Shown here piece after piece: positions 1-64,000 of a stretch of DNA of 64,000 nt. This stretch comes from Diospyros lotus (Eukaryota > Streptophyta > Magnoliopsida > Ericales > Ebenaceae): NCBI RefSeq assembly GCF_014633365.1, contig NC_068338.1, positions 21,028,616-21,092,615 on the forward strand, given 5' to 3'. A program made the translations under genes and the position numbers. The stretch's first letter is position 1, and every line of letters begins with the position of its first letter. Under the pieces are notes generated by a model. The model saw only the letters and a list, made by a program, of their open reading frames with translations, ran no database searches and was not told where the DNA came from.

Positions 1-38
1 CTAAAAAACAGAGAGCAAATACCACTTCAAGAACTATC

Positions 39-609
39 ATGGCCACCGACACTACTGCTTCCGATGTTGCTCCCTCAACCTTCTTTGCTGCCTCGGTTGT
101 AGCTCCAGACACAACTCCAACATCTAATTCTCAATGCGGTGCTTGCAAGTTCTTGAGAAGAAAATGTATCCAAGGGTGTGTCTTTGCCCCTCACTTCAAC
201 CATGAACAAGGACCTATTTCTTTTGCAGCTATCCACACAATTTTTGGTGCCAGAAATACCTCTAAGCTCCTGGCCCACCTTCCGGTAAGTGATCGTTATG
301 CGGCTACCGTTACACTCTCATATGCTAGGCTTCAAGATCCCATTTATGGCTGTGTATTCGAAATTTTTGCCCTCCAACAGCAGGTATGATGAAACCCTAA
401 ATCCTTAATCTCTTTGAGTTTCTGAACTTAATTTGTTAATGTATGATTTTTAGGTCGACAATCTGCAAGTTTATCTAGCATTATTGAAGGAGTTTGCAAA
501 CTCTTGTGCAACCCTTAAGATGTTCAAAATTGGTTTCACCCGGAAACCAATTCAAACCCTATTCCAGAACTGGATTCAAGTTTTGCCAGAAATTTTGGAT
601 ACATCCTAG
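39..609 (+). CDS. LOB-domain (LBD, AS2-like) protein, two exons, probably frameshifted
   Basis: LBD proteins are plant-specific DNA-binding regulators of lateral organ and root development. Exon 1 is 39-383, a phase-0 intron (GT..AG) is 384-453, and exon 2 is 454-609, giving 166 aa. The C-block [15 protein letters not shown] with the fourth Cys spacing intact is at about residues 33-47, followed by a GAS block ([10 protein letters not shown], then [16 protein letters not shown]). The style resembles the LBD16/18/29/30 group. About three residues normally found between SYE and ARLQDP are missing. In exon 2 the frame drifts: after about position 518, reading from 519 in another frame gives [19 protein letters not shown] and on to GKHHQH with a stop at 663-665, which looks like the normal LBD C-terminus. 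The frame as annotated ends at 607-609. A one-base deletion (or two-base gain) near 510-519 is the likely cause, so this may be a pseudogene or carry a sequence error. The family identity is firm; whether the gene functions is doubtful. Confidence 0.8.
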
Positions 610-665
610 AAGAAAATGTCGATGAACTTGGATCCTTCGTATTCGGCAAACATCATCAGCATTGA

Positions 666-3600
666 GTATTGTCGATGAACTTTGATCCGTCATGCCAAAA
701 ATGTCTTTTTTTTTTTACGGAGGGGGGGGAGGGGTTGGACTGTCTGTATGATTTTCTTTTCCAAGTTGTTAATTTTTTTTTTTTTTAGATTAGCCATAAT
801 AAGCTCATCTGCATGTCTTTCAATTATGAGCATTCGGTTAGAACCAAACCAGAAACATAGCCTAAAAAATGGGGGCGTTCGACCCCCATAGACCAACTGT
901 CCATCTGAGTAGAGAAAGAGAAAATGAAAGTTAGATTAGGTGAGGTGGGTGGCTCTCTGAAATCAGAAAAAATAAAAAATCTTAAAAGAAAATAAATTAT
1001 ATAATTTTTAAAATTTAAGGGTGGGCAATTACAACCATTGGTGGCTTGGTGTTTAGGGAAAAATTAAAAACTAAATAAATTATATATATATATATATACA
1101 GTAACAATTTTTCAAATTAAAGAGTGGACAATTGTCTACCCTTGGCTGTACATAGCTCTGCCCCAATCCTAAACCAAAGCATCAAACTTGTCTTAAATGT
1201 GGTTCAGGCGACTAGACGACCATCTGGGAACCTATGAAATTTCTCATTGAGTAAATATCCACCATGCCGCCTAGTTGTTAAAAAAAAAAAAAAAGCAAAG
1301 GATCCTAACATGGTATTGGACAAGTAAAATAATTGACCCAGATAATGCTGGGATATGCATGTACAGATATATATGAAAAAATTGAAAAATTATCTGTTAG
1401 ATCAAAGGAATTAAAAGAAAGCTTGTATATATATGAGGAGAAATATATATATATATAAGAAAAAAAAGATAAATATATATATATATATATAATAATGGGT
1501 TATAGCGCAGGAATGTGATATGCATGCAGCCAATGCAACCATAGGTTCCATCACCTATTTTTTGAGATTTTAATTTTATTTAATTTTTCATATTACAATT
1601 TTATAAAAGGAATGGTAATAAAACTCCACTTTTTCTCTATAGTTCCCTCCTATCTGCAAATAAGCTAAATTAAATTTTAAAGGGTCAATTACACAAGAAA
1701 CACAATTTTTAAAAAATAATAAAAATAAAGTAAAAAGTCTTCAAATTAATTGGTCTTTCAATGAAAAATTAGAGCAAACAATTTGAGAGTACATTAAAGT
1801 GGAGAAGAGGGTGGTCTTCCACCTTTAGTGACTAAAGAGAGGGTGACATCAAAGTTGAAATAATAGAGAAGAAAGGAGATACTTAGTTAAGGAGAAGAGG
1901 GATTTGACTAAAAGAAAGGGGAGAAAAATTGAGAAGCTTGCAAATCTTCTTCAAGTAAAGCAAGATATAGGGCATGAGCAACTTCTTTTTACATTATTTA
2001 ACATAATAATTTGACTTCAGAAATATTATTTTAAATACTTTGTAAAAAAATATTAAAAATTGGTATACATATGTTTATTAGGTATTATTTGCAAAATAAG
2101 TACTATATGTGATTGTTTTGATGCATTTAAATTTTGTTAAAAATGCAATATATGCCAAAATATTTACGTAACGTTTGATAAATATATAACTCATCATAAA
2201 AAAAAATATTTATAAATAAATATGTATATATATATATGTAGATGTGGGAGCATATTTTTCAATGACCAGAAAAAAATTATCAAATAAAGGAATATGAATT
2301 TTGAATATGAAGCATGTATAGTTAAACATCTTATTTAGCTTTGGTTTCATATATATCATGAGTCTATGCTCTTGTAACTTTTTAAGCCACATGGGTTTCA
2401 TTTTAGTAGGGTTTTATATGAGAATGAATCTATATGTAATAATATGTAAATTTAGAGAAGCAAAATCAAAACCGACCTTGAGTTGTAAGAAATGTTGTTG
2501 AACTTGGGCCGAGGAATGGGCCCAAAAGTGTTTTAGGATTGTAGGCTTGAGTTAGGGAATTGGGCCTCATAAAGAGGTTTTTATTTATTTATTTATTTAG
2601 GTTAAAATAGTTAAATATTTTGAGGAATATAGGCACAAAATCTAGTGGCCTAACTGGTTCACAAAATAAGCCCAATTGGGTTGTAGAAAATTACCCTAGA
2701 TGTATTAATACAAGTACAACAAACACTCTTGATATTTAGTTAAAATATCTATTCATTATAAATTACATTAATCCCTTTTGAGTTATAAAATGTGTAATAT
2801 TTTGTCTTTACTATTATTTAATGATAATTCATTTTTTTTAAATACTAAAAATTAATGCCACCTTTTCTCTCTTCCCATATTTCATCCTTTCTCCTTCCAT
2901 TGCTCTTTTGAGCATTTTTTTTTTCCTTTCTCTATCTCCACTTTTGGTGTTTCTTCTATTATAAATTAATAAGACGTGAAATCATATTCTCCCTTAATTA
3001 ATGAGTTTTTGCATCTTGCCATTGATCAAAGAAGGAAAAGGCTTATTGCAAGTAGGGCTTTTGATGACCGTGCCTAGCCACAAAACTAGACTATTTTTTT
3101 TATCAATGCTATCAAGTAGAAAAAATCGTTTTTGATCAATGCTATCGAGTAGAAAAAATCGTACTAGTAATCGTTACAATCTACTAACATTTCTAAAGAG
3201 TAAGAACTCTATCATAATGTCCACCATTACTATCATGAATTGTTGAACCCACAGACCAATCGATTGTTTTTTATTTGATAACAACAAAGTTCAACGATAA
3301 TAATAATTTTTTCTTACATAAAGGTTCGTCATTCTTACTTTTTTTTCTCTCCATGATAATAGCTGGCCAATATTTTTTTTATCATTGAATAATACTCTCT
3401 ATAATTGGGCTAAATATGATGGGTGATTAGTGTTGTTAACTCAAAAAAAATAAAAAATAAAAGATACTTTGTGTAGCCAGGGGTTCAACTTTAAGGTTGT
3501 TAAAAATTTGTGAATAATTTGCATTATTTGAGAGAGGGGGCATGTGAAGTAATTATCAAATCATTAGGGGGTAGGCCACGTGCAATAAAGCAAATACAGC

Positions 3601-4300
3601 CAGCTATCCTATCATTTTGCACAGTCCACATAGCCACCGACATTCACCAATAATATTTTTATATACATATATTCATATATTTTTAAATCACAAATTATAT
3701 TATTTTCTATTTATTTATTACATATATATAAAAAATTATCCTTCTATCCTAACCTACTTGGAAAATATTTTTTATTGTTATACCTAACAAAGTGAGTTCA
3801 AGTCCAAATATAGGATTAAGAGAAAGAAGTCCAGAAAAGAGACATTCGGATAATATAATTTTCAAGAAACTATCTTAGAAATCTCTCTCGAGTACTTTTC
3901 GGGAAACCTTCCCAAAATTCTTTTTCGAATTCGAGAGGTACAATCTTTGAAGAATCCTTCGTAGTACGACATGATGAAAATACATCTAATAAATTTTGAG
4001 ATCCTTGCCTAAAAATTCATAACAAACAATCTCAAAAAATTTGGATATCCCTCCACTTGACAAGATGCCTTTTCATGTTTCGGACGGTCTTTTATCTCAT
4101 AAATCTCGAAATATTAAAAGTTGAAGATGAATATTGTCTCACATCTATAAATTTATTGTTATATTTCAACACCACCACCTATTAATTAAAAAAATTAATC
4201 GTCAAAATTTTAGTAACATAATTCTAATTTATTGAATATTGTACTTAACCATTATTCTTAATATATATTAATTTTGGATAAAAATTATAATATTTTTAAA
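666..4300. other. Non-coding AT-rich intergenic DNA
   Basis: I see no gene here. The stretch holds homopolymer T and A runs, TA microsatellites (about 1079-1098, 1441-1452 and 1472-1491), a TTTA run near 2580-2600, and many in-frame stops. Short open frames in it have no domain and no codon character. A G-box-like CACGTG lies near 3578. Confidence 0.6.
3098..3168. repeat. Two-copy 35-bp tandem duplication
   Basis: The stretch ATCAATGCTATCRAGTAGAA followed by AAAATCGT occurs twice back to back, near 3101-3131 and 3137-3166, with one base difference in the core. It is a small local duplication with no visible coding role. Confidence 0.7.
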
Positions 4301-5305
4301 TAAAATATATTAAATTGCAATGCCACGTGCAGTGCACCATAATATAATATCACAGTTTCCTTTAACATCGTCTTGATATTTTCTGGTCTCTCTCCATTAG
4401 TCCACGTTTTGAAGCGTAGAGAATGGACATGCGGCGAGGCCGCACGCTAGTAAACCCCAAAAATCTGTCACGTTATCTCTCTCCGGCTCTTGGCCTTTGA
4501 CACGACATCAGGTGCAACTAAAAAGATCACCACTGGTTTTGCACAATTTTGCGAAAATGCCATTCATGCAATGAAGTGAAAGCCAGTATATAGGCCACAT
4601 AAACTCTTGTTGATTGATTAACTAATTAACTCCACAATACCAATTACCAAATTCAAGAGGAAGACGCCACCAAAATGATAAGGGTTCACTGGTAAAAGGG
4701 CAGCCAATTACTTGAAAGCCATTCTCTCGAGTTTGTTTGCCAAATTCTCTAATGACCAAACCAACCCCTTATTTGTTTTGTAATTTAACACAGATCTTAC
4801 TCGATGATTAAGTGACGAGAGAGCAACCTAATTCAATAATTAATTAAATTAAATAACTATAACCCACATGTATCCTCTACTTTAATTAATTATTTAATTG
4901 GAAGATAATGTTTCTTTAATTAATCATTGATAGTTATGTGGTACTGGCTGGTTTGGCACAAGGGAATGTTGATATATGATTCAAAAATAATTAATAATTG
5001 TTTATATATATTTGGGTTTCATTTCATGTGCATTTGCATTGCATTTGGGTTACATATGACTTTATATATATATGCATAATAACTGGTTGCTATGTGGCCC
5101 GTTGATCAAACCCTAAATCAAGTAGCCGCAAGTATTCTCCCCTTTGTATATAAGCCCCCCCTTCCCTGGTTGACATTTCGATCGTTAATATTCAATCTTA
5201 AGAAACCCTAAACGCGTGAGTGAGAGAGAGAGAGAGAGAGAGCAAAACGAAGAAAAGCAAGATCGAAAGAAGAACTCGATGATCGAAGAGGAAAACAACG
5301 CAAGG
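4300..5305 (+). promoter_or_regulatory. Promoter-like region with TATA box, GA-rich leader and possible first exon
   Basis: The stretch has a G-box (CACGTG near 4323) and a TATA-like TGTATATAAG at about 5145-5154. A leader with a (GA)n tract follows at 5220-5242, then an ATG at 5280 opening MIEEENNAR. That frame meets a good donor at AG|GTAAAT (5305/5306) and a T-rich, intron-like sequence. I could not find a convincing second exon downstream (a weak acceptor lies near 5739-5740). It may be the start of a gene whose remainder was lost, a non-coding transcript, or chance. The reading is inferred. Confidence 0.3.
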
Positions 5306-6995
5306 TAAATCCGATCTCATTCTATGTAAGTGTGTATCACTTGTTTATTCAATGTAATTAGGAGAGAGATTGGTGAGATTGAGTATTGGGATTGTTCTGT
5401 GATAGACCAATGTACTCTATTTGCGTTTGTATCATTTGTGTTTTTTGATTTGCGAGTGTTGTCGTGAGATCTTATGAGAGTTCTTGTATATCGATTCTGT
5501 AAATCTATTATTACTATCATAGTGAATTGACTAGGGTGAATTTCTGTCGTGAGTAGGATTCTTTCGAATCTAATCACGTACATGCCTTGTTCATTTTATG
5601 TTTTCGTTGTGTGCGTTGTGTGAGTATTTTCATTTTTTTGATTTTGTTTTGACTTAAATCTTGGTACCATCATAACTTGGTTGTTTGATTTATTTCACAT
5701 GATGTTCTTAAGAGGGAATGTGTGTGATTCTCAAGTGCAGACTTTTGGGTTGGTCCAGCTTAAACATCCATCGACACACAAACTCCCCCTATCCAGATTA
5801 AATTCAAAGCACAAACTCACACGCCACATGTACACCCCCCTTCCCCCACATAATATATATATATATCAAATTAAGTAATGGTTTTTACAATAAGAGAAGA
5901 GTGATATAAGGGAGATGTTGACTACAAGATACATTTTAAGGGAGGTATAGTAGAGTAGAGTAGAGTAGAGTAGCGAAGATTAACACAAATCTATCTTAAT
6001 TCTAGAAAAACAAGATAAACACTTAATATTAAAGATGGAGTTGGACATTGTAATTAACATTCTTACCTATAATAAAATTTTCCTTTAGAAATAGAATGAA
6101 TGTAACTAAGGACAAAAATTATTATTTTAAACATACCCATCCTCAAGCTCGACGTGTCATTGATCAAAATTTTGAACTTGGTCCGATATGAACCTAATAA
6201 TAATTTGTTAGGTTGACTCCAACAATTTGCCATTAACTCATCAAGCAACAAATTTAGAGAGCCAAGCCAATTTCTTCACTCTAATAGCACTTGACATCGC
6301 CAAATTCATTTGCCAAATTGATAGCGAGGAACTAAAATCTCACCAAACTTGGCGATCCATCGCGTCCGACTAAGCCTTGCCATATCTCTTATCTCAATAG
6401 TTGATTTGTTGTCGGAAGAGGCATACGGAGGGTCCAAGAGGTTAGAGAATACGATTGACAGTGGTGACGACAAGCAATGACAAGCAGACCAGGAGCCAAC
6501 GAGCAAACCAGCGACCAAGCAGCGACGAGCAGACTAGCGACAACGATGACGATGAGTAGACTAGTGGTGTCGGAAGAGGAATAGGCAGCAACCAACATCT
6601 GGGTTTGTGTATGTATATGATTTTGGGATATTTTGTATTTATTTTTGTATTAGATGAGTGATATTGTGTATTTATGTATTTGATTATTGATTTTGTATAT
6701 GTTCGTATTTGATTATTAATTTGTATATTTGATTATAAATTTTTATAGTAATAAAAATTATATGTAAAGTAAAATAAATAGAATTAAAATTTATTAATAA
6801 ATAAATAAAATAAAGAATCAAATAAAAAAAATATGAAGTGCGGTTGGAACTGGCATAATTTTTAAAATAAAATTAAAATAAAAATTAAATTATTTATAAT
6901 ATAATAAAAAACACTGTTGGAGTTAGGGTCAGTACTCAGACTCGATGGATTTTGAAGGTATCCACCGAGGCTAGTCGGATTGGCATTTATGAGTG
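5306..6995. other. Non-coding stretch with a (GTAGA)n microsatellite
   Basis: No gene is recognised. A pentanucleotide GTAGA repeat occupies about 5948-5972. The 6470-6560 part is richer in G and C, with loose repeats of GACAAGCA/GACGAGCAGAC, but every frame is interrupted. From 6600 to 6900 it is AT-rich with TTTGATTAT-type repetition. Confidence 0.5.
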
Positions 6996-7021
6996 CAGGT
7001 GACTCACTTTAGTTTGGAACT

Positions 7022-7035
7022 AATTATATAAAGAA
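7022..7035 (+). promoter_or_regulatory. TATA box of the phytocyanin gene
   Basis: AATTATATAAAG lies about 165 bases before the ATG at 7194. This fits a transcription start near 7060 and a purine-rich leader ending in a (GA)n tract at 7165-7193. It is assigned by sequence and position only. Confidence 0.5.
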
Positions 7036-7193
7036 AGTCGAGGGGATGGGAAGCGAAATAAAGGAGAGACCAATTCGGTAATTCCAAGGAAAAGTGAGGG
7101 GGAGGCTCGGGCTAAGTAGGAAGCCAGGTATCTGAGGACTTCCCTTGCCTTTATTTTTGTGGAGGAGAGAGAGAGAGAGACAGAAAGAGAGAG

Positions 7194-8665
7194 ATGGAGA
7201 AGACAGGTTACTGCTTTGGCCTTCTATTCTCTTGTACTCTTCTTCTTCTTCTTCTTCTTCTATCTTCTTCAGAATCTGTTGAAGCTTACAAGAATTACAC
7301 AGTTGGCGACTCTCTGGGTTGGTATGACAACCTCCTGAAGCCCACTGTCAACTACCAGAAATGGGCTGCCGCCAAGAACTTCAGCTTGGGAGATTTTCTC
7401 AGTAAGAAACCTTTTAACTTCTCTCTCTCTCTCCCTCCCTCTTCACTTCTAGTTCTTTCAACCATATATATGCTTCTCATCAATTAAGCAAATCGTTTCA
7501 AGTTAAAATCGAACTAATTTGATGCCAATTGTAACATATCTTTGACATTAGGAAAACCCCTATGATAAATCTTTTATATATATTGTGCATCTTCTGATTG
7601 ACATCTAAGAAATCTCACTCCCAAGAATGGCTAGTACTACTGCAAGACCAGAAAAACCAAATCTTCACAGTAAGCAGTAAAACAGTACTTTCACTTAATT
7701 TTCTATAAATATTTATTTTTTTATTTTTTACATCAGCATACATATATATATATATATATATATAAACTATGTATATGTATGTATCCTCCTCCTCGCACAG
7801 TTGTGGGTGAGGCAATGTAGTTTGTCATGAAGCTCCCCGGCCCAGTCAACTTACAACAGCTGCATGTGCACCAGCCAAAAAGCGTCTGAACAGCTGTACA
7901 TTTTTGATGTGATGCTCCATCCAAATTCCAATTTTTCTTTTGAAGCTGCCTTCACAAGTTAGGTATCCGTATTATTAATCATCCTTTATCGCGCCCAGAA
8001 GTTAACTTCAGCACAGAGCTTTCATCTTCCTCATCATTCATTGATCATCACATCCCGATTCTCCATAATTGAGAAAGATCGTACAAAGAGCTTTTCTTTT
8101 CTTTTCTTTTTTTAAATTTTTATCTTTCGACTCGACTCGGCCATGTAATTACTCAAAATTCGTGTTTGTTGTGGCAGTTTTTAATACGGACAGCAACCAC
8201 TCTGTGGTTCAGACGTACAATGCGACGACGTACAAGCTTTGCGACCACGAGGACGCCTCCGAGAACGACACGATCGAGTGGTCGGCAACCGATCCCTCCG
8301 CCACCACTCCTCAACCGGTCACGGTGCCCGTTCCTCTGGTTAAGGAAGGGACCAATTACTTCTTTTCTGGTTTCTACGACGGCGAGCAGTGCAAGAACGG
8401 GCAGCGCTTCAAGATCGACGTGGCTCACGGGCAGGGGCTCCCACCGAGCCTGAGGGACCCGTCCGACGAGGCTCCGGCGCCGAACAGTCCTGATTCCGGC
8501 GGCGAAGAATCTGTCCCGGATACGCTGGTGCCGTCGAATTTCGACCATCCTCAGGAGACCAGCGATGACGACTCGGCGAGATCGGGATCTGTTTCTTTGT
8601 CACGGGTCTCCGGTTGGGGATTAAGTGGAATTTTGGTATTGTCGGGGGTCGGTTTGTTATTTTGA
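7194..8665 (+). CDS. Early nodulin-like phytocyanin (GPI-anchored cupredoxin-like protein)
   Basis: Exon 1 is 7194-7401, the phase-1 intron is 7402-8177 (GT..AG), and exon 2 is 8178-8665, giving 231 aa. Residues 1-31 form a signal peptide with a run of eight Leu, probably cut after VEA. The plastocyanin-like domain follows: YTVGDSLGW, YQKWA, then GDFLIFNTDSNHSVVQTYN across the splice junction. Cys91 and Cys141 are the usual disulfide pair. Of the blue-copper ligands, His77 is kept, but the ligand Cys is replaced by Ser133 (YFFSGF) and the second His by Gln140 (EQC). The protein should therefore not hold type-1 copper, as in early nodulin-like proteins. An acidic, Pro/Ser-rich linker leads to a hydrophobic tail (WGLSGILVLSGVGLLF), typical of a GPI signal. 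It is expected at the outer plasma membrane. Its exact partner is unknown. The ATG is the first in frame, before the signal peptide. Confidence 0.9.
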
Positions 8666-10396
8666 GAGGTTTTGGGGTGGAATAGAAGAAAGCAGAAGAT
8701 ACATATATTTATGTATAAGCATAAGCTAGCTGAGTGTTTGGAAGGTTTTCTTTTGCTTTGATTCATTCATTTGTGAGTTGTGAGCTCTTTGTGGCACCTA
8801 GAGACTGTGTGACACACAGTATGATAATTTTTATTGATTTTCTATTTTAATTATAAAATTTCATCACTACAAATTAAATTTGAACTCAAGAAATAGAACA
8901 ATATGAAATGGGACTATTATTTAAAATTTTATCATTTAAAATTTTTAAGAAAGGTAAATCATTTCATTATTAATTTATTATTCACTTATTTTAATTTATA
9001 ATTATTAAATGTATCCATTTAATATTAACCTGATTATAGTTAATTAACCCACCCCAAGGGTTGGGTTGAAACAAACAGCCATAACTCACCCTCAATGTTA
9101 GGTAGCCCCAATTACACTGTGGGACAACACATACTTACTTTTAATTGGGCCTAATTTAATTCTTATTAAGCCTTAATTCGCCTAAAGTTGGGCCTAATTG
9201 GGTTCACATGGCCTGTCCCTAAAACGAACAAGGGCTCATAGTGAGGCACTCCTGGGCCCAATTTATATGGGCTTGGACTTCATCCCATTTTATATATTCT
9301 TATTATTTGCAAGACAAGCCCAATCTTAATCCCATCTAGAAAAGGAAACACCTCGAACTCCAAAGAAAAGCCATCCCAATCTTGATAATTTTTGTTCTTT
9401 AAAGTAGTGTTTGTTAAATAAGATATAGATCGAAAAAAATGATATATGAAAATTGTTATAAACAAAAGTGATTTCTTATCTTGAACTTTTCAAATAAATT
9501 TATCTCTCTCTATTTTAGAAAAATTTATTCTGAATCTTACAAATAAAATAAAATGACGCTTGTATCATCTAGTACATTTTAAAAATTAAACAAACAATTT
9601 GATAAAAATCTTAAAATACTTCCGAGCTTTATCTTGACTATTCTATATTTTGGTCCGAAAAGCATTCCAATCTTATCTTACTTATTTTAACAAACGGTAT
9701 CGAGTAAGGCAATGCTTGAAACACAAATTGTGAGAACAATTATTTGCTAATAAAATCTAGTTTATGGAAATATAAACTCAAATATGAAAGACGATTTGAA
9801 TACTATTATTATCAATTTAAAAACTATTAATCACACTCGATTGTAGTATGGTAAATTATACAACAATGGAGTGTGATTAACACTTTGGAGTGAGAGTAAC
9901 ATTTTTCAGAAGATTTACAAATTACAATAGCTTTTGCCAAAGAATAAGGATGACATCCACCTTGTAATCTTAGAAAGAAACTTTAAAATAGTATACTTGA
10001 TCACTTGAGAGCTCATTTGGTTGTGTATGTGTTGGGAGCCTATTGAAAGTTTTCACAAATATTATCAAGTTCGAATTGTAGTTCAAATGAATAAATGATC
10101 TCAAATTCTCACGATTTTTGGGTATGTCGCAGCTCGTTAAGAGAGATTTTCAATGATATATTATGCATTAGAATCAAATGAAATTTTCATATCAAATAAG
10201 CAATTTATTGGAAGGTTTCAAAAAGAATTGCATATTCTAAGAACCTACTTTTTCACTTTAAGTTGTTAATGTCCCATATCATTTCATAACCGAATGAATA
10301 AATCTCAACTAGGAAGACCAAAACCTTATATTGAGGAGATGGGTGAACTTCTCAAACATTGATTGTACAAATCAATATCAACCATTCCTAAGACAA
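8666..10396. other. Non-coding AT-rich intergenic DNA
   Basis: This is the 3' flank of the phytocyanin gene. It contains several copies of GGGCC-type motifs near 9050-9260 (TTGGGCCTAAT twice) and otherwise AT-rich DNA with stops in all frames. No feature is recognised. Confidence 0.5.
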
Positions 10397-10722
10397 TCAA
10401 CTATAGAAGTTGAGTATGTGTTGTGTTCAACAACAAGATAAGAGACAATTTGGTTAAGCACCATTCTACAAGAGATTAGGGTTACAACTCAAGCTAAGGA
10501 GCCTATTGAGATCTTCATTGATAATATGGTTGCTACATATTTTGAAAATGACTACAAATTTCATATGAAAAGCAAACGCATATGATGAAGATATCATTAC
10601 ATTAATAAAAGATAGATTGAGGAAGGTGTTGTCATCTTGAGGCATATTCCTACTACTAAAATGGTGGTTAAGCCACTTAGTAAGAATATTTTTGAACCTC
10701 ATGCTAGACATGTGGGATTAAG
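10397..10722 (+). pseudogene. Decayed Ty1-copia RNase H domain
   Basis: Conceptual reading shows the C-terminal part of a copia polyprotein: STIEVEYVLCSTT, ETIWLSTILQEI, EPIEIFIDNMVATYFEN, FHMKSKRI, HYIKDR, then after a frame change IEEGVVILRHIPTTK, KPLSKNIFEPHARHVGL. This order matches the copia RNase H region (EAEY, DN, HxxSKHI, ADxxTK). At least three stops and one frameshift break it. It is a dead remnant with no intact enzyme. Confidence 0.8.
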
Positions 10723-10763
10723 TAGGTTTAGAGTTTATGTAAAATCACATGCTAGACCTTTAA

Positions 10764-11957
10764 TGTTAAGTATTGATATATATATATATATATATTTGTT
10801 ATCTATTCATGATTTATATATATATATCTTTTTGAATGTTGTTATTGAGCTTAAAATGTAATTACAATTGTGCCACATATTTCCTTAGTATGTCATTAGG
10901 CTTTAATCAATCATGTCACACGAAAAATTGTCTTAACACGTGTGTAGTGTGTAGGATGAGATTGAGTACACTTTTATTTGTGAGATGGTTGGTGTAAGTT
11001 CCTTTATGAATGAAAAGGTGTTCGAGCAAATGCATGTCACTTTAGTATATCTAAGATGAGACTTCTTGAGAGGAAGCTAGGTAGATTTTCATATAAAAAT
11101 TCATACCAAGCTTGTTTATAGTCAGATGTGATTGCTCATATGTTGGGTTACTTGGCTTAATGCCTTTGTAGTGATTGGACCAACATTCGTATGACATTGA
11201 GAGTGGCAAATGCTATTTAATGAGAGTTTCGTCTCATGTTTACATATCACGTGCACTTCTTAACTGCTTTAAGGAAGTGACAAGATAGTTTCTTATCTAT
11301 CATTGTGTGAAACCTTAAATCCATGTCTTTTTACCAAGAATCATTTTTTGAAGTTGAGTATGGATTTCACTACTTTAGAATATCATTTAATGGCCAAAAA
11401 TATATGGCTATGGAAAATGTGTCTAAAAAAGTGTTAAGTTAAGAGATGGATTTATCTAGATTACCAAAAAAATTATCTGAAATCATATCATTCAAATTTT
11501 GTATCTTATTACCTCAAACGATATACTTCGTATGATAATCATGAGTACAAAAGATTGGAATGGTGATCAAATGTGTTTAAACTTAGTCTCATAAGTGTTA
11601 TAATTATGACCCAAATTTCAAATTTGACTATGATTTGGATTTCTAATTTGACCGTCATTCAAAATTCAAATTTGATTGTGATTGGGATACATCTACAGTT
11701 GAAGATTATCCTTGTGACTCATCTTCTAATTAGAATATGAATTTGTTTAATCTTTTTTTTTTTGTATACATCTAAATTTATAAATAGATACCCAATACTT
11801 TGAAATTATTGTAGTTATATCACTATTGTAATAGCAATGTCATTTTAGTAATATTTTATTTTTTATATCCATGATTTTTCCTAATTTGGGTTTTTCATGT
11901 TAAAATTATGTATTCGTTTGTGTGTTTGATAGTTTGATTGTCGTTTGTTTTTTATCA
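10764..11957 (+). mobile_element. Probable copia LTR between polyprotein remnant and primer site
   Basis: The stretch begins TGTTAAG and ends GCTAACA, and lies between the RNase H remnant and a primer-site-like sequence. In element terms it would be the LTR after the pol end. It contains TA microsatellites (about 10776-10792 and 10816-10826). The ends are inferred from TG..CA and context. I found no second copy or target duplication in the window. Confidence 0.4.
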
Positions 11958-11962
11958 TAAAT

Positions 11963-11974
11963 GCTAACAAACTG
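11963..11974 (+). other. Primer-binding-site-like sequence (initiator tRNA-Met type)
   Basis: CTGGTATCAGAAG closely resembles TGGTATCAGAGC, the site most plant copia and many gypsy elements use to prime on initiator tRNA-Met. It sits a few bases after a TAACA terminus, as expected after an LTR. Little recognisable internal region follows. Confidence 0.5.
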
Positions 11975-11989
11975 GTATCAGAAGTGTTG

Positions 11990-13500
11990 GATCAAAGCAT
12001 TAGCATTTTGGTAGATATCAGCCATCAGATTTAAAACCTTTCATCTTCTTTGTCACCTAAGGTTTCTTGTCGCCATCCTCAGTCGCCTATGCTCCATCTC
12101 TGCCAACCGTCGTCAATCACCTATTCACTGTTGTTATTGACTGCCTCTTCATTTTTCCCCTTCACCATTGACTCAATAACTATAATCAATTATTGGTTCA
12201 CCTTCATCTTCTTTGACCGCCTATTTGTCTTCATCATTCGCAAATGACTGTTGGGTTATATAGTAGACAAACAAAGAAAAAAAAATCACAAGTATCTAAA
12301 AATAGAAAATGGCAAAATGTTACATATCATTTTTGAATGTTACAATTAAAACTTAGCTTCTTAGGTTAGATACTCTAAACCAATTATAATTCTAATACTA
12401 ACTATGTGAATTATACATATGATTAATTGATAGTTCTTACATCCATATTTTTAGCCTAAAGTTAGTTTTAGTGAGTTATATTTATGGACAAGTTAAAGCA
12501 AAGATAAATGAACAATCATCTCTTCAAAAATTTGGTAATCAAGATGATGGGTTTTTTCATAAAAAATATTTAAGCTAAAACAAACTTAAAAGATTTTCTT
12601 ATTGATCTTACATGTATAATTTTTCATGGGAACATTTGCAAAATTCATTAAAAATTATTCATGTCTTAGTTTAGTAACAAATCTTTCTAATATAGTATAG
12701 CAAAAAATTTAATTTGTAACTTAAAGATATGATGTGATATGATATTAAATTAAGAAATGATAATCATTATTATGCTGAAAACAAGTATTTTGTTTTGGCA
12801 TAATAATCATCTTTCTTAAAAGAATTACCCCTAATATATTAATCATTATTACAATTATGTTCATCAATGGATTTATAATTTAAATAATAAAGAATTAACG
12901 ACTTATTGTGGGACCCCCATACATAATTATCCTTCCATCGACTAATATTTCATATAAATTATGGGATTAAGGCAATGCAATAATTATTACTTCCAAATTT
13001 ATATGTGTGTCTATGTTAAGATATTTTGGACATTAAAACAATTTAGAAAACTAAACACAAAATATTTATTATATACTCTACAAAATAAATATTTATAAAA
13101 TCTTTTCCAAATTAACCAACTAAATTTTATCCAAAATCCAAAAGAGAATCATGGATATTCTCCCTTACAATATGAGTGGTGGGTTCTTCATTGAATAACT
13201 AACTACTAATCTTATATACTCATTATATCATAATTCAACATGTCCAATTATTAGCCACCTATTAGGCATTACTAGTTGACAATATCAAGACTATATAACT
13301 CATATATTAGATTTAACAACAATCTCAAGTTTAAAGAACTTTCAATAACATTAATAATATATACTCTTTTGGTGATAGGTCTAAAAGTATTCTTGTAGTC
13401 ACATATTCTAATATTTGTCTCTACAAATACTCACATGTTGCTAACAATCTCCACTCTCGTAAATGAAACATGCCACTCTATCGCATGTAACTCAACACGT
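11990..13500. other. AT-rich non-coding DNA
   Basis: A short C-rich segment (12050-12150) could be the start of a retrotransposon leader. The rest is AT-rich with no domain and no long frame. Confidence 0.4.
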
Positions 13501-15257
13501 AATGGCATTATTATAATTCAAATAATGTATTGGTCATTATTTCATTATTGTACTTAATTTTTTGAAATATTATAATTCAATAAATTGAAGGGTTATTAAG
13601 TAACCACATATTATTGTGTTATTTGAAATATTGCAAATCCATAGGTTAACACTTTCAACTACATCATACTTATAAATTTGAGGAGTTTTAAATTATGTGT
13701 TAAAATTTAGATTTGTGATATTTTTAATAATACACATTTATAGAAAAGCCTTTAAGTTGTCCAGTGAATTAGTCCTACGTGCACAGTATTGGACTACCCA
13801 TTTGCCAAATATTGGCTTCATTCTTTTTATTGAATTTTTTTTTTTTTTGTTAAAGCTTGACAAAAAGAGAGAGGTCCATGAGGTGGTGGGCTCACCACTT
13901 GGCTCTAAAAAAAAAAGACCCAACATTCGAATTTTGGACTAATTATCTTAATTTCTCATCACATTCCACATCAATCACTCCAACCTTATCTATGGCAACA
14001 CTCGTTGTTATAAAGCTTAGTAATGGGTCTTATCTTTTTAAATATATCTTAGCCAAAAAGACTCATCTAGAGGCCCATCATACAAACCTCTAGGATTCAA
14101 ATTTGGAAAACATTATTCCTCACCCTTGATCCCCTTATTTTCAATATAAAAACTCCCTTCATCCTCACGATTCTCTATATCTCAATCTTTATCTCAATTA
14201 CATACTCTCTATATCCGTCAATCTCTACCCCTCTCTTAAAGAGTTTTCCCCCTCCCTCTCTTTCATTATGCTAAATTATTTCATACATTTTGTTGTGTTA
14301 TCTTTGTGGCATTACTACATCTAACATTGAGCCTTGAGTTTAGAATTAGTAGGTATGTGTTCGAATCTCTTAATGGTTTTGATTTTGATTTTGTGTGCTT
14401 CATTCTAATTCAATCTCTTTCTCTTTAAATTGGGGCTATTGTTAATTGGGGACAAGATTGATATTTTGTCTTGGTCTTGATCTCTCAACTCAACTTTCCC
14501 ATAAGTGTATCTTGATTTTATTAGTTCTCATAATTAAAATACACAAAATGTACGGAATGCCTTTGGGAATAGCATGTCAAAATAAAATTTCTCAAAATCC
14601 ATCAATTCATCCCAAGTCATCGAGAAAGACCTTGTTTTCATTCCCTCACCAACTTTAATAGTGGACTTTTAGTGATATAAATCTCATGATATCAAGATAG
14701 ATAGAGATTAATCAACATCCATGAGGTATGTAAAATGTTGTATGGCTTGTGTCTAAGTAGGAAGACTTGGGTAAAGTGTGTATATTGAGAGAATATTTGA
14801 TCACTTTTTTTAATAACTACCATTTTAGATAAAGTGTTGAACTATTTTTATCATGGACATGCAATGACCTAGTTTACATGTAAGAAATTTAGTATACCAA
14901 ATGTATAGCACATATGAGTCCTATTATGGGAATATGAGGACCTAAAATAGAATTAGTTTAAATACATGAATAATAGAAAATTAAGACAAACATCCCAACT
15001 ACAACAATTTGATTATTGTAATTCAAATAATGTATTGGTCATTATTTCATTATTGTACTTAGTTGTTTGAAATATTGTAGTTTAATAAATTGAGAGGTTG
15101 TTAAGAAACTACAAATTATTGTGTTATTTGAAATATTGCACATTCATAGATTCACACTTTTAACCTGACATCATGTTTATAAATTTGAGGAGTTTTAAAT
15201 TATGTATCAAAATTTAGATTTGTGGTATTTTTTAATAATTAATATGCATATATAGAA
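13500..15257 (+). repeat. Dispersed/tandem repeat, first unit and start of second
   Basis: Three blocks recur in order. Block A (about 13500-13740, again 15010-15257, again about 50455-50855) contains ATTATTTCATTATTGTACTT and a TTGAGGAGTTT stretch. Block B (about 13741-14540, again 47988-48755, and a short piece at about 50858-50945) begins AAGCCTTTAAGTTGTCC, carries a TATA-like CAATATAAAAACTCC (near 14140) and a CT-rich leader, and ends near TTAGTTCTCATAATT. Block C (about 14830-15010 and 50270-50460) contains GACAAACATCCCAACTACAA. The A-B-C-A-B order implies tandem units of about 1.5 kb, perhaps LTR-derived. The Mutator-like element sits inside the second unit, at the A/B junction. No protein is encoded. 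Confidence 0.7.
15249..15257. repeat. 9-bp target-site duplication, left copy
   Basis: TATATAGAA here is repeated exactly at 47979-47987. A 9-bp duplication is the hallmark of Mutator-like transposition. Confidence 0.85.
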
Positions 15258-17187
15258 GGTCGAATCAACTCGTTTATCCTGAACTTAAGGTCATATTACA
15301 ATTTTATCATGTTTTGACCTTTGGTTCAATTTGGTTGTTGAACTTTAACTTTGGTTTCTATTGAGTTCATGATCTATATGTTTTGGTGATAACTGCATTT
15401 ATGCCAAAACTTTAATATCACCTTATGTTATGTTCTTATAGGTTTATTAATGTATTTTAATGTTTAAAGATATGTTAAGCTTATCTTAAGTTTAGCTCGG
15501 TAAGTTTATCTCGGTAGTATAATGTATCTATATATGCTAAACTTGTTTTAATCATATGCTTTATTGATATATATTTTTAAGCTTTTCTTTAGGAATGCAT
15601 GAGTGCTTTGTGGAAACTCATGATATTTTTTACGCTAAGTGTTCTATGTGGTAGCATTACTCAAGTTTTAGAGTAATGTATTCTATATATATGTTGTCTA
15701 ATGTTTTAGTGTTAAACATCAAGTCAACATCATGTCTTTTGAAGTAAAAGATCATATACTCAAGTAAATGTACTTGAGCTTCGATTGATAGGATTTATTG
15801 TGCCTTATTCTTCATGATAAGGTTGTGTTAACAACCTTAATATATTTGTGATTTATCTTGCTCTTGTTCATATGCTTAATTTGTTGCTCTAGGATCTCAA
15901 GGGATATCTTATGTATCCATATTGCATGAGTGTCATGTGGACTTCATAGTGCTTAATTAGAGTAAACTTAAGATTGGAAAATATCTTAAGTACTCAAAAT
16001 ATGTGGAAGCATCTCTCTATTCTAAAAGAAATGTGCCTTATTTGATAAATAAGTATCTAGCATCTTTGCTCTTGAGCAAATATTTTCATACTTAGACAAG
16101 TGATTCTGAGTTCTATATCATAGTGCCTAAATTGTCTATTTGATATTTAGCATCAAATTCCCAAGGCTCTCAATGCTTTGAAATTTAATGAAAGAGCATT
16201 TAAGCTTTTATTAGTTGAATATTTGTTGTTTTAATTCATGTGTTTATAGGCTTGTTGATTTCAAACATCATTTAAAGTTGTCTTCTAAAGCTGTTAGTCG
16301 AGTGATGGGCTAATCACTCGAATAAGAATATAGATGGTATTGAGTGATTCTATTTTAGAGCATCTAGATATAATTTAAACGTTGTATGTTTTTAAAACCA
16401 ATACTTTCTAGTGTTGCTCATGTTTATAATCAATGCATTTGAGTAAAAGAATTCTAAAATGCATATCTTTCAAGAATTATTCAAAGTATGCATTAGTAGC
16501 TTTTGTGTATGATAGCTTAGAGCTTAGAAATCACATATGTTTTGTCTATCTTATATGTATGCTCTTGTCTTGATAAAGATTTCATAATGATCAAGTTAGG
16601 GTTTCTTTGTGATATATGTTGTGATCAACATATTTGCAATATTCTATATGATTTGCTTATGTGTGTTTCAAGACTGTATAATTGATAGTATAAATGATTA
16701 AGATATTTAAGTGATTGAATTTCTATGAAATATGATTATGTGCTTCTATTTTGATGAATGAGAAATCATGATGCTTAAGCAACTGCATCTTGGTGCTTTT
16801 ATGATGAGTTTAGTTAATTGAGTAATATATTTTGTGCTCAACATTTTCACTGTTTTATATGCTTTGTTTCAGTCAAGTAGCAAGGGAATTACTTGACTTA
16901 TGAATGTTTCATGTGAGCATAATTCACAAAGTGAATGTATTTATGCATGTTGTATTTTCATGTTGTGTATTAATGTATGAGTCTAAGAGAATGACTCCTA
17001 TTTAAATCCTAGATAAATGAAGTTTGTAGTTGAGTAACATATAGTGTTCTCAACTTGTTCTCAAAGCCATGTACTTGAGAATATCTCATTATCTTGGCTC
17101 TTCTAAGACTTCTTATGTATCCAAGTAAATGTGATTGAAAAGTTAGTTTTATCTAACTTTCATAAATAACACTTGTGGTTGTTTGAG

Positions 17188-19647
17188 TGTAATGACCCGT
17201 TAGTGGGTTTGGGGAATATGTAAGGAAATAAAATATTTGTTTTGTTTGAGCCATAACTTTTAAAAGATTATGTGTGATATTTTTAGTTGAATTAGCGAAG
17301 AAGGCAACACGATGGGAAAGTCAAAGGTTTGACTTCGTCGAAGATGGGACCCAAAATAAATCAAGGTAGGTATTGAAATATTATTTGGTGTTTAATTTGT
17401 GTCCAATCTAATATTAGAAAGATTTTCAGTTAAGTGATTAAGCCATAGTGGTATTTAAGTAATTATGGATATGTGAGTATATATATATATAAGAGAAATG
17501 GGCCATCTTTGCTTGTAAGGGAAGAATTAAAAGGCAAGGGAAGAGGAAGAGGAGGAAGGCCGATTGGGAGAGGGGGAGGACCAAGGTAGAGTTTCTTCTC
17601 CTTCATTCCTTGTGTTTGTTTGATTTCCAAAGGGTTTAAGAGGCTAATGATCACTTCATCTTCTTTTCCTTTCTTCCTTTCTTGCTTGTTTTTTTGTTGG
17701 AAGTGTGAAGTAAAGGGTTATGGGAGAACATCTTCTCAAGTAGGATCATCAAGAAAGGCTTCTAAGGAAAGTTCTAGTCCCTTTTATCTCTCTCTTAAGC
17801 TTCTGGCAATGATGTTTGGGGATTTAAGCTTGAATCTCCTATGTTTCCCAAAAGAAGCTTGGGTTGAAGGTTATGTAGAAACCTTTGTAACTCTCATTTG
17901 TTGTTGGGTTTTTCTTATTGGTCTTTCTTGGGTCTCAAAGTAGGTTAGTTAACCCTACAAATCCTAAAAGGAATGGTGCTTTTGGGTTAGAGGATGAATT
18001 GAGGAGGCTCCATTGCCTTTGGTCGATAGTTTTGGAGGAAACGATCGACCATTTTTGGCTTTGGCAATCTACACGTGCTCTACTATTTTGTGCATAATTT
18101 TTAGTAAAAAAATTTCGGTTTGAGAACCATTTGTTGAGTTGTAAACTATACTCGATAAGCTTCGATTTAGAATAGAATTAAAGTCATATGGATACATTTT
18201 GATTATTTTCTCTTGGTTCCAAAGCATGTTTAGAGGAGTTGGGGTTCATGATAGGCTTACGTTGAAAGGATGAGTATGGGGGTGATTTCTTCATGATCCC
18301 TAAGAATGTTTAGATTCTCTTAAGGGATTATTTAGGCATTTTTTGGTATGGTTGAGACATGATTTGGGGTTACATGAGTTTGGTAATTCGGTGAAATATT
18401 ATAAGCTTGTTTATATATGTTAATTTGGGTATGTTATATTGGCGAGCCAAGGCATTGAGTGGAGTTGATTGGCCTCTAGGGTTGCATGTGTATGGGAGCA
18501 TACCCTAGGTGTTGAGTTATTTGGCCTCAATGACCTCGTGGCATGAGTTAGGTAAAGTTGGTTGGCCTTAGGTGTTAACCTGGAGTTAAGTTGTCTAGCC
18601 CCAAGTTTCAGTCGATGTGTATATAGACCTTGGGTGGAGCTGGCTAGCCTCCAGTGTTAACCTAAAGTTGAGCTGTCCAGCCCCAAGGGTTAACTGATGT
18701 GTATGTAGACCTTGGGTAGAGCTATCTGGCCTCGAGTGTCCGATATTAACTAGGCATGTAGCGTTGGACATGGACGTGTGTATGTATTATCCCTTGTTCT
18801 TGGATTTGTGGTATCATAGGCGTGTGCTAGGACCGCAAAGTTGAGAGCGGGCTGAGGGCACTATTACGGTAAGGCCACTGCATACTTGGTGTGTGGTACC
18901 ATAGATGTGTGCTAGCGTCGCAGAATGAATGGGATTTATGAGCTCAGAGTGGGGTGCCTTATGGCATGAATACTATGTTACTGCAAGATAATGAATGTGG
19001 TGCTTAGAGCATTATGTGGGTTCTAGATACTATGTGGTGGAAGGGTCACCGAATTGTACCTAACTTATGGTAGGAGTTGGTTAGTTAGGTAGACTACAAT
19101 GATTTTTATTATGTCCTTCTTGTGGTGCTCCTTGTTTTTTGTCTGTTAGTAATACGCTATGTTATAATCCTACCATGTATTGCTTGTGTTTGCTTACTGA
19201 GTCTTCGTTGTGTTATACTTGCTAAGCCTTACGGCTCATTCTTTCTCTTTGCATCATTCTAGGTATAGGTAAAGCGAAGAATGAGAAGGGTCTTTGTGGG
19301 GTATGATCTATTTGGTATATGTGTACAAAGCTCACATGAATAAAAGGTCTTGGGGACATTGTTGGTTTGTGACATGCTAGTGGATGTACTTTTTGTTATT
19401 TGGGATTGTTATATCTCCTTTGGGATAGCCTAATGGAATGTAAATGGTTATGTTTATTTCGTTCTATATGAAAAATAGTGGAATCGATACTATTTGTTGT
19501 TAATGGTGTGAGTAACCTTGGTTGAGTTACACTCTGATCCCATCTTGTGTGGACTTTCCCTCAGAATTCCTTTGCTAGCAGGACATCCGAAGGCAGACCT
19601 TTGCAGTTTGGTGATAGGGCCTTGTATTGGACCTCCGGGTCATTACA
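17188..19647 (+). mobile_element. Gypsy-type solo LTR nested in the preceding element
   Basis: It starts TGTAATGACCCG and ends CGGGTCATTACA, a perfect 12-base terminal inverted repeat. It is flanked by TTGAG (17183-17187) and TTTAG (19648-19652), one mismatch apart. Length is 2460 bp. A TATA-like TATATATATATAAGAG at about 17478-17493 suggests plus orientation. An 82-bp repeat lies near 18.6 kb. There is no internal region or coding sequence. Confidence 0.8.
18573..18736. repeat. Two-copy 82-bp tandem repeat within the solo LTR
   Basis: Units at 18573-18654 and 18655-18736 both begin TGTTAACCT and share GATGTGTAT, AGACCTTGGGT and CTGGC/CTAGCCTC. Looser related copies run back to about 18430. 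Confidence 0.75.
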
Positions 19648-19799
19648 TTTAGCTATGAGAAAAATGTGCTCTATATTCTAAGCTCAATGTCTATAAGTTA
19701 AGTGTGTTTCTTAGATAAGCATAATGCTTATATTTTTATGAGAAGTTTGTTTTGGTGATGGTATTCAAAACAATATATATTGTTTTAATGTCACTCAAG

Positions 19800-20225
19800 T
19801 GAATGCTCTTGTTAATCAAATATTTATTCCAAGGCTTCAGCTATATCAATTATAATCAAGTGATCAAAGTGATAGCGAGTGATTTATCTTGTTAATCGAC
19901 TAAGAGTTGTGCATAATCAAGTATATTCTTGTATTAATCGGGTATCTCTCTTCCTTACTCAAGTGTGATTGCTTATATAGTTTTAATCGAGTATGTTTTG
20001 AGAACAATCGAGTGTATATTGATGGATAATTGACTATGAGTTATTGATAGTCGAGTATGATATGCAAACTCTCTGTATTTCAAGCTTATTCAAGTTGTTA
20101 AAAAGCTTATTTGAGTATCTAATGAGTAATAGAGTACTGACAAAATATAATTGAGTATGAAGCTTATATAATCGAGTATAGAATTTCATTAGTCGAGTGA
20201 GAGCTTGAGTTAGTCAAGTGAATGG
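19800..20225 (+). repeat. Array of degenerate TCGAGTA/TCAAGTG motifs
   Basis: Motifs such as AATCGAGTAT, AGTCGAGTAT, AATCAAGTAT and AATCGGGTAT recur every 20-50 bases up to AGCCGTTGCA (about 20260), which precedes the TATA box of the LTR. The same architecture, with a TCGAGTAA form, occurs at 62.6-63.6 kb. Confidence 0.7.
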
Positions 20226-22563
20226 CTGCTGATCTCAAATTTTATAGTCGTTAAACTAGCCGTTGCATGTGTTTTTAATGCACATATTGGACCATTTAGG
20301 CTCCAAAAAGGCTCTAAATATTTCATAAATATTAATGAGCATGATATTTGAATATTTTAATGTTTATTTTATATTAAAAAAAAAGAAGTATGTTCTTGTA
20401 GATATATCATTTTTTAGCATCTATAAAAGGAGATGAAATTGAAGATAAGGGATGTTGTTATGGAATTCTTCCTATTGACTTGAGCCAAAGAGATTTTTCA
20501 AGCTTTCATCTTCAAATAAAAAAAGAGAAAATGAGTGATTACATTCTATTTATTCTTTCTATCTCTCTTTTCGATATGAGAAGACATTCTTGTCATTTGT
20601 ACTCTATCTTTGTAAAAGCTTCTCAAGTGTTATATCTTGAAATTATCTTATATCTTGTTATGGTTATGCTTGATCCCTAAAAGGCAAGAGGTTGCGCCTG
20701 ATCCTTTGAAAGGGTAAGAGATTACGCCTAATCTTGTGAAAAGACAATAGTTTTAGTTGAACCTTTAAAAACTGATTGTATTGGTTACTACTGAGCAAGT
20801 TAAAAGCAAAGGTTACAACTGCACATGTGAAAAACTAAGGTTATAGCTGAGCCTAGAAAAGCTATGTGAATTGAGTAAATCCTTGGTAAGGAGCCAAGAG
20901 AGTAGAGTAGGCTTGTTAGCCAAACCATTATAAATTTGTGTGCTGCATTGCTTTATTTCTTATATTTTAGCACTTTCATTTTAGCTTTTAGCAAGATCCA
21001 ATTTTTCTTTGCTAATCTATTTTCAGTTTTAATTCTTAAAACAACAGTTTTTTAAACCTTTAAGAGGATCATTTTTCTTGAATAAAACTTTTTCTACATT
21101 TCTCTTATAATTTTCTATCAAGGATTTATTTGAAATATTAGTTTGTAAAATTCCAAATTGTTTTTTGTGAAGCCCTTTTTAAATTAAGAAAAATTCTTTA
21201 AAACCTAATTCACCCCCTTCTTGGGTGTCTATCTTTTCTTTCAGTTTCAATTTTATCCTCAATTGGCCAAATGTGTGCCCTTAACATACTTGGCGGCTGA
21301 GGTGGTGTAAGCACCCCTGCCCGGATATCCCAACCGCCCGGACTATCCAAACGGGAGCACCTACAGAAGGGAAAAGAATGAAACACAAGACAAAACTATC
21401 CTGACATGCATAAACAAGAATTAAAACAACGGAAGTGAAGCTATATATATGCATGCACTACGGGAACACCGCTACCACAGCGGTCACAAGATAAATAAAT
21501 GAATACAGACTCCTGTGCCAACATACACGAGACTTGAGGAATGACCTGGCATAGTAAAAATAATAGGGTAAATCCTACTCAAACATTAGAGTTGACATGG
21601 ATTGACGGGACTGCTTGTACACCATACCGACTCGGCTGCTAGGAAATATCTCCCTTGCCCTTGACCCACGTTGCCACTACCTGGAATGATGGATAAGCAA
21701 AATGAGTCGAGAGACTCAACAAGCATAAGGAAAGGAAGGCTGAAGGCTGTATAAATCCAATAAAATTTTCCCAGAACACCAACCCCCAAGCACACAAAAT
21801 CCATGAGACACTACAACACAGTAGAATAACATAATAAAAGCACATACTGGTCTTTGGGGCCCACACAAGACACATAGCACCCAAGTCCCATACCAACCTG
21901 CCGCTGCCCTGGAAGGCAACAAATACCTCTAGCAAACTTGAGCGTCGTCTTGGGTCGGTACTCCTGTCACCCGAATGCTCGCGTAGGTCTTCCCAACATC
22001 CGAGCCTCTGAATAACCGAGCCATAGGCTCCCTCGGAACGGTCCTCCCGTCCGAGATCTGAAAACTACCGGTAACCATGCAATGCACATAAAAATGCAAT
22101 GGCGTAGTGAGCATCAACGTGATACACTGGGGCTCATACTTCCAGACATCAAGCCATGCTTCGCCCGCATAGTAAACCACACGCGATGCATATGTCCGTG
22201 CCGAATGCAACCTAACCACACTAGGATGCTCGTGTCCAAGCATACTCAATAAATGAATATCCCAACATGCATCCCGTACCCATGTGCATATCAAAGCATG
22301 AACAGTAATACGCAGAGTAAGTCAGCAGTGTCCGGCACCGGTTAACGGCTTGTGACTAGGAGTGTCCACCCGACGGTCCACTTCAAGGCCGTACAATAGT
22401 CTACCCCAACGTCACCAAACAGTTGACCCATGCCTCAATGCTCGATAGCTTTAACTGAACCATAAATAAAGCCGAGAAAACCGTAAATAAACTCGCATGT
22501 CTAGGAACCTAGTCCCCAAGCTGGGTTCGACATCATTTCGAAAGGAGTAGGGGCGGTACAAAC

Positions 22564-25500
22564 TGTTAGATATAAGCCCTTAAGACCAGTTCTAGTGACA
22601 CAATAGGGCTTGATCTTGTAATTCTTTAAATCTTATTTAATGGCAAGTTTTATGTTTAATTTAAATTTCAATATGATTTGAATTGAATATACAAATATCC
22701 TTTAGTATAATAAGGAGTGGATACCATTCTTAATTGTTAAGAATAATCAAGACAGATAATCCACAATACGTTATACTATAAATATGTTCCTGGCCATAGA
22801 GTTCCTAACCTGGATAATTAGTAACACGCAAAGGCCGGCACATCGTCTTCCTCCTTGTTTGGTATAAGATACAAAAAGACAAGATTGGTAGGTCTCATAC
22901 CACTCTGTGTAAGATACAAAAGGAAGACGAGTTCACTGAACGGGACTGTTAATATTGAATCACATGGGTTTTATCTCACGCGTCAATGATTCAATATTAA
23001 CTACGGATTTGCATTAGTCCTTAGACCTGAGATGACATGGATATCTGTGTGTTTGTGGATTAGGATATCAACGATATTATATGGTTGTCCTAATCAGGGA
23101 TAGCCGTACATATATATGTGCCTAGTTCAGTGACACACGAGATATGTGTGCATCAGACATGGAATCTATCACACCGAGATATATGAGGAGGATATCTTAT
23201 GCGATCCTGTAACGCCCCGCTCCCACTTACGGGAGTTACTCGTGAACAATTACCCGAACTGTTCACCTGCCCGGTCTGAGATGAAGGGCGGACTATGTTT
23301 CAAGAAGAAACGCCCTAGGTGGGAACTAGGCTTCGTCTGGCCCTTCGCTTACCCAGGATCCATAAAACACCCTAGGGCCTCGCGAGTTTCTTATGAATGA
23401 AGAAATAACCCGCTACACCGCCCAAGGGCTTCAAGATGCTTCTTAACACCGGGCTAGACTAAGGGGAAAACTCATACTCAGAAAAATCCTCCAATTTTTC
23501 CAACACTTCATCGCTCGGGGACTCCTTCGGGGATTTTATAATTTCTTCTATAGCCCAAAATCTCCCAAAATTGGGCCCTATTATTTCCCCTTTTATTCCC
23601 CTAATTTTTGAAAATTTTCCCCCCCCTTTTTTTTTTTCGCGCGCGGGCCCCAAGGCCGGCTGGGCCCTCCCTGGGCCCGGCCGCGCGCGCCTGGGGCGGC
23701 CGCGGCCACGCGGGCTGGCCCAGCAGCGGCAGCATGGGCCGGCCGCGCACGCTGGCCGCGCGGCCGTGCGCCTGCCGCGCGCGCGCCCGCGCGCCTACCG
23801 CGCTCGCGCCCCCTGCTGCCTGCTGACCTGCTGCCCCCCAATTTTTTCCAGCAACTCCCTTATTTTGAAGTTCCAACTTTCCAACACCCCAAAAATGCCC
23901 AAATTCTCCAGAATTTCCTTTCCATATATACACATCAAAATGTACCCTTTGGGCTTAAAGAAATCCTTACACAAGGCATATACAAATTAAGCAAAAATTT
24001 CAACATTTAGAAAAAAAAATATTCAAATGTCTTCATGCTCAAGCCTCCTTCTCTTGCCAAACCTTTCCATAGCATGCTTCAATACCTACAAGAGGTCAAA
24101 TAAACCTCATGAGCTCCAAGAGCTCAATAAGGGTGCAATGACATAAAGTATGGAAATTAACAATATAGATGTCAATGCCATATGCAAGTGCCTAGGGTTT
24201 CAATGCCTCAACCCTCAAGGTTAAAGGCTTCAACATTCCCATCCCAACACACAATTTCATGGCCATGAGTCTCATACACACAAGTATATGCAAAGCAAGC
24301 ACAAAATGTTAAAATGCATACAAAAGTCATGCTAGCCACCATCCACTTGGGGCTTTCCCCTTACCTCAATACTCCATGGATCTTCAAGTTTCCAACAACT
24401 TCAAGCCTCCAAAATCACTTTCTTTAATTTCCTCAAACTCCTTACATGAAAAACAAGCCTAGGATTATAAAGAGATCCTTTAAAATGAGAAATACAAGAA
24501 AATTATGTAACCTTTACCTCTAGGCTTCTTGGATTTCTTCTTCTCCTTTTTCTTCTTCTTTCTCTCTTCTTCCTTCCTCTTTATTTCATTCAAATGGCTA
24601 AAGGGAAGACTTCCTCCATCTTCCTTTCTTTTCTTTCTCAAGACTCTTCAAATGGAAAAACTTGAGCTTGAAGGTCCACTTCCCTTTTTATACACTTTCT
24701 TTTCTCTTTTCTTTTTGATTTATTTTCCTAGCCTTGATATTCCCAATTGTAAGACTTGATCCTAGCCTTTCATTTCTCCTTTACTTTTGAGAATAAATCT
24801 TGACCATTGGAAGAAGCACAATCCATAGCCCTTAGTCTTCTTTAATCTCAACCCTTGATGCATTTTGGAAGACTAAATCCCCACCATCCAAATTAACACA
24901 ATCCATGTGTTTCTCAAGAATGAATCCTAGCCATGGACTTCTTTGGAGATCCAATCTCCACCATCCATCTCATTCTTCTATTGGATCCTTGCATCCCATT
25001 TGGCAATCCATGCCAACATAAGGCCTTAAATCTCTACCATTAGATAAATTCCAATTTCAAGACTAATTTTCCACCATTGGATCAAGTCTTCAAATCCCAT
25101 AAATATCCCATTTCTCATTTATTTAATTGGGACTAATTTCACCACATTAAATATGAAAGACAACTTGGAGAGACATAAATGCTTTTTTTTTCCCATTTAT
25201 TTTAATCTCCCATTTTCCCCCATTAATGCTTGACCATTTTCTTTTCATTTGCAATTTCTTTTTATTGCAACAAAATCATTACACTCACATGGGCTAAATG
25301 GCTCATCTTTTCCATTCTTTTTGGTTTATTTAAATCCTTTAATTTTGCTTGAATAAGACCATGCCAAGTGTCACTCTAAGACACAAACTTGGCTTCCAAG
25401 TCTTCCATCTCACCCATCCATTAATTATAAACATAATTTACCAATTAATTATTTCCACTCCCATAATTAATTTCCTCATTTTCTCATAATTAATTCCTTT

Positions 25501-26630
25501 ATGAAATTTCTCTCCAAAATTACCAAAACACCCTTTGTGAATTTTCAATCCCATTTATTTCCACATAATGCAAAATGGGAACTAATTCACTTCCATATTC
25601 AATTCCACCTTGGAATTATCTCCAATGTACCAAATTACCCTTTTATTGGACTTTGCTATCCAAATTACCAAAATGTCCCTCTCATAGGGCACCCTCAATC
25701 TCAAGGATCCGACACATTCTCAAGGGCATTTTTGGAATTTTCTCATTTTCTTTCTCATTCTTTTAACACCTGTAACACCGGGTGTTACAGATCCAGTGGT
25801 CACTTGACGATAAATCCTTGGCTAAGGTAATATGACGACGAAATTTGAATTCCGTAGAGGTTGTGTCATATTAGTCAAGTGTGATTACTGGATTTGGTCA
25901 TGCGACGAGATCGAGATATTTGACCTGTTGACCGTGATCTCATATCTCGTCGGGATATAGTATGATAGAGGGACTGTATTGCAAGGCACCGTAGTGTAAG
26001 GTTCACATTCCTACTTCACATTAATTGGGTAATTATGACATATTGCTAGATGTCACTAATGATTTATGAGAATTAATAATTGATTAATTATCGTTGCCAA
26101 TTTAATTGTGAACCCAGAAAGTCTCACCCAATAGAAATCGTTTTAAAAGAAAATAGGCAAATTTAGTAATTATGGAATTACTAAATTATAAGTGTAATTA
26201 TTTAAGAAATAAGAATAATTAAAAAGTAATATGATTATTTATTTAATTATTAATTTGGATTGGACTTTTTGCTAGCACCTAAAGCCCGACCCAATAACAC
26301 TTAGGGTTTTAGGGTTTTTTGTCTACAAATATAACATTAAACCCAGAATCCAAATTAATTAATCAGTTGAATCAGAATAGAAATTTTAGAGAAAACTTTC
26401 AAGTCCCTTTTTCTCTCAAGTCTATTGAAGTCTTGACAGTTTCGGGTGGACAGACTCGGCATCTCACGTGTGGGAGACATCAGGCGGGTTATCGGCTACG
26501 AAATCAAATTTCGTTTCGAGGTAACTTTTCGTTTTGTGTCTTCGATTTAACCGTAAGATTTGAAAAACGTGATACCAATAAAATCAGATTTTATTTTCCA
26601 CTGCGTATGATCAAATCATGTTTTCTAACA
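22564..26630 (+). mobile_element. Copia-type solo LTR, interrupted
   Basis: It starts TGTTAGATATAAGCCC and ends TTTTCTAACA (inverted TGTTAGA/TCTAACA) between CAAAC duplicates at 22559-22563 and 26631-26635. Without the gypsy solo LTR inside it, it is about 1480 bp. The promoter part (TACAAATATAAC near 26325) and the following leader favour plus orientation. No polyprotein is present. Confidence 0.75.
23208..25789 (-). mobile_element. Gypsy solo LTR nested in the copia solo LTR
   Basis: It starts TGTAACGCCCCGCTCC and ends CGGGTGTTACA, with GATCC duplicates at 23203-23207 and 25790-25794. Length is 2582 bp. It belongs to the same family as the LTRs of the complete element at 36406-46980 (shared start, shared TTTGTGAATT and CAAGGATCC segments near the end). 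A TATA box read on the minus strand (GTATAAAAAGGG near 24685) gives the orientation. The part at 23635-23835 is over 75% G+C by eye, in strong contrast to the surroundings, and produces several spurious open frames. Confidence 0.85.
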
Positions 26631-26652
26631 CAAACCCCCGCTGCGTATGATC

Positions 26653-29600
26653 AGATCACAAGAGAAAATAAGAGAGAACAAAAGTAATTCTCAAAGAGAG
26701 AATTCTAAGAAGACAACTAAGTTTTGGTTCAAGAATAATAATCACCCTTACAAATGCAATCAAGTGAGCTATTTATAGCCCACAAGATGCAATACAAACC
26801 ACATAATTTCAATTATTCAATTAAACATAATTATATCTAATGGACACTCACACACTTAAAGTTAAATGGATTTTAGATATAATACACACCTAAAGTTAAA
26901 TAGATTTTAGCTAAAATACACATCTAATAGTTAAATGGATTTTAACTAAAAAACACACCTAATAAAGCACTCCTAAAACAAATATTTAAAAAAAAAATTT
27001 ACAATTGGATTTTTGGTCTTCATTAGGATTAGAAAAAAATGCTTTGTCCTTCTCCAAATGATATCTTTCATGAGCTTGCTCAAGTTGGATCTTAAACATG
27101 TGTTGGGCCTTGGGCCTTCAATTTAATAGGCATGTGTTGGGTTTTAATTCTTCATGGGTTGAGTTTAAATTCTTCATTCTTCAATCCAATTTGAGTCTCC
27201 AAGCCCACCTTCTTCATGCCTACAAGCAAGCAATTGAGTGTTATTAAATTATATATTATGTATGTAACAGCCCACTTCTTTAGGGCGTGTTATGACTTAG
27301 GAAATTTGGTCTTTTTTTCTTTTTTTTTATCCCCAAAATTTCCTAAGACCTTATCTAGTGCTAGACGAGACATTTACACTAGAAAATAAATACAAGCGGA
27401 AGCTGAATCGAACCTGTTCATGGCAATACATACATGAATATCTGGACATAATATTTATTACAAAGTCATTACATAAGCTTCTGAAAATAAAACAATTGTA
27501 TATAATTCTTAAACTATTCATATTACATCATAACATGACACATTTCCTTATTTCTTGACGTCTCGCATCACTACACATCTCCAACCTTGGTATCATCACT
27601 GCAAGTCCCGACTGGAACGTTGAATGTTTCAGGGGCGAACTCAAGTTAGATGTTGAACCATCTAAGTAAGGGTACATAATGCTATGTCATAAGTGTATGC
27701 AATGTCTTTCATCGTAGGTGTCAACTGCACCCCTCATGCTACCTACCATTTTAGCGGCCACCTTTTTCGAAGCCGGGGTGTATGGGTACACCATTGGTAA
27801 GGCAGCAGTACTAGTTCGTACTCTCTACGACCTCATATGCGTGTGATCAACAATATCAACTTGTATTTATGCATTTCATAGTCATGTCATGGATGCATTC
27901 TACGTGATGGGTACATTTCATAGTATGTCAATATGACATAAACATTATTAAAGATATAATCGTACTAAGCTTGAAATAGTACACTTACAGCTAAGTTGCC
28001 TTGAAAGACGTGTCGGCCTCAAAAATCGTGCAGAGCGGCTATTTCTCAATCTTCTTGCCCTCAAGGGTTCCTAAAACATTAATTTATTTTTAGAATGTCA
28101 TTTCACTATTTTTCCATAATTTCTAAAATTTTTCTTTATTTCTAAGCCTTATCCTTCCAAAAATTGCATAAAAATTATCTAGACTTTTATAAAGTCTAAT
28201 TTCTTTCTACTAGAATTCCTTAAATAATATTTCTAAAATTCTGGAATTTTCTTGAAATTTTCCAACTTAAATTCCTATTTTTCCCTTATTTCCATAATAA
28301 CCAAATTCCCTAAATAAATAACTATTACATAATGATTATCTAAAATTTCATATTATTCAATTTCCCTTCACTAATATTTCTTAATTAATACTTCTAACAT
28401 TCTGAAATTTTCTCGGAATTTTCCAAATAAAAATCCTATTTTTTCTTTATTTCCATAATAGAAAAACTCACTTAAATAATTAATAAAATTAGCATTTTCC
28501 AGAAAATTTTTCACAAAATAAGACATAAACAATATTCCAGACTTAGATAAAATTTTTGCAAAATTTTATTTCTTTTATTTTTTTTATTTCTTTTCTTTTT
28601 TTTTTCTTTTCTTTCTTATTTTATTTTCTGTCGGGCGCGTGAAGGCCACGCGCCTTTTTCCTACTCGCGGGCTCGTGGCTACACGTGCCCGACTGGGGGC
28701 TTCTTCTCCGACGAGCATCCTCGCCGCCGGTCGGCAATCCAACCTCAAAACTCAAATTTTCTCCTCCTATCCTCTAGATCTTGATATTACAAACAAAATG
28801 GTACAAAAATTAATAAAAAAAGAGGTCAAACTTACCTTGAATCTATCGAAATACCCCTCAGCTTCGGCGAAGCTTCAAAACTCCGGCATGGTCGATTTCT
28901 CCTTCCTCACAGCTCCGTTGGCCACCAAAGTTACCAAAAATGTTGCCCACGACTCAAAGACCAAGACCTCGCTCTTAAATCTCTCAAACACTCTCCCAAT
29001 CGACCGATCTAAGCCTCGAAATTTTCGGATGAGAAGCTTCATTCGACCTCAGCTATTTATAGCCAAAACTCTGCCACGGGACGTCCCATCGAAGCACCCA
29101 CGTGCCCTAGAAGCAATACCCGGCGTCCTTGCAAGCATTAAAAACCCCCCCTTAATCTTAGATGGCCGATTGCTGGCGCGGCCATGCTCTGGCCGCGTGT
29201 CTGCTCTGCAAAATCCAGATTTTCTGGATTTTTTTTGATTTTATATATATATATATACATATACAGATATATATTATATATACATACAAATTTACATACA
29301 TACTTGTATATACACCAAGCTATATACATATGCATACATACATATTAAATTATGTATACAACAAGCAATATACATACATACATACATACAGCAACACAAA
29401 AATCCTATTTAAACACTAAATAAAATAATTTATACTTGTTACCTATTTATACATACTTATATTTACACTTATACATAATTTCTGGCATAAGCATACTTAA
29501 ATAGCATAATTTAATTAAACTAAATAAATATATCATATAAGCATAACTTAGTTAAATTAAATTTATTCGTAATGACTTAGGATATTACAATGTATATATT

Positions 29601-29843
29601 TATATGATATATTATATGGTATATTATATACTTATATATTATATAGATGCTCCATGCATACACTTCATTGAGTATATGTATTATGTTATAATATATATAT
29701 ATTATATTTACATGTTTATTATAATATATTATATATTATCTATATATGTATATATATTACACATAACTATTCAATTAAACCAATTTAAAATCAAAATGCG
29801 GGTTATAATTATAACAAAATTTTACAAAATTAACCACTAATCA
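26653..29843 (-). repeat. Downstream (3') LTR of the LOG-bearing element, truncated and interrupted
   Basis: It matches 34859-35695 from AGATCACAAG through ATTAACCACTAATCA, with a solo LTR inserted at 27263. The counterpart of 33886-34858 is absent on the outer side, so about 970 bp has been deleted. A minus-strand TATA box lies at about 26770 (complement of CTATTTATAG). Confidence 0.85.
27263..29589 (-). mobile_element. Gypsy-type solo LTR inserted in the 3' LTR
   Basis: It starts TGTAACAGCCC and ends GGATATTACA, with ATGTA duplicates at 27258-27262 and 29590-29594. The sister LTR at 35.45 kb shows the uninterrupted site. Length is 2327 bp. The minus-strand TATA (complement of CTATTTATAGCC near 29055), GCGTGAAGG-type segments and GAAGCTGAATCGAACCTG near 27400 relate it to the solo LTRs at 56.8 and 59.9 kb. 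A 199-codon plus-strand frame (28639-29238) lies within it and shows no domain. Confidence 0.9.
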
Positions 29844-29856
29844 TACCCCCCAACTT
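29844..29856 (-). other. Polypurine tract of the LOG-bearing element
   Basis: On the minus strand AAGTTGGGGGGTA directly precedes the LTR start TGATTAGTGG. It is the expected plus-strand DNA primer next to the 3' LTR. Confidence 0.65.
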
Positions 29857-31439
29857 AAACATTGCTAGTCCCTTAGCAATCAGACTATACACCTGCCAAG
29901 CTTTATGCGCAATAACTATATGAATGTAAAAATTTCAAATTCAAAACCGAAATGCATAAAATTGAATAAATAATTTAGCATTCTAAATCAGATTTTTGGT
30001 TAAAGGTCATACAATCTCAAGAATGGCAATTAGGATAACCAACACACAGACTTACTCCCTCGAAGTTTTGACTTCAAACCTTACTATAGATTTTCCCTCC
30101 AATAAAAATGATTCCTCAGGTGCACACACAATAGGGTGCACCGTTATAAGAGTAAATGCAAAACAAGTTCAAAACTCGATGTCATCCCAAATACAAGGAA
30201 TGTATTTTCAGGAAAGAATAGAGAAATTGACATAGCTTCATGACTGGAATAATGCCCTAAATGAATAGCTTCTGAATTTAAACATGATTCCCTACTCCAA
30301 ACTCGAATTTTGAGATTACATGATTTATAGCATCAAGAGGGACCAGACCGGGTTGTAATGGGGCTATGAGGTTAATACGGATTGTCAAATAAAAGGTAGA
30401 GTGTGCAAAAGGTGTGTCGAGAATTTTTTTTTTCAGCATTTATTTTGAAACAATTGTGCTGAATAGATAAGAGAATTTTTCTTTTTTTTTCTTCTTTTTT
30501 TTTTTATAAAAATAGCTAGATAGACTAATTCTCAAAAACACACCAAATTAGAAAACAAAATTGATATGGTTATGGGTTAAACGAGGGTAATGAAAAGAAT
30601 TGTACTACAAATGGCTCAAATAGGCTAGCAAGGGAGGTTAATGTAAAGAAAGAAAAAGGTTAATAAGCCCAAAATAAAAGAAATTGATCCCCCTATCATG
30701 CTTCTACAAAACGATGTTACTCAGTCATCTAATTCAGAATTTGAAACCAGTCAAATTCATCTGCTATCATACTAGACATTCAAAGCGAATTGATGTTTTG
30801 AAACTATTGAAAAGATGAGATAAACAATAAAGCATATTTAGAGTAAGTGTTATTTTACTCAGAATTAACGGTTATTAGGCTCAAACACTCACGTGGGTAA
30901 TAGTCTCCACTTCTATTGAGGGATCATACAATGTACTAATCAGCTAATTATTGTTATCTTTGACTTTATGACCAATAACCAATTTTTAAATTTTGAATAC
31001 CCGATGAATGCAAATTACTTGTTCTAATGCATATACGTTTTCAAATAAAAAATCAATGCATTCATGTTTCATATTACAAACTTAACCGACTATCAGTGCA
31101 TAAATCCAAATCTTTAGGAATAACGTTATTTAAAACACATAATTTTTTTTTTTAATAATAAGAGCAGATAAAGATAATCAATTCACACAAAACTATAAGC
31201 AAATAATAGTAAATTTGCAGTTAAACATGAATCAGATAATTCATAACTGACCTTACACCCCCAAACCTGAATTGCAGTAATAAAATAGGGTTGTTAGGAA
31301 TACTTGTAACTCCACAAGTCCACAGATTTACTGTGAACTGCTAAAACTCAAACAAACAAATGAGCATACCATATATATATTTATATATTTATATTTTCAC
31401 ACCAAAATAAAAATTTCATGCAAGTCATAAGATAAACAA

Positions 31440-31640
31440 AATGAGTATCAAGAGTACAAAAATTACTCCTTACTCAGCCATCTTATCATAGACTTGCCTA
31501 ACAACATTCCACAGTTTTTTTTAATTAATTAATTTTTTTTTTTTAGGAACACAACCAAGAAAAATTCTGCAAGTTGTACGATAAATAGATGCGTCTCAAG
31601 AATACAAAAAGTACTCCTTACTCAGTCATCTTAACAAATA
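31440..31640. repeat. Direct repeat of about 40 bp, 150 bp apart
   Basis: TACTCCTTACTCAGYCATCT, with its left neighbours TCAAGARTACAAAAA, occurs near 31447-31488 and 31596-31637. The pair straddles the A12/T12 run downstream of the LOG retrocopy. Confidence 0.65.
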
Positions 31641-31707
31641 GCACTCTTTATAGTGATAAATCTAAATTAATCAAACCCCTTTTGCGCTTGTTACTAATTA
31701 CCTTAGA

Positions 31708-32307
31708 TCAATCTATCCAAGGCTCATGAGGATCGTGCTGTGGAACATAAGCGTGTAATTTCTCTAGTAGCTCCTAAATGGTGGATGCTGAAATGAGAAT
31801 CTTTCTTGCTGAAAGAGAAATGAACTTTTGGTCCACAGCCTGATCAAGAAAAGAGAGCAACCCATCAAAAAAATGGTTAACATTTAAAAGTCCAATGGAT
31901 TTGGTATGCAGATTACTCTTGGCCTAGGAGATTATACAAAAGATTTCTTCAAGTGTTCCAAAACCTCCCGGTAAAGCAATGAAGGCGTCTGACTGATAAA
32001 TCTTACAAACCATGCACTCAGACATAGAAGTCGTTTCTATAAGTTGACCGCATATAATCCCAAAAATATGTGGTTCAACCAAAGGGATTGGCATTACACC
32101 TACCACACATGATTTTTCAAGATGTGCAGTTTGTAAAACACAACCATTCAATCCACGACTTCCCCCTCCATATACCAAATTAATTTTTCGCTCTCCTAAT
32201 TTTTGGCCAAGTTCGCTTGCTGCAAGTGCGTAACAAATATCGCTCCTAAGTTAAGAGCCATAAAGTACACATATGGTATTGATTCGACAAACTAACTAGC
32301 CTTCCAT
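31708..32307 (-). pseudogene. Intron-free LOG (cytokinin riboside 5'-monophosphate phosphoribohydrolase) retrocopy
   Basis: LOG enzymes release active cytokinin bases from nucleotides in the cytosol. From ATG (32307-32305) to TGA (31710-31708) the same frame runs 200 codons, close to the usual 210-220, interrupted by four stops: codon 4 (TAG), 19 (TAA), 128 (TAG, where the family has the Trp of TWAQ) and 178 (TAG). LOG landmarks in order are ICVLYGS, LAASELGQKLGERKI, LVYGGGSRGLNG, GVMPIPLVEP, DAFIALPGGFGTLEE (signature PGGxGTxxE intact), KSIGLLNVNHFFDGLL, ARKILISAST and HAYVPQHDPHEPW. There is no frameshift. Plant LOG genes usually have several introns, and none remains here, so the copy came from a spliced mRNA. 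An A12 run on the minus strand (31533-31544) lies about 165 bases downstream. No intact product is possible. Confidence 0.9.
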
Positions 32308-32487
32308 GTTTGTTCCTTTTGTATGCCCTGATTGGAGAATAACACAAAGAAGAGAAGACTGAACTCAAGAAGGGTGGCTTGCCTCATACAGATATGGAAT
32401 CTCTTATAGAGCAATGGGCATCACCATTCTACACTCGGCTCGAGGTATGCCATAATTACACCGTCAGGCTTGGCATCGTTTAGCATC

Positions 32488-32575
32488 TCATTTTTTAACA
32501 TTTGACAGTGTGCCTCTTTTTTTCAACGCTTGGCACCTCTTTTTTCAACATTTGGCAGTGTGCCTCTTTCTTTAT
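32488..32575. repeat. Short minisatellite of about 28 bp units
   Basis: Three imperfect units built on TTTCAACATTTGGCAGTGTG plus CCTCTTT lie just upstream (minus sense) of the LOG retrocopy. Confidence 0.6.
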
Positions 32576-33862
32576 AGGGCAGTGTGATTACACTACCCAA
32601 GAAAAATGGCTACCACCAACGTCAATTCTATCTCCCTCTATCTTTTTTTTTTTTGTATATATATATATATTTGTTTATTTATTAAAAAAACAAAATTTTA
32701 TTTTAGTTTTTTTTTTCTTTTCTTCCAGTTAAGGATCAAATGAGTGGTTGCCCACCTAATCGTATAATATCTCTCATTCATTACACCACTTTTAAAGTTA
32801 TTTTCAAAATTATGTAAATTGATTTTTCTCATGAATGCACATACATATTTTGAAAACATATCATCCGAAGGTGTTGGTTTTATTACATCAGAGTACAGCA
32901 CATTAATTCGCACAAACACCTCACACATGTTTGGTTTAATTTGATCTCCAATAATATAGACTAGCCTAAAAGATAGAAATTTAGGCTTAAATGTGGATAG
33001 ACCTATAACATCTTCACATTTTGGCTCTCGAATTTTATCCTCTTCTTCCTCCGAGGCTTTTCTTTTCTCACATCATTTTAGTCCAATTTTTCTTCTATGA
33101 TTGCTTGTACCATCCTAGGTTCATCAAGTCTCTCAATTGGCTCATCATTCCTAAGGATGGATGTAAATTTGACCAACTCTTGACCTATGAGTGCATTGAA
33201 TGATGATTTCCCCCTTCGAAATTTTGATTGGGTTGGTTTGAAAACTATCCAGGCTCACTCACGCTCGAGGTTTGTGTAAGCTCAATCAATTATTCTAAAA
33301 TGTCACATATGGCCCTAGTGGTTTGTACTTAAAATTCAGCCACTTATGCATTAAAACTCATTTGACCATGCATAAACTCCTAAAGGGTGTCCTCTAAAAA
33401 ATTTTCATCCTGAAGTTGATAAGTATCAGATCTAACCCCTTGTTTTAACTCTAATTGATGAGATACTAGAGAGAAAAGTTCATGAGATTGGAACAAAGAG
33501 TCATCGTTCCAGGGATAATTCCAATGGTCATAAGAACTGGGGTAATCAGAGTAAAGATCCGGGTCGTAGCCCGACAGATAAGAATTCTCCATCTGACTCT
33601 AGTTAAAAGAAAACCTCCCCTCACTGGAATCGGGATGGTCAAATGCATTAGAAGACACATAAATGCTAAAATACTGAGACATAAAGAATATGAAAATGAC
33701 AATTCAACGACAGATAATGATGCTAATGAATCAATTAATGTTTCAATAATCATACCTGACCATAGTCTCTTACACTGTTTAGTAACTAATAGTTATCTAA
33801 ATATATTTTTTTATTTAATTTTTTTAATTTATAATTTTTTTCTTTTTGTTTTTGCCTTAATC

Positions 33863-33880
33863 TCCCCGGCAACGGCTCCA
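33863..33880 (-). other. Primer-binding site of the LOG-bearing element
   Basis: On the minus strand TGGAGCCGTTGCCGGGGA differs at one base from TGGCGCCGTTGCCGGGGA, the site typical of Athila/Tat-lineage gypsy elements. It lies five bases from the LTR end (TGTAGCCA). Confidence 0.8.
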
Positions 33881-33885
33881 AAATT

Positions 33886-35695
33886 TGGCTACACTCTCAC
33901 CCTGCAATTAAAACACAAAACAAAACACAATAAAAATTTTATATTTTTTTATTTAGGTGAGAGGTTTATACTCGTCAGTGTACGAGTGCAGTTGTAGTCC
34001 AAATTTAAATTTATATTTTCTGGATGATTCCAGGTCGTCCATTGAGAGATTTATTTATGGCAAAAGAAAAAAAATGTCACACACATGCACACGCATTTGG
34101 ATGAATTGGTAACAAGATTTTTTATGGGTTTTTTTAGATAACAGATACTATGAAATAAAGCGAGGCATAAGTTGAAATAAACGCTAAATATGAGTATATG
34201 AAATTGGATAGTACTTGAGTTAAGACAATTTCAGCTCCAACCCGTTGATTCCTAAATTTTAGCAGAAAAAATTAGTAATATTAATTTAATTTCATATATG
34301 AGGGTTTGTTATTAAATGCAATTAGAGATGATGATAGTTCTAGTTTAAGCAATCCCCATACATGATATGCGGGACTCTAATTTAAACAACTACCATAAAT
34401 TCAATTGCAATTAATACACAAAACAACTAAATTAATCATCCGGCTTTGGGTATGATAGTGTTTCCAATTCTAGTAACTCCCATATATGGCATAAAAGCTC
34501 TAAGTTAGTCTTACGCTCCAATCCAAACCTAGTGATTTCTCAATAATTACTACACACCCATACTGAAATTTAAATTAATATCACTCATTTTAACCACAGC
34601 TTTCTTTGGGAATCATTGGCGTTGGACACTGTCCTTACCTTAACTCAAGATTGGATTTAGCTACTCTTCTCTATTTAAAAGTTAATTGACAGGAATTAAA
34701 ATAGTAGAAATTAACCGACTATTTAGGCGGTGAATAATAAAATGACAGGAATTAAAATTCCAGAAATTTAAAGACATAAATTAACCGGCCATTTAGGCGG
34801 TGGATAATAAAGTAAAAATAAATAACATAAGAATTTAAGAGAATAAAGAAAGAAAGTAAGATCACAAGAGAAAATAATAGAGAAAATAAGAAAGAACAAA
34901 AATAATTCTCAAAGAGAGAATTCTAAGAAAACAACTAAGTTTTGATTCAAGAATAATAATTACCCTTACAAATGCAATCAAGTGAGCTATTTATAATCCA
35001 CAAGATGTAATACAAACCACATAATTTCAATTATTCAACTAGACATAATTATATTTAATGGGTACTCACACACTTAAAGTTAAATAGATTTTAACTAAAA
35101 TACACACCTAATAGTTAAATGGATTTTAGCTAAAAAAACACACCTAATAAAGCACTCCTAAAATAAATATTTAAAAATAAAAAAAATTTCTACAATTGGG
35201 TTTTTTGTCTTCATTAGGATTAAAAAAAATGATTGGGTATTCTCCAAATGATGTCTTTCATGAACTTGTTCAAGTTGGGCCTTAAACATGTGTTGGGCCT
35301 TGGGCCTTCAATTTAATGGGCATGTGTTGGGTTTTAATTCTTCATGGGTTGGGTTTGAATTCTTCATTCTTCAATCTAACTTGAATCTCCAAGTCCACCT
35401 TCTTCATGCCTACAAACAAGCAATTGAGTGTTATTAAATTATATATTATGTATATATTTATATAATATATTATATGATATATTATATACTTATATATTAT
35501 ATAGATGCTCCATGTATGCACTCCATTGAGTATATGTATTATGTTATAATATATATATTATATTTACATGTTTATTATAATATATTATATATTATCTATA
35601 TATATATATTACACATAACTACTCAATTAAACCAATTTAAAATCAAAACGGGGGTTATAATTATAATAAAATTTTACAAAATTAACCACTAATCA
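33886..35695 (-). repeat. Upstream (5') LTR of the LOG-bearing element
   Basis: About 1.8 kb, running on the minus strand from TGATTAGTGG to GTGTAGCCA. The TATA box is the complement of CTATTTATAATCC near 34987. The outer half (34859-35695) is shared with the left LTR. The inner half (33886-34858) survives only here. Confidence 0.8.
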
Positions 35696-36233
35696 ATCCC
35701 ACGCCTCACGCCAGCACCCGTGTGCACGCGACTACTGGGCTGGCCGCTTCCTTCAACATATAAACACACTTAATTGATTTTAAAGCGACTCTCAGCCATT
35801 TTCAAAAATTTACGCTTAAACCCACAACTTTCAAAAACCTCTACATACACCCCAAACTCCATTTTCCCCTTTTACACTTGTACCCCAAACATTCCAGAAA
35901 TTCTCTTAACTTACTTTATTTTAATCTTTTCCTAAATACTCCCCAATAAATAATTATTTTCTCAAAATAACATAAATAAATATTTTCTTAAATCTCCAAA
36001 CACCCAAATAAATTAATATTTCATTTTAACCCACAAATATTCAATAATCACCACCGATAAGATAATTAATAATGATTAACCATTCCCAAGTAATTCAATT
36101 AATTACCTTTAATTCCCTATTTTTCTCAAAACCACATAAATAAATATTTTCGCTTAAATTCCTAAATATTCAATAATACCCTCAAACACCGGCTGAATAA
36201 TTATTATTTATTTTCAAATTTCGGGATGTTACA
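35696..36233. other. Right remainder of the interrupted 1.8-kb LTR
   Basis: This stretch runs from the end of the LOG-bearing element to GATGTTACA and the GGTGG duplication. It is AT-rich with a short GC-rich start (35700-35750) and no coding sequence. Confidence 0.6.
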
Positions 36234-36405
36234 GGTGGTGTGCTGATGTGTACAATAATGAACACATTAATAAAACGACATCATTTTGTCTGGCTCTTAT
36301 TGCGAAACGTCACAATTTTAGTGAAATATCTTGGATGGCTCAACCCGATCAAGATCCAACCCAGTGGGTCGACCCAACAATTAATAAGTCAAAACCTATC
36401 TTCCT

Positions 36406-38997
36406 TGTGACACCCCGCTCCCACTTACGGGTGCCACTCTTGAACAATCACTTGAACTGCTCACATGCCCGGCCATTTGTGAAGGGCGGACTATGTTTCG
36501 ACACGAAACACCCTAGGTGGGAACTAGGATTCGTCCTTCCCTTCCCTCAATCCCATGATCAACTAGCAGACTTGAGTTTTAACTAAACCACACTTGGCAA
36601 ATAAATTTCCATTAAACTTGCCCAATCATCATGATTATTATTTTAATTCTTCTTCTTTCTAAGAATTCCACCGGGCTCCAAATATTTCAAAATTTCAAAC
36701 AACCAATTGGTTTTCCCAAAATTCAAGGAAAAATTCAAAATTTTCATTTTTCAAAAATTTGGCATTTATCTCCAAAAAGGCCCCAAAAATCCCTCTATTA
36801 TTTGAAAATTTCACCGGGGCCCATAATCAACCAAGAAATGCCCCAAAATTCAAAAATTTCTAACCTTTTTTAAAAAATTGGCTGGCGGGGCCTACTGGCA
36901 CGGCCGAGGCCCTATGGTGTGCTGGCCGTGCATGCCGCGTGTGGCCGTGCATCCCTGAGCACCTGTTGCCCACCGTGGCCCCCTTCGGGCCATCTGGTGG
37001 CCCCAGCTGCTGATGCTGCTGTGTTCTTCACTCTTTTACCCCTTTCTTTTTTCTCTCTTGGGCTTCCTAGCCCAAAATTTCCAGAATTTCAATACCCACT
37101 TTTAACAAGCCAAAAAGCTTCATTCCATAAAAAAAAAAAAAAAAAATACTCATTTTCTTCTTTCACAAAGCTTACACAACAAAGGAAAAATATTACTTCT
37201 TACACTCACTCATGGTGCTTATTACAACATAAATCAATATAACCAAAAATAGGCTTCCATAAGCCATACAATGGTCTTGGATCTTCATTCTCATGTTGTC
37301 CCATGCTATTCCATCTTTGCCTTGACTTTCCCCATGCCTTGACAACCTATATGTGAGGGTAAAAATCTCATGAGCTATTAAGCTCAGTAAGGGTGCTATG
37401 ACAATAAGCATGAACATGAATATAAAATGTGATGCCAATGCATGTAATGCAACAAAGTTAGGACTTCCACATCCTCACAACCACGTTGGATTTGAGGCTT
37501 TAACCTACCCTACCCCACACAACCTCATGGCCATAGGTCCTTAAATAGAAACAACATGCCAATGCACACATAAAAGTCATAAACCATACTTACAACCTTG
37601 CTAGCCACCATCCCATGGGGTTATCCTTTATTTCTTTTCTTTTAAGAGCTTCACCAACTTTGCTTTCAAGACTTTTTCATGCTTCCAATCCCTTAAAAAT
37701 AAAGCTTTTGATCATTAATTACTCTCTTGAAAACTAGAAAATAAAGAAGTAAGAAGACTCTTCTTTCTTTTCTTCTTCCCATTACATAACATAAATCAAT
37801 ACAAAAGAAAGCTTACCTTTTTTTATTCTTTTCTTCTTCCTCTCTTTCTTTCTTCATTTCTTTTCTCTTCTACAAGATGGGAAACTTCTTCAATTTCTCT
37901 CACCAAACTTTGCTAAAAGGATTAGGGTTTCCATATACTAGCTCATTTATACTAGCACCCAATCCTTCAAGAATAAATCCTAGCCACTGGATTTATTTGG
38001 TGAGAATAAATCCCAACCACAAAAATAGCTTAATCCACATGCCACTTAATCTTGTGAAATATCCACCATTGGATTATATCTCATCCATTAGATTTCATTC
38101 ATTTTCCAAGAGAAGATATCGACCATTGGAACAAGCACAATCCAAGTGCTTTGCTAGGATTTAATCCTAGCCTTCCATCTTCTTAACCCATGATCTCCAC
38201 CATCCAAAATTAATTTAAAAAGATTTCTTAAATGAGTAGGCAATCCATGCCAACTTGAAGGATTTTATCTCATCCCTTATATTACTTCCGATTTTCAAGA
38301 ATAATCCTCCACCCTTGGATCATCTTGAATTTCCATTTCCTTTCTCATTTAATTAAATCTCCATATTTTTCAAGGCATTAATGGTGACTAATTACCATTT
38401 TCTTTTGAATTTTCTTTAATTCGCCATAATCATGCCTCTCATTAAATGCTTACAAGACCAATTTCTCTTTTCTTTTGGAATTATTTAATTCCACCTTTCT
38501 CTTGGAGGAGAACTTGCCAAGTGTCATATTTATACTCAAGCTTTTGCCACGAAGCTTCCATCACAACCATTCATGTGGCATCACCATATTAATTCATCAA
38601 TTTATGAAAAATTAATTATTTTCTCTCATAATTGAATATTCTCTATTTTCTCTATTTTTCATAATTTAATTCCTTTATGGAATTTCACTCCAAATTACTA
38701 AAATGCCCTTTGTGAATTATTAATCCCATTTATCTCCACGTAAATACAAAAATGGAAAATTAATTCACTTCCATACTTAATTTCACCTCAGAATTATTTT
38801 CAATTTACCAAATTACCCTTTAAGAATTATTTTCAATTTACCAAATTACTCTTTATTGGACTTCATTATCCAAATTACCAAATACCTCTCTCATAGGACA
38901 CCATTATTCTCAAGGATCCATCCCTTTTCAAGGGCATTTTTGAAAGTTTCTCACTTCATTTCTCATTCTCTTAACATCAGCAACACAGGGTGTTACA
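36406..38997 (-). repeat. 3' LTR of the gypsy element
   Basis: It starts TGTGACACCCCGC and ends CAGGGTGTTACA (2592 bp). It is collinear with 44350-46980, including the A-run near 37130, ATTGGACTTCATTATCC-type segments and the minus-strand TATA (complement of TTTATACTAG near 37947). Confidence 0.9.
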
Positions 38998-39014
38998 TTG
39001 CACCCCCTTAAAAG
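38998..39014 (-). other. Polypurine tract of the gypsy element
   Basis: On the minus strand CTTTTAAGGGGGTGCAA sits directly before the LTR start TGTAACACCC. Confidence 0.7.
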
Positions 39015-42000
39015 AATTTCGTCCCCGAAATTCACTTTACCTTACTCTTTTGCTCAAAATAATCACATTCTCGGGCTATTTACCAAATTCCCATGCTCGA
39101 GAACCTCATAGCCTAACCATTTCTCACCTTTACCTCGGGCTACTCCCACCTCAAGGCTTCACTTAGGCTTTTGGTCCTCTGACTCTCGAGGACATTCATC
39201 AACCGAATCCCGCTTTGGCCTCCCGCCAAACCGCACCACTGGTCGCTGGTCATGCTTACTGCAACGATGTTCATCTCTTGATGGATTTTCTCTGCCTCAA
39301 AGCATCGCTTTGCAGTCCACTTTCCATTTTTCTATCAACCGAAACCGACACTCGCTAACATTGCATCACTGATCAATTTACCATGATTTTACACCGATCA
39401 CACAAGACAACGTTTCCCACTGCCAATCACACATGGCCACGATTTTTACGCTGGTCCAACCAGCAACGTCTTAACACTAATCGTCCGCAGTAATGTCACT
39501 TCTAGTACCCACAAGACACTTTGAAACCCATTCCACAATGGCATGCCGTCATTATTCACATGCATGCATAGCTTGAGTCGATCCTCATGGAAACTTCTCA
39601 TTACTGATCAACTAACCATAAGCACCCAAAGATACTTAATCCTTTCTTACTAGCTGATACTACTTGCTAGTAGGGGTCTCATATCCATACTAAGGAACTT
39701 TTCACTGAGTAACCCTTTTTAATTCTTCACCCAATTTTAGCTTCCACAATCATGTCCCATGTTAGGCCTTACCTTAGCTGTCAAACCTTACCATGAGTCA
39801 GGGATCCTACCATTGCGCTTAAGGGCGTGGAACCATTAATCGGCCCTCATCATCACCCACAGTGTGTGGCACAAGTGATCGACTCTTTACCATCTGCATA
39901 ATTACTTATTGCATTGCACCTGTAGGATGACTCGTGCCTTTGGTCCCGTACCATAACAACCTAACATGGTTACATCCCCACCCTTGTAGCAATCTTCTAG
40001 CCAAATTCACTCGCCTAGCTTCAATTTCATTGGGACTTTTCAAATTCCATCATTTCTCGACAGAGCCTCTTACTCTAGAGGCACGAAACTTTTTGGCCAT
40101 CTTAATCAGGTTCATTCTCAATCCGCAATGGACACCTGACTTAAACCATGCATAATAGTTCCCCTTATCCCTCTCGACAAGGACAATACCATGATAACAA
40201 CGAATTTCCTTCCACGATCATTGCATCTCAACTCTCACAAGTCAACTTAACCCACACAACTTTAATCTTGGATTAGCTTTTCTCTATCACCTTTCCATTT
40301 CTCTGATGGCTTACTAATCCCTTGTAAAACTCCAATTTCTCCCGGATCCTTCTTATACCTTTTGCTTCAATCAGCTCACATTACTCGGTGAGCGACCACA
40401 TTGGCTCAAAAGCCACAACAGCTCCACTAGCTGATTTCCATTCACAACCATTAACCTTTGGCCATGAGATTAATTTTCCATCAATTGGCCCTACACCAGG
40501 GCATGCCCCTAACTGTATCAATCACAACCATCAGGTGATCTTATCACCTAAACACCATTCCTAGGAACCAATCTTGTCTCATAAGCTCTTCCTTCGAGCT
40601 CTCATCACCCGATGGCGACATCTCCAATTCGCCTTCAACTTTCATCTAACCAACTCGATTAGCTCTAGCCGAATCCCTCGGCTCACAACCAACACAACCT
40701 TCCTCCTGGCACTACACTTGCAATCATCAACTATCACTTCAATTTAAACTCCACCCACTGGAAATTATCCCCGCCACTCTTGTGGAACTCACACTTCCAC
40801 TCAATACTGTAGGACTCACCTTCCTACTTACACACTTGGCATCACGCTGGCTTTCCTCGGGTGATCCATCCTGCTAGAGTTGTAATGCATTAAGAAGTTC
40901 ATCTAGTGTTGTTGCCCATTTTTCTTGGCAAAACATCTCAAATTCTACCCCGGCCACATTTCAACACTACCATCTATAACCCTCATTTTGGAGTAACACT
41001 CCTTGAAGCGGCACAATTCTGCCCCGACTAACCATCTTCTATAACCTTGGATCTCTTTCTCAAAATCTGTCTGGTCTAGCCACTAGGACTCGCTGGACCT
41101 TTATATCAAGGCTTTACATCACAGCCCTCGAGCCTCACGTTCCCATAATTGCCATTAGGTGCTACCACCTATCAACTGATCATGTGTCATCAACTGAAAA
41201 CTCATCTAGTGCTACATGAGGATACTTCCTCATTTTCACATCGACACATTCAAAAGTAACACTAGATTGTGCCATTGCGAGCCTTCACAGATTCCGAACC
41301 ATGCCTTAGCCACGTGTTCAGCCTACCATAACTTACATCACAGGATTAGAGATCCCCTTACTTGAAACTTTCGCACGCTTCAGTATTCCCATCTCATGGT
41401 TGGCTTCCATCTCGTAAGTTTCATCCTCCACAGCACTTACTTAACATTCTGGAGCCATTTACTAACTCCACCAATCAACCCATCTTCCCGCATTACCGTA
41501 AGGTCACACTGGGTCCATCATCCCAATTTACCAAATCAATTTCGATCAAGCTTAACCACAACTGCGTTAGCTCATTTAGCAAGGAGTATCGCCACATATC
41601 TTGTTATCACACCGCAAGATATCACCCAATCAATCCACAAACCTTTTAACTGCCATGACAAACTAAAGGCACTACCATGATACTTCAACCCTCACGAAAA
41701 TTTAAGTCTAGCTCAAACATAACCTAAAACACACCCCAGGTCTTCGGTGTCTAATCATCTCCACCACAGACGGGTTACTCCACATAGAGAGTTGTTGTCC
41801 CTCTTGTGAACTAACCGTCTGTATCCAGTGGCCCCTAGCATTAGATTCGTCACTGGTAGGCATTAACCATAGCTTTATTCCCATGTTAGACCCGTTTCTT
41901 TTCCATGGGTTTCTTTCTTAAAAATCTCGAGACACTATAACACCTGAACATTCACCAAACCGTTTCGTCACCACTTTACCAAACTAAAGGGCTTAACCCT

Positions 42001-44335
42001 TCCCCCCCACTTGGGTGTAACGCCCCGACAGTTCTCATTACCCGTAGCTGAGTTGTGGGATTGACCATAGTTTTCGTCACCCCTATCGTGCATCTCACAG
42101 ATCTTTAGCCCTTGACCATCTACATAATCACTGTGTTGCCTTGTGCTTTAGGTGAGTCAACACCTAGTCATCATTATCGTGTTGCCCATTTACACTGGCA
42201 CAACAACAGTTCCCAACAGCATGGCTCAGGTCTATCACTTATTTGCTTCCCACCCGTAATATGACTCTAGGCCCTCCGGTCCCACCTCTGATATCGAACC
42301 TGGTGTGGCTACCCCACCACATTCACAGCCATTATCCCCACCAAGCTTCCTACTCGACTACTAATCCATCGGAACATTACCGTATTCCGCGATTCCTCCA
42401 TAGGACTACTCTAGCTGTTTTATCCCTTGTAGGAGGCTATCGGTCTCACCTGACCAAATTTCCTAAGGTGCTACTCCAGATCTTCGGCATCTAATCGTCA
42501 CATGCAGTTCACTAAGTTGCTCTGGCTCGTGAGCCACCTGTCCTCGTCGCGAGCCAACTCATTAGTCCTCTGTCACATGGTCTATAGCATCAGATCAGTT
42601 ACTGCGAGCCTTGCACTCGTAGCATTATGTTACTATAAAGCCTCTGCGAGCTACGATGGCTCCACCACCCTCGACCAACAATAACCTCAAGCTCACAGCA
42701 TAAGCTTCGTTCCTCAAGACTCAACATCTCTTATAACCTAAGAGAATCTCAAACCACTCGGCCTCTTGAGGCCTCTTAATCTTACCCCACAAGATCATAC
42801 CTCACAGCTTCCAACCAACATTTGAAAGTTCCAACTTTCCATAACAATGGATCTAGGTCCATCGTGATTCACTTCGCCACCCAACTCATCCCAGAGCTTG
42901 ACTATCAATGATCTCTCAATCCGCTCAAGCTCCAACACCCATAACCTAGAGCACCTACCCTTACCTTCCAGGTAAATCGAGACCTCTCGTCTCTCCTTGC
43001 ACACCTATGAATGCATTCAGTCACTATGCCCAGCTTGATCTTCCAACACGCCTCACTCGGGCTTCCATGACTTGAAATTACAAACCCGAGGCCTCTACAT
43101 CACTCACCACGCCCCTGCCTACTCGGCATCTAAAGTTGGAATTTTCGATGCACACATAGCCCATGGATGTCCTGTTGCCACAACTCATTGCCCTCAGCCC
43201 ACATATCCGTTCATACCTCTCATTGGGTGACCTCCTCGTCTCCCCAACAAGGATCTCCTGACCTTAGGCGTCCCACCTGACCCTAAGCGTCACCATGAGA
43301 ATTTAATTGGCCCCTCATCCATGAATCACATGAACGGTCACTTGGCCCTTCATAGCCAGGACTTCTAATCAGATGGCTCTGACACGCATACCCAACTCCT
43401 TTATCCCCAATCTAGATTCCCTTGCATTCCAGCTCAACCCACTAGGGATTTTCCGTCTCATTATCAAGCTCGCTAGGGTCTATTTGCCACCCAACTATCC
43501 TTCCTTAGGATAGATCTGGTTTCATCATGAAACCAACTAAGGTCTACCCATACCCTAGGCACATCCCTTTCGGGGTCGCCACTACAATACGATCACCTCA
43601 CACCATATACATTTATCATGCATACCTTACACCCAACTCCCCCCAGAGTCCTTCCGAAAGCTACTAACGCCATACCTACCCTGGCCATGACATTCATATG
43701 CTTCACATGTTCGCTCCACCTAGAGCCTCACTGCAAGCAACATTATCTTACTCCCTTCCTGGAGCTCGTCACACAACCCGTTGATGACTCCTTTCCACGT
43801 GCTTTGAGCTAATTTTCACCTTAGCTCACTCTTTCTCAAGCACACAACCCTCATCGCACCATCTCTAAGGGAACAACCCCATTCCCTCATACGTGCTTGA
43901 CCATTTCCCCAACATAGGGATGCTCCACTAATCTCTCCCATATTAGATATACCTCAGGCTCTCCTTGCCCCTTCATGACTCTGCATCGTGTCTCCACACA
44001 AAACCTCAACACTTCAATCACAAGGAATTCTCATCCTTAAAACGCTTCATGCTCCCTAAATTCCCACATTTGGGTTCTCGACACCAACACCCATACTTGG
44101 GCCTTTGATTCTTCTTTGCTCGACTCGTATACCTCTTATGGAATATTATCGCAACCCATGATATTTTCCTATTCCTATAACAGGAATATCCGAGCACATT
44201 ATTCACATTGCCATAGACCTTAATGCCCCGGCCCAACTCCTAAGGTCCCCTGACATGTGGTCCTACTTCCAAGGTCTTCAGGTCAACCTTCTTCCACTTT
44301 ATGCCAAGCATCCTCCACTAGGTCTTCTAACCACT

Positions 44336-44347
44336 GCTCTGATACCA
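44336..44347 (-). other. Primer-binding site (initiator tRNA-Met) of the gypsy element
   Basis: On the minus strand TGGTATCAGAGC lies two bases after the end of the LTR. It is an exact match to the common plant retrotransposon primer site and sets the element's orientation. Confidence 0.9.
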
Positions 44348-44349
44348 AC

Positions 44350-46980
44350 TATAACGCCCCGCTCCCATTTACGGGTGCCACTCGTGAACAATTACCTAAA
44401 CTGCTCACATGCCCGACCATTTGTGAAGGGTGGATTATGTTTTAACATAAAACGCCCTAAGTGGGAACTAGGTTTCTTCATTCCCTTCTCTCAATCCCAG
44501 GATCAATTAGCAGACTTGAGCTTTAACTAAACCACACTTGGCAAATAAATTTACATTAAGTTTGCCCAATCATCATGATTATTATTTTAATTCTTTTTTT
44601 TTCCCAAGAATTCCACCAGGCTTCAAATATTTCAAAATTCCAAACAACCCATTGGTTTTCCCAAAATTCAAGGAAAAATTCAAATTTTTCATTTTCCAAA
44701 AATTCAGCATTTATCTCCAAAAAGGCCCAAAAAATTCCTTAATTTTTGAAAATTCCTCCGAGGCCCATAATCAACCAAGAAATGCCCCAAAATTCCAAAA
44801 TTTCCAATTTTTTAAAAAAATTGGCCAGTAGGGCCTGTTGGTGCGCCCGTGCCCTGCGGTGCGCTAGTCGCGACATGCGCGCGCCTGCCACGATCCCGTC
44901 CAAGCGCCCATCTGTGCGCCCCACGCGTCCTTGCGTGCCCGCACTCCTGCCACCCCCCGTGGCCCCCTATGGGCCATCTGGTGGCCTCGGCTTCTACTAT
45001 TGCTACCTTCTTCACTCTTTTACCCCCCCTTTTTTTTTTCTCTTAGGCTTCTTAGCCCAAAATTTTCAGAATTTCAATACCCACTTTTAACAAGCCAAAA
45101 AACTTCATTCCATAAAAAAAAAAAAAAATACTAATTTTCTTCTTCCATAAAGCTTACACAACAAAGGAAAAATATTACTTCTTACACCCACTCATGGTGC
45201 TTATTACAACATAAATCAATACAACCAAAAATAGGCTTCCATAAGCCATACAATGGTCCTGGATTTTCATTCTCATGCTATCCCATGTTATTCCATCTTT
45301 GCTTTGACTTTCCCCATGCCTTGACAACCTATATGTGAGGGTAAAAACATCATGAGCTATTAAGCTTAGTAACAGTGCAATGACAATAAGCATGAACATG
45401 AATATAAAATGTGATGCCAATGCATGCAATGCAACAAAGTTAGGGCTTCCACATCTTCACAACCACCTTGGTTTGAGGCTTCATGGGCATAGGTCCTTGA
45501 ACACAAACAACATGCCAATGCACACATAAAAATTCATGAACCATACTTACAACCTTGCTAGCCACCTTCCCATGAGGCTACCCCTTACCTCTTTTCTTTT
45601 AAGAGCTTCACCAACTTTGCTTTCAAGACTTTTTCATGCTTCCAATCCCTTAAAAATAAAGCTTTTGATCATTAATCACTCTCTTGAAGACTAAAAAATA
45701 AACTAGTAAGAAGACTCTTCTTTCTTTTCTTCTTCCCATCACATAGCATAAATGAATACAAAAGAAAGCTTACCTCTTTTAATTCTTTTCTTGATTCTTT
45801 TCTTCTTTCTCTCTTTCTTTCTTCCTTCTTTTCTCTCTACAAGATGGGAGACTTCTTCAATTTCTTTCACTAAACTTTGCCAAAAGGATTAGGGTTTCCA
45901 TATACTAGCTCATTTATACTAGCACCCAATCCTTCAAAAATAAATCCTAGCCATTGGATTTATTTGGTGACAATAAATGTCAACCACAAAAATAGTTTAA
46001 TCCATGCCACTTAATCTTGTGAAATATCCACCATTGGATTATATCTCACTCTACAAGGTTAAATTTCAACCATCCAAAGAAAGCACAATCCATGTGCTCT
46101 AACCTTCTTTAATCTCATCTATTAAATTTCATTAACTTTCCAAGAGAAGATCTCAACCATTATTTTGCTAGGATTTAATCCTAGCCTTCCATCTTCTTAG
46201 CCCATGATCTCCACCATCCAAAATCAATTTAAAAAGATTTCTTAAATGAGTTGGCAATCCATGCCAACTTGAAGGATTTTATCTCATCCCTTAGATCACT
46301 TCCCATTTTCAAGAATAATCCTCCACCCATGAATCATCTTGAATTTCCATTTCCTTTCTCATTTAATTAAATCCCCATATTTTTCAATGCATTAATGGTG
46401 ACTAATTACCATTTTCTTTTGAATTTTCTTTAATTCACCATAATCATACCTCTCATTAAATGCTTACAAGAACAATTTCTCTTTTCTTTTGGAATTATTT
46501 AATTCCACCTTTCTCTGGGAGGAGAACTTGCCAACTGTCACATTTAGACACAAGCCTTTCCCTCGAAACTTCCATCACAACCATCTATGTGACATCACCA
46601 CATTAATTCACCAATTTAGGAAAAATCAATTATTTTCTCTCATAATTGAATATTCTCTATTTTTCCTATTTTTCATAATTTAATTCCTTTATGGAATTTC
46701 ACTCTAAATTACTAAAATGCCCTTTGTGAATTATTAATCTCATTTATCTCCACATAAATACAAAAATGAAAAATTAATTCACTTTCATACTTAATTCCAC
46801 CTAGGAATTATTTCTAATTTACCAAATTACCCTTTATTGGACTTCGCTATCCAAATTACCAAAATGCCCATCTCATAGGGCACCATTATTCTCAAGGATC
46901 CATCCCTTTCTCAAAAGCATTTTTAGAAGTTTCTTACTTCATTTCTCATTCTTTTAACACCAGCAACACGGGGTGTTACA
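44350..46980 (-). repeat. 5' LTR of the gypsy element
   Basis: 2631 bp, ending CGGGGTGTTACA. On the plus strand it starts TATAACGCCCCGC, with TG changed to TA compared with the solo copy at 23208. It is collinear with the other LTR, but has small indels, such as an additional stretch near 46050-46110. Confidence 0.9.
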
Positions 46981-47439
46981 TTCCTCCTCTTCATCAATTA
47001 GGGTTTTTTGGCTTCCACCTTGCGCCGTCGATTCTTCTCTATTGCTACCTTTAATCGTTGCTAGTCATCTCCCTTTTTCATCCTTCATCACCAGTGGTTC
47101 TAATTGCCAGCTTGCCATCTTTAATGGCTTTAATCATTGACCACCGGATTGGATACTAAAGTTTAAGTAGGCCCTTCTGCAAATGAAAAGCTAAAACTCA
47201 ACTCATCCAGCTCAAATAGCTTCCTTCGCCAAGGAGCTTCGATGGTTTGTAATTAATTAATTAATGTCCACAATTATCAGCAACTAGCACACACACATAT
47301 ATAGGTAGATAGATATAAAAAGCCCCAACTACTGATATGCTTCAATTCTTCCATTCAACAAGCAATCTTATTCTTCATATGAAATCTTGAGGATCAAGGG
47401 AAATGAAGGAAGGAAGCCATCCCATTCTAGCACACAAAG

Positions 47440-47978
47440 GCAATAACTCTACAAGAAGCTATAATTTCAAAGCCACCACGTCCATGCCACAAAGATGGCA
47501 AGCCAGCAGTCAGAGCCGCTGGTGATGAAAATGAAATAAGGAGGCAGTTGACGGTGATGAAAGGTAGAAACGAAGAAGAATCAACGATGGTGGGAACAAT
47601 GTAAGGTGGAAGCCAAAAAACCCTAAGTGATTGAAATGGGGAAAAAGATGTGTTTTGACCCATTAGGTGTTGGGTCGACCCACTGGATGAAATCTGGATT
47701 TGGTTTACCCGATCCAGGGTATTTCACCAAAATGACGTCGTTTTGCCTTATGGTTTGTAACAAGAGTCGAGCAAAACGATGTCGTTTTGCTGATTTATCC
47801 ATTATTGGACACATCAGTGCGCCTCTTCAGCTGCCACGTATGCTAGAACACATGCTTGGCCGATTGAGAATAAAATTAAAATCAAAGTTAAAGTTCGATG
47901 ACCAAATTAAAACAAAGTTCAAAACTGGATAAAATTATAATATGACCCTAAGTTTAGGGTAAACGAGTCGATTCGGCC
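47440..47978. repeat. Right terminal inverted repeat of the MULE (uninterrupted)
   Basis: Reverse complement of the rejoined left pieces. It contains GGGTCGACCCA, two AAAACGACRTCRTTTTG palindromic segments near 47730-47790 and TTAGGGTTTTTTGGCTTCC in inverse. A 78-codon minus frame (47427-47663) lies inside it and has no domain. Confidence 0.85.
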
Positions 47979-47987
47979 TATATAGAA
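47979..47987. repeat. 9-bp target-site duplication, right copy
   Basis: TATATAGAA, identical to 15249-15257. Block B of the host repeat resumes immediately after it. Confidence 0.85.
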
Positions 47988-48760
47988 AAGCCTTTAGGTT
48001 GTCCAGTGTGTTAGTCTAACATGCACAATGTTGGACTGCCCATTTGACAAATATTGGCTTCATTCGTCTTATTGAGAAATTTTTTTAATTAAAACTTCCC
48101 AAAAAAAGAGAGGTCCATAAGGAAGTGGGCTCACCACTTGACTCTAAAAAGAAAGATCCAACATTTAGGGCTAAAGAATTTTGGACTAATTATCTTAATT
48201 TCTCATGAAATTCCATATCAGTCACTCCAACCTTGTATACAAATATGTTTTTGACAACACTAATTATTGTTGTAAAGCTCAGTAATGGGCCTTACCTTTT
48301 CAAATATTTCTAAGCCGTCAAGACCCATCATAGGGCCCACCATTCAAACCTCTAGGATTCAAAATTGGAAAACAATATTCTTCACCCTCGATCCCCTTAT
48401 TTTGAATATAAAAACTCCCCTCTTCCTCACGATTCTCTCTATCTCAATCTTTATCTCGACTACTCTCTATATCTCAATCTCTACCCCTCTCTTAGACAAC
48501 CTCTCCCTATCTCTTTTCTCATTGTGCTATTCTTGCATCTCACATTGAGCCTTGAGTTGAGAATTTGCAGGTATGTGTTAGAATCTCTTAAAGGCTTTGA
48601 TTTTGGTTTTGTGTACTTCATTTTAATTCAGTCTCTTTCTATTTAAATTGGGGGTATTGTTAATTGGGGACAAGATTTATATTGTGTCTCAACCCTAATC
48701 TCTCAACTCAACTTTCCCATCAGTGTATCTTGATTTTATTAGTTCTCATAATTTTAGTTT
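47988..48760 (+). repeat. Block B of the dispersed repeat, second copy
   Basis: Collinear with 13744-14540, from AAGCCTTTAGGTTGTCC to TTAGTTCTCATAATT. It carries a TATA-like AATATAAAAACTCCCC near 48405 and a CT-rich leader. Small plus frames here follow the same repeat and are not genes. Confidence 0.8.
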
Positions 48761-50229
48761 GGGGGGACTCTTTTGTTTATTGTGCATTTTGACTAAAAGG
48801 TCATTCATTCACTATTCATCTTCTTCTTGAGAGAAACCCTAAATTTTTTCATCTAAACTCTCACTATACTTTTGATTTTTCTGAAAAGAAAAACTTAAAT
48901 CCTTTTATCTAACTGATCCTTCATACTTAAAATCTTTCTTCAAAACCTTCTTTTTGGTTTATCCTTTCCCTAATTTGATTTAATTATGTTTGGGTTAAAT
49001 TATTTTAGACTTGGTTTATCCCATTCCTACACTGGTTTTTCCTAGCCTTGATTGGATTTAATTATATTTGGGTTAAGCTCAACTCCTTGATTTGAAAATA
49101 AGCCGAAATTCTCATTTTAATTTGGCCCAATTCCATTCCTTTAAAGTCCCAAATTTTTTATCCCTACTTATGCCTAGTTCTCCTCCTCTCTTAAAATAAG
49201 CCTAAATTTGTTGCTCTGAATAAGCCCAACTCTTTTAAATCTTGCATAAGCCTAGAACCTCTTATTTTAACTTAAGCTCAACCAATTAACTAATAGTCTA
49301 GCCTATGCTAAGTTAGCATAGGCCAAACGTTAAGTCGATTGGCCAACAGAAAATGAATTTGGCTCAAATTTAACCCAAACCGCAATCCTGACACGACCCA
49401 ACCAGAAGACATCACTCTTCTGATGTCAACATTGTTCCATAAGCCTTCTCACTCAATTTTTATCACACTTGTTCCATTCGTGTAACTCAGTTTTACAATC
49501 ATGGCGCTTGATTTTTTTATTTTTTTTTTCACGTGAAGGGTATTTTAGTCAATGTACATTTATTAATATTTCTCATATTGCTTCGTATATTTAATTTGTT
49601 TAGGTGGCTTTGGTTCATCCCCAAGCAAGAGGAAACTAGGAGGATTTCATCTACTTTATTGAGGTGATTGTGATAGATCATAGATCATATTGTAATTGTA
49701 ATGGTGGTTTATGACATTCATTTATCATCTTTATTTAATGATTATTTCATTGCCTATTCAAGATAAACATTTTGCATCCTTTAACTTGCATTAGAAGGGG
49801 AAGTAAGTGTCCATTTCTTTCTTATCGTGAGAAATTGCAACTACAACATTATTAGGAACAAGTAGGTATGAATTTACATGTATTAAAACAATTCTGTAAT
49901 GCATCTAAAACATTTTCTTGAGTATTACCCTTCACCCTATATTTTTATATGAAAAATTTACAATATTATTAACTATTTTGAAAAGCACGTGGATTATTCC
50001 ACTTATAGTACAATTTATCGAAATTATTATATTACACTTTTAAGATAATATAACATTTGTCTAACGTGAGTAATATTAGAGAGGGCGTGAGCTACACCCC
50101 CTCTCTTCCGCCCCCCTCTCCCCTATATGTTCACGTTGGGCAAACTCGATGTGGATAGGAAAATAATCCTCTACAATTCATTTAACAATTAGAAGAACAA
50201 TTTAGAATATATTGGTAGAATTCGACCAC
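48761..50229. other. Non-coding DNA within the second repeat unit
   Basis: This part has no counterpart in the first unit (which is about 1.2 kb shorter) and may be a further insertion, but I could not find its ends. It contains repeated TTTAATTATRTTTGGGTTAA segments (about 48980 and 49060) and no gene. Confidence 0.4.
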
Positions 50230-50945
50230 TTTATTTAACAACTACTATTTTAGATCCCACATAAAAGTAAGATAGTGTTATACACGTTTTTTAATTTTTA
50301 CTCGAGGGTCATGGACATACAATAAACTAGATTATATGTAAGAAATGTATAACACTTGTAAGCGCTATTGTGGGAATGGGATGATCTAAAATACAATTGA
50401 CTTAAATACATGAAAAACAAAAAATCAAGACAAACATCCCAACTACAATGATCAAATTATTGTAATTCAAATAATGTATTGCTTATTATTTCATTATTGT
50501 AATGTAATAAATTGAGAGAGTTTTTGATAACCTATATTGCACGGAAACGAAAACGGGAAACATTTTTGATAGAAAACGGAAACGTGGAAACGGACATTCT
50601 TCTAAAAAAATAAGCATAAATAGAATTCGAAACGGGAATATGAAACGTTTCGAAAACGGGAAAATGACTCCTACGAGGTATTTCCGTGCAACATAATCGG
50701 TAACTACCACCTATATATTGTTTTATTTGAAATATTGTACATTCATATATAGCATCATACGTTTTAACTTGACATCATGCTCATAAAATTGAGGAGTTTC
50801 ACATTATGTGTTACAATTTAGATTATATGGTCCTTTTAATAGTACACATGTATAGAAAAGCCTTTGGGTTGTTCAATGGGTTTATTCCAACATGCATAGT
50901 GCTAGACCACCCATTAGACAAATATTAGCTTCATTTGTGTTATGG
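50230..50945 (+). repeat. Blocks C, A and truncated B, third copy
   Basis: Block C (to about 50460), block A (to about 50855) with a small inserted MITE, and the first about 90 bases of block B ending near GGAGAAAATTTTAAT. The order repeats that seen at 14.83-15.26 and 47.98 kb. Confidence 0.7.
50531..50705. mobile_element. Small MITE with CGGAAACG-rich body
   Basis: Compared with the other two block A copies, about 170 bases are extra here. The insert begins TATTGCACGGAAAC and ends with the inverse TTTCCGTGCAACATAA. Its body is built of CGGAAAC/CGAAACGGG units. The target duplication is unclear (possibly GATAACCTA/GGTAACTAC). A 74-codon minus frame over it has no domain. Confidence 0.65.
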
Positions 50946-51230
50946 AGAAAATTTTAATATCATAGGTGCGCTCTTAGTATAGGGTCAGTGACATTGACTT
51001 TAGATTGGGCACTGATAGTTGGTTGAAAGTGATTACTTGTTAGGATGTGAATAACACCATATTATTTTATTGACTTTTATAGGGTGACTAGTACATATTC
51101 ATATTTCATTGTTATTAGTATCTTTATTGTGAGACTTACGCACTTGATTTATAAATAATATTCAGTCTTACTAAATTGGTCATATGTTGGTTTATAGAAT
51201 TTATAATTAACCAAAAATAAATAGACACAA

Positions 51231-51530
51231 TCATTTTTAATCCTTTCCCTGAAAAGAATTATTTTTATCCACTCAAACAAACTAATTACATGATATAATC
51301 GTTCAAATAAATTAATTGCACTCTATAATCACTTTTTTTCAGGGAATGTACCTAAACTGATAACGTGGTAGGGTCAAAATTGGCAGGGTCAAAATATTTA
51401 AATAAAAGGATAGATTTATAAAATTAGTTGGCAGGATTAAAACTGATAAAGTGATTATAGAGTGCAATTAATTTGTTTGATGGGCTAAAAATATTTTTTT
51501 CCAAGAAATTAATTAAAAATAATTTTTTTA
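51231..51530. mobile_element. Foldback MITE upstream of the B3 gene
   Basis: The left arm (51231 to about 51337) and right arm (about 51447-51522) are inverse copies. They share ATTTTTAATC/ATTTTTAATTAATT outer parts, TATTTTTA(T/G)CC(C/A) and TTAATTGCACTCTATAATCA next to the centre. The left arm has about 35 additional bases. Outer ends and target duplication are not certain. It ends about 270 bases before the B3 start codon. Confidence 0.7.
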
Positions 51531-51802
51531 TTTGAGACATGATTAGTTTTTTTTGTAATATCTAATTATGAAATTGGATGAAATGAACATTCTCATTGAT
51601 ATACCTGAATGGTATGGAGACTTGCTACTTTTTTAATGGGGTCTATGTTCCTATCAAAGGGTACAGTCGGTCATGACCTAAATTTGGGTTGTAATAGTTA
51701 TGGTTTACCATTTCTACTACTACTTTTATTTATCTCTCATATTACCCTCACTAGCTTGGGTATTTTTGCTCACAGTAGAGAAGCAGGCTTGCAGGACGAG
51801 AG

Positions 51803-54800
51803 ATGGAGAAGATCCCTGGTTTTTTCAAGATTTTACTCCTTCCAGAAAGCTCTGAGAAGCTGGTACCCCCATGAATGCTTCTTCCTCACTTATCCCTTTT
51901 TTTAATGGTGATTTAGATCTATTAAATGTGTTTTAGTGCTTTATATCCCTTTTTTCCAACTACAATACAAACATATAATTGAGAAATGTAAGAGAAATTG
52001 AAGTGGAGACATGGCAAAACTAGTATAGGGAAAAAGGTATAGAATGAATGAGAAATTTAATATGTAAGATCTTCAAATTTTGTGGGAAAGTTGTTGAGAA
52101 AGTGATTGGAGACTCAATTGGAAATTGAGAAAAATTAATTCATAAAATATATATTTAGTTTTCAGATAATTTTGTAGTGCTTTGCAATTTTTCTCTCCCT
52201 GTTTTCAGAGCTTAACTTTAATATTCTTAATGCATGCCAAATTGTTTTGAAAAATACCTAAAAATACCTCTATGAAAGTTTTAGAAGACTCAAAACCAAA
52301 CCAGGATTATGGATGTTGTTTTGGTTATCACTTATCCAAATAAGATTCAGTACTGGATCTTGCTTGATTCAGTACCTTAATAATTTGGGTATAGTGAAAC
52401 AATTCAAAGATTTTAAAATTCTGTGTAATTTAAGAACAAAGATTAGACTTTTTAAGGGGTCAAGAATTGGTTTATACTGTCATTTATGTTACATAGGTCA
52501 TTATTGCATGGCTAGTTAATCAAGTTAATTATATATTGATAAGTATCTAATTGTGGGTTCTATTATTGGATGTGACATTAAGTTAAACAACTAGTCCTTG
52601 AAAAAGTTGTTTAATATCTTAAACTCCTTTTTATAATTTGTGAATTAAGCAGAGACTAGTGATAACACTAGAAGGATTACAATGTTCAGAGTACTAATAT
52701 TGGTAAAAGTAATACAGTAATTGTACGTTATTGGTTGCATGAGAAATTAAAGTTATCTTGTTAATATCAGATACATAAACTGAATGAGTGATGGTGCTAA
52801 ATCTAAAAACATAGATTGTGCTTTTAGCAATTTAAAAGTTATTACTATTTAGAAAATTTCCATCTTTCTGCCTCAGGGTGTGGAGAGAAACTTTTTCACT
52901 TATTCCTTTTAATTCTTGGATTATTTGGTATTCTGAATTCAGTTGTTTACAGAAACATAACATTATCTTGCATGCGAAAAAATTACTTATAGTGAAGTGA
53001 ATGACAAACTTATTCTTAATGTGTGGACTTTAATTATCACTTTGACACATATTATCCCTACATAGAGTCAGTAATTTTACAATAAGGATAATTTTGAGTT
53101 TTCACACATGTACTTTTCATTGCCTTAATTTTGCTTATATGAGTGATTCTTAGAGAGTGTTATGATGCATTCCCTTATAATCTCCAATTTAGTTATAGTG
53201 AAAAATTTTGCAGCGGTGGTTGGTGGATATAGCTCTCATATTGAGAGTGAACCACTATAAATCTTGTATATTCTTCGCGTTTGTTTTGATTATTTTTCTT
53301 TCTTTTGCTATTTAGAATTATGACTTTAATCTTAACATTTACCTTTGCATAGGAAGCTATGATTTGAACTCACTAGAAATGATGAAAATAATTAAAATAC
53401 GTAAAAGAACACATAAAATGAACCATAGAAAATACAATGTATTTATGCTTTTCTTGATACAGTATCTATTTTAATTGATTGTTTCTAATTGAAAGTTCTT
53501 TTTTCTTTTCCAGCTCATTCCCTTGGCTTTTGTTGCGTATGTGAAAGAAGTACTGCCAAAACATGTTTTCTTGAGGAATTCTGATGACAAACTTTGGCCA
53601 ATAGATATAGGCAAAATTGGAAATAAGTTCTTTTTTAAGAACGGTTGGCTAACGTTCATTGAGGGTAACTTTATAGAAAATGGAGATTTTTTAACTTTTG
53701 ACTATGATGGTGACAATGTTTTTGATTTTCAAATTTATGGGGGCAGAAATGGAGTAAGAAAACAAGAGATTAGATCTCTAAATTCCATAATAGAGGAGGA
53801 TGAGGATTACGAGTTGGAGGAGGAGGAGGATAGTGACGATGAGGATGAGAAATACAAGGGGATGGAGGAGGCCATTGATGAGGAAGAACTTGGACCTAAG
53901 GCCTTAAGAAAGAAAGCATTGAAGGGAAAAGGTGGAAACGAGGGAGTGGAGGAGGTCATTGATGAGGAAGAACTTGGTGCTAAGGCCTTTAGACAGAAAA
54001 CATTAAAGGGAAAAGAGGGAAACTCAGCTAAGGACTTAAAAAGCCCCAGTAAAGGAACTAATCGTAAGTTCTCATTTTCTTTTCTTCTACATAAAATCTT
54101 GACACTATTTCTACGTGTTTGTCGAAGTTAAATTTTTACTCACCCAATATCTAACCAATTCAGGTTTACTTGATTTTGATGGTTCTAAAGGAAAAGTTGG
54201 CTCTAAAGTTCAAGGTGGTCAAAAAAGAAACAAATATTGCGATGAAGAGGATGTTTTCAAATACGGAATGGTTTCACGGCCAAAGAATCCATATTTTGTG
54301 GCAACTGTTCGAGATAAGAGAAAGAATGAACTGGTAAAGTGAATTCTATTGAGAAATTTTTTCTATTTCTCTTTATTCTTATGTGGTATATATGTTATTT
54401 ATTTTGATTGCTTCGAATTTGCACTATAAACAACTCTACTATTGTCAAAACAAAGAATTTTGTTTAATTGATTCATTAATGAACATTAGTTAATCTTGGG
54501 AGGCTGCTTTGGTTCCTTTTTGTTCAATTAATATCAAGTATTAAACTTTTTCACTTCTATTGGAAGAGTAACGATTGCAATGGGAAAAACAATCATGATG
54601 TTGTGGCACTACAATCAGTGTTCTTGAATTTTCTTTTCAAAGCATATGATTGTTGATAATCATTTTGCTCTATAGATGTCACTTTATTGTCAAATGTGGT
54701 GACTTTTTTCTCTAATGGTTTACCAATGAATGCAGTATGTTCCACAAGAGGTTCTCAGAGATCATCATATTAAACTTCCTCAAACGATAATCCTCCTTGA

Positions 54801-55029
54801 TGAAAGAGGGAGGGAATGGACCACAAATGTTATAGTTTGGGGTGACGGTCGAACTTGGCTCACCCGAGGGTGGAGAGCTTTTTGTAAGTGGAATAATTTC
54901 AAACCAGAGGACAGGTGCATTTGCGAGTTCAAACAAGAAGAAAGCCAACAATCCATTTACTTGGAGATGCGGATTCTCAGAGAAGGATCATGGTTGCCGA
55001 AGACAAAGAATCAAAAAAAGAAGGGATGA
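51803..55029 (+). CDS. REM-type B3 DNA-binding protein, two B3 domains, four exons
   Basis: Exons are 51803-51862, 53514-54063, 54164-54333 and 54736-55029, all GT..AG, with phases 0, 1 and 0, giving 357 aa. REM proteins are plant-specific nuclear DNA-binding regulators. B3 domain 1 (about residues 6-100) starts in exon 1 (IPGFFKILLLPESSEKL) and joins LIPLAFVAYVKEVLPK, VFLRNSDDKLWPI, NKFFFKNGWLTFIE, GDFLTFDYDGDNVFDFQIY. An acidic linker (EEEEDSDDEDE) follows, with two exact-length 28-residue repeats (136-163, 164-191) and basic patches (GGQKRNK). B3 domain 2 (about 245-350) has PKNPYFVATV, YVPQEVLRDHHIKLP, REWTTNVIVW, LTRGWRAFCKWNNFKPEDRC. The tail is Lys-rich. The start is the ATG that opens exon 1. 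Exon 2 itself has no in-frame ATG at the domain start, which confirms that exon 1 is needed. Intron 1 is long (1651 bp). The exon 1 donor (G|GTACCC) is weak. Confidence 0.88.
53859..54026 (+). repeat. 84-bp tandem duplication inside B3 exon 2
   Basis: Units 53859-53942 and 53943-54026 are each exactly 28 codons. Both read G(M/V)EE(A/V)IDEEELG then (P/A)KA(L/F)R. The frame is kept. Confidence 0.9.
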
Positions 55030-56800
55030 TATGAAGAGAAACATTTTGAAGGGATTCCAAGAGATTAACTGTGTTAAACATTAATCATTAGACAACATTT
55101 GAACTTCAAGTTTGTGATCTTAATTTTATGACTTTGAACTTAAATTTTTGCCTTTTTTTTTTGGTTTGTGCATTTGTGGATATCTAGAAAGACTGATTAT
55201 TTTCCCGTACAAGTGTTCAACTCATTGATATGTGTGCTTTCTTATTCTAAATGTAGTTATATCATGGGATTCAAAGGGAAATGAGGTTGGGTTTATTATG
55301 TCAATTTTGAGTTTTGTGTTTGTTTCCCTGATGTTTTGTGCTAATGTTTATTGCTTTTAGAACATGGAGACTTGTGCAATTAACACTTAGGCTTGTTTGT
55401 TTCAAAAATTTGTCTTGTTAATTGGGTGCAGCTAATTAATGTACAAAATTAGGCTTCAGGTTAGCATTGAAGAATTGTTGAATGATTGCTATTAACTAGG
55501 TGCAAATAATTGACTTACAAAATTGGGTGCAAAGAATGAAATCAGACTGGTTTGTTTCAAACCATTTTTTTTTTTTTTTTGTTTTTATATTTTTATGCCT
55601 ATTGTAATATTGTGTGATGAGATTTATTTTGTATATCTATGTTTCAATTAATTTTTATATATTTAATAAAAATGAGTATTTGTTCGATTAGTCCAACCAT
55701 TAACACTTTTAACTCTCTCTCATCTTCGATTTGATATCCTACTATAAAAAGAAATAAGAAATTGGATAAGTAGGATTAGAGAGAACCAAACCATCTGCCA
55801 AATACCCTCCTAGGGAGGAACCAACTAATCATGTTCTTTTAGGATTAGTGTTTGCTCTATTTCATTGTGTGGTGTGACTAGTCGTATGAAGTCATCAGGT
55901 TAATTTATTTGTTTTGATTAGTGGATTATCTCTTTGCGGTGGGATCATGGGTGTGGGCTATTGAGCTAAACCACATTAATTTCCTATGTCATTATTTTCT
56001 TATTTGATTTGTGATTATGTTCTTGATTTGGGTAGTTCGATCTTAACAAGTAGTATTAGAGTCTTGTTTGGGTTTGATTATGAGATTGTGCTTGGTTATA
56101 AAAATAGTTGAGTGTGTGAGAAATTTGTAACAAAACACGAAAATTATTACATGAGATGTTCATTATGAGATAGTGATCGATTAGTTGAGTGTGAGAAAAT
56201 TTGTGACAAAAAAATAAAGGTTATTGTAGGAGATTTTGGTAGGTGTGTTGTAGCACAAAAACACCATGTTCTTGACTTTGGTTCACCTGAAGAAAAGCTA
56301 TCATGAAAGAGAGTCGCTACTTTCCTGCCATTGCCACTGCTACAATAGGTTAAAGATCACAATCTACCATTGTTGAGTTGTGGTCTGAAACATCTCTCTT
56401 TTAGGGTGTTTTGCACATCATAATTTGTGATTTGTTTTTTTAAACATTTACTGTAAAGGGGCCTTCGCCAACCCTTACAATTTACATCCTATTTTCAAAA
56501 CCTTCATTTGCATAACATTTCATTTTCATTATTTATTTTCCTCAAATTCACTAGAGATTATTCTCCTAAGCAATACTTAGGGGGTTTACCTCTAGTGACC
56601 TTGCCTTTCCACCAAACTCTTGCGATTTGTTTAATTCATCAAGGCAAAGTCTTTGTGAGTGCATTTATTTTAATGGATCGAACCTAGTTTAAGTTATAAC
56701 TCATATTAAGAAATCAAAATCTCAAATAATTTCAAAATATAGAGTTAAAAAGAAAAAAGGACTTTTTGAGTGTCCTAACTAAAAATCTTTAGAAATTCTC
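55030..56800. other. 3' flank of the B3 gene, non-coding
   Basis: AT-rich. A sequence AAGTAGTATTAGAGTCTTG near 56047 resembles a decayed AAGTGGTATCAGAGCCTTG primer site of LTR elements, but no LTR end could be set beside it. No gene is recognised. Confidence 0.45.
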
Positions 56801-57598
56801 TATAAAAACACATATTTTCATGAGGTTGCCACATAATTTAAGCAAGTTTAGAATATCGAAAAATTGGCTTGATAGTAGTTATAAATATCGAATCGACTAT
56901 AGGGAATGCCTCAGAGTGTAATTGTCTAAGAAAAATAATATGGTCTCGATTAGCGTTCTGAGATAAGATTTATGGTATCGAAAGAAATCGAATGTGGAAT
57001 GATTTTTGGTACAACTAAAATGCAGCTGCCATTTAGACTACAAAACCGAATCGTTGTAGGAGACTTTCGGGAAGTTAACAAAAGCTTGAGAGGGCTCTAT
57101 TTTTTTATAATGAGCAATCTTTCAGTGGTTTCGGATGAAACGATAGCTCGGTGAGGATATCAGGGCGGAATCGTCACTATTGAGTAATCTTGAATTATTA
57201 ATTTTGCGTTTTCGGCATTGTAATGCAAATTAATTTGATGTTTAAGGGTATAATTGCAATTAAGGAATTGCTCAAGTGAAATAGAGATGTAATTTGAGAT
57301 TAAATGTGTAAATTTCTTTATATTATAATGTAATATGTAGTTATATATATATATATATGTATGCATGGCTGTGTGTGCGTGGTGGCTAAGCTTCTGTAAA
57401 GCTTGGTGGCCAAGTTGCAGAGAGGTATGGCTGAGAGGTATAGGCAAGAGGTATGGCCAAAGTAGAGAAGTACATACGAAGCTTTGTGCCCAAGCTATAG
57501 GATGCCTATAAATAAGAGAGATTGAGAGCAAATGGGAAAAATGAAAAAGGAAATGAGAGTTGGGGCAGAGAGCTTGAGGGAGGCCAAGAGAGAGAGAG

Positions 57599-57638
<40 letters not shown>

Positions 57639-59227
57639 GGAGCCAAGAAGGAGGGGCCTGAAATGGCTGAAATCGTCCATGGCAGCAGCAGCAAAGCTGT
57701 TGTTTTGCAACCATGGCCACACGAAAATAGCCACGAATGGCGATCAAAGGCTACCAACGAAGCAAGCAATGATGGCGGCGATGGTGCGGCAACCAACGAG
57801 GCCAGTAGTAAGCGGCGAAGACCCAAGTGACGGGCGACGGAGGCTAGTGCTCAGGCAGTGCGCGTTGCAGGAGCAGGGGAGGTAGGAAGAAGAATATGAA
57901 TGTATTTGGGGCTAGAGGAGCATGCACAGAGCCAGAAAATTGATCGGGCACGCGTTTTGAGGATATGACATGCATACCGAGGAAGCCTGAGAGGCTAAGT
58001 TAAGGTAAATAAAATTCTCTAGAAAATTTCAAAAATTCAGGAATATTATTTTATGAATTGTCATAGTGAAATATTTGAAAAATATTTAGTTTGGATTTAT
58101 TGAGGAAAAATAGGAAGAAATAGAAAGAAAAATAAAGAAAATGCAAGAAATTATGGAAAAATAGGTTTTAATGCTTATTTAAATAAATATGGTGGTTAGG
58201 ATGCTTTGAGGCTTAAAGTTGAAGTGACTTGTGTAAATTTTGAGATTGGCATGTAAATCGAGACGATGCACGAATGTCGAGGCAATGCACAAATATCGAG
58301 GTAGCTCAATAAGTTTGAGAAGGTAAGTGGTACTTTCCAACTGAATTTAGTTTTATGGAAAATGCTTGGTTTGTAAGTGTTTCAACCCAAAACCCGATTT
58401 TAAGTAAATGATTTTATCACGTTGTCATGCCTTGATGTGAATATATCATGTAGATTGCATTTACATGTATTGATAATGAAATGTGTATATGTTCACGGTG
58501 ATATTATTGATCATGCATCGCATAAGGGTTTGGGATTATGGACTGGCACCGCTGCTCTATCAAGGGTGCACCCATACATCTCGACCTAGTAAGGAGGCTG
58601 TAAAAATGGGGAGCAGCAGTTGGGTGTGGTTGACTCAAACCAAAATGATATGGAAATGACATTTTGCATTTTGTATTCATGCACGAAATATGTTTACTGT
58701 ACCCTTACTTAGATGATTCATCATCTAACTTGGGCTTTTGCCCCTGAAATATTCAAACGTTTTAGATGAAAATTGTAGCAGATACAAGGATGAATGAGGC
58801 ATGAAATGGCACTTAGCAAAGTGCATGATGAATTGAATGATGAATGAAATATATATAATGTAGCCGATGTATTTAAGTTCTGCTACTTTGAAATCTGAAC
58901 GTTTTGAGGAATGATGATATTTAACCATTTGGTTAATGATGATGTAAAACCTTATTTAGGGTTAATGTTAGTTGAGAACTTATGCATTGTATTAAGTTAT
59001 GTTGAGGAATGATGATGTAAGATCTAAATTTTGATTAATGTTAAGATGTCAGGTTCGATCTTTGCTTCCGCATTTGATGTGTATAATGATTCTCTTTCGA
59101 GAAAATGTTTGAAAATTTTGGGATCGATTTGAGGAATGATATGATTTAGCTTTAAGTTTGAAAGAAAAAATTTATTGTCTCAGAATTATCCCAAGTTATA
59201 GCGCGCCCGAGAAAGCGGGGTGTTACA
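56801..59227 (+). mobile_element. Gypsy-type solo LTR, family shared with 59947-62125
   Basis: It starts TATAAAAACACATATTTTC (the family start is TGTAATACCCCATATTTTC) and ends GCGGGGTGTTACA. Flanks TTCTC (56796-56800) and TCCTC (59228-59232) differ at one base. Length is 2427 bp. The plus-strand TATA box is CCTATAAATAAG near 57506. No coding region. Frames over the microsatellite inside it are low-complexity. Confidence 0.75.
57587..57637. repeat. Compound (AG)n(TG)n microsatellite
   Basis: About eight AG units followed by about 17 TG units. Read as protein it gives CVCV or HTHT runs, which are artefacts. Confidence 0.95.
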
Positions 59228-59232
59228 TCCTC

Positions 59233-59946
59233 AATGTAAATTTCTAAATCTCCATGATTTAAGATATGAACGTAAGAGTCATCTATTTCCACCAAAATAA
59301 AATAACAAACTTTGAATGAAAACCAAGTTCATATAACTAATTTGGCATGTTTACTACACTTGATATCACAAGAATATGACATGTAAATACCATTACATCT
59401 CATAAAAACACGTATAGCATCTACATACCATTACATGCCACAAAAATTATAAAGCTTTCCAAAACCTCAAGGTCTCATTGGAGAAGATCTATATGTGGCA
59501 TATAATGGTATGTAGATGCTAGGAAAAGCGAGCGAGATCTTCTTGAATGAGACCCTGAGGGAAACTTGCCATTAAGGTATTCAAGTATTTCTTTCCCCTT
59601 CGAGTTGTTTGTTTCGTTTGGAACGTTTGAATATTCTAGGGGATGAACCCAAGTTAGAAGATGAACCTTCTAAATAAGGAACCCCCCAAAAATAGAACAT
59701 TTATATAAAATGTGTGCAAGAAAGAAAACGTAAGTTTCTACTCTACGGTGTTACTTGTAATGGTGTTGGCCTCCTTACAAAAGCTTTCTCAACTAGTGCC
59801 AGAAGCACCTCTTGAAAGGTCCCCGACCATGTCACCTCGGACTTTAGGGACAAGAAAAATACAAGTTTCCACGTCACGGTGTCACTTGTGACTGTGTCGA
59901 CCTCCTTAACGGTGTCACTTGGCACAGCAAGCGACTCTTGGAAGGT
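59233..59946. repeat. Non-coding stretch with hairpin and tandem duplication
   Basis: It holds a near-perfect inverted repeat (59416-59441 with 59495-59520). It also holds two copies of a unit of about 130 bp starting AAGTTTC(T/C)AC, with CGGTGT(T/C)ACTTGT and CTTG(A/G)AAGGTCC (about 59729-59858 and 59862 onward). The second copy is split by the solo LTR at 59947 and resumes at 62131 with CCTCGACCATATCAC. Confidence 0.6.
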
Positions 59947-62125
59947 TGTAATACCCCATATTTTCGTAAGGTTGCCACGTATTTTAAGTGAGTTTAAAAT
60001 ATAGAAAAATATGCTTGAAATGGCAACAAGTGACCGAATCGGTCACTGGGAGTGCCCTGGAACTTAGATACCTAAGGACAAAGGTATATTTTTGACGAGC
60101 ATCTCGAGGCAATATTTATGGCGCTGAAAGAAATAAAATAAGAGACGGTTTTCGGTTAAGTTAAGTTATAACCTGAAAAGACCGAATGATGGTAAGGGCT
60201 TCCCGAAAATCGTACATATCAAGTAATTTTGAGTTATTAATTTTAAAATTTTAAGTATCTCGATAAATTTGATGTTTGATGGTGTAATTGTAATTAGAAA
60301 ATTATCTAAATAAAATAAGGATGAAATTTGGAGCTTATGTGGTAAAATATTAAAGTTTGAGAACTTGAAATAAGGGCCAAAATGTCATTTGGAAGAAGTT
60401 GGGGAATTAGCTTGGATTTCAAAAATTAAATCCATTCTAGTTTTGGATTTCAAAAGCCATTCAAATATATCTTTGAGTCTTTGGAGTCCATGGCTTAGAT
60501 TGTGAAAAGTGGCATAATGTGATTGGTTGAAGAAATCTATAAATAGGCACCATGGGTTGTTCTCATATCATTCCAAGCGAGTTTGAGAGTTGAGGCACTC
60601 TAAGAGGAGGAGCTTGCTCTAGAAAGAGAGGAGGAAGCTAGGTAAGAAAGCGAGAAGAAATCGAAGGAGAAGCCAGGGAGAACGAGCCTTGTCAGAGTTA
60701 CGAGCCTTCGCCGGAGTTCATCAAAATAAGTTAGAAAAAAAGCGAGGTAAGTCCAATTATTTTTTATAATCCTATAGAGGGGGAAAATAGGGTCGCGTAG
60801 GTTCAAATAAGGGTCGAATCGAAGTTAAAACGAGGGAGATATGACCGAAATACGAAAACGACGCAATGCTGTCCGAAATCTGGTAGTAGCACGTGAGATA
60901 CACGTGTCGGAAGTGGCTGCGCGTGAAGGCGCGTGAGCCACCTTCCTAGGGCGCATGAGGGGTCCATTTTCCTAAAAATTTTTCAGTTATGCCCCTACTT
61001 TAATATCCTTCCATACTATGTAAAAATATTTGAGGTTAGGTTTACCAAAATGCATGTTTTCTGCAGAAACCTAGGCCGTTTGCTGTAAAATTATACTGTC
61101 GAAGAGATAAACCAACAAGGTGAGACTTTTATACTCCAAATCCTATTTTTTATTCTCTTATGAGAGACTTCTATTACATGAGACGTGTTTTGTGAAGTTC
61201 TTATACATAAACTCTTCTTATTCTCTTACGTGAAATCATGTTGCATATATGAAATGTATTTTTCTGGAAAACATATGCTATTGGCTTTTTAATTGTTGCA
61301 TTTATAAAATTCGTGTGGCCATACTGTTGTACCTATTTGTTGTTGGCCGAGGGCAAAAGTCGGATATCCCCTGAGAGGCACTATGTGTGCGCTATCGAGA
61401 AAGCTCTCATGGGGAAGACCGTGAGCATAAGGAATAACGGATGTGGTGCTTACATGAGTGCTATGAAGTCGGGCCAAAGTGACATGGTTAGGGACCTCCC
61501 GAGAGGCGCTATGCGTGCGTTATTGAGAAAGCTCTTGTTGGAGGAGGCTGACATGTTCACGAGGCACTTTGGAGTAGTTCTCCTTGTCTTCTCATACATT
61601 TTATACTTGATCATGCATCGATATAAACTGTTTTTGGAGTTTCTCACTAGAAGATTCATCTTCTAATTGGACTATATCCCTGGAATATTCAAATATTCCA
61701 GGTTCGACCAGCGGCTCTAAGGGAAATGAGGTAGCTGAAGAATTAGCTTAAATTACTGTTTGTAGCATGATTAGCATATTTTTGTTTATTTGCGAACCTA
61801 TGTATGATTTGGATATGTTTAAGACGTTTATTTATCACTTGCGAGAGATGATGTCCATGTAATACATTTTGTAGACGTTTTGAATGATTTTATTTATGAT
61901 AAATAAAACATTATGGTTGGGAACCATATCAGGTTCGATCTAACTTCCGCATTTAAAATTTTAATACTTGTCTTAGCTATTTAATATTGGGTTTGTTAAG
62001 CTGAGAATGTGAAAATTAGGGTTTTTGAGAATTTGTGTGATGTATGGCAACGATTGTGGTATGAAAAATTTTTATATTCCTGAAATCCTAAGTTATAACA
62101 CACCCGAAAAATTTGGGGTGTTACA
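59947..62125 (+). mobile_element. Gypsy-type solo LTR with intact ends
   Basis: It starts TGTAATACCCCATATTTTCG and ends TTGGGGTGTTACA between AAGGT duplicates (59942-59946, 62126-62130). Length is 2179 bp. The plus-strand TATA is CTATAAATAGGC near 60539. GGTTCGATCTAACTTCCGC near 61932 matches the sister at 59.05 kb and, inverted, the LTR at 27.4 kb. A 117-codon frame at 61313-61666 lies in a repeated segment and is not a gene. Confidence 0.9.
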
Positions 62126-62130
62126 AAGGT

Positions 62131-62496
62131 CCTCGACCATATCACTTTGCTAAGCAGCCTAAAGCAAAATAGCATGGGCATACATGATCATGGATGCAAA
62201 AGAGAAACTAAAACAAAGTACATTTCCAATACCCATTTTTATTATGCAATACAAAAAACCATAAAATAAGAGTTTGTGAGGGGGAGAACATCACCTCAAG
62301 GTCTCATTGGAGAAGATCTCGCTTGCTTTTCCTAGCTTTCCAGCCTCTCCCTGGACATCTTAATGGCAAGTTTCTTATCCATTTTCACTTGTTTTCTCTC
62401 TTCCTTGCTTCCTCCTTTATTTTTTCTCTTCTCTTACACTTACTTCAAATCTCTCAAATGAGATATCCTCCCCCAATTTACCGAGCTCCTCATCTT
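62131..62496. other. Spacer between LTRs
   Basis: It contains CTCATTGGAGAAGATCTCGC and TTTTCCTAGC, which match the inverse of 59518-59556. It is part of a rearranged local repeat. No gene. Confidence 0.5.
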
Positions 62497-64000
62497 TGTT
62501 GAGTTTGATTTTGAGAATGTTTTAATGATGAGATCTAAGTAAAACTTTAATGAACCTTGATGATAAGCTTTCAAATAGTAAACATATACTTAAAACTAAA
62601 ACTAGGCTGTCAATCAAGTAAGACTGCTCATTAAACAATTAACGCATCTTTTACTCAAGTAAATTTCAAATGTTAATCGAGTAATTATGTTTGGAAATTC
62701 AATTGTAACTAACTTTCAAACATTACTCAAGTAATTGAATATTTGTAATTGAGTAAGACATACTGGGACCTGAAGAATTAATTAACAAATGTATGAACTT
62801 AATAGAGTAATTATCATTTTTGAGTAAAGAAAATGCTTAGTTGAGTAACAAGTGTTGTATATGACTAAATTATTCTTTTAATCGAGTAAGACCTGAACAT
62901 TCAAGGGATTAATCGATTCTGCACTAGTATTCTCAAATATATGATGAAATTACATTATTCGAGTAACTAAAATGTTAATCGACTAAGTGTTATATTAGTC
63001 GAGAAACTATACTCCTTAATCGAGTAATAAATATGGGACAAAATGACAAGTCTCTGTACTTGTATCATTAGTGGACTAGGAAGAAATATTAATCGAGTAA
63101 CTCATTACTTAGTTCAGTAACCAGAAACTTTACAATAGTAATAATTCATGAGCAAAATATCAAGTGTATGTATTTTAGCATTTATTCAACTAAGAAGGCA
63201 TTATTAATCAAGTAACTTCATTCTTAGTTAAGTAACTAAGTGTCTTAGTCGAGTAAAAATTATCAAACAGAGTGTGAGTCTTTGTACTTGAATTATTAAT
63301 AAACTAAATGAAACTTATAGTTGAGTAAAATTATATTTTACTCGAGTAACAAAAATGCTTAATCGAGTAACAAATTTGAAGTTACTATTGGATGAAATGT
63401 TAATCGACTAAGATAAGCTTTTAATTGAATATTATCATCTTGTAGTCGAGTAACATCCAAATTTTTAGTTAGGCAGTGGCTAATGTAGTTGACAAGTTTA
63501 ATTAAGTAACCTTATTCAGTAATTGAATAATGCCTAAACTTAATTGACTAATAATTAAGTTTACTCGAGTGACTGCATGTTTTACTCGAGTAATACCAAA
63601 TGTTACTAGACTAATATTCAAAAAATTAGCCGTTACAGACAACATTAAATGTACATAGTTTTTCGTTTTACACTATCAGACCATTACAAAAAGTTGTCTA
63701 AACATTCTTTTATCAAAATAAACAATGCTTGAACTTCAATAACATAATTCTAACCATTGGAATGCAAAAATAGATTATTCTTTGCTGATTTACAAGTTAA
63801 TTCATTTACCCTTGGACAAAACTAAAAAGTGCATTGAAGAAACTAAAGCTATAAATACACATGACATGCACGAGATTGAAGCTGTTGAGCTAATAAGAAA
63901 TGCTCTCTTGAGGAGAATGAGAAAGAAGAGAGAGAAAAAGAAGAGCTGGGCAGAAATACATCATCCTTTGAGTTCATTTGTCAATTGTCGACAAAGTCTT
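62497..64000 (+). mobile_element. Start of a large LTR of the TCGAGTAA-array family, runs off the window
   Basis: It starts TGTTGAGTTTGATTTTGAG, like TATTGAGTTCATGATC at 15359. The order is the same in both: start, motif array, AGCCGTT(A/G)CA, GACCATT, TATA box (CTATAAATACAC at about 63850), then TTGAAG. Its 3' end lies outside the window, so whether it is solo or part of a full element cannot be told. Confidence 0.6.
62660..63600 (+). repeat. Array of TTAATCGAGTAAC-like motifs
   Basis: I count ten exact TCGAGTAA and about nine near matches (TCAAGTAA, TTGAGTAA, TCGACTAA) in about 940 bases. Spacing is irregular, mostly 20-90 bases, and all point the same way. The array ends about 250 bases before the TATA box. 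Confidence 0.8.

Follow-up and report, generated by a model that had tools for sequence, protein, structure and literature searches.

The window (the whole stretch of Diospyros lotus DNA that was analysed, 64,000 nucleotides) contains what is very probably a degenerate, non-autonomous copy from a Ty3/gypsy LTR retrotransposon family that is numerous and in part young, and we put at roughly 0.8 the probability that this autonomous family carries LOG as a fixed accessory gene, located between its pol and its 3' LTR. Active cytokinin, which promotes division and meristem activity, is the product released by LOG enzymes. The anatomy of the family is held with high confidence: copies with LTRs and target site duplications (TSDs) are dispersed in the genome, LOG has a fixed position in them, selection has acted at the protein level, and one copy is of spliced type.

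Structure of the element in the window

The ends of the element, and of an insertion in its 3' LTR, were read by eye against the relatives L012 and L013/L029 (Table 1). The internal region, 29844-33885 in the initial annotation, fits the primer binding site (PBS), the polypurine tract (PPT), and both LTR borders to the base, and element and LOG share their reading direction. The PBS has one mismatch to that of L012 and L029, which we take to be the complement of the 3' end of tRNA-Asp. The two LTRs are 86-94% identical over their aligned parts, so the window copy is old. For the final portion of the 3' LTR, no match was obtained past 26661 in searches of 26000-29900 and of the whole window with the dust filter on. 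The element had been described as lacking both gag and pol: for pol this agrees with the finding that the pol ORF of L013 has no match in the window; gag has left three fragments. Scans of the window for tRNAs and Rfam families gave nothing informative.

Table 1 Features of the element, by position in the window. A slash marks a junction; empty cells, no entry.
Feature	Positions	Strand	Remarks
5' LTR	33886..35695	-	TGATTAGTGG ... CCA; about 1.8 kb; ends by comparison with L012 and L013/L029
Primer binding site TGGAGCCGTTGCCGGGGA	33863..33880	-	TGGCGCCGTTGCCGGGGA in L012 and L029
Gag-derived ORF, three fragments	32725..33589	-	tblastn; ORF open in short-form L012
TATA-like box CTATAAGAG	32401..32409	-	Core CTATAAGA
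Probable exon-exon junction CAATCAG/GGCATAC	32327..32328	-	Putative intron of about 0.77 kb with Viral_NABP ORF absent
LOG pseudogene	31648..32307	-	Colinear frame of 219 codons plus stop, intron-free, five premature stops
Polypurine tract, adjoining 3' LTR	29844..29856	-	
3' LTR, first part	29590..29843	-	94% identity with 35448-35695
Later insertion into 3' LTR	27267..29589	.	TGTAATATCC ... GGCTGTTACA; TACAT flanks
3' LTR, second part	26661..27266	-	86-87% identity with 34879-35456

The LOG of the window, read with stops masked as X, matches Pfam PF03641 (E 3.7e-26), and its nearest solved relative is Arabidopsis At2g37210 (2a33; E 1.2e-42). Its frame aligns without gaps to the open copies described below, with five in-frame stops ahead of the terminal stop, and the longest ORF at this place has 84 aa. 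The frame is colinear and, as first reported, full-length, intron-free, and on the minus strand; an open LOG in the window is ruled out by the five stops.

Other repeats lie in and beside the element. The insertion into the 3' LTR is 2.3 kb long, is bordered by a duplicated TACAT, has the inverted ends TGTAA...TTACA, and contains a tandem duplication of 161 bp at 28163-28484 (76% identity). A neighbouring repeat family of about 2.6 kb is present as direct repeats at 36410-38999 and 44354-46982 (86-87% identity); a third segment, 25189-25789, is related to them.

LOG in the genome and in the element family

The Diospyros lotus genome (630 Mb, 43 contigs) was searched in several ways. Allowing up to two mismatches, a LOG pattern of 26 nt was found at 413 + 386 = 799 places (reversed-pattern control, 0 + 0), and a LOG DNA query matched in 40/40 scored candidates (the best 40 of 890). 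Two samples were read: L009-L028, 20 of the 39 other query-matched places, chosen by score and taken with flanks; and L031-L070, 40 exact 26-mer matches in list order, comprising the remaining places on contig 1 and two on contig 2, three of which were re-taken with flanks as L071-L073. LOG was open (a single ORF of at least 205 aa) in 15/20 top-scoring and 26/40 list-order copies, the latter with lengths of 218-222 aa; these shares are upper-side estimates because an exact 26-mer or a top score selects young copies. The relatives with an open LOG frame that the initial annotation had envisaged therefore exist in the same genome. The 41 open copies encode 27 distinct proteins, and PGGFGTLEE is present in 40 of the 41 copies. 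Among the best 150 of 864 candidates of a six-frame LOG search, 145 were element-type and five were host LOG loci; 126 of the 145 element-type matches had an open frame of at least 200 aa without a stop (hand count). Most open copies end in a basic tail, KRQRGP, KRKRGP, or KRPRGP (e.g. L013:5310-5357), possibly a nuclear signal.

An integrase pattern of the family, allowing two mismatches, occurs at 158 + 137 = 295 places (control, 0 + 0), and relatives without LOG were sought within this mismatch limit. On contigs 1-3, 36/39 exact integrase matches are followed downstream, on their own strand, by the exact LOG 26-mer at a distance of 2,428-2,616 bases, and two further exact integrase copies have a LOG protein match at the equivalent place (total 38/39); C1:42741371 is the sole one of the 39 with no LOG assigned. 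Read the other way, the exact integrase pattern lies upstream of 36/93 exact LOG places on these contigs, and the remaining 57/93 belong to the short form, have been truncated, or have diverged further. Since LOG has the same place in 38/39 family copies, it is a fixed accessory gene and not a one-off capture. A later LINE-type insertion of LOG, which copies of the element lacking LOG would have suggested, is ruled out by the position shared across the family: the exact integrase copies examined do carry the gene. The capture itself would appear to predate the split of the subfamilies.

Autonomous copies have the order 5' LTR, PBS, gag-protease-RT-RNase H-integrase, TATA-like box, short leader, NABP span, LOG, PPT, 3' LTR, with a LOG ORF of 219 aa and an NABP ORF of 181 aa. 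In the long-form copy L029/L013, long open frames cover gag (PF03732), protease (PF13650), RT, RNase H, and integrase in the gypsy order; its LTRs are 99.56% identical over 2,045 bases and are flanked by the TSD GTGAC. The short-form copy L012 has LTRs with 99.84% identity and the TSD ATGGG (L030/L012). A 5-bp TSD was thus present in both relatives read for it, and in the window the end of the 3' LTR is missing; LTRs with TG...CA, a PBS, and a PPT are present in the window, L012, and L013/L029 alike. One RNase H stretch was recognized in L013 by Pfam; an additional RNase H, absent in Athila, separates Athila from Tat according to the passages of PMC6317226 drawn on here.

Upstream of LOG, 12/20 copies are unlike the short form. 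Three long-form (L013, L072, L073) and two short-form subfamilies (L012, L071) were read. Short forms retain remains of gag together with the NABP ORF and LOG, and in both forms NABP and LOG stand ahead of the PPT. The gag-derived ORF of L012 (oriented 2051-3322) has 412 aa from Met; by eye, the capsid part is absent and the zinc-knuckle part is kept. Its open length is 350 aa in L016 and 313 aa in L022, and shorter in L009, L010, L025, and L071. It may serve as a helper or interfering gag; PHROGs, queried with the NABP and gag-like ORFs, returned nothing informative. An origin of the short form from the long form via splicing in gag was rejected, as no GT-AG was seen at the junction by eye. 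LOG is identical in sequence between L012 and L013, which are 100% identical over L013:4401-5400, 84-96.5% at 3201-4200, and an 89-100% patchwork downstream to 9200; a shared identical LOG within a more diverged patchwork points to recombination between autonomous and short forms.

The five host LOG loci are 79-94% identical to a 74-residue piece of Arabidopsis LOG3, and their matches end at residue 37-41; element LOG is 44-48% identical to the same piece, with a match continuous past that point. Host LOG is therefore split there and element LOG is not, the interruption being one intron position deduced from the match ends. At this one place compared, the earlier premise that the element carries an intron-free LOG where host LOG is split was upheld in all five loci, and an intron-free host parent was not found. 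No close host parent of element LOG was seen among the matches listed, which were filled with element copies; C4:26943379 (L074), considered as a parent, proved to be another element copy. The large distance between element and host LOG may reflect an old capture, another LOG branch, or fast change. Element LOG aligns over almost its full length with the plant LOGs 2a33 and 1ydh, and also with other solved entries named cytokinin riboside 5'-monophosphate phosphoribohydrolase. It keeps PGGxGTLEE and the Arg of MSER/MHQR; PGGxGTxxE is the motif of the Lysine_decarbox/LOG domain. The LOG of L013 matches PF03641 with E 6.6e-33, and a second SLOG profile, PF18306, matches as well.

The NABP ORF, the putative intron, and selection

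The ORF ahead of LOG resembles viral nucleic-acid-binding proteins. PF05515 (Viral_NABP) scored 28.9-35.4 bits against a curated cut-off of 23 in 4/4 copies (L012, L013, L071, L073), over 61-82 residues of the 181-aa ORF, and Carla_C4 exceeded its cut-off in two of these four (L012, L071). Cysteines are spaced C-X2-C-X4-C-X3-C in 5/6 open copies, the third Cys being Tyr in L071; the C-X2-C-X9-C-X4-C of potato virus H (PMC3689765) is not matched. The product is therefore called NABP-like and not a carlavirus protein. In the portions of PMC12172455 and PMC3689765 used here, carlavirus proteins of this type suppress RNA silencing, and the chrysanthemum virus B member is a transcription factor as well and causes hyperplasia; one local assay in PMC3689765 gave no silencing suppression by the latter protein. 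Searches with NABP gave nothing informative among solved structures, and six pattern stretches with no relative among viral_contigs.

The NABP ORF lies entirely between a donor CAG/GTACTC and an acceptor CAG/GG (slash, putative splice site). Where the donor was located, in 17 copies, donor and acceptor are 762-781 nt apart (768 nt in L012); GT is present in 16/17 of these donors and AG in 20/20 acceptors, the donor in 3/20 copies (L011, L019, L025) being unmatched by the search string. In L022, a natural splice-site variant, the donor GT is AT, with NABP and LOG still open. The acceptor is pyrimidine-rich, and its AG is kept in L071, where the surrounding block of 40 nt shares no more than 57% identity with L012. 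In the window copy the donor and acceptor borders are joined exactly and the NABP span is gone; the 33-nt junction, searched with up to three mismatches, has one place in the genome, namely the window. This copy is probably reverse-transcribed spliced RNA, and such a single spliced-type copy is DNA-level evidence for an intron.

A box upstream, CTATAAGAG, is a candidate TATA box by sequence resemblance. Its core is identical in 9/9 aligned copies, and in 6/6 unspliced copies measured its distance to the donor is 82 nt. From about 32 nt past the box, the first AUG in the unspliced sequence is that of NABP (6/6 copies); after splicing, the L012 sequence would have no AUG ahead of that of LOG. 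We infer a two-product switch from this order of AUGs.

Selection was assessed on a LOG tree of 50 distinct copies (61 before identical ones were merged). Changes at codon positions 1/2/3 number 39/24/81 on internal and 122/96/120 on terminal branches (Fisher p 3.2e-5); the third-position share of the internal branches, 81/144, exceeds one third (p 2.3e-8), and that of the terminal branches does not depart from it (p 0.42). An earlier count on 13 distinct copies agreed, with 17/13/32 for shared variants and 36/24/22 for singletons (p 0.003). A third-position bias on internal and not on terminal branches indicates that LOG is selected while elements replicate. Among the open copies L012, L013, L071, L072, and L073 (LOG identical in the first two), LOG has a dN/dS of 0.22-0.35 and NABP one of 0.15-0.20, the exception being NABP in L072-L073 (0.41, five changes); pairs with L010 or L022 have 0.36-0.73 for LOG and 0.22-0.33 for NABP. 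LOG pairs of older, mostly broken copies reach 1.40, which fits decay of LOG after insertion, and pairwise values alone do not prove selection. NABP is open in 6/7 copies (broken in L010), and synonymous divergence is about 0.2 between subfamilies that keep LOG open. Both proteins have been conserved between subfamilies, and LOG appears neutral on terminal branches.

Proposed role, alternatives, and known systems

Transcription, splicing, translation, enzyme activity, and a benefit to the element are inferred from the DNA. In genome-length RNA, LOG would lie behind gag-pol, so its translation would need the putative internal promoter or further splicing. NABP and LOG may accordingly be read as two products from an internal start, unspliced RNA presenting the AUG of NABP and spliced RNA that of LOG. 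LOG would turn cytokinin nucleotide into active cytokinin in the expressing cell; the NABP-like protein would blunt silencing or act on transcription, as members of the carlavirus family do; and the two together would promote dividing cells of meristem type, where the element would copy itself and reach the gametes. That LOG makes active cytokinin and that its NABP-like partner dampens silencing or affects transcription has, in our estimate, an even chance of being right. The wider proposal, in which an intron-chosen cassette of a virus-type nucleic-acid-binding protein and a hormone enzyme would make dividing, poorly silenced cells, a gall-maker's strategy adopted by a genomic element, is tentative and rather doubtful.

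The most serious competitor, unlikely as a whole, holds that LOG is kept as a non-cytokinin nucleotide 5'-monophosphate hydrolase that alters the nucleotide pools available to reverse transcription or removes a nucleotide signal used in plant immunity. The match to PF18306, the mere 44-48% identity to the Arabidopsis LOG piece, and the basic tail of most open copies speak for such a job; the almost full-length alignment with plant LOGs and the retained PGGxGTLEE and Arg speak against it. Less probable again is a microhomology deletion as the source of the 0.77 kb missing from the window copy. CAGG is present at both borders of the missing span, and a single such copy was found genome-wide. GT/AG borders with a pyrimidine-rich acceptor, the constant 82-nt spacing, and the AG kept within the diverged block of L071 speak against it, and of 55,587 deletions of 500-900 nt modelled in the L012 stretch (the one copy modelled) only 300 (0.54%) were readable as GT-AG; among the 278 modelled deletions with at least 4 nt of microhomology, one was. 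Reverse-transcribed spliced RNA is thus the preferred origin of the window copy.

Three accounts of why LOG is present carry little weight. Acting as RNA, LOG would supply small RNAs directed at the LOG genes of the host, for which the hundreds of copies would be an asset; selection at the amino-acid level and the low protein identity (44-48% against 79-94% for host loci on the same query) make this very improbable. A neutral, hitch-hiking passenger would suit the neutral look of the terminal branches and the older-copy pairs with dN/dS near or above 1, yet the internal third-position excess largely refutes it, as do several subfamilies with LOG still open at a synonymous divergence of about 0.2, and it is given slightly less credit still. 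A one-off, recent capture of a LOG mRNA by the window element itself, as initially suggested from the intron-free state of LOG within the element, is practically discarded: LOG stands at the matching place in 38/39 family members on contigs 1-3. A fixed accessory gene of the family remains the reading that we adopt.

If LOG is active, mobile hormone-activating genes under selection number in the hundreds in this genome, against five host LOG loci found, and a mobile element joins an ORF of viral type with a hormone enzyme of its host; this would bear on gene annotation (LOG family counts) and allow a direct test of the reason for which accessory genes are retained in plant retrotransposons. 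A LOG-type domain in gypsy elements is already known, and the pairing of NABP with LOG in one cassette, the selection on it, and the scale at which it occurs are apparently new, as we did not find them in print: our searches of the open-licence PMC literature yielded no report of the three, no paper combining "Viral NABP" with "retrotransposon", and, for LOG inside gypsy elements, PMC9289625 as the sole instance.

According to section 12 of PMC9289625, a YgdH (LOG-type) domain occurs in gypsy consensus sequences of two Citrus species (citing Steinbauerova et al. 2011) and in a P. trichocarpa gypsy consensus with the n5 filter off. These elements, like those described here, have a LOG-family domain inside Ty3/gypsy LTR elements; the two sentences given to it in that section mention no open frames, selection, virus-type ORF, intron, or copy number. 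Orchid gypsy elements that encode an AlkB m6A demethylase, treated in the same source, also join Ty3/gypsy with an extra enzyme ORF; the enzyme and role differ, and in vitro activity is reported there, in contrast to the sequence evidence given here. As far as the relevant parts of PMC6317226, PMC7264820, and PMC11963269 go, the OTA (Ogre/Tat/Athila) non-chromoviruses share the gypsy order of domains, extra ORFs on the sense strand ahead of the 3' LTR, a 5-bp TSD, and a tRNA PBS of non-chromovirus type; their extra ORFs are env-like, Athila ORF-1, plant mobile domain, and Transposase_28, whereas here they are Viral_NABP and LOG. The carlavirus cysteine-rich proteins, in the portions of PMC12172455 and PMC3689765 used, have PF05515 and a basic stretch immediately ahead of the cysteine cluster, as the element ORF does; the latter differs in its 181 aa, its cysteine spacing, and its place inside a putative retrotransposon intron. 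Introns of the Ogre/EVADE LTR elements give different RNAs (PMC12786077, in the part consulted), as proposed here; in the present family the intron would hold an ORF, the downstream ORF is LOG, and the intron is supported by a genomic copy of spliced type and not by RNA.
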